From Artemia franciscana (lineage: Eukaryota; Arthropoda; Branchiopoda; Anostraca; Artemiidae), in NCBI RefSeq assembly GCF_032884065.1, contig NC_088864.1, positions 18,604,409 to 18,668,408 on the forward strand: a stretch of 64,000 bases of DNA. Reading direction: 5' to 3'. The translations under genes and the position numbers were made by a program. This document shows, in pieces, positions 1 to 64,000 of the stretch; position 1 is the stretch's first letter; every line of letters starts with the position of its first letter. The notes beneath the pieces are model-generated. The model was not told the origin of the DNA. It saw nothing but the letters and a program-made list of their open reading frames with translations, and ran no database searches.

Positions 1-640
1 GTGTTTTTTTTCTGTTTTGTTTGTTTTTTGCCGTATTAAATTTTGGAATTATTATTATGATGAGGTGATGATGTTTTTTCTATGTTTTTGTACTGTCCCA
101 GCCTTACGAGCTGCTCTCTGTTGGGACATAATATTGTTTTTTATTTTTTAAGTTTAATAAAGAAAAAGCTAAAGTAAAGTTATTCCTTATATGTTTTATC
201 CCTTAGCATGGATTCCCCTTTTCTTTTCTTGGAAACTGAGGGAAAATTTTGCTAATGTTCTCGTATATCTTCATCCAATAGAATTTTCCATTATACTCTC
301 CATGAAATAAAGCCTCCGTATCCTCTTGGTAGCCTCTCATGCTGTCTGGTATACCATTTCCTGACTTTATTCCTTCGAATCCTATATATCTTCCTCTGTC
401 TGACCATCCCCTTTCTGGGAAAAACTCTTTTTGTCTCTGTTGTCTGTCCAGGTTTCCCTTTTCTGTTGATATTGGGGATCACTCTGTTCCTGACCTTTTG
501 AGATACCCACCGTCAACGTACTAATCGAGTATTTTATGCACTTATAGAGATTTCATTTCGTCAACAGGTGATGGCTTTTCCACACTTTTTGAGGGCTTTT
601 TATGCTTTTTTTAAATCTATCATAAACTCCTCCCTTGTTG
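1..640. other. AT-rich flank, no gene recognised
   Basis: T-rich sequence with no convincing exon. The first 180 bases, including an AATAAA at about 157, resemble the 3' tail of a LINE, but this is a weak impression. The short open frames on both strands between 290 and 525 show no family resemblance that I can name. Confidence 0.4.
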
Positions 641-654
641 GTATAAAAGAAAGC

Positions 655-865
655 GAAAAAAAGTGATGTAAAGAAAGTGGAGAAAGCATTAAAATATGAA
701 CTAAGGAGAGGTCAAGGGGAGGCCATGGATAGAACTGCCGAGGATATGGAAGATGCAGCTAGACGGCATAATAGTAAAATATTATCCTGGTATGTTAATA
801 AATTGAGAGGGAGTAGTCACTACGGACTAATCCCAGTGAAAATTAAGAAACAAATACGTATTCAT
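655..865 (+). pseudogene. LINE fragment, linker between endonuclease and reverse transcriptase
   Basis: The + frame reads ALKYELRRGQGEAMDRTAED followed by DAARRHNSKILSWYVNKLRG. This basic/acidic helical stretch resembles the segment between the endonuclease and reverse-transcriptase domains of some non-LTR retrotransposons of marine invertebrates and arthropods. No palm-domain motifs follow, and the sequence becomes non-coding after about 865. It is a short orphan piece of a LINE, recognised from family memory and not confirmed by search. Confidence 0.5.
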
Positions 866-1139
866 TGCATGCGAAATTTTAAGTTTTGCATTTTAATAAT
901 CACGAACTGAAAAATCCACTTGTGGTTAATTTCTGTTTTTAGATTTTTGTATTTTAGGGGGTTTGTGGCCAGTAATGTCAATATACCAGTTCAAACAGAA
1001 AAAACACATAGCCGATTTCAAGGCTGGGACCCGTCACTCGGTAGGCTTGTATATATTGATTTGCGTAGTCACTTGTAATCTAGCTGCAGATAATGTTATA
1101 ATTCTATAACACATAATTGTTTATAGGGCACTAGCTGTT

Positions 1140-1162
1140 GGGGTGGCGCTTCGCGCCACCCC
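1140..1162 (-). repeat. Helitron 3'-terminal hairpin
   Basis: A perfect palindrome of 10-bp GC-rich stems with a 3-base loop (GGGGTGGCGC / GCGCCACCCC) lies 5 bases before the terminal CTAG on the - strand. A second GC-rich imperfect hairpin lies just inside (about 1163-1200). A hairpin close to CTRR is the standard Helitron transposition terminator. Confidence 0.85.
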
Positions 1163-1350
1163 ATCACCTAGTTGATGGGGCGCTTCGCGCACCCCCCAAG
1201 CCCCCCCCCGCGCGCGTAAGTCGTTACGCGCCATATTAGTTACGCGCCATTGTAGTTGTGTCCCTGTGTCCCAACTGTGAATATAGATAGATTTATATAT
1301 GTGTTTCAAACTACGTAAAAATTGCGAATATACATTTTTGGCTTTCCCAC

Positions 1351-1515
1351 TACTGGGAGCTTTCCGTTTCCAATTGCCAGCAATTGATCTGAAAATGTTT
1401 GACCAGAGTCACCGTTTTGCAATCGGACACGCATATTTGTAGTTAATTTTAATATTTTTACGTGTGCCCATAAATTAGAATTTTTCAGGCAAGCATTCAT
1501 TTCGTCTGCAGGAGT
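1351..1515 (-). pseudogene. Displaced piece of Helitron helicase
   Basis: The - frame reads DEMNACLKNSNLWAHVKILK, then LTTNMRVRLQN and DQLLAIGNGKLPV. In intact Helitron helicases this segment lies between the Walker B region and the sequence RIQLPADFC. In this element RIQLPADFC is at about 2385-2420, but the segment that should precede it is missing there and is found here, about 1 kb downstream. Copies of the protein's C-terminal tail (VVYSQFLRS-like) lie on both sides at about 1311-1350 and 1517-1556. Confidence 0.75.
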
Positions 1516-1574
1516 TAAACTACGTAAAAATTGCGAATATACAACATTCTTGGCTTTCCCATTGTCTGGGCATA

Positions 1575-1690
1575 TACAAAGCCGTATGTACTAATAATGA
1601 CGTCATATACAAACGCTCTTTTTACAAACAAACAAACATGCATACACACAACTCGTTTTTATATAGATAGATAGATAGATAGATACAATA
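1575..1690 (-). repeat. Possible second Helitron 5' terminus with GATA/TATC expansion
   Basis: On the - strand the sequence reads (TATC)n, then TATATAAAAACGAGTTGTGT and a TTTG-rich stretch. This closely resembles the 5' end of the surrounding element (TCTATATATATAAAAATAAG then GTTGTCTGT). It could be the start of a second, very short Helitron (about 1680 to 1131) joined head to tail to the first. The simple-repeat expansion blurs the exact TC start. Confidence 0.5.
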
Positions 1691-1694
1691 CAAA

Positions 1695-3583
1695 TTAACT
1701 GCGTAAAACTTGCGAATATACAACATTCTTCGCTGTCCAATTGTCGCTGCATATAAATAGATTGTCAGGTTTACCGACCCTCGAACATGCAACGTACAAT
1801 TGTCCATGGGAAAAACAATCAGTATTAAGATCTATACCACATTTTTCTAATGATTGACCTTGAGCTTTGTTAATGGTGATTGCAAATGCTAATCGAATTG
1901 GGAATTGCAATCTTTTAAATTGAAAAGGCAGATCCGTTGGAATCATGGAAATGCGAGGAATAAGAACATCCTCACCCTCAAAAGGCCCTGTCAAGATTGT
2001 GGCCTCTATTAGGTTTTCCATTGTTTTTTTTACGGCAAGTCGCGTGCCATTGCATAGCTTTGGTGGGTTGATATGTCTTAAAAGTATTATTGGTACGCCT
2101 ATTTTTAGTTGTAGCACGTGTGGTGGAAACCCTGAAAGATCTATGGAATTTAAAAATTCAGATGGATAATTAACCACTTCATTTGGTTCCAAAACTGTGT
2201 CGACTGACTTGTAAAGGACTCCCTGGTTTCGAATCTTGGTCAAAACAATATTGTTGATTTCGTGGACGTCTATATTTTTGTGTGCGAGAATCGCTCTTTC
2301 ACTTAGCCATTTATTATTTTTATAATTTTTTAGAATATTCGGAAATACTTTTTCAATCAATTCATTTTTGGACGTCACTAAATTACAGAAATCAGCAGGT
2401 AGTTGTATACGTCCTGAAATTGAGTCTATCGTATCATAAATGTCTTTTTGTTCCGACGTTAACTTGGAAAGGTTATTTTGTACATACGACAATAGATCAC
2501 TCGTACTGTAACTTTGTTCACGATCCAATTCTACATATGTCGAAACAGCAGCGATACGGTTAGGTGAAGGTATTCCCAAATCCTGAAGAGGTTTGTTTGC
2601 CATACGTACGCACAAATCTTCTATAATAACTAAAGTGTAGTTATAAATTTCTGATGTAAAATCAAAAGTCATATCTGACTTCTCTAACTGTTTTCGATGG
2701 AGTATATCTTCGGACATTTTTGACTTATATTTTTCCCATAACTCTGTAGGAGCTGATGGAGAGCAAGTTGTTAAAATGATGCCAAACAATGCACGAATTT
2801 GACTTGGGGTTGACGTTTCGCACGCGTCATTGATGCAGTTATCCCAGTGTTGGTCATTCTCCAATAAATTCGGAGCTTGGCTTGCACTACGGTAAGTGTC
2901 ATGTATAGTACCGTTTACAGTTCTCAAATACTCAAAGGATGTCGGACCGGGTACATTCACCAAAAGCGGGCGTAGAAAGAAGCATTCATGTTGTTTGGGG
3001 TGAACGGTGTAGAGTCTTCCTAACGTGGTATCTTTGAAGATGGTAGGTTGGCCGTCGACTGACTTACCCTGTTTTCGACGTTCAAATACTTTATTTTTAG
3101 TATTCCACGTGTAATACGAAGGCACTTCAGTATACAGCAGTTTTTTTGCAAAAGAATCATTTTTGCAAAGCGAAAAAAAGCTGTTAATTTTGTATCCGGT
3201 GGATTCAGGGCTCTTTGTTGCACGTTGGTTTCCGAGAAATAAACACGTTGACCATTCTGTAAATGTACCGCTAAGTGAACAACAGCTGGACTACGTTCAT
3301 GTATCGGAAATGAAAGAATTCGCCAAACAGCTTCATTACTGCTTATGTATCTTCCAGCCTGATATTGTACGATTTCGTCGAAATCTTTGATTTCGGGCTG
3401 CAAGCCAAAAACTGCCATGTCACTGCCTTTGTTGACGTATTTACATATGTATTTGATTGCCTTTACGGAGTTACAGTATTCAACGTTTATGTGTGCATTA
3501 AATGTTTTTGATAATAATGGGGAATATGGAACAACCCACTGGTTATCTACTTCGATGGTGGTACCGTTGCCATTGTAGGTTCT
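1695..3583 (-). pseudogene. Helitron Rep/helicase remnant
   Basis: Two - frames overlap near 3020-3160. The first (3583 to about 3130) contains YICKYVNKGSD, the catalytic-tyrosine motif of Helitron Rep, then YQAGRYISSNEAVWRILSFP. The second (3125-1695) contains the Helitron helicase linker (LGIPSPNRIAA, LTSEQKDIYDTI) and ends with AITINKAQGQSLEKCGIDL and YVACSRV, which are Pif1-type motifs V and VI. A frameshift separates the two. The region from Walker A through Walker B is deleted between EQKDIYDTI and SISGRIQLPADFC. The HUH His motif upstream is absent. The protein is therefore dead as nuclease and as helicase. Its last residues occur in three diverged copies downstream. Confidence 0.85.
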
Positions 3584-3659
3584 TCAGTCACTTTACAATT
3601 AGAAATTTCTCTTTCAACGGTCTTCTTACAGTTAAAAATTTGTCTTTGAACGATATTCT

Positions 3660-3835
3660 TAAATACCTGTGTCCTGGTCGTCATTTATATTCCCTGTGTC
3701 CCGGTCGTCATTTGTGTCCCGGTATCCCAGTCTGTAATTTCTCTTTGAGTGTCCCGCTCGTTATTTATATTCCCTCTGTCCCGGTCGGCTTTTGTGTCCC
3801 GGTCTGTAATTTCTCTTTGAGTGTTTTTTCTTTTT
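3660..3835. repeat. Minisatellite inside the Helitron
   Basis: Units built on GTGTCCCGGTC and TCGTCATTTATATTCCC recur, and a longer unit containing TGTAATTTCTCTTTGAGTG appears twice (about 3737 and 3808). On the - strand these read as Arg/Asp-rich repeats (DRDTGNINDD-like), so the array may be an expanded low-complexity part of the Rep/helicase frame. Confidence 0.65.
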
Positions 3836-3887
3836 AGTATTTTTTAGCTTTTTACATTTTTTCTTTTTTCAGTTTTCTTTTTCTTCT

Positions 3888-4238
3888 TTATTTTTCAGCT
3901 TCACTATGAAATACATATCGCCGAACCTTTGTTTTTTTAACTAAAATCTGGTAGGCATTGATGACCTTATCCAAGTCAAAACCCCAAACCCAATCATCAT
4001 CGCTATCATTTTCAGTTTTGATATGTTTTGACTCTCGCTGTCCAGGTGGATCTTCATCTAACTGCGCGGTTTTGCGTTCTTTAGTCTCAAGCCTGTTTCC
4101 TTACTGTTCTTTTGATTCCTCGGCACGCTTTCTTTTCTGACTTTCTCTATCAGCAGCAAGTTTTTTGGCATAGACTCTTTGAGCATCTTCATCGGCTTTT
4201 GCCATTGTAAGCTCATCAGTCATTTTAAACTTAAACAT
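3888..4238 (-). pseudogene. Helitron N-terminal coding remnant
   Basis: The frame starts MFKFKMTDELTMAKADED and continues with a Lys/Arg/Glu-rich stretch (ESQKRKRAEESKEQ). It meets one in-frame TAA at 4101-4103, then stays open (DDDWVWGFDLDKVINAYQIL) to a TAA at 3888. Such basic, repetitive N-termini precede the Rep domain in many arthropod Helitrons. It lies just inside the element's 5' end, as expected. Confidence 0.65.
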
Positions 4239-4401
4239 TAATAGATTTCTACGTGAATATATATGTCTTAAATATCTTTAATAACGTCACCGTCATAGCA
4301 AAAATGACGACAACTAACTTCATGACGTCAGTCAACACAGAAACATGACGTCACCTGACAGACAGACACACAGACAGACAACTTATTTTTATATATATAG
4401 A

Positions 4402-5570
4402 TTATATGAATTCTATAATTCATATAATGTTATAATATCTTCTAAATGCACATAATCTTGATACCATGGCTTCAGGTTAGGTATGATGCAACCACCCTTG
4501 GAAAATACTAACAAGGCATATACAAAAGGACGTTTTAAATAAATATATGGTCGTTCGTTTAAAGAGAGTTTTTGTTTTAAGTCATGAGGTGCCTAACAAG
4601 CAATAACAACTGAGTTAAGAAAGAATGGTTTGAATTCAATTCCTCCTTCCTGTTAATGCAGCAAAAAATGAATTTTGTTATTAGATTTTTTTTCTCTCAT
4701 GAAAGTCATCAATATGACGTCACTGATATGTTTTTTTCCAAAATTAAAGCTCTAAAGGAATTTAGCACAACCATCGTGTTATTCTTTAGTTTTAAGTCAC
4801 AGAATGTCAAATCAGCGATTTCATTTGAATTAAGAAATTGTTGTGTCAATTAAATTTCTTATTCTAGTTAATCTTTCAGTAACTCCTACATTATACATCA
4901 TCACTCTTCTGGGGTCTGTTGTTTTTCACTGCTGCTTCTCTTCTAAGCAGAAACTTTGTTTACGATTCGATGTGATAATCTCTGTCAATTGTTTTCCAGC
5001 CTTAGATATTGTTGTTCATTTTCAGTCCTCAGACATTTCTTCCACGCCTTTTGCTTTAGCCGTCTAGATTCATGCATCATCTAGTATAGTTTCTTAAGAC
5101 GTCATGGATACTAAAAAACATCTTTTCCAGTTTCTAAACAAAGACAGCTGTTCAAAAGTTTCAATTACAATGCAATATGAGTTTGGCTATTGTTTCTTCC
5201 ATTCCTTTTGCCTTAGCTGTAATGATTCTCACTTTCGTTTGTTTTCTAATAACATTTACTTGTGCTTTATTTTCGTAAAGTGACCCCTTAGAACAATTTG
5301 CCTTACCTTTTGCTTTTGCTTTCTGAATATCTTTTGTCATGTTTTATGGGCTGGGCTGTTGGACAAAAGTTTCTGCTTGCTGTTCAAATGATGTATCTTT
5401 TCCAACCGCTGAAAGTTAAATTAGGTCCTGTTGTTTGCACTTGGCTTAAGGAAATGTACCTTGAATTCGAATTTGCACCTTAGTAAAACTACAACTTTGT
5501 AATTCAGTTAATTAGTGTTTCGGTTACTGTTGACCAAATCTCTACTTCTTTTGGTGCTGCCAGTTATAGC
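4402..5570. repeat. AT-rich stretch with an old interspersed repeat
   Basis: No gene seen. About 4570-4670 (AAGTCATGAGGTGCC, then AATTCAATTCCTCCTTCC and AATGCA) resembles 19355-19440 and, more weakly, 18925-18980. It is probably an old dispersed repeat. The rest, to the start of the LINE remnant, is T-rich and unremarkable. Confidence 0.4.
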
Positions 5571-5574
5571 TTCA

Positions 5575-8200
5575 TTACAAAGCAGTAGATAAGGCGGTTG
5601 AAAGACGTGCAAGGAAAGACAGAAGAAATGTTATCGTGGAGAAAGCAGTACTTGCAGAAAAAGCTTTTAAGAAAGGAGACTTGATTGAAAAAGGTGTACC
5701 GACTAACAAACGAGATAGTGGGAAAGAAAACAAGCTAAGTATCCTTTTCAAAAGACAAAAATGGGGATGAAACCTCAGATAAAGCGAAAGCTGACGAGAG
5801 ATGAGCCTCACGATGTCAAAAAGTCTTTAACAGACCTAGACCTGAGAATCCAGAAGTAGTACCCAACTTACAAATTAACGCAAGAGGTGAATCCCCAAGC
5901 ACTGAAGAAGTGACGGCAGCTGCGAAAAATCAGAAAAATGAACGGGGACCTAGAGTCGATAGGATCACGGTGAAGATGCTGAAGGCGTCCCTTCGAGCTT
6001 GTATAACCTTTTGGAATTCTCTCCTAGTGGCCATCTGGTATAGTGAAAGGTCCCAGAAGATGGAACCAGAGGTTTAATGGAAATGCTCTTCAAGATAGGC
6101 GATGAGCTAATGTGTGACAACTGGAGGGCATCAACCTAATGTTTGTGCCTAGCAAAATACTAACCACAGTTGTATTAGAACGCTTTGGATATTACAATAT
6201 GACATTGCTGAATATTGATAATTTTAAATATTACAGAGGACCTGCTAGACCAGTCAAATGATAGTGGAAAAATGTTTGAAGTGGAAGCATGAAATGATAG
6301 GGGAAGAAAGTATGTACTATATGAAGAAAGTGAATGCTGCGCACACACTGAAAATGGTTATAACCGTTACTTCAAAATAGTATCTAAAGTCAAACAAGGA
6401 TGTATCTTATCCCCGTTCCTTTTTCACATCGTAATAGATTATATTCTGCAGCAATCTTCAGGATGTGGAATAAAGTTTGGCAGCCGGTAGGTCTCTGAAT
6501 TAGATTTCACAGACAACATTGCTCTTCTTGAAGAAGTAAAACAGCGGTCGCAGCTACTACTTAACACTATAGATGAAAAGTGAGACTTGCAGTGAATGTC
6601 AATATGACAAAAAGCATGGCCAAATCTGACTCTCCCCTGATAATGAAATGTAAAGACCAGGTCGGAGAATTTTAGTATCTTGGGAACTGGATTGAACATG
6701 ATGGTGAAATTGCTAATGAAATCAAGAGGAGAATTGGATAGGTGACATTGGACTTCAGCAAGTTGAAACCAGTTTGGGACAGCAGTGAATAGGTTACTTT
6801 CTGCGCTTAAAACTCCGACTCTTAAATCACAATGTGATGCCCACCCTTCTCAATGCTAAGGAATGCTTTAAATTAAAAGTCTGACTGGTATTGCATATCG
6901 TATCTTTTCAAAACAAGTGCCTTAGAAGGACCTTAAGCGTATCGTGGCAGAAAAAGGTAACCAAATTAGATTTCTATAGGCAGACCGGTCAGCCAATAGT
7001 TAGTGACCTTCTGATAGGTATGAGATGGACTTACCTTGGTCGTGTCCTTGGTATGCCGGAGGAGTGACTCCCAAGTACATTATATGTATGGCACTCCGAA
7101 CGGAGACACAGTTGAATACTTTGTGCACTTAAGACTCCGACTCTTAAATTACAACGTGATCCCCACCTTCCTCTATGCTAGCGAAAGCTGGAAATTAAAC
7201 GTCTGACTGGAATTGCGTATCCTAGCTTTTGAAAACATGTGCCTTAGAAGGATCCTAAATATATCACGGCAGGAAAACGTAACCAAAATAGATTTCCGTA
7301 GGCAAACCGGTCACCCTTAGTGACCTTCTGATGGGTAGGAGATGGACTTACCTTGGTCGTGTCCTTGGTATGCCGGAGGAGTGACTCCCAAGTACATTAT
7401 ATGTATGGCACTCCGAACGGAGACACAGTTGAATACTTTGTGCACTTAAGACTCCGACTCTTAAATTACAACGTGATCCCCACCTTCTTCTATGCTAGCG
7501 AAAGCTGGAAATTAAACGTCTGACTGGAATTGCGTATCCTAGCTTTTGAAAACATGTGCCTTAGAAGGATCCTAAATATATCACGGCAGGAAAACGTAAC
7601 CAAAATAGATTTCCGTAGGCAAACCGGTCACCCTTAGTGACCTTCTGATGGGTAGGAGATGGACTTACCTTGATCAAGTCCTTGGTATGCCAGAGGACTG
7701 ACTCCCAAATACATTATATGAATGGCACTCCGAACGGAGACGCAGAAGAATACTCTATGTACTCCAATTCTTAAATTGTAATGTGATGCCCACCTTCCTC
7801 TATGCTAGCGTAAGCTGAAAATTAAACGTCTGACTCAAATTGCGTGTCCGAGCTTTGAAAAAGATATGCCTTAGAAGGATCCTAAGCATATCATGGCAGG
7901 AAAAGGTAATCAAAATAGAATTTCGTAGGTAGACCAGTCAGCCATTAGTTAGTGACCTGCTGATGGGTAGGAGATAGACTTACCTTGTTCATGTCCTTTG
8001 TATGCCAGAGAACCGACTCAAAAAAAGTATATGAATGACACCCTGAAGGCAGACGCAGAGGAGGTTGACCAAGACACATAATATGCCGGCAGTAAGACCG
8101 AGACCTAAGAAGTGCTAACCTGTCTCTTCAGCCACAGTGGGAGGATGTCATGGATGTAACTTAGTTCCGAGATGTCTTGAGAGACTTTGTAGACACCTAT
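5575..8200 (+). pseudogene. Degenerate non-LTR retrotransposon (LINE) reverse transcriptase
   Basis: Read in shifting + frames, the sequence gives a linker (VDKAVERRARKDRRNVIVEK), fingers/palm remnants (EGINLMFVPSKILTTVVLERF; VKQGCILSPFLFHIVIDYIL), the active-site region degraded to ELDFTDNIALLEEVK (family consensus Y/F-A-D-D), a thumb piece (YLGNWIEHDGEIANEIKRRIG) and C-terminal blocks. Stops and frameshifts are frequent, so it is long dead. The palm core between the two motifs is partly deleted (about 6180-6300). The end at about 8060-8150 reads GRRRRLTKTH, the usual basic tail. The C-terminal block is amplified in tandem (separate entry). The clade is not assigned. Confidence 0.75.
6795..8060 (+). 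repeat. 317-bp tandem repeat of the LINE C-terminal domain
   Basis: The landmark GAGATGGACTTACCTTGG occurs at 7022, 7339 and 7656 and, slightly changed, at 7971, giving spacings of 317, 317 and 315 bp. The unit translates in pieces as the LINE C-terminal block (FLYASESWKLNV, CLRRILNISRQENVTKIDF, YLGRVLGMPEE-like). The 7022 and 7339 units are almost identical. The flanking ones (from about 6795, and 7656-7970) are more diverged, so the last duplication is recent relative to the death of the LINE. Confidence 0.9.
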
Positions 8201-10009
8201 GTGCCCTTCCTGTCTTTGAAGGATGTATGGTGTTAGGTCTATTAAACTTTTAGAGCCGACACTGCAAGTCTGTTCTGCTTATAATCTTCCAGATGCATGG
8301 ACGCTTGAGGCTATTCCTTTCTCTAAATTGATTTGACAGATCTCTTACGAAAAAGCTTAAAATTCCATCCTAGAAACTTTTTTTTGAGGATTCAGGTATT
8401 GCTCCTTCCCATCAAAATATCCAATGACCTTTCCTGTCACTATTTGTCAGAACTACCCTTGAAACAGATGCGATTTTTGTTTTTAGGTAGCATCACAACT
8501 ATTAACTCTCCCCCAGAATATTCGGTTGGTAGCATTTTGGCCAAAGTCAAACCAACACTGTTGTTTATACGGTATGAAGTTTTTGAAATTCTCACTTTCA
8601 TTTGTCACGATTCCAACTTTAAAGGCTATATGTATAGACTTTTGATTAATGCAAGTTATATTCAAATTTTCACCAAATAGTATATTAGTCCTTTTCGACC
8701 TAACTTTTAAGTCTTGGTTATGCTCTTAATTTTTACTAGAAAAAAATCCTCCGCACTTAAACCAGTTTTATATTATGACCTTGAATTTAAGGATGACAAA
8801 AGGCTTTAGTGTAAAAAGTTTATACCTTAATAAAAGATAAAGCCATAAACATCCATATGGCTTTAAAAAAATTATTAATTGTCACGTATAATCTATTTCT
8901 ATAAGTTTATGCTTCAGAATGACAAGTGCTCCCTTTGTTTTCTTTGCTTAAACTCTTGGCTGTTGATCAAAGAATTCTGAAATTACATCGAAACCCATGT
9001 ATGACTTTTTCTTTCCAGCCATTGATATTTTCGCAGAAAAACAGGGTTTAGGGTTTTTTGTCCAATTAAACTGTCACACACAACGACAAAGTTTAACTTA
9101 TTTGCACAATGTTTCAAGAATGAGACAGCTTTATTTAGGTGTTATTTTTGTTAAAAAAATAAAATAAAATAGTTCTAAGCATAAAAGAATTAACCATTCC
9201 CCCAAAGGAAATATTCAATCACAGCTGGTATTAAAGGGCTTTTAAAGTCACTCATTGGAAAAATCGGAGATGAATATAAATTTTAGATAGTTACTCGCGC
9301 CTAATTATATTCAGATTATATAGATTAGGACAGTATGTACAAGTTTAATTACTAATTCATTAACTAATTATGTATTAATTAATTAGTTTATATTTAAAAA
9401 TACACTTCCTTCAATCCATCGTCTTAATAGTATGTATTTTTCATGTGATGAGGCTACATAAATTACAGGAATGTTTTTTTTCAAAACAAAGGCTTGATTG
9501 ATGAATTGTATAAGAAGCATGAAATTACTTCTTTTTTTTTAACCCAGATCCATGAATAAATTAAGAAAGTAAAATATTATTCCCCCATATTTTTAAGATA
9601 CAAACATCTTGGACTATTTTAATTCGCTGGGGTCCAGGGATAAGTCAAGGAACAATCTTAAACGATACCAATAAATTCACTTCTAAGGGCAGGACAAAAT
9701 TTAGAATTTGGTGCCGATTTGCGAAATCGATTAAGTTTTTTTATAGTTTCACTACGATACCATCGATTTTTTGTGCTTTTGAGGTAAAACAAGCCAGGAT
9801 TAGAAAGAATGGACAGCATATCAATTGCTAAGTTCATAAAAGTACGTGGTTTACTGATTCTCATTCAGAACCATCAGTTTTTATCCAACACAAGTAAAAC
9901 TAACACAAAAAAGGAAGATATTTGGCAAGGAATGCATTTGGCACACACAAGTGCATGTTTTCTTTGTTTCTTGAAAAATTTTACATCCATCGTTTGAACA
10001 ATTTTCCCC
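8200..10009. other. Intergenic DNA upstream of METAP2
   Basis: AT-rich and without recognised coding sequence. An open - frame at 9658-9864 (68 codons) shows no family resemblance that I can identify. AT-only palindromic stretches occur at 9310-9400. Nothing else stands out. Confidence 0.4.
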
Positions 10010-10192
10010 TCCTACCGATCGGTTCTTCATCGGTATTCCCATACGTCTGAGCGGACCATAAACTCCTCGAAGGGATTGACCTTACGCTGGGGCATACTGA
10101 CATCTATTTTTTGCAGTTTAGGGTATCTAAATAGAAAGTTTCCGAAATTCCCTTCCATCCATTTCATAACAAGGTATATTCACTAGTGAAGA
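10010..10192 (+). promoter_or_regulatory. METAP2: Probable METAP2 promoter / 5' UTR
   Basis: This stretch immediately precedes the METAP2 start codon and is less AT-rich than the surroundings (around 10010-10100), as promoters and 5' UTRs often are. A possible acceptor (TTTTTTGCAG at about 10107-10116) could mark a 5' UTR splice. No TATA box or initiator can be asserted. The call rests mainly on position. Confidence 0.3.

Positions 10193-30250
<20,058 letters not shown>

Positions 30251-30309
<59 letters not shown>
30251..30309 (-). repeat. 59-base T tract (possible retroposon poly(A) tail, - strand)
   Basis: An uninterrupted T run. If it is the tail of a - strand retroposon, its body would lie at higher coordinates (30310 onward), but I recognise no LINE or SINE there. 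Confidence 0.8.
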
Positions 30310-30312
<3 letters not shown>

Positions 30313-31192
30313 CATATTAGCCATGGAAATTCAGTTCTAAGTAAAAATTAGTATGTATATATAATTTATTTATTTTTTCCAGTTCCTTTATTAATAACTT
30401 ATGTACAACCCCAAAAAAGCGAAAGTAGAAACTCCCCCTGTGAACTTCATGACCTGAAAACAGGTATAGTTTCACTCAGTGAAAACAGGCAAAGAAAAGG
30501 TAATAAAAAATAATAAAACATTTTAAAAAAAGAGAGCAACCAGATGCCATTTATCAAAGTTAATTAATTCAAATCAAGCAGTTTGGAACTCCATTTACTT
30601 GGCAAAAAAAAAAGGAAAGAAAGGTGACATAAGGCCCTTACAATCTACTCGGAAATAAAGTATATAACACCAACCGTTTATAATCAATTCAAAAATACAA
30701 ATGGAACTAATGTCAAAAATTAAATCTTTCCATATATGAAAAATAAAGAATCATAATAAAATACATAACCAAGCTAGATTAAAGAATAAACCAGTAATAA
30801 ATAAAATTATCAATTTACAAATATAGATTTGACTTATACCCTAAAATGTCAACCACCAGACGTTTGAAAGTGCCGAAAGGATGGCAGCACCAGTGCCACT
30901 GCTGGAAGTTTATTCCCTACTCTTGATGTTGCTACCCCACCAGAGAGTTAAATCGACACCAAGCGCCAGATGTGGTAGGGACCCTTATACTGTCAGAACA
31001 ACATAGATAGTGTGACGAGGAGTCAGATACAAAAATAGGAAACTGGATGAATATGAGAAGTTCCTCATCTGTCCATGCAAAAGTAAAAGAAGCACATACA
31101 AGAATCTAAACTGATCTGAAATTGAAGACGGGATTAATATTGATGAATTTGCTTCACTACTAGTCTGACCTTCTCTTGAAGAACCTTATTCA
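30310..31192. other. Unassigned intergenic stretch
   Basis: A-rich DNA up to about 30840. The block 30840-31190 is less AT-rich (CCAGCACCAGTGCCACTGCTGG-type palindromic words) and looks like part of an old repeat that I cannot name. Confidence 0.3.
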
Positions 31193-32515
31193 TTGTGTTG
31201 CGAGAGCAACACTTTGGTTTTGTCGTGGTTTTTTTTTTTTTGTTCCTAGCACCCCGATTTCAGCTTATTCCTAGAAAGTGATAAGGGTCTAACCTCTGCG
31301 GTTTTTACGGAAAGTGTGGACCTTAGGCCGGATTGATGAATATGACTTTACATTTTGGAAAGCTTCGTAGAACTCTTGCCTGGGGCCAAAAAGGATGGTT
31401 TTTGCTTGTCCTTGAGCCAGAGCCTATAGTGTGTGAAGTGAAGAGTTGTATAGCCTATGTCAGAGAGGACTATCTGAAGTTATGCAGCCAAGCTTTCGTT
31501 TCATCAAACCATGTTTCTGCTTTCGAGTGGAAAGCTCCGTTCTAGCAGGCAAGCAGGCAGGCACCAGTTTCAAATTGAAGATGGACTAAAATCTATAAGT
31601 GTTAAATATATGCGACAGTTACCCTGCCCCACAGCCAATATATCTTCTTTGAGTGATAAATAGAAAAATTTAGAGAAGCAAAAAAGCGGCATTTTCCCAC
31701 GGGTCCGAAAGTGCTGCCATCTATTGTTTCTACCCATTTCTGTTCGTGATTTCAGCTGAGTTTATCATTCGGTTTTTCGCACTTGGGATTGCGGTAGAGA
31801 AATGGTATCAGATGTGCCTCTTAAACTTTAAAAGCTCTCTCATTGCTAAAGAAATGAGAGTTTATCCTTTGCTCCTTTCTAAGTGATGACGTTAGAAAGT
31901 TGGCCTACGGCAAAAAAGTCAACTTTTGAACCAAGACAGATAGATTTTTTTTTCGACGGCAGTCGATAGCTTTTGATGAGCTGATCAAAGTATATGTCAT
32001 CCATTTTTTTGTACAAAAATTCCTTCATGAGATATACCAGTTTGAAAGTTTAAAGGGGTTGACAACTTCAGTAGTAAGGTATACACTGAAACCAAAAATA
32101 GGCCGATACCAATTGTGAGACATATAGGGGAGTTGTAAGCAACAGTCGGCTGTTAGCTCATAATCATCCTCAGCAATGAGGGGTTCGCAACTCTTACTAG
32201 TTGGTGTACCTATTTTTTGTTTCCGTTGTATTTGATGGTAAGACCAATTTGGTTCCAGTGGTAAGACATGTAGGGGACTTGTAAGTAATAATCGGCTGTA
32301 AGGCTACAATCATCTTTAGCAATGAGGAGTCAACTCGCAACTTTTGCGAGTTGGTGTACCTAGTATGTATTTTAGCATCCTTACAGATTAACAACTTCAG
32401 CGTTTAGTCGCAGCGCGGAAACAAAACCAAAGTGTTGCTCTCGCAACACTTTACTCGGCGAAGCCGAGCAAAGGTTGCCGCAACACCTCACGTTGCCTAT
32501 GCAACGTAGATCTAG
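31193..32515 (+). mobile_element. Non-autonomous Helitron-like element, copy A
   Basis: The 3' end has two hairpins (CTCGGCGAAGCCGAG and CGTTGCCTATGCAACG), then TAGAT and CTAG (32512-32515) followed by T: a Helitron-type terminator. The 5' end starts T(T/C)GTGTTGCGAGAGC after an A. A 27-bp sequence containing GCAACACTTTGGTTTTGT near the 5' end is repeated in inverse near the 3' end (about 32420-32450). Non-coding, 1323 bp. A second copy lies at 56.6-57.6 kb on the other strand. Confidence 0.75.
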
Positions 32516-34150
32516 TTAAGTTTTGACACTCTATTCCGTGAAAAGGAAATATTTGTTAAAATTGGTTTTTATCAACCTTTAATCAAAGTACTCTGGCCAA
32601 CCACCTGTTTCACCTAAAGTATACGCGACTCTAATCAAAATTGAATTCATCAGACCGATTTGAACAGAGTCCATCTAAATCGAGATTTGCTTCAGCTCTT
32701 ATTTGGAAGCTGTACTTTAGCTGCTATGGACTGATGTAGAATATGATGTAGTTGTACTTGTACACAGAAGATAGGTATAAAGAGCAGCCCTCACCAAACA
32801 AAAGAAACTGTCAAATTGAATTTTACCTAGTAATCAGTGGAGAAATATAAGCTATTCAAAAAAAAATATAGGGGGAAGAGGGTATAATCTACTTTTCAAA
32901 ATATACGGGGAGGGTAATTTTGCTGTATTCTTTTTGATGCCTTCAATGAAAATTCCGAAAAACTTTTTTTTTTTTTTTTTTTTTTTTTTGGAAATACCAG
33001 AACAGGTATTTTTCAAACTCGTGGGAGAGGAGTGGAGGTAAATGCCCTCTCCAAATAAACTCCCCTATCAGTAATAGCTTGACTGTTACAAAAACAGGTT
33101 AATGCTTATATCAGGGGTTCGTTGCTTTCTTGCATAGCGGCATGCCATAGGTTAATAATATCCTAGAGGGAATTGCAGGCATCTAGTTCTTGAAACTTCA
33201 AACCTCTTCCGATTAAGAAATATTTTCCACCAAGTGCCATATTATTGAAAATAGCCAGCCCTAGCCAAGAAGCTTTGATTACTGGAACGAAATATCGTAA
33301 AATACTCGGAAAAGTTACACTTTGAGTTGAGTAGTTCTTCATTCAGTAGTCCAGCGCTAAACCATAGAAGATTCCTAAAATAATGCAAGATATTCAATTC
33401 ACTTATAGGGTTAAAAATAATAAAAACGGCAAGTCAGCTGACACGCATTATTCCCAAGGCCGTTTAAAAATTTACTTGCTGGTATTATCTGGCGATAACT
33501 TGATTGTATCAGGAAGAAAGTTTACGGTTTGTAGTACTTAGTGCATACTTAGTACATTCAATTTTAGTATTCTTGATAGAGGAGCCAATTGGGGGGAGGG
33601 GGACGCAATTGTCTGTCCTGGTATGTTTTTAAATATTTTTGTACCTTTATTAAAGAACAGAAACAAAATCCTTGCCCCCTCCACCTTACATTTTTATGAA
33701 CTCGCACGAATGATCCCTAACGAAACTTCTTTATATAATATTCTTCGTGATTTTTCATTCCAAGTTGCTTATTTCAACTATCGGACACGGTATAAAAAGA
33801 TAGGAAACAAATAGTAATAATAAAACGTAATCAAAACACAAAGTTTAAAGAGGCTGCTTTTAAGATATTTTCACTTGTACGTTGTAATATATGGTATTTA
33901 CTTAGCTGCAACAGGAAGACAATTTTTCCCCTTTGTTTCTTAGTATTTAATGCATTGCTTTGTCATCCCTGGTCGATGCTTCATTGAATAAAAATGCAAT
34001 TTCTGATCCCTAGTTACTCGTCACAGTTGTTTCTCGTCGTTTAAAATGTTTGCTTTTCTGGAAGAAAAATTTCTAATGCACGTTAGAAAATAAATGCACC
34101 TTTTCTTATAGATTTTAGTAAGTGTGAATGTTATGCTTAGGCAAATTATT
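32516..34150. other. Intergenic DNA, no gene seen
   Basis: It contains a T tract at 32966-32989 and AT-rich unique-looking sequence. An open frame of 63 codons at 33623-33814 has no recognised relatives. Confidence 0.4.
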
Positions 34151-35660
34151 CACGCACAGCCAGGCACTGCTGTGTATCAGATTTGTTGTGCAAAAAGAGT
34201 ATTTCCACGTGTCTCTTCAGTCACTAGAAAATTAGCCCCTATTTACTTATGAATTGTACTTGGGGGTAGTTTAAATTCAAAAGGCAATATTTTTATGTAG
34301 GTGCAAATTTTCAAAATTGCTCTCGCGTCCGCTCTGCAATAAGTCAAAGTGTCTTTATTGAAAGTCAATTTTTATGATTAGTAATAAGAAACTAATTCGA
34401 TTATTTATATTAACTTATTAATGGTCCAAACCTAGGTACTGCTATATATGAGATTAGATTCTTTGCTTAGAATAATCACAACGTATCTCAAGAGCAAATA
34501 TACAGAATATTCGCCCCCATATACCCTGGCTATTATAAAATGTCGAGAATACCAGAAATGAATATTTTTATTCGGTCTCAAAAGCTGCACATTAAGGACA
34601 GTGTGGCCACCACTTCAGAAGTAATGTGAACATCTAAAATATCAACTATATAAGCAGCTTTTGTCAGTTGCCTGAACGTCTTGATTTCTATAGACAGCAG
34701 GCAAGAAGATTTGAAAAAAAAAATTGGAGCAATCGGAAACATGCAGTACACACCTTAAATATTATATACAAAATAGCAAAAAAGGATTTTGAAAAATTCT
34801 AAGGCAAAAATCTTGTCCGTTAGTGCCAAAATTTTTCGTTTGACACTGAACACAGTCGCTTGTTTAGGTGGTCAGGTACTCTTAGACATAACATAAGTAA
34901 CATGATTATCCGAGATACTCAACTTGAAGAGAGAAACTCAATTTGAATCATTCGAATCATTATTTTCATAAACCATTTTAAGCGGTTTTAATCATTCAAA
35001 CTTGTCTCCCATAGTGTTTAATATTTGAAAACGTTCAGTGACAAGTAATATCCTAGCATTGAACTAATTTTTATTCTTTAGTAATTAGTAAAAAGAAAGT
35101 ATTTGAATTTGAAATATAAAAAGATTACTGGTTCACATTCAAACACCGTTCTGCATTAGATTTGTTTTGCTGAAAGAATATTACCGCATGTCTCATAAGT
35201 GATTATAAAGAGAATAAGCTTCCATGTACCGTGGCTCTTGGCAAATGTTGATAGTTGAGAAATGTTGAGAATTCTATGAGACGAAAGGGGGGATTCGGTT
35301 TCAAAAGCTGCAGTTCAAGTACAAGTGGCCACCACCTTAGAGGTGAAGCACATAAACAGGATATAAATTGTAAAAGCCGCTTATAACCTTAAAAGTAGCT
35401 TATACATGTGATTTAGTAGCATGAAAAAATAAAATATTTGGAAGTTTTTAATCACTATTCTTGTCCTTTGAGAGTCAAAATCTTTCCTGTGACACTGAAA
35501 ACAGGCACTTTAATATGGCGGTGAGGTATTTTGTGCTATCACAAGAAGTAACAAGATTTTCAAAGATATAAGAGATTCAAACTTGTCTACTATAGTCTTT
35601 AGTATCGCAAAATTTTCAGTGAACCTATTACTAAACTAATTTTGAACGGCCATCCTCGCA
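34150..35660. repeat. Old tandem duplication, unit about 700 bp
   Basis: Similar phrases recur in order: GTGTATCAGATTTGTTGTGC (34173), ATTAGATTCTTTGCTTAG (about 34452) and ATTAGATTTGTTTTGCTGAA (about 35155). TCGGTCTCAAAAGCTGCA...GTGTGGCCACCAC (34574) is echoed by TCGGTTTCAAAAGCTGCA...AAGTGGCCACCAC (about 35297), roughly 720 bp apart. Non-coding and heavily diverged. Confidence 0.6.
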
Positions 35661-37660
35661 GGGTCAGAATTTCGCAAGCAAATTTTTTGATGAGTCGATC
35701 AGAAATTTCACACTACTTCCAGTCGAATTTGCACGTGGAAACTCTAAAACTACAAATTTTGCATTAGGGATGCCTGGTTATAATTTTATGTTGACTATGT
35801 GAGAATGGATTAAGGCACAAGTTGACGCAAAGAATCAACAATACTAGAGATAAATTTAGTGAACATCAGCTTCTTTGAAATTTTACTATGAATTATAAAG
35901 ATAACAAGAATTTTTTTTACCGGTTATGTAAAATATAAGATACGTAATATAAACCTGCAAGGAGACATCCGAATATCATTTGTACATGCAAAGCTGTTGT
36001 CAAAAGGAATACTCTTGAGCAAGCTTGGGTGTTGACGCTACTTCTCAAACTTTTATGTCGTATCAAGTAAGGTGGCAATGTAAAGTTGTTCCGATCAAGT
36101 AAAGTGGCACATCTTAGTAACGTTCTGCTGTAACACCGGTAATAAAAATATTAAACTACGTTTTATTTTACCTTTGATAGTTATCTTACTGCTTCTTGAC
36201 TACTATTGGAGACAGGTAAAAAAAAAAACAGAAGTTCCTGAGTGGACCATGGTCATGTTACCGGTGAAATTTTTATTCTTGGGGAGTTTGCAAGTCTTTT
36301 TTTTTCAAATAATACTGCATATGTTAAAGGGGGGTGAACTGGGGTTAATCGTCCCATATAAAATATTGGCACTGTATCAGGGCCAGATCTAGGGGGCTGG
36401 GGAGGGGAAAAGGAGTGAGCTCCCCGGGGGAGGCAAAACAAGCTAAACCGGTAATATTTATGGGCAAAATATTAATATTTACAGTATTAATGGTTCACTA
36501 GGGGTGGCAAAGTTTACGTTTGCCCCCCTCACCCTCGAGAAAAGACCTAACTCCGACTGTACTATTTTAGATATTTCATAGTCGTTTTTTTGTTGCAGGC
36601 TGCTTAGACAACATATGTATTTCTCGTTAAATAATAGTAAAAGTGTAGGGATGGTATTGCCTAGGATTCGTACTCCTCTTATAAAATATTGAGGTTAAAT
36701 TCAGTGTTTTAAAGTTATATATATTTTTCCTCACGTAATTGTGTATATTTACGCGCATACTGAGTATTATATGTACTACACGTACTGCTTATTATACGTA
36801 CTACTTGTTGTTGTTAGTCGCCAATTTTCCTATGGTCCTCCTTTAAATGCTGCTAGGGTAAACAAATAAAACCTATCTACTTCAATCCCTTAGATATTTT
36901 AGGCAGCTTTGTGAAAGGATGAACTAAAATACATTTCAAATTCACTATCTTCGTCCATCAAGTAATATGATAAATGCAACAGGGAAGATTCTGGGGGTGA
37001 TAACCCTCATAAAGAATATTGTATTTTACCCTGTAGTTTATTCTTGTATCTTGTCTCTATTAAACTATTTGACTTAAGCTTTAGTTGTACTCTGTTCTGT
37101 AATGTAAACAATCGATTTTATTAACAAGCTGTAAATTTTCAATAAGAATACAAATCTTGCACTACATTGATCTGATCCTTTCCCCTAACGTAAAAAAAGT
37201 AAGATGAGAAAAATAACTTTAGAATTTTGTGTTTCTGTATTTATAGTGACCATGTTGCTTTTGCATCCTTCTGCTAAAATGGCTAGATTGAGAAGTGTTT
37301 TCTTCTAGAATTTTAGATCATATACATAGGAACAATAAGGTCACTCGCTATAGAATAAGAAGCATTTCGTTGACAAATAATCTAAATTTGTAAACATGGA
37401 ATCTTAAAGGAAAAAATTGCTTAGGCCAAGCTATTAAACGACATATTACGTGAGACTGGATGAGTTGAAACGTTTATAGTAAGTTTGTATCACAAATCTG
37501 GTATTGGAAATTCTCATTTCTATTGAATCATGCTCGCAAACTTAAATTGTCAGCTTAAAAACCTCTAAGAATGAGCAATAATCTAGAAGGAACTTTTAAT
37601 TCGAAAGTAAACGCAAAAACAACGCACACAAGGAATATGGACAGTCTTTTTAATTTTTAA
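35661..37660. other. Intergenic DNA, no gene seen
   Basis: AT-rich. The segment 36370-36540 (GGGCCAGATCTAGGGGGCTG, then CCCCTCACCCTCGAG) resembles the GC-rich ends of some MITEs, but no paired terminus was found. Confidence 0.35.
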
Positions 37661-37835
37661 AATTAAATAAAAAATAAGTTTTTTTATCCACAAGTAAGGA
37701 GCGACAATAAAACTTAAAACAAATAGAAATCGTTTCGTATATGAAAGGGGTTGCCCCCTCCTCAATGCCTCGCTCTTTACGCTAAAGTTTGACTCTTTCT
37801 CACAACTCTACTTTTTAAAACAATAAAAAACTTTG
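37661..37835. repeat. Solo foldback arm of the 1.7-kb family
   Basis: It has AAGTTTTTTTATCCACAAGTAAGGAGCGAC to CGCTCTTTACGCTAAAGTTT and the loop (GACTCTTTCTC...TTTTTAAAACAATAAAAAAC), then stops at 37835 where the second arm should begin. This fits deletion between arms or truncation at the hairpin tip. Confidence 0.75.
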
Positions 37836-37910
37836 GATGCCGGATGGATGGATGCCGGGATATATCTATGATCGAATCAATAATGTGATTTCTGAGGAAA
37901 TTAACATATT

Positions 37911-38234
37911 TTGGTAGCAAAAGCTGATGATCAGTTGACTGATTGGGATACCGAGCACAGCAAAGTGACGTTCATTGATTCTGATGACTTTTTACTTTCG
38001 ACAGTGATGGCATCGGGACAAGCATATATTCCTCATTTGGCTTTTAAAACGAAGGTTCAGGTGTTGAGGTTCATGGATAATAAAATCTGTTCGATTGAGT
38101 CCTTGAAAAAATTTACAGGCGTTGCAAGGGTTTTTCAAGGGTTCAATACTGCCACGCCCTTGTCTACTCCAGGAGAACTTTTTTTCTATTTGGGGTTGGA
38201 TTTTCACCACAAAGCAGAGTCAGAATGGAGATAA
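37911..38234 (+). CDS. Unidentified open frame, possible exon or transposon gene fragment
   Basis: Reads (L)VAKADDQLTDWDTEHSKV, TFIDSDDFLLSTVMASGQAY, IPHLAFKTKVQVLRFMDNKI, CSIESLKKFTGVARV and ends HHKAESEWR. The composition is protein-like and the frame has no ATG start (it opens at TTG after an upstream stop), so it would have to be an internal exon or a decayed gene. I do not recognise the family. It begins 76 bp after the solo foldback arm, directly after the repeated words GGATGCCGGATGGATGGATG. Low confidence that it is coding today. Confidence 0.3.
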   Translation: MVAKADDQLTDWDTEHSKVTFIDSDDFLLSTVMASGQAYIPHLAFKTKVQVLRFMDNKICSIESLKKFTGVARVFQGFNTATPLSTPGELFFYLGLDFHHKAESEWR

Positions 38235-39059
38235 AAAGTTTGAGAAACTTTTGTTGTTAAAGGCAAGCTTCAAACTATGATAATGAGTTTTGTAAGAATT
38301 TTCATTATGAACGGTACGCTTTGAGAAAAGGCATTTTGTAGCTAGAGTAATTTGTATCTTCAATACGTATTTTGTAATGAAATACAAATTACATCCCTGG
38401 CAATGTATTTTCAATTACTAATTAATTATTTTATGGTACGAGAAATTTGTATTTGTAATTAACTACATTTTAAAAGTATTTGCCAGAACACTGCTTGTAA
38501 TAAAAAAAATATGATAGTATTTCTTCTTACATTGCATAGAAGGAAGTATTACATATTTCTTGTCTTTGAACTTGACTATGGTTCTAATAAAGTTCAAGGT
38601 CTGAACGCAACTTCAAAGTTTCAGAAAGGTAAAATGCCGAAAGCTCAAGATAGAAGAAGAAAAATCGATTGATTGTTTAGTCCTCGTCGGTGTTCTGTAG
38701 AAATAATTAAGGTAAAGTAGTCTAATTCGTAACTCTTTTTAGTGGTAATTGGTACAAGTTTAAGATGCTTAATTGCTAAAAATCACTGCGAGACTATGTT
38801 TGATAAATCTTGGGTTGTTTGTCTTGATCACACTAAAAAAATAGCTTGAACCTGTCAGCCATGCAAACGGTTTCTTAGTAATTTCAGGTAACTCTAGGCT
38901 ACTAGTCTATAGTAAAATTTTAGTTCAGCAGCTTTTAGATATTTGGAATCATTAGATATTGGAATCACATTGGAAATGGGAAATTTCTTAATTAATTCAC
39001 TAGGGAATATGTTTTTATCAGATCAAACAGGCAATTCAGAGGTCTTCTGCAATAAGCCA

Positions 39060-39370
39060 AAACTCTATATCTACCACATTTAGGGACGCACTTAGATGTA
39101 CAAATTGCAGTTTACTTCTCTAGAGACAACTGAAACTCATTTTAAAAAGGCTAGAGAAATAACTTGGCATTTCTGAACATAAAGAGCAAAGCAGTCATTC
39201 TCTAGAGGGAAGAATGCTCATGGAACAAATACCTAAGCCCTCTCTGTTGCCAATGTACATTATACTATTCAGCATCTCCTGTTTGAATGTCCAAAGTCAA
39301 CAGTAATCTCCTCCAAGCTTAAACAAATAACCAAGAAATTGAGATTCAGGAAAATATCAAGCTAAAAAGG
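39060..39370 (+). pseudogene. LINE C-terminal fragment
   Basis: The + strand reads, with frame changes, TFRDALRCTNCSLLL, then CQCTLYYS / TIQHLLFECPKSTVISSKLK. A Cys-rich motif followed by (E)TVxHLLFxCP is the usual C-terminal signature of many LINE reverse transcriptases. Frames are broken. Confidence 0.55.
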
Positions 39371-39689
39371 CATTGAGTAGTAGGCTATATCCACTTTATT
39401 TGTAAGATAATAATATGACCAGCAAAATATTTTCCCCTGCCAAGTGTTTCCTTTTAATTCCCAAGAAAAGGTAGCAGTGCCCTATACTTTCCTTGTTTTC
39501 CCCCTCTGAATGAATGAATGAGTATATTTAATACCCATCAATAGAAATACAGATGGAGCAAAAAAAGAAATAAAAAAAGACACATGAGACTAATTCATCA
39601 ATTAGAAACATATGCCAACTACTACTGTAAAACCTTGGCCCATGGTTGGGTCTTGACAGGCAAATTATAATGGTCAGTTTGCAACAGGA

Positions 39690-40870
39690 TTGAATCTTCA
39701 GGGTTGGTAAAACTGTACTGGCATGTAACTATTTCTTGTCCACAGTGGTATATACAGCTTAAACTTTGCATGCTTGTAGTACAGTGAATACAATTTCAGT
39801 TTATTCTTAGCTGTAAAAATGTACCAAAATGGGCTAAGGTACAAATAGTAAGGCAGAACAAAGCATTTTATGCCCAGACCAACAGATGGCAATCAAACTT
39901 CTACTTATTTGCCACTATACAGCTATATATAAAAGATGACCACTTCTGAAAATGAGAAAGTTGTAATCACTGCATCTCTAGTATCAACCATCCAATAGGG
40001 AGGCCCAGATGTACAATATCATCCACAAGCTCAACAATAGAATCACCAAGTATGACCCTCTGACCAGCATCTGTTTCAAGTTAAAAAGCAGTGCTTCAGG
40101 CTTTTCAGCATTAAACTAAAGTCCAATATGGGCATACTGTTGTTGTAAGACAAAAATTTTCTTGTTTGAAAAAAAAAAAAAAAAACTCTTGTTTGACAAA
40201 ATTATCTTCTAGCCCATGCAGAGACCAGCTCAGGCTCAGTACATCATCTGCATAACTAATAAAAGACAAATCAATACCATGCATTATATAAGTCATAAGT
40301 GACTTTGATTGTGGTCTTACTGTTATTAAATGCTATTGGTGACAAGATAGCACCTTGTCTTACCCCCTTCTTTACTGAAAGAAAAGGATTTCCATGCATA
40401 GAAACAGTAAAATTTTACAAGAGACTAGTGCACTCATTAGCTAGTAGAGGAAGCCTAAGTTTTGCTTTCATGTTTTCATACATGTCAGTCAGTGGGGCTA
40501 GGATGCTGGGTCAACACCAGCCAAATCCAAGTCAAATATAATCTCCTTGTGGAGAAGTGAATCAAATGCATGTCTTACATCATGGGCAGCTAAAGCAATA
40601 CTTTCACCACATTTTTTCTACATCAACTAAAGCAGATACCAAAGCAGAAAGGGCATAACCACATCCAAGGCAAGACTGAAAACCAAACTGGTGGACCTGA
40701 ACTATACATTTAGTTTGTGACTCATTAATTATCAAATTCTCAAAAAAATTTCAGAATAAAGTTGCAGTTGCTATTAGGCAAAAAGACAAACACAGAAAAG
40801 GGGGTTTATCCTTCTTTGGGATAGGAGTCAAACATCCAACTGAAAAGATAAATCCCTGGTTAAATATCAT
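39690..40870 (-). pseudogene. LINE reverse-transcriptase fragment
   Basis: The - strand shows HQFGFQSCLGCGYALSALV (about 40690), SFSKEGGKTRCYLV (the KKGVRQGxxxSP block, degraded), SFISYADDVLSLSWSLHGLE with an intact YADD (about 40260-40200), and C-terminal VLPYYLYLSPFWYIFTAKNK then LYIPLWTRNSYMP. These match the 43.2, 48.2 and 55.1 kb fragments, so one LINE family has at least three insertions here. It has many stops, and an A tract at 40172-40186 interrupts the frame. Confidence 0.75.
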
Positions 40871-41426
40871 TTGGTAAAGGAGGACTAATGTTGTGCAGAA
40901 ATCCTATCAAATCCTCTAGACTTAATGAAAAAGCCAAAGTAGTTCTCTCCCCCTTCCTTGGAAGAATAAAAAGCAATGCCATAGAAGAGCATCAACCAAT
41001 TTCAAAGCCACAAGGACCCCAAATGATGCAAGCCCATGTGTTCTTTGTAGAAGGAGAAGAAGGAAAAAGTTTTAACATTAGGATCACCTAATTTTACCAG
41101 AATAAAATGTACCACTGGATATGATCAGCTCTTCTGAAGGAAGCATTATAAATGATAAAAGGTAAATTTGTAGTTGACAACATTGTTCTGTGGTGGTGCA
41201 GTGAGATTAACCTCACCTTAGTAATATGAGACCCAGATATCATAACTGGATATAGCAATACACTCCAGGGCCAATGCAAGGACCATAGTAGTCAAGAGGA
41301 ATCATTAATATGACATGTATGGGCCTAGATTAGGGGCTATTGAGGAGAGAACATGTTAAGAAAGCAATTCTGTAATCTGCAGAGTAAATTGTAGTTAACA
41401 TATTTTGACTGCAACTGGAAATTGAG

Positions 41427-42540
41427 AGGGCTAGTGTCCTTTTTAATAGTTTAAAGTGATTGAAGGGCAACCAGCCCCCCCCCCATTCCCATCATTTACC
41501 CAAACACAGCCAATTAAAACTTTGAAATAGCCATTTTTTCAGCATAGTGAAAGGTCTGAAAATTATGTCTTGGAGGATGGCAACCCCCCAACCCTCAGGG
41601 CAAGGGTTGCAAGTTATGCCCTAGGAGCACAAGGTTTTTATGGAAAGGGTGGTTATGTAAACTTTGGAGTGGGCTCATTTGATTGGTAATCAGAAATTAC
41701 AGTGCTCTTTTTAAGAATCAAAGTGATTGGACAGCAGACCTCCCCCACGCCCATCATTTCCCCAAAAACTTGAATCCAAATTTGAGAAAACTATTTTGTT
41801 CAGCATAGTTGAAAGGTCCAGTTGTTGAGTATTTGATGATGACAACCCCCCCACAGCCCAAAGGGCAAGGGTTGTAAGTTATACTGTGGGGTAAGTAATA
41901 TTTAAATGGAAAGGGTGGTGGTATGAATTTGGGATTGGGCTCATTGGATTGGAAACCAGAAATTCTAGTGCCCTTTCTAAGAATCAAAGTGATCAGAAGG
42001 CAGCTATCCCTCCATCACACTCCTCATTCCCCTAAACACATACACTAAAAATTTTGAGATAGCCATTTTGTTCAGCATAGTTGAAAGGTTGAGTTATTGA
42101 TTATTTTGATGGAGGACATGTAGCCCACTCCTCCCTTACACCATACTTTTTTCCAAATCCATCCAACCAAGATTGTGAGATAGCCATTTTGTTCACGATA
42201 GTTTAAAGAGCATATGCTAATAGATTCAGCATGGACAGAATCCTCCAGAGCCCAGGGGCAAGGGTTGTAAGTTATACCCAGGGCACATAAAGTTTTTATA
42301 GAACAGATGGCCATATAAACTTCAGATTGGATGAAGTTATTTGATTGGAAGTCAGAAGATCTAGAGCCCTTTTTAATAGTCAAAAGTAAATGAAGGGCAA
42401 CCAGCCACTCCCCCACAAGCCAATTGTTCCCCAAAATACGTCCAGTCAAAATTTTAAGAGAACTATTTTGTTCAGCACTATTGAAAGGTCCAGTAATTAT
42501 GTCTTTGGGGATGTCAATCTCATCACAATCCTCAGTTTAA
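41427..42540. repeat. Satellite of about 270-bp units (left part)
   Basis: Landmarks AGTG(C/T)CC/CTTTTTAA--GT-AAAGTGATTG at about 41430, 41698, 41967 and 42360, and GAGATAGCCATTTTGTTCAGCATAGTTGAAAGGT with GGGCAAGGGTTGTAAGTTAT in each unit, mark at least four units (two of them 268 bp apart, and one with an internal partial duplication). The unit resembles the core of the 1.7-kb foldback family (compare 52140-52390). Confidence 0.85.
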
Positions 42541-42559
42541 GGCTTGTAAGTTAGATATG

Positions 42560-43853
42560 TACAATGCTTACATATATTATATGTTATTCAGAAAGGTATG
42601 CATGTTTGAACTTTATTATTGATTTATCTGAAAACCTACCATACAAAAGCAATAAGAAAGGGCAGTAAAATAAAACGATAAACAATTAATATTGTAAAAT
42701 ACAAGACAAGCAAATATACGTTTATATTTATATATATTTAATTGATTAATACAGGCAGTGGTAATAAAAAAAGACTTGTAAGAAAACGAGTATAAATACA
42801 AACGTTTACTTCCTAGTGTGCCCATTATCTTACCAGTGCAAGATATGGCTCCAGTCATGACAAATTAATCATTAAAATTCACAATACTTGTTGAAATGGC
42901 AGTAAATGAATCAGTTATACTATAATGAATAAACACAAACGAGTTTTGGGTCTAAGGTGAGAGCCAAAAGAGATATGCAAAAAAATCTTCAAGACAGCAG
43001 AACATACTATATATGCTGCAGAACAATAACATTAAACAACCTTACAAGAATTGAATTATTATTATTATTTAAAATTATTGAAAAATTCGTCACAATTAAA
43101 CACACATCAAGATGGAGCATAGAAAAAGAAAAACACAATACATCACTGCTTAAAAATGTGGGACCAACCATCTATTTTCCTATTATGTTTTGCTATCTGT
43201 CTGGCAATGGCAACCTCTGGGTCAGCAACCTTGAATTTCGCAATAGCAAGCTAATTTCTATACCATGGAGGCAGATGAAGCAGATAGTTGGCAAAACAAA
43301 GAACATGGATCAGATTTTACTCTTGTCTGTTTTAGTTAGGAGTTTCCAGAAGGATGCAGTGTAGAGGATATTGGGAATGGCAACAGCATTGTATACACTT
43401 GCTAGAAGAGGTTGGTTGAATTGAAGTTTACAAGATACAATGGAATTGTAAGCTGCTGAGATACTATGTCTGATTTGTTCAAGAAGAAGTTTTTGGGTGT
43501 GTCAGATAGAAGAAGTATAGGATGACCTGGATACATAAGGTGATCTGTAGGTTGAATAGAGCTAGATCCAAGCATGATGAAAGGGGCAGAGGTATCTGTT
43601 TTCCAGTTAAACAGGAGAATATTAGATTTGGAAGAGTTGAATTCAAGCCCAACTTTCTGATATTCCGTTTCAAGGATTTCAAAAGTTTTGGTGATATGTT
43701 GATGAGGTTTAGAATGTTGTCAGCATAGCACACCAAGGAAAGATTTACAGACAAAATCAGTGAAGGTGGGCACAAATATTGTGTTTCCATTACATAGTTA
43801 TTAAAGAGGTCAGGAGAGGTGACAACACCTGGACGGGCCCCTTTCTTAACTGG
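42560..43853 (-). pseudogene. LINE, 3' part (palm to C-terminus), split by insertion
   Basis: The - strand begins PVKKGARPGVVTSPDLFNNY at 43853, continues LSLVCYADNILNL (catalytic YADD changed to YADN), ISAAYNSIVSCKLQFNQPLL and SVYNAVAIPNILYTASFWKL, then breaks up. 42560-42960 is AT-rich and is probably the 3' UTR. The preceding half of the protein is at 48229-49012, and the break falls exactly within the VHNLxPVKKG sequence. It is the same family as the fragments at 39.7-40.9 and 55.1-55.9 kb. Confidence 0.8.
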
Positions 43854-44097
43854 GATCATGGGTGCCGGCAGGGGGGGGCATGCTCCCCCTTTAAATTTGG
43901 GACTATAAAGTAATTATAAGGAAACCAAAGAAGTGAGCAGAATAGGGAAAAACCTTGGAAAAAATGTCTGTTGCCCAATTGTTGGCTGCCTGGCAACAGA
44001 TTTTGGCCCTTAAAAAGGGAAATGTAAATTCTAATTTGTGACTGAGTGACCCATCCTAGTTTTACACATTTTTTTCCATTTGATTTCGTTGGAGCAG

Positions 44098-44140
<43 letters not shown>
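44098..44140 (+). repeat. 43-base A tract
   Basis: Uninterrupted A run about 240 bp inside the left end of the 4.37-kb insertion. It could be the tail of a + strand retroposon whose body would be 43.87-44.10 kb, but no LINE or SINE motif is seen there. Confidence 0.75.
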
Positions 44141-44143
<3 letters not shown>

Positions 44144-44968
44144 GGTTCTTCATAACAATGAATGGTAAGTAAATAACAATCCTTGCCAATAACAAAAGTA
44201 TAGGAGCCTAACTAATGAAAACATTAAATCAAAGAATCACCTTTTTATGGTGATCCTAAATATGTATTTGTTTATTAGTAATTAGTGCAGTTATTAGTAC
44301 ACAAGAAAGTTTGTATAAAAAAAAAACAACTTAATAAGGGACAATTTCTGGAAAAATACGCCGTCAACTTTTGCTTGCATTGCAAGAGTACCCATGAGAT
44401 GATATATGAAGCCACTATAATCAGTAATGTTTCCCTTGAATGGAATGCTGGAAATTTCTCTATTTTCCCCCTGAATGGATACTTTTTTGTGTTTTATTAT
44501 CATTTTTTCCAGGAATGAGTGTATTTATCTTGTTGTCAGTTGGAAAAAATAGAATTTATTACAGCTGTGAAACATAAAGGTGTCAGATGTATTGGTTTTT
44601 GGTATTCAAAATTAAATTAAAATACTGAATTAAAATTTTTTATTTGGTTTTCTTAATCTTATTTTTAATGTTTTGCTTTGAACAAACTACTTTGCTAATG
44701 TGTTACTTTTTATAAACACTGAGTAGTCTAAAGGTATTAAATATTTGGGTGTTTGATAACCAAGTTCAAAACTATCGATATTGTTAAAAAATATCCGTCC
44801 AACGCTTCAGGATTGCTCGACAGAACTGAATGCTGGGGCTAGTTTTTGTAAGTAGACTCTTGTTTTGTGTATTTTTTGTAATAATTTACTTTTTACATTT
44901 TTATATACTTTTACTTAGATTGACATACTTTTCCATTTCGTTTAGAAAAATGCTTGTCTCTAAACTTC

Positions 44969-45795
44969 ATTAAATAAAAAAAAGTTTTTTCAACTAAAAG
45001 TAAGGAGCAACATTAAAACATAAAACGAGCAGAAATAATTACGTATATTAGGGGGTTGTCCCCTCGTCAACACCTTGCTCTTCCTGCTACAGTTTTCGGC
45101 ACTTTAATAAAAGTGACTTATTGTTCTAATTAGACAACCCTTGTTTTTCAGGAGTCGTTTTGAAGGGATTTGGACACAATTTAAACTTAAGCGTAAAGAG
45201 AGAGGCGTCGACAAGGGGCAACCCCCTCATATACGCAATAATTTTATATTCGTTTTAAGTTTTAATGTTGCTCCTTACTTTCAGTTGTAAACGCTTATTT
45301 TTTATGTTTAGTTTCGGATCGTTTTTTAATTAAATGCCAGGATACCTGGCTCCACTTCACAGAAAAATTCCCCGCCCCCACAGAAATATCCGCTGGACAA
45401 TCCAATCCTGCCGAAAATTTGCCCCGGACAATTACCCTCAACATCTCCACGCGTAAAATCGAATCGGTAACGAGAAAGCAAGACACGTGAAGAAATTTCC
45501 TATAGTAATTCTGGCAAATCCCCACAGTTTAAAGTTTCCCCTGAAAAGTCCACCCCCTAGAAACTTCCCTCTTCATGGAAAATTTTCCCCTTGCAAAATC
45601 CTCCCAGCAGAAAATTTGACTTCTCTCCCCACCCCTAAAAATGTATGCATACTTCCCAATAACAATTACTATATGTAAACAATTGGCCAGTTCTTTTGAT
45701 ATGTTTATTGCTATCAAAATTCCTTATTTTAGACTATTGGTTGCTATTGAAACGGGTCGCTCCTTACTTACAGTTCGTTACCACGAACTGTTTGA
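44969..45795 (-). mobile_element. 1.7-kb family copy with internal deletion (- orientation)
   Basis: Both ends are present: TCAAACAGTTCGTGG at 45795 (- strand) with its hairpin, and ATTTAAT at 44969. It keeps the end of the core (45470-45690, C-rich on the + strand) and one foldback (44975-45285), but lacks about 900 bp of core and spacer. Length 827 bp. Confidence 0.8.
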
Positions 45796-45896
45796 TTACC
45801 CATCGAAATCCAAAGAGAGATCATTGAAATATTGATACTTTTTTTGCGTTACCAAACGTATTGTATTCATAAAACTTCACAGTTTCATGAAATGTA

Positions 45897-47595
45897 ATTA
45901 AACAAATAGAAAAGGTTTTTGAACTAAAGTTAGGAGCAAATTTAAAACTTAAAGCAAATTGGAATTACTCTGTATATAAGGGGGACTGCTCCCTTCTCAA
46001 CGTCTTGCTCACTAAACATAAGTTTCAGGGCTTTGAATGGATTTTTTCAATTAAGAATTTTCTTTAGAAATCTGGACAAAATCCAAACTTCTCAGTAAAG
46101 AGTAAGGAGCCAAGGAGGAGAGAGCCCCCTTCATATAATGAGTAATTTGTTCAAATAGGTTTCAAATCTGTTCCTTGCTTTCTGTTGAAAAGCTCTTTTC
46201 TTTTATTCGATTTCTGATTGTTTTCAGAATCATACCCGGGCCTAACCAAGATATAATTTGAGGTACCGGCCCGTTAAATCCCTGGTTAATTGCTTTTGAA
46301 ATGTATAAATCAATAATTGTATGTTGATTAGTACCGTCCTACGTTTAAATTTGCAATATCAATTTTGGATAAAATTTAAATATGCTTAAAAAATTGGCGA
46401 AGAATAGTAATCTTGGTAAAAAGTCTTGTTACTATTCCTACTAAAGAATTTTGGTTGGATGAAAAGGAGTATTAATGTTATTATGGATGGAAATTCTGTG
46501 AGACTTTTGATCTTCTGCATAACTGAAGCCATCACAGTCTCTACAATTGGATTTTCTTATTGATAAATACATTGCATAAATTTGTTTAAATACATTGAAG
46601 TACTTCAAATAAATAGAAAGAGAAAAATATTACCATTTAAAATTGCCGAAAACGAAGTTCCTAGCAGTATTTGCCACCCCAAAGAAATTTCCTGGTGAAG
46701 CTGATGATGGCCTGCCTTGCCTTATCCACCTATGTGCTGGTGGACATGGGAATGTAATATTTTCGCTGTGTAGTTTCTACTCCCCCCTACCTCTTTCAAC
46801 ATTTATCTGAAGCCTCATGAAGAGTAAGCAGTTTGTCCATTAATCTACCCTATCCCCAACTGAACAGTGACCCCCCCTTATTATAGCTGATACGCAATTA
46901 CTGATCACCAAACGTAGCCTAATTTCATTACATTTGGCTACTTCTTTTACATTAGGCTTATCAGTTTGCATTACTTCTTTTGCAACTGTGAACTCTAAAA
47001 TATCGTTATAGATACTTTATATCAATTAGTTTCTCAGAATTTTAAATTGATCGCAAATTCGTATTTTTGGGGGTAAAGTTGTAGTTTGGTTCCCTAAAAT
47101 GGCAGAAACCAAAACCTTTCCCAACCTGTCTGGTCACTTAAAAAGAGCTTTAAATTTACGTTTGAATGAGCTCTCTCCCAGTTATCTTGGACCTTCGAAT
47201 TTGATACAATCATCCCTGAGGAAAAGCGAAACAACTAAACATGCATCGACGATGTTTCTTCTTAAAAATAATACGAAGCTCTATATTTTGAGGACTGGAG
47301 CTCGAAACCTCGACGGTAGGGTTCTCTGATATGCTGTATCTAATAAATGGATTTTCAATAAGATGGCTTCCCTTTTTGGGAGTGTTCCCTCTTTTTTCAA
47401 AAACTAAGGCCAAATTTTTCAGATTTTTAGTTTTGAGTGGGCAGTAATAAACTGAAAGAATTTTATATATTTAGAATCAGCATAAAAAAAACAATATTGC
47501 CGGTGTAGCAATTGTCTTGAGAATCCCAATTTTAGTCTTGGTGAATATTAGCCCAAGTCACTTATTAATTCCATTTTTTATCACAAACTATTTGA
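45897..47595 (-). mobile_element. Old, diverged copy of the 1.7-kb family (- orientation)
   Basis: A diverged foldback occupies 45900-46220, and a diverged 5' core 47095-47595 (TCAAATAGTTTGTGA end; GGTCACTTAAAAAGAGCT; TACAATCATCCCTGAGG). The distance between the ends (1699 bp) matches a full copy, but the middle (46230-47050) is not recognisable, so it may be two fragments. Confidence 0.55.
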
Positions 47596-48228
47596 TAAGA
47601 TTTTTTTTAAACCTGTTCATCTTATTTTAGTTGAATAGGATAATAAAAAGAAGCAGGGTCAATTTGACAGCTGGATACAAATTTAGTTTTTCTTTCACCA
47701 TTTTTTTTTTTATTTCTGAATATATAAGGGATTTAAGTTCGGGGGGGGGGAATTGTCCTCTTATGAAAGAGGTACATTTTACATGGCCGTAAAAAATCAA
47801 AACTATAGTATCTATGCAGGCAGGATGATTTTTGAGAATCTCTGCTCCTTCCGTAAACTATTCTAAGGCATAGGAAATTGCTTAAAGACAAGTCTACTTC
47901 GTTATAATTTACAGAAGCAGTAAATCTTTCTGTAATTTTCGTTTGAGTTTGAAATTCTTTTAATATTAATTGCATAATAATCAAATATATTATTTATTAA
48001 ATAAATTGATCCCTTTGCCAGGAATTCTTATCTTTAAAGATTTACTATATTTTGTTTCATTTTGCAGGCAATTTAATTGCTCTTTTTGTATGAGAGTTCT
48101 TTCCTAAAAGTATTTTAAAATAAACTTGTTCCTACGAAAAAACATTCTGAAATATATTCCCTGTCGTCCAACCGCCACTGCTATTTCTGTGTGGCCCCCC
48201 GATGGAAAATTTTCTGCCGGTGGCGTTT

Positions 48229-49012
48229 ACTGGAATAAGTTGTGTACGTGGAATCGGGGGGATGCCTTTATTTGAGGGTATATTATGAGACGGATACATA
48301 GTCTTGAATATAAATCCCGAAGAAAATAAATAATGGCCAGGTTCAGTCCACGTTTACCAGCTTTCAGAAGCATCGCTGCATGGATTAGATAGTCAAATGC
48401 ACGTCTGACATCACCCCACCCCAAACAAAGCTTTCTCCACACGATTCCGCATGAATCAGGACATTTGCAGCAGCGGTTAAAGCGACGGCACACCCGGTAC
48501 CTTGCTTAAATCTGAACTGGAGGGGAGGGGTGCAGCTGACTTGCTCAAGTTCCCTAATAGATAGTAGCACAAAGAGCTTGTGAAGGGATGTAGCTACAGT
48601 AGTAGGGCAGAATTATGTACAGTGGACTTTAGGTTTCCATTTTTTAGAGATAGGAGTCATATCTCTGATGCAAAAAGAAGAAAGAACGGTACTCGGAGTG
48701 AAAACCATCTGCGTAAACAAAGACAGATGAGCCGTAAGAAGTTTTTTATTGTATTTCAAATGAATCGCACTGACTTCTTTGAGCATCCAGAAACTGATCC
48801 AGAGCTACTTCATAAGACTGCACTATGACGGGAAGAGGGGCAGATAACTCAGATTCATAATATGCATACCATTCAGCTTCTGGAATGTCAGCCAAGGACG
48901 GTGACGAAGAGGGGGGTGCTGAGGAGGAGACAAATTTAAATACCACATTTTGATCTTGTTTTGCATAGGCAGAATAGTTATTAATAAGATGTCTACGGTG
49001 CTGAGCAACCAA
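48229..49012 (-). pseudogene. LINE, 5' part (N-terminal RT region), split by insertion
   Basis: From 49012 downward the - strand reads AKQDQNVVFKFVSSSAPPSS, ADIPEAEWYAYYESELSAPL, then TPISKKWKPKVHCT-type sequence (motif 1 region), ELEQVSCTPPLQFRFKQGTG, LLKAGKRGLNLAIIYFLRDL and RFHVHNL, where it is cut. Frames shift several times. It continues at 43853. The 5' end abuts the satellite at 49015. Confidence 0.75.
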
Positions 49013-49015
49013 ACT

Positions 49016-50910
49016 CTCCTATACCCATCATTTCCCCAAGCACATCCCGTCAAAATTTTGAGATAGCCATCTTGTTCAGCATAGTTGAAAGGTCCAAAAA
49101 TTAAGTCTTGAGGATGAAAACCACCCCTCCCCCCATAACAGTCCTCACGCCAGGGGTAATGAGTTATGCCCTGGGGACATGTAATGTTTTTATGGAAAGG
49201 GTGGTCGTATAAGCTTCTTTGGGGGCTTATTGGATTGGTAATCGGAAGTTTTACTGCGCTTTAACCTGTTAACTTGTGTCTGTGTGAGGGGTAACTAGCA
49301 CTCTCCCACACCAGTCATTTCTCCAAACATGTCCAATCAAAATTTTGAGATATCTATTTTGTTTAGCGTAATTGAAAGTTGCTGAAATTATGTCTTTGAG
49401 GATGACACCCCCCATAGCCCTTATGACAAGGGTTGTAAGTTACACCCTAGGGGCCTAAAAGTTTTTATAAAAAGTGTGGTTGTATAAACTTTAGAGGGGC
49501 TCATTGAATTGGTAATCAAAAGCTATAGTGCTCTTGTTAAGAGTCCAAGTAAGATCGAAGGGTAGATACCCCCCCACACACATACACGTTGTATTTTCCC
49601 GAAATGCCTCTGATAGAAATTGTAAGATGGTTATTTGTTGTCGTAGAAACTTCGAAAAGGGCTCATTCGATTGAAAATCGAAAGGGCTAGTGCCCTTTTT
49701 AATAGTCAAAAATAATTGGAGGTTAATCAGCCCCCCCCACCACACCCATTATTTTTCCAAAGACTTCAAATTAAAATTTCGAAATAACTATTTTGTTTGA
49801 TGTAGTTTAAGGATCCAGAGAGTATGTCTTTGAGGATGAGAACACCTCTCCCCCCAAAGCCCTTAGGGAGAGGGTTGTAAGTTATGCCCCGAGGACATAT
49901 AAGGTTTTAACGAGAAGGATGGTCGTATAAACTTTGGATGGGGCTCATTGGATTGCAAATCGGAAGTTTAAGTGCCGAAATTATCAGAGGGTAGCTACCC
50001 CCTCCCCATGTCATGTTTTCCCAAATGCTTCCGAAAGAGATTTTTAGATAGCCATTTGTTCCAAAATAGTCCAAAGATAATATAATAACAAGGCCTTTGG
50101 GGTTGACACAATCCCCCAGTTCAGGGAGTAAAAGTTGTAAGTTATGCCCCAGGGGCATGTAAGGTCTTTATGGAAGTAATGGTCTTCTGAACTTTAGAGG
50201 AGGCTCATTTGATTTGAAATGCATAGTTCTAGTTCCCTTTTAAGATTCAAAACTGATGGAGGGAAAAGGTCACCCCTCCCTGACATCTTCTTTTCCCCAA
50301 ACGCATTTCATTGAAATTGTGAGATATCCCTATTGAAACCAATAGTCCAAAGAGCACATAACAATGTCTTCAGTAATCAAATATAAAGAATGTTTAGGTG
50401 GATGTTGAACTAAATCAAAACAAACTATGAGCATGTGAACTTTCAAAAAGGTGACAAAGCAGTATCTCAAGAATAACTTATATTTATTAATTTAGACCCT
50501 TTAGAGTAAGTTGTGGGGAATTTTAAACTAGCCAGAAGGCACTTTGTGTATAGTTTAAGTACTACCATTACTTTAATAAATGATGCTAAGGGTATTAGGG
50601 TGAAACTTTCAGAGAACGTTTAGGGGGAACTTCAATTAAACGAATAAACTGTATGTATGTAGGTTTTCAAAAGGGCATATAAGCAATTTCATAGGCAGCA
50701 CCAATCTCTAATAACTAGAAATATTGAAACATTTACAGGAACTAATTGGATTCAAAATTGAAATTCTAGTGCCCATTCATTTTGCAAACACATCCAATCA
50801 AAATTTTGTTTTTTGTTCAGCATAGTAGAACGGTCCAGCAACTATATCTTTAGGGATATTCTTAATGTCAACCCCCCGCAATAATGCAATTGGGCCATTA
50901 TGCCTTAAAA
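49016..50910. repeat. Satellite of about 270-bp units (right part)
   Basis: These are the same units in the same orientation as 41427-42540: CCCATCATTTCCCCAAGCAC, AATTTTGAGATAGCCAT, TTGTTCAGCATAGTTGAAAG, GGGTTGTAAGTTATGCCC. Starts of the AGTGC-CTTTT word fall near 49251, 49521, 49686, 49966 and 50230. An isolated diverged unit occupies about 50740-50910, separated by AT-rich sequence from 50350. Confidence 0.85.
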
Positions 50911-51702
50911 CTAAATCAAAAGGGATCGTGTTTATTGTTGCCAATAAGACACTTCAGCAATATATCAAGAACGACTGGGGGTATTAAGTTGAAGGTTTTA
51001 GAGCTGCTACTTTTACTTCTTCTGTTCTTACAGTTCAAGTAAATAAACAGAGTTTAAGTGTATCCAGGTTGTCAAAGAACATTGATAGAATCTCTTGGAA
51101 ATGATATTAAGATTTCTTTTTCAGGTCAACTCGAGCAGATATATAATTGAATCAAAAATACTATTTGTGTCAGGATTAAAAATTGTTGAAAAAGTTTCTC
51201 CTAACATACTAATACCAAGCCAAACTATGGGTTCTTGTAGAAAGTAAACGAAAAGATATAAAATATCTTTTTTTCATGAAAAAGACTATGTCAATAAAAA
51301 CGAACTGAAATTAATTTGAAAAACTTTTTCCACAAAACGAGTTTTTTAAAGAAATGGGGAGAGCTCCATTAAGCCAAAAATTAGTAGAAATAATGAAATA
51401 ATCTTCTAAGCGTAAAACTACCACAAATCATAAATAAATGAAGCTCAAAGCTAACAGAAATTACAAAAAACAAATATACAAGTCAAATCCGAAACGAGTA
51501 AAAACTAACATTAGGAGGGCTGATAACTCATGCCTTCTCAAGACCAGAATATGATTTTGCGCTGTACTGAAAATAAAATATGTTTTAAACGTTTTCATTT
51601 TTTATTTACTTTAATAAATACAAAAACTAAGACTCTAAGGAATGAATATCAGTATATGTATATTAAACTGACAATCCTCGTTCAGTTTTGTTGTTGTTGT
51701 TT
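50911..51702. other. AT-rich stretch, no gene seen
   Basis: A/T-rich sequence without recognised repeat ends or coding motifs. It lies between the satellite and the next foldback-family copy. Confidence 0.4.
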
Positions 51703-52075
51703 TCAAACAGTTCGTGGTAACGAACTGTAGTAAGGAGCGACCCGGCTCAATAGTAACCAAAACTCTAAAAATGGAATTTTGATACCAATAGCTACATCAA
51801 AAGAATCGCATTTTAATTCCGGTTTTAAATATATAAGTTTCATCAAGTTTAGTCTTACCCATCAAAAGTTACGAGCCTGAGAAAATTTGCGTTATTTTAG
51901 AAAATAGGGGGAAACGCCCCCTAAAAGTCATAGAATCTTAACGAAAATCACACCATCAGATTCAGCGTATCAGAAAACCCTACTGTAGAAGTTTCGAGCT
52001 CCTATCTACAAAAATGTGGAATTTTTTATTTTTTGCCAGAAGGTAGATCACGGATGCGTGTTTATTTGTTTGTTT

Positions 52076-52113
<38 letters not shown>

Positions 52114-53423
52114 CCAGGGGTGATCGTATCGACCCAATTGTCCTAGAATGTTGCAAGAGGGCTCATTCTAACGGAAATGAAAAGTTCTAGTGCCCTTTTT
52201 AAGTGACCAAAAAAATTGGAGGGCACCTAGGCCCCCTCCCACGCTAATTATTTTCCCAAAGTCAACGGATCAAAATTCTGAGATAGCCATTTTATTCAGC
52301 GTAGTCGAAAAACCTTACAACTATGTCTTTGGGGACGACTTACTCCCCCACAGTCCCCGTGGGAGGGGCAACAAGTTACAAACTTTGACCTGTGCTTACA
52401 TATAGTAATGTTTATTGGGAAGTATACAGGCGTTTTCAAGAGGATTTTTTTGGTTTGGGGGAGGGGTTGAGAAGAGGGGGATATGCTGGGGGAACTTCCT
52501 TCGAGAATTTGTAATGGGAGAAGAAAATTTCCATGAAGGGAGAGCAGGATTTACTAGCATTATTTAAAAAAAACAATTAAAAAATAAAAGTGAAAAAGCT
52601 TTTTCAGCTGGAAGTAAGGAACAGCAATAAAACTTAAAACAAACAGAAATTATTACCCATATGAGGGGCTCACCTCCTTCTAATACCTCGCTCTTTACGC
52701 TAAAGTATTTTCGGTAATTTCAACTACTTATTCTACGGCTTTTGTGATTCAGGGGGTCATTCTTAATGAATTGGGATAAAATTTAAGCTTTAGTGTAAAG
52801 AGCGAGGTACTGACGATGGGGCGAATTCCCTCATATATGTAATAAAAACATGAGAATACAAAAGTTCTTTACGTAAGCTAATTTATAAGTTACGTAAATC
52901 TTTTACCAATAAATAAAATTAAAAGTTCTAGTTGCCTTTTTAATTAACCAAAAAATCGGGGGGAAACTAGGCTTCGTCCCCCGCTCTTTTTTTCTCAAAA
53001 TCATTCGATCAAAATTATGAGAAAGCCATTGAGCCAAAAAAAAAAAATATGCAAATTTCGTTTTGATTATTCCTCTGCGGAGAGCCAAAATCAAAACATG
53101 CATTGATTCAAAAACGTTCAGAAATTAAATAAAAAAAACAAGTTTTTTCAACTGAAAGTAAGGAGTGACATCAAAACTTAAAACGCACAGAAATTACTTC
53201 GTATATGAAAGAGGCTGCTTCCTCATCAACGCCCCGCTCTTTACGCTAAAGTTTTTTACTGTTTTAAAAAGAAGAATTGAGAGAAAGAGTCAAACTTTAG
53301 CGTAAAGAGCGGGGCGTTGATGAGGAAGCAGCCTCTTTCATATACGAAGTAATTTCTGTGCGTTTTAAGTTTTGATGTCACTCCTTACTTTCAGTTGAAA
53401 AAACTTGTTTTTTTTTATTTAAT
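51703..53423 (+). mobile_element. Complete 1.7-kb hairpin/foldback family copy (+ orientation)
   Basis: It starts TCAAACAGTTCGTGGTAACG with a perfect 9-bp hairpin, then the core (satellite-related unit at about 52140-52390), foldback I (52570-52860), a spacer (52880-53130), and foldback II with perfect 117-bp arms (53138-53254 and 53292-53408) and a 37-bp loop. It ends ATTTAAT. Length 1721 bp, against 1722 for the 23.7-kb copy. A T tract of about 37 bases interrupts the core at 52077-52113. No protein-coding frame. Confidence 0.92.
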
Positions 53424-54756
53424 TTCAGTAAAGCGCAAGTTATGTCCTGATTTTGAAAAGGCGTGGGCTTATCGACCCTATTATTGTTGATATCTGTTCG
53501 TTTTGACTTTCATTTATATGTTGATAATTATTTGTGATAGGTTTACGCTTTTAAGATTATTAAAAAGTCAAATACTAGCAATGAAGCTTGCACAGCTTTC
53601 AACCTGATCAAACGTAATCATAATAAGTATGAAAAAAGACTTGAGCAAATGGATGGAATGGCTGAGGGGATGAGAATTCTTGACTAAGTACTTGACAGAG
53701 TTCTTTAAAGTGTAGGAAGTAGACCCAGACAAATGTTATTGCTGTGTTGCACTTCCAATAAATTATCAGAGTATACAAAAAAATCAAAGCGGAGAGCATG
53801 ACATTTAACTCTTGAAAAAGAAAATCTTAGGGAATTTGGCTTGAGGGCCGGGCACCCGAGCTCCCCTCTAAATATGCGACTGCTCCCCCTCTTTCTTGCT
53901 GAAGACCCCTTAAAGTCTCATTATTTTAACGATTAATTTCATAATTTCTCGTAACTTTCATGTACAACTTCTGTCTTTTCCTGTTTTGCCAAATTGGACC
54001 CTCCCCTAGATTAATTCTTGCATACCTGCCCAAGGGAAATTTTCTGAAAGAAAAGCATGCTATTAATGTTTGATTTTAAACTGGTTAAAAATGCTGTGCA
54101 GGTCTTAAATTTTATCTTGCTTTTTCTAAATTTATTCACTGAAACTGGATATTTTTTGTTATCAAAATTTTTGTTACTCACTAAAATTGGATGTTTCTGT
54201 TTCCAGAATTACCCCCCCCCATCCCTCCTCCCAGACACTTTAAATGTCGTGCCATTAATAGGCAAATGACCACAAATTCCACCAAGAAACTTATTTCTAT
54301 TGATTATCGCCAAACTCTTCTTTTTTGCTTGTTGGCCCCTATTCTGTATTTGGGGGCAAATTTAACCACTATTGCATGAGGTTTGTGTGATAATGGAAAT
54401 GTTAATAACCTCTTTTTTTCTATCTTGGGGTGTTGCAAAATGTCTGATACATTGGTAGAAATCTTTAATTTTTGAGAGAGAGAGATAGAGGCAGGCAGAT
54501 GTTTCCATGATCATGAAGGGTACTAATCTAACCACCCAGTAGGCTTAGGACTTTTCATGACATTGGAAGCACCTAAAATGATATTGCAACAAATTAAGTA
54601 AATAAGTTTCTCTTTTTAGTTGCACATAAAGTGGCCGCTTTGACCTCTACTCTTGGAAACTGCTTAGTTTTCGTTGATTTCAGTACTTTGTTAGACCCCC
54701 TCCCCCATTACTTACTTTCTTAAAGAAGAATAAAAAAAAACATTCTTGTTTTCTAG
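53424..54756. other. Upstream region of the SR-protein gene
   Basis: AT-rich, without recognised coding sequence. A (GA)n-like tract lies at 54474-54490. The SR-gene promoter and any 5' UTR exon are presumably here, but no element can be pinned down. Confidence 0.35.
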
Positions 54757-54785
54757 TTTCTGGCCCACATTTTTATTGGTATAAT

Positions 54786-54997
54786 ATGTCAAAGCATCAC
54801 AGAGATTGGGACCTCGCATGCAAGGTATACATTGGCAATTTAAGTCGTGAAGTTGACAGATATGAGGTTGAAGATTTGTTTGCCAGATATGGACCTTTGC
54901 GTAATGTTTGGGTTGCCCGAAATCCTCCTGGCTTTGGATTTATTGAATTTGAAGATCCCAGGGATGCCGAGGAATCGTGTCGCCATCTTGATGGTTT
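54786..54997 (+). CDS. SR splicing factor (SRSF3/SRSF7, Rbp1/x16 type), first coding exon
   Basis: Nuclear RNA-binding splicing regulator. The start is [20 protein letters not shown], with ATG at 54786 preceded by a plausible acceptor (TTGTTTTCTAG, AG at 54755-54756), so a 5' UTR exon may exist upstream. The exon codes residues 1-70 plus two bases of codon 71. RNP2 is VYIGNL (14-19) and RNP1 is GFGFIEFE (49-56), preceded by the hallmark [12 protein letters not shown] of the SRSF3/7 group. It ends GGTTT|GTAAGT, a consensus donor, phase 2. The short N-terminus before the RRM and the close match to arthropod Rbp1-like proteins make the family call firm. The exact orthologue is not resolvable here. 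Confidence 0.92.
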
Positions 54998-55059
54998 GTA
55001 AGTATCCTTAAAGCAATTCTAACAATTTTATCTTTCCATGCCTGTAGGTACCTTTTATT

Positions 55060-55850
55060 TCAGCATGATATGTACAGTAAACTGTATGGTGTTGTTAAAG
55101 TGCCGGTTCCTAATGGTTATGAGCTTTCTCAGGTTCGTATAAGACTGTGATATGTTTTTCGACAGGGTGGTATCTATAATTGTAGTGTACTGGGGGCCCA
55201 AATAAAGGTTGCAACTAGTTTTATTTTTAGAGATCTTGACCTGTCACTGGCTAACTATGCAGATGATATATTGAACCTTGGTAGGACTTATGCTGCTTTA
55301 GAAGAGAACTTTTGATACTCAAAGTTATGATTATAAGAAGAATGGCTTTAGGTCTAACCCAGAAAAGAGTGAAATTGTTGTTGTAGTAGAAAAGTCGACT
55401 GCTCGTTATTCTGCAGAAAATATTCGGCTTGGATCGCATCTTTTAAAACTTTCGTCTATTGTATTACTTGCCTTAGACTGCTAATTGTTTCTAGCTTGAC
55501 GTATACCAGATTCCTCCGGCTGAGTTTTTATGTGAAAGATTGCAAAGGACGTTGGGACGTCTTGTTTCGTGCAGGTCTAGGCAAAAGCAGACAATTCTAG
55601 AAAATATATATAATGCACTTGCTGTGCCCAATTTATTAGCATTAGCACCCTTCTGGGAACTGTTTAGTCTAACTGAGAATATAGCTATCCACCGACTAAA
55701 TTTCCGTTATGCGAAGTTTCTATTAGGTATCCCTTTATGGAAGAGCTACCGACGGCTCGTGTCTAGTTTTGGTGTAACTCAAGCCTTTGTTGTTATTGTA
55801 AATCGACAGTCTCGGCTTATGAATATTCTAGGTCATGAAAATAGTTGATT
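55060..55850 (+). pseudogene. LINE reverse-transcriptase fragment in the SR-gene intron
   Basis: The + strand, in several frames, reads MYSKLYGVVKVPVPNGY, RDLDLSLANYADDILNLGRT with an intact YADD (about 55255-55290), then a long open stretch: LQRTLGRLVSCRSRQKQTIL, ENIYNALAVPNLLALAPFWE, LNFRYAKFLLGIPLWKSYRR. This is the palm-to-C-terminus of the same LINE family as at 39.7-40.9, 43 and 48 kb. It is in the same orientation as the host gene. Confidence 0.78.
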
Positions 55851-56550
55851 GAATGTTTTTTTGTGAAATACAAATGTGTTTATTTTTCTTTCCTTTTTTT
55901 TTGTTATTACTCCATTTTAATACCTTGTTTTGTTTTTTATTGGGGAAATAAAATAATTTATTCAAATGTACAGTCAGATCAACAAGACAAAAGAATGTAG
56001 TGAAGTTTTTTTATGAGCTGTAGACAATGCTGCTCTATTTATACATTTTGCCTTTTTTAACAAATATAGAAACACATTGCCAGGGGATGAAAAAACACTG
56101 TATTCACGTTTTTTTCCAGAATTGTTCGGATCACAAAAAAAAAACTTAAGACAGCTTAATTCAGTTCAAGAATTTTTCAGGGCAATAGCTTCCGACCTGT
56201 GATTCCATTCTTAGCAATTTTTTGAACCAGGCGTATTTCTGTCTGATTAGATGTTCAACCATCCATGTAAAATGCATGAAGTTGATAGAAATGAAGTGTA
56301 GATTAACACTTGTCTCTGGTCACCATTTAGGTAACGCCACGTCTTCTAAGAAAATAAGGTAGTTGCACCTTGTGTTTAGAATAAGTGGAATTTTCTTGAA
56401 CTAAACGAAAAAAAAATCGTGTTATCAATAACAGGTGCAACATAATGAAGAGCAAACCACGTCTCTCTGTAGCCAAAGCTTAAAAATAGGTTTTTAAAGA
56501 AAATATCTAGGGATAACTATTTCACATATAACATTATTTTAAAACTATAA
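55851..56550. other. SR-gene intron, no feature seen
   Basis: T-rich sequence just after the LINE (possible 3' UTR with AATAAA at about 55948), then ordinary AT-rich intron. Confidence 0.35.
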
Positions 56551-57561
56551 TTAGATATACGTTGCATGAGCAAAGAGAGGTGTTTCGGCAACCTTTGTTT
56601 GGCTCCGCCGAGTAAAGTGTCGCGAGAGTAACACTTTTGGTTTTATTTCCTCACTTCGATTAAACGCTGAACTTGTTAATCTGTAAGGATCTTAAAATGA
56701 ATACTAGGTAAACCAACTCGCAAAAGTTGCAAACCCCTCGTTGCAACTAACACAAGTTGCAAACTCCTCATTGCTGAAGATGATTGTAGCCGAAGAGCCG
56801 ATTATTACTTACAAGTAATATGTCTTACCACTGGAATCAAATTGGTCTTACAATCAAATACACCGGGAACACATAATAGGTACACCAACTAGCAAAATGT
56901 GCGAACCCCTCATTACCGAAGATGATTATGAGCTAACAACCTACTGTTGCTTAAAACTCCCCTATATGTCTCACAATTGGTATCGGCCTACTTTTGGTTT
57001 CTGTGTGTACCTTACTACTGAAGTCGTCAACCCCTTTAAATTTTCAAACTAGTATATCTCATGAAGGAATTTTCCTACCAAAAAATTGATTGCATGTAAT
57101 TTGACCAGCTCATCAAGAGCTATCGACTGCCGTCGGAAAAAAAAATCTTTCTGTCTTAGTTCAAAAGTTGACTTTTTTGCCGTAGGTCAAGTTCCTAATG
57201 TCATTACTTAGAAAGGAGCAAAGGATAAACTCTAATTTCTTTAGCAATGAGAGAATTTTTAAAGTTTAAGAGGTACATTTGATAACATTTCTTTACCGCA
57301 ATCCCAAGTGCGAAAAACCGAATGATAAACTCAGCTGAAATCACAAACAGAAATGGGTAGAAGCATTAGATTTTTGGCCCCAGGCAAGAGTTCCACGAAG
57401 CTTTCCAAAGTGCAAAGTCATATTCATCAATCCGGCTTAAGGTCCACACTTTCCGTAAAAACCGCAGAGGTTAGACCTTTACCACTTTCTAGGAATAAGC
57501 TGAAATCGGGGTGCTAGGAAAAAAAACACGACAAAACCAAAGTGTTACTCTCGGAACACGA
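56551..57561 (-). mobile_element. Non-autonomous Helitron-like element, copy B
   Basis: It is the inverted relative of 31193-32515. On the - strand it starts TCGTGTTCCGAGAGTAACAC after an A (57562) and ends with a TTTGC...GCAACG-type hairpin, TATAT and CTAA (56554-56551) followed by T. It shares long blocks with copy A (TTCTAGGAATAAGCTGAAATC, GGTCCACACTTTCCGTAAAA, TAGCTCTTGATGAGCTG-type words). Length 1011 bp. It sits in the SR-gene intron in antisense. Confidence 0.75.
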
Positions 57562-60127
57562 TTATCATTCAGATCATGCTGACCGTTAATTTGTAGTTAC
57601 AATTTTTTTTAAGTGCACGACGCCCCCGCAAGCTGACATCAAATTCGACAAAAAATATATAATAGAGATTCTCATTGTTGAAAAACCTAATTGGTGATTT
57701 AGAGTCCCTCACTTTTAAGAACAAGGATGTACATTTTTGCATGGGTTGCATGGACGTGTTTCCTTTTTTTTAAAATAAAGAGTAATGCTAAATCCTAAGA
57801 AAAGGGTGAAATTTCCCTGATAAAGAAGTTAAGCTTCAACCATAATGAATGAAAATTATAGAGAATTATGAAGTCATACGTAAACTGACCAGAAATATCG
57901 CAATTTAAGAGTTGAACTGCTACCCTCTAAAACTTAAAGACTGGTGTTCAGTTGTGGTCTACTGAAAACTCAATCTATTGTATCCGTGCTGAAACATTAC
58001 TACCAATTGTTTTTTCTCTGTAACTAACAAGGCTGTTTCGTAAACATAGATTCATGCTTCATAAAAATTCTATTTGGCTGCTGATTTTTTATATATTTGA
58101 GAGTAGTTCATTTGAAAGAGAGAAAACATTAATAAAAACTAAAAGTATAATGAATTAAAGCACCTACTGGTTACCGGGGAGATTCTCAACCGATAAAACT
58201 CTCTAGCTCTAAAAAGCTTTAACTTTTCCTCTCCCTGGTGAGATTTCCAAACCAGTTTCTGCTCAGAGCGTATTATACGTTGCCAGGAAGGGGCGTCATT
58301 TGGGGAGGGGGCAGTTGCCCTCTACCAATAATGTGGAGAAAAAATGATTAATTATCCCATGCTCCTTAACTATCAGAATATAGACTCCTCTTGCCCCTTT
58401 CTCCCAATAAAAATTCTGGAGTTTCACCCCCTGTCTACCAGTGTTGAGTTTGGTGACCCCGCAATAAACCCTGAGTGGATACTCATGAGAGAAAGAACTT
58501 CTGTTAATGAGCTAAATTTGATTGCACAGCCATTTGTAAATGAGGCGCTAGGCACACTGGGAGGGCATATAAAAGATTTCTCTTTCTCTGAAGATTTGAT
58601 AAAACTTGCAGAGTCTGCTTTAAAAATCACGGTCTGTACCTAGAGTAGCTAAAAGCCTTGAAAGGAAAAAAACAATAAAGTGGGGCAGGCTTTCGATGTA
58701 GAAGGAAAAACAGGTAGTAGCCACCTTGAAACCACTCAAAAGAAGATTGAATAAAGGAAACAGTTGCAGATTACATCCCTGTTTCAGCAGAAGTCAGCAC
58801 TAAATGCACAGAAGTATAGGCTGTGTTTTTTACTTTTTGTTATTGTTTTGAGATTACTATCATCTGTGTTCTTATGCTTTTGAAAGTGACTTGTTCGAAT
58901 GTGCAAATAGAAAAGGACATAAAAAGAAACAACTGTAGAAGGACTGGGACAGGTCTTGAAAACATACACTTCTTGCTTTTACCCTCAATTTGTCTGTTTC
59001 TCAGCTGGTTCAAATCAATAATCGAATTTATTTACTGCTTGTTTTAATTAGGAGACCCCCACATGAATTTGCTGCTCTATTTATTTATTTCCGTCATACA
59101 AGTCTAATTTTTGTTTGTATTCAGTGCTTGGCCTCTCCAAAGATTTCTGAAACTGAGTTGGTCCCTAGAGAGGTCCCTGTTCCAGATGAAATAGGTCCAT
59201 AAGTCTCTATTTTTGGCCCTGTGAACATATGGAAGCTCTGTAGTTATGGTTATATTGTAACCGCAGTTAAAGCAGTCAAGATAAGAGTGGAAATGGTGGT
59301 ACTAGTTGCTATAGGAGGAATTGTTGCGGATATACCACCACTATTTGGAGTGGTAGTAGGCTAATCCATTTTATTTATTTATTCATCCAGTTGCTTGTAA
59401 GCCTAAAAGCTTGTAAGCATAACATACAAAATGAAAATAAAAGAAATCGGAAGCCTTTTGTTAAAAATGTTGATTACCTAACGCATTTTGTTTTAGGACA
59501 CTCGTATTGTCATTTTGCAACTTTGGTTGAAACGAATAAGCATGTAATGTATTCTTATTGTGTTTAGGACAGTCATCTGGCCATTTAAGACAATTTCCTA
59601 AATGACCCCTGAAATATCGGGAGTCGAAAGAGGTGCAATATGTCTAATATTCCTTTTAGACTCCAAAACAGGGGTTCTGGGGCCCAGTTCTGGGCCCTCC
59701 AATTACAGACACAAAATTATACATTCCAAAGAATTCTTCCTTACAAATTGGGGTAGAATTTGGAACTGTGTTTTACGACGCTCATGCTAAAATTTTTGTC
59801 ATATCTTTTAGTTATTCATGTAAATTTGTTTTCAAAATAATCGTTACCTTTACTGAATCAGCTATAAATGGTAGTTTTTCTCCCATAATTCGTCCGGTTT
59901 GTATTTTACAAGATCATGCTGTTCTGTTGTTGGATGTTTTACAATCCAGAGATTCGGTAAAAGACAAATATGAGCATTTAATGATAGCACCCGACCCTGC
60001 GGCTTTTTGTTATGACGCTTATATTGTTAAATAAAGTCAATAACTTATTTTATTGTCTCACCTTCAATATTGTTATATTTGTATTCCACTTTTTATTGAA
60101 ATTATTCATGATTGATTTTAAACCTAG
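57562..60127. other. SR-gene intron, 3' part
   Basis: No repeat end or gene recognised. An open + frame at 58344-58643 (99 codons; includes PFVNEALGTLGGHIKDFSFS and LIKLAESALKIT) has protein-like composition but no known relatives and no clear splice support, so it is not called as a gene. Confidence 0.35.
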
Positions 60128-60283
60128 ACGACTCCATGGATCAAGAATCAAAGTAGAAATGTCAAACGGCAAAACAAGGACTGATCGTCGCGATAACTAT
60201 CGCCGTGATAGCTACCGAGAGGATGGCTACTCTAGGAATTCGTACAGAGATAGAGAAGGTCGTGGTGATTTCCGAAGGCAGAG
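60128..60283 (+). CDS. SR splicing factor, second coding exon (end of RRM and linker)
   Basis: After ATTTTAAACCTAG| the frame completes Leu71 and reads RLHGSRIKVEMSNGKTRTDR, the last RRM strand and its exit as in Rbp1/SRSF3. An Arg/Tyr/Asp-rich linker (RDNYRRDSYREDGYSRNSYR...GDFRRQR) follows. A donor CAGAG|GTCTGT ends the exon at 60283, phase 2, with the RS domain expected on later exons beyond 64 kb. If that donor is not used, the frame runs on to SVYSPIYI and a stop at 60311, giving a 131-residue protein without an RS domain. The intron before it is 5130 bp and contains a LINE and a Helitron-like element. Confidence 0.85.
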
Positions 60284-60311
60284 GTCTGTCTATTCTCCTA
60301 TTTATATCTAA

Positions 60312-63300
60312 TGGTTCTGGATATTTTCCCTAATTTAAAGTGCTCATAAGTTTTGATTTAGTCCCTCGTTTTTCAAATAGCTGAAGTGTGTGATAAAAAA
60401 AAAAAAATGTGATAAAAAAGTCTCCTATCATAAACTTGCCCATGTTTCGTAGCGCTTTAATCGTCTTATTGCTGAAATTTTTAAGCCTTTCTAAACGTAA
60501 AATATAATAGATTACAAAATTTTTTTGTTTAAAAACATAGCATCAACATGATGTTAGTTCTGTAAAATGAAGTTTAACAACATACGGTAAATTTTAACGT
60601 AATTTTTATTCAGTTCTTTTCAATGAAGTTAAAACTGTTTCCACTCCGTATATTATTTTATTCACAGCAATATTTTTAGATGTTTAATGTAAGTTGAAAA
60701 CTGCTAATTTTAACAATAGCTCTTATCACCACCCTTTTCCAGGTTTTTAACATCTTTAAAACATCCACTTGTACATCCAACACCATCTACCATTCAACTT
60801 CAATTCACCATCAGCTTAATTTATCAGTTAACTGGTGCGAAGATTGGTTTTGTATATAACAAAGCTTCATTCCTCATCTCATTCTCTTAAAGATTATCCA
60901 AGAAATGGCAAGAAATATTTTGGCCTTGAAGAGGGCATCCAAAATTACTCCTGTCTTTTGGAACATTCACCAACACAATCATTGGACGTTATATACTACT
61001 CTTTGGATTAGGTTATAGAAATGAAAGAATGTAGATGGCGGTGATTTCAACCTTTCATAATATTTAAGGAAGTCGGCATCGGTTTGCTTCAAAATAGGAG
61101 ATGAGATTACCATTTACATTTTATTGAAATCAGCCATTTCCATTTTTTCGTCCGTTGGCTAGTTCAAGGTCATATTCCATCTCTGGAAAGGACATTCAAA
61201 CTATTCCCTTTCTGGAACTGTGACTTTGCCCCATTTTTAAAACCGAAATTTGAAGGTAATTTTGACTTATTTCTGGGCTTTTTTTAAGACTGTTGTAGTT
61301 TATATCCTTTACTTTGTTTCTCTGTCGCTAACAGCTGTTTTCGGATGTTATGTAAAGAACTGAAAGTAATTAAAAGATCCGCAAATTCTTATAATGTTTT
61401 ATTATTGATATTATCATCTAATGTTATATGCAGGAGCAGTAATTGTGTTACAGTTCATGCATGTAAAATAATACAATAAGTCAAGGGGATAACATGGCTG
61501 AAATTGCTAGGATAGGATAGTCACTCCCTTAAAACGAGTTCCTTTTTAGTTGTAATATGCTTGAAAGGAATTTTTAAGAATCAAAGGACGGCTGTTTAAT
61601 AGAAAAACGTAACTTGTCCTTGCGAAAATAAATTGTCCTTGGAAAAAAAACTCTTTATTTTTCATTGCAGTTTCTAACACGCTTTCGAATCCAAGTCCAA
61701 GTCACATCTCCAAACTTGTTTTGTTCTTCTTTATTGCAATCCGTTTTTATTTGTTCTATTATATTTCATATAAATTTAAAAAATCCAAATTAAATTTTAG
61801 CGATACTACAAGTGGGTTGAAAATCATTTTCCAGACGAATATATTTCTCAGGTAAACTTTTAAGCCACTGTCTTGATAAAAAAAGGGAAAGAATTGCAAA
61901 AAAATTCTTCATTGATAAAATTGAGATGTCTGATAAAATTGAGAAGTTATAATTTAAAAAAAAAAGTAAAACGAAAATAATGAGTGAAACTTCGGTCCAA
62001 AGTGTGTAGTTTATTTAAGTGGTAGCCCGCATGATCTGTAAGGTGATTTATGTTCTTTTTACCATCTTTAATGAAAATACGATTTTTTTCAATTCACTGA
62101 TCAGGGCTATAATTCACATTTTAATCAGCTATTCCTTTTCTACAACACCCGCTCAAATACTAAACATTCTGGTTTGAAAAAAGTGTATCTTTCGTAGAGC
62201 TATTTGAATAGTTTTGATAGAATCAGCTCAAAAGTAATCTATTAATTGTCAGGATAGGCTAAGCGCTCTTTTGATCAGAGAAGATTAAATTTGGAAAGAA
62301 CCACATCCATTATTTATGCTGTTATAAACATACGCTTAAATCTAGCAATCTGATGGGAAAAAATGTCAAAAATCTTGCGTCTTTTTTTTACTACTAATCT
62401 CATTTGACATTGGTCAAAACCTAGTTTGATCATGTGGTATATCGTAAACTGGCCGGAGTTCGGTTTTCTTTTCATACTACTGAAATACCTCAGTTCGTTG
62501 TGCTTCCCAGTCACCAAAGTCCAATTCCGATATTCAAATATGACCCCTCCTTACACATCTTGCCCCTTTTCCTATATAGATCTTTGAAAGAAAATTCGCT
62601 AAATGCGTTATACTTTTAGCTTAAATTATACTCAAAATCTGTTATTATCATCCCACACCGCCTCGTCATAAGAAAGTTAGCCAGGTAGTAGGCTGTTTAA
62701 ATCAATAACTTGCAATATAAGTATTATTGGAGGAACCATAGTATATTCAAAACCACATCATTCCACTGATGTTTTTCAAGAATAAAGGAAGTAAGAAATA
62801 CCCTCTCTGAAAACTAAAAGCACTTGTACGTATGGTATTCTGAGGGAAAAAAATTGAATTATCCAATCAGTTTTACGGTTAGGCAGTCAGGTTGGCTTTT
62901 TGAGGGGTATTTCTGTTGTAAAACTGAAAAAAGAACAAGATTGCCCTCGCCCCCCTAGATTTTGAAAATAGTTGTTCTTTTATTAACATTGTAAATTGTT
63001 TCAGTTTATTTATAAGGTATTTTTTTTAATCTAGGGGGGGGGGGGAGCCCAAGGGGAATAGGAAGGCTTATATCTAAGGGGTAGAATTATAAGCATGGTA
63101 ATGAGAAAAAAAAACAATTCTGCAAATTAGGTTTTTTCCCAGTATTAATTTAATTATCAAGTTTTTTTATATACCTGTTGGAAATAACTATTTTAAACAC
63201 TTTGAGATTCAATTAGTCACAAAATACGGCAAATACGCATATAAGGCTATTATTTGCAAATTGTTAACACGTTTAACACGTTTCTTTTCTAGTCTTTGGT

Positions 63301-64000
63301 CAGTACCAGTTTTATATCGTAACCTTAATCAGTAAAACAAAAAAAAACAAAAACAAAAAAAAAATGAAGTTCACGAATAAACCAGTTTGTTTTGACATAT
63401 TTTGTCTGTAGAAGAAATTGAAAAGAGATTCTGTTCTCTATTTAGACCACTTTATTAAGGAAAAGAATTACATGATTGTTCACAAATTACCGATAAAGAA
63501 TTCTAAAAAGATGCTCCTGTTCTCTACTTTAAGCCTGCATTTAATTGTTTGTGGTGGTTAAAAAATCCAATGATGAGGATGATCAGTAAATAGTCCGAAA
63601 TCTCCCTCAAAGACAATCTTTTCAAAAAACTAACCATTATTACTGTATTATTGGTGGAGTCACCCAATTGAGTTGAGACGGTGTCACAAAGGCCCATTGT
63701 CTTCTCACCCTACTCAAAAGAATTAATTTTCCCCATTCTGACCATCTTATCAGCTGTCGGGCAATATCTTCCTTACATATGTCCTCCAGGCTAAAATGCA
63801 GTGTATAAAATTCTTCCAACTGGTACCTTATCCCGACTGGGCATCCTTCTATCAGACGCCTTTTTGTTCCCACTGACATCTAAAATTTTTTGTAAACCGG
63901 GGAATCAGCTCCGCTTATGCGGATGAGATGATTCTGGAAATTACCAGTTGTTATAGCTTCAATGGCAATTCGTGTTTCAGATTTATTAAGTCGTAAAAGA
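60312..64000. other. Presumed SR-gene intron or flank, nothing recognised
   Basis: AT-rich to the window edge. A (G)n tract lies at about 63036-63046 and A-rich runs at about 63345-63365. No Arg-Ser repeat coding sequence, tRNA or transposase motif was found, so the RS domain exon, if it exists, lies beyond the window. Confidence 0.4.

Follow-up and report, generated by a model that had tools for sequence, protein, structure and literature searches.

An abundant non-coding repeat family of Artemia franciscana with Helitron2-like features and a long terminal foldback

In the portions of their description that are accessible, Helitron2 elements begin with T at a 5' end that forms a terminal hairpin, and carry asymmetric inverted repeats of which the 5' copy lies 0-2 bp and the 3' copy about 20-30 bp from the ends, and a 3' hairpin separates the 3' inverted copy from the end (Bao and Jurka, 2013; PMC3627910). 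It was proposed there that pairing of the inverted copies opens the 5' hairpin and marks the end of the round. Two Helitron2-type elements of Fusarium oxysporum, FoHeli1 and FoHeli2, appear in the available text as autonomous elements of 5-6 kb with a TC start, a 5' hairpin that holds the 5' inverted copy at the very end, and an AT-rich 3' end with the 3' inverted copy 38-51 bp from it. They insert beside AT without duplication, and joined ends were reported for at least one subgroup (PMC5148889).

Non-autonomous Helentrons include HINE/DINE-1 elements, and DINE-1 has the highest copy number of any repeat in D. melanogaster. According to the available excerpts, these elements are non-coding and reach high copy number, have a subterminal inverted pair, a 5' inverted repeat, a microsatellite and central repeats, and leave no duplication at a TT or T-rich target; in a mite the 5' copy is found 2-4 nt from the end (PMC4067079, PMC7492417). 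Helentrons and HINEs do not modify the target site and have an autonomous RepHel partner with the same termini, as far as the accessible text goes (Thomas, 2014). Subterminal repeats, an inverted repeat and a microsatellite are likewise described in excerpts on oyster HINEs, to which no partner was linked (PMC7492417).

A 64,000-bp window of the A. franciscana genome (C2:18604409-18668408) was analysed together with the whole assembly (1,270,528,402 bases in 6,468 contigs); coordinates given without a contig are those of the window. A sequence-only reading had described a 1.7-kb non-coding repeat in this window and concluded that it fits no standard class. That conclusion was too strong, as the anatomy of the repeat is close to published Helitron2/HINE elements. 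Two full copies do lie where that reading placed them, namely copy A (51703-53423, plus strand) and copy B (23674-25390, minus strand), which are 87.5% identical. By empty-site logic the unit in copy A, the reference, is TCAAACAG...ATTTAA at 51703-53422, flanked by W and T. Its parts follow in the order head with hairpin, T-rich microsatellite region, core 1, foldback I, core 2 and foldback II, all on the plus strand. The TTTG-rich, T-run microsatellite (52061-52113) differs in length between copies. Core 1 (52175-52291) and core 2 (52916-53030) are direct repeats with 79.5% identity over 117 bp. Both of the foldbacks proposed earlier were borne out. Foldback I (52582-52845) is internal and the weaker of the two, with arms about 77% alike over 69 columns and a long asymmetric loop (z -5.0; none of 100 shuffles as good). 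Foldback II (53124-53423) is extreme: it is flush with the 3' end, and its arms of about 140 bp are 96.5% alike (z -35.3; none of 200 shuffles as good). Since the 5' arms of the two foldbacks are 73% alike, the second half of the element looks like two diverged core-plus-foldback modules. Mean conservation is 0.94 at consensus positions 1001-1050, in the loop of foldback I, versus 0.77 at 1551-1600 in foldback II, and foldback I apparently keeps its loop in one orientation.

Searching the source genome, a check which the sequence-only reading had suggested, the 46-bp 5' end (the head) was matched 43,427 times with up to three mismatches (21,698 + 21,729); the same head read backward gave no match (0 + 0). 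Linkage to the tail was followed in the 30 exact heads listed first on C1, a positional sample which, consisting of exact matches, is biased to young copies. A tail was found behind 23 of the 24 testable heads at a distance of 508 to 2,057 bp, and in 19 cases at 1.66-1.80 kb (1,656-1,802 bp). Twenty-one heads were followed for at least 2 kb, with a tail in 20 and none in L031, and three others hit the tail sooner. The remaining six (L020, L023, L024, L034, L037 and L038) were read for 1.55 kb, show no tail there and are outside the 24. One of the 23 tailed heads, L015, has its foldback in common with another copy. This linkage and the sharp ends support one coherent non-coding family with fixed ends, as had been claimed. 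The alternative that its parts occur independently fails for intact heads; headless foldback pieces do occur, for example in the window.

Sampled copies are 77-93% identical to the window copy over the main match, and the nearest neighbours of six best-match copies reach 98.6-99.1% identity, which points to a recent burst. The family ranks among the major components of the A. franciscana genome, and its share would be about 5.8% if all 43,427 heads were followed by 1.7 kb of element. In the accessible part of the genome paper, 67.26% of the genome is given as repeats and 8.81% as rolling-circle elements (PMC11492255), and this 8.81% might include the present family. No such family is named among the matches listed from full-text literature or in the available portions of two Artemia genome papers, and strings of the family sequence gave 0 matches in the text of papers. 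The exact head 34-mer gave 0 matches in the viral and 0 in the prokaryote genome collections. Neither full copy has a long reading frame, the longest stop-to-stop stretches being 84 and 93 aa, and within the window no Rfam match was found at the gathering threshold.

Aligning copies with their flanks, as the sequence-only reading had proposed, resolved the exact ends as W|TCAAACAG...ATTTAA|T. Between copies in unrelated flanks, similarity breaks off abruptly at T|CAAACAG and at ...ATTTAAT|, and some copies end in ATGTAAT. Across the genome, T precedes the exact 34-base head in 21,193 of 21,401 cases and another base does so in 208; among heads chosen without the exact pattern, T comes first in 13 of 16. 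Of the 21,193 genome-wide cases with T, 14,992 (70.7%) have A in front of it, versus the 27% expected from window dinucleotides. In a table of 27 of the 31 copies (L011, L014, L015 and L025 were omitted, their blast ends being unclear or odd), T occupies position -2 in 18, and position -1 is A or T in 26.

When the joined flanks were compared with uninterrupted paralogues, the empty sites showed no duplication past one T. The junction is gap-free in all 33 spanning matches of L003 (the best being 100% identical), in 49 of 49 for L029, which is inserted within another family copy, in 77 of 91 for L016 and in 39 of 46 for L005, where the paralogues shown have no T at the junction place. Most spanning matches have a gap within 6 bp at L036 (3 of 46 gap-free), L007 (14 of 46), L022 (15 of 60) and L032 (12 of 46). 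The L003 insertion counts as one event, its satellite flanks being shared by L002 and L008. On these three unplaced contigs the inserted copy lies in a satellite array with a period of about 223/447 bp, in which the empty site is perfect. The junction thus holds a single target T, which could belong to the left end, belong to the right end or be duplicated. Terminal inverted repeats at both ends with a target duplication are absent, and so is a CTRR 3' end after a hairpin located 10-12 nt from it, a Helitron1 feature; the family ends in TTTAA(T), and in these points the first description stands. Heads on C7 that are preceded by A, about 6.07 kb apart, were considered as a circle junction and rejected, as the 171 bases examined there are an ordinary head with its first base changed. 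The four heads of this kind at C7:32516331-32534596 reflect the tandem duplication of a larger unit.

The 5' hairpin (51707-51728, plus strand) lies 4 nt from the 5' end and has the 9-bp stem and GGTA loop already seen by eye (z -3.7; none of 200 shuffles as good). Local alignment of the head with the reverse-complemented tail revealed a subterminal inverted pair. Its 5' copy, AACTGTAGTAAGGAGCGAC (51723-51741, plus strand), begins about 20 bp in and overlaps the 3' arm of the hairpin, and its 3' copy (53377-53396, minus strand) lies 27-47 bp from the 3' end. In the window copy 17 of 20 columns are alike, and 5 of 1000 shuffles were as good. The motif GTAAGGAGYGAC is unchanged in 26 of 31 tails and has one or two changes in the remaining five. 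Because the first bases of the 5' inverted copy are the 3' arm of the hairpin, the hairpin and the inverted pairing are mutually exclusive. A small 3' hairpin, with stems of 4-5 bp recognised by eye, is found in some tails and is missing in some subfamilies.

The first base T (which could be element or target), the 5' hairpin and a 3' inverted copy that begins 27 bp inside the 3' end are shared with Helitron2, whereas the 5' inverted copy lies further in, over the hairpin arm, and the 3' hairpin is weak, with stems in some tails and none in others. The closest published anatomy, as far as the available text shows, is that of FoHeli1/2: the family has the TC start, the 5' hairpin, an AT-rich 3' end with the inverted copy some tens of bp inward, insertion beside AT without duplication and joined ends, but it is non-coding, 1.7 kb long and has two long foldbacks (PMC5148889). 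With HINE/DINE-1 elements, in the excerpts available, it has in common the lack of coding capacity, the high copy number, the subterminal inverted pair, the absence of duplication, a 5' inverted repeat, a microsatellite and central repeats; it differs in preferring A^T (71%), in a 5' copy about 20 nt in and in its 300-bp terminal foldback (PMC4067079, PMC7492417). The subterminal repeats, inverted repeat, microsatellite and lack of a linked partner also resemble the excerpted oyster HINEs (PMC7492417).

Copies joined head to tail, with one T in common at the joint, were searched with the family tail (506 bp) followed by the head (300 bp). Among the best 40 of 2,093 candidates scored, 36 run through the joint in direct orientation and the other four are tails only, one of them the window copy. 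As the first look favours places with both parts, 36 of 40 is a lower bound on joints and not a rate, and a few joints may duplicate one another (those on unplaced contigs and two on C83). Random insertion exactly at the 3' end of another copy would be expected to give about 3.5 joints genome-wide, assuming uniform choice among A/T^T sites. Two joints on C83 are separated by 1,490 bp. That at C1:8239503-8240278 falls between two exact heads, whose positions 8238280 and 8240007 differ by 1,727 bp, the length of one full element. Pairs of exact 34-bp joints on one strand are found on C3 (752 bp), C4 (510 bp) and C5 (886 bp). A further 1,076 junction-like places with up to two mismatches, of which the first 100 listed are exact, were not used as a count since AT-rich flanks reach two mismatches by chance. 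The joints fit rolling-circle run-on or circles with joined ends, and support such behaviour without proving it. Alternatively, new copies could have inserted repeatedly at the A^T end of the element itself.

The sequence-only reading had also recommended looking for an autonomous partner with the same ends, and none was found among the loci compared. Autonomous canonical Helitrons are abundant in this genome. A search with PF14214 (best 150 of 7,436 candidates scored) yielded 30 loci, which resemble each other (8 of 30 among the matches listed). The element at L089 has a full frame of 1688 aa and ends in GGTGGCGCGAAGCGCCACCCCAACAGCTAG|T, a hairpin plus CTAG. In the window, a rearranged copy of this abundant autonomous Helitron1 (about 1130-4193, minus strand) contains Pif1-type helicase frames at 1695-3583 and ends in a hairpin plus CAGCTAG|T. 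These two 3' ends (L089 and the window copy) are both canonical and share nothing with the family, which lacks the hairpin-plus-CTAG end. Like L089, the family uses an A^T site; of the Helitron1 TC/A^T rule it shows the TC start and the one-T junction, and A precedes the T in 71% of cases, not always.

A second search, whose query was a Rep stretch, gave 36 matches to a second RepHel lineage among the best 150 of 2,737 candidates scored, with frames of up to 2,701 aa. At L095 this lineage combines PF14214, PF20209 and PIF1. It is a natural candidate for the partner. Flanks compared across more than 21 kb, a span that stops short of the ends of the lineage, showed no end in common with the family. 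Two family copies are found 3' of one second-lineage locus, one of them at a place where a related locus is uninterrupted, and the 3' region of the lineage matches family profile positions 1018-1134 weakly (E 1e-11), which may be an old relic. At L095-L104 (C3:52027800-52049300, C76 and C6), stretches of more than 21 kb around the 2,701-residue RepHel frame are about 95% shared where compared; they are either a giant Helentron-like element or the product of segmental duplication.

The family is probably a non-autonomous DNA transposon with rolling-circle behaviour of the Helitron2/Helentron-like kind. It is not formally placed in Helitron2, because the 5' inverted copy is too far in, CTRR is absent and the partner is missing. 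The Helitron-like relation first hinted at by a TC start after A or T is strengthened by the A^T preference, the inverted pair and the head-to-tail arrays. For its movement we infer an enzyme, a single-strand intermediate and a role for the foldback. An HUH (RepHel) enzyme supplied in trans would nick at TC, and a single strand ending at TTTAA would be peeled off. Its ends would be joined, or synthesis would run on into a second round, and the strand would then enter an A^T site. Following Bao and Jurka, the end of a round would be marked when the two inverted copies pair and the 5' hairpin is thereby opened. The 3' inverted copy lies inside the long terminal foldback, and this fold may act as a stop or as a replication-pausing structure.

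Foldback II also recalls the parvoviruses, whose terminal hairpin is flush with the 3' end, has its loop in two orientations and primes a second strand from the folded 3' end. In such rolling-hairpin replication the 3' end of the element would fold back and prime its own second strand, and resolution would invert the hairpin and even out its arms. In agreement with this, self-complementarity extends to the last base in 26 of 31 copies, and the arms within a copy are 93-100% identical as against a mean of 0.87-0.91 across copies (29 of the 31 listed copies, L015 and W17378 being omitted; 122 bp compared). Moreover, the loop lies one way in 15 of these copies and the other way in 14, and 72 palindromic sites genome-wide have a single foldback flanked by core 2 on each side. 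In a tree built from the element body minus foldback II, however, loop orientation is strongly clustered, with at least three changes versus a shuffled mean of 9.6 and 0 of 500 shuffles as low (28 copies; L015, W17378 and L029, which was too short, omitted). The loop is therefore not flipped in every round. L036 and L030 are single flips inside clades of opposite orientation, and occasional inversion through recombination or hairpin copying remains. The identity of a copy's own arms is higher in only 13 of 29 copies, with three ties, and the best cross-copy value equals or beats it in 16. As those best values come from close relatives, the arms change together along lineages, not necessarily within each copy. 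The head-to-tail joints fit circles better, and pairs that share a foldback can come from recombination; L015, tried as a tail-to-tail dimer, proved to join two different subfamilies within the loop. Unlike parvoviruses, the family has no virus genes, and its loop orientation is inherited, not randomised. Rolling-hairpin replication is thus considered unlikely. Tail-to-tail pairs sharing one foldback are seen at palindromic sites such as C1:5467502-5467815, and C4 has three such sites at a spacing of about 8.96 kb. A terminal foldback with like arms and an occasionally inverted loop is absent from the accessible parts of the Helitron2/HINE descriptions. A hybrid Helitron-parvovirus-like cycle, with a rolling-circle start at the 5' hairpin and self-primed synthesis from the giant 3'-terminal hairpin, is an equally doubtful proposition. 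If true, it would have copied the terminal foldback upon itself, keeping the arms alike and occasionally inverting it, and would have multiplied to tens of thousands of copies within a single crustacean genome.

Another enzymatic class, for example a single-strand Y1-like system, could have acquired Helitron2-like ends by chance. No partner was found, and a hairpin at the end with T-adjacent insertion would also suit IS200/605-like chemistry; the TC start, A^T preference and head-to-tail copies nevertheless match Helitron-type elements, which are abundant here, and this explanation has a small but real chance of being right. Cut-and-paste movement of a TIR or foldback (MITE-like) transposon by a transposase would account for the large foldbacks and for the solo foldback pieces in the window. 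This reading has a very low probability, as neither end is an inverted repeat of the other, nothing is duplicated past one T and the terminal foldback is found at one end only. It is harder still to credit a retroposon or SINE-like repeat, which the high copy number and T-rich 3' end might suggest, when both ends are fixed, 23 of 24 testable heads are linked to a tail, no duplication extends past one T and no Rfam match was found. Read as a rolling-circle transposon, the family has exactly defined ends, a target rule that has been measured and numerous natural copies joined together, and could thus be used to test the way in which Helitron2-like elements terminate a round and give rise to tandems.

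Within the window, a profile built from 29 of 30 aligned copies (L003 omitted) covers 10,105 of the 64,000 bp. Several pieces that the sequence-only reading had listed as partial or old copies could be refined. Those at 15970-16574 (plus strand; a headless old copy with profile positions 579-1126, then the tail) and 28194-28769 (minus strand; only the 5' part, profile 1-600) are indeed partial. The piece at 17378-18785 (plus strand) proved by alignment and profile to be a near-complete copy with an internal deletion, and that at 44969-45795 (minus strand) an old, internally deleted copy in which head, inner piece and tail are recognised. The foldback near 45897 is not simply a loose arm: it lies at 45901-46225, about 1.7 kb from a head at 47595-47121 on the minus strand, and the two probably belong to one old full-length copy (45901-47595), of which the middle (46226-47120) is not recognised by the profile. 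The solo arm reported at 37661 was recovered by the profile as a foldback piece at 37660-37836 (plus strand). Matches to the core only (profile positions about 389-713), which are counted in the covered length, form two series on the plus strand, five at 41416-42606 and seven at 49014-50857, mostly 140-300 bp apart. They are too diverged for Tandem Repeats Finder, and represent an old tandem either made from the family core or a donor to it. Exons with a peptidase M24 domain, which we take to encode methionine aminopeptidase 2, are found at 19749-20525 and 28935-29537 (plus strand), with family copies between them.
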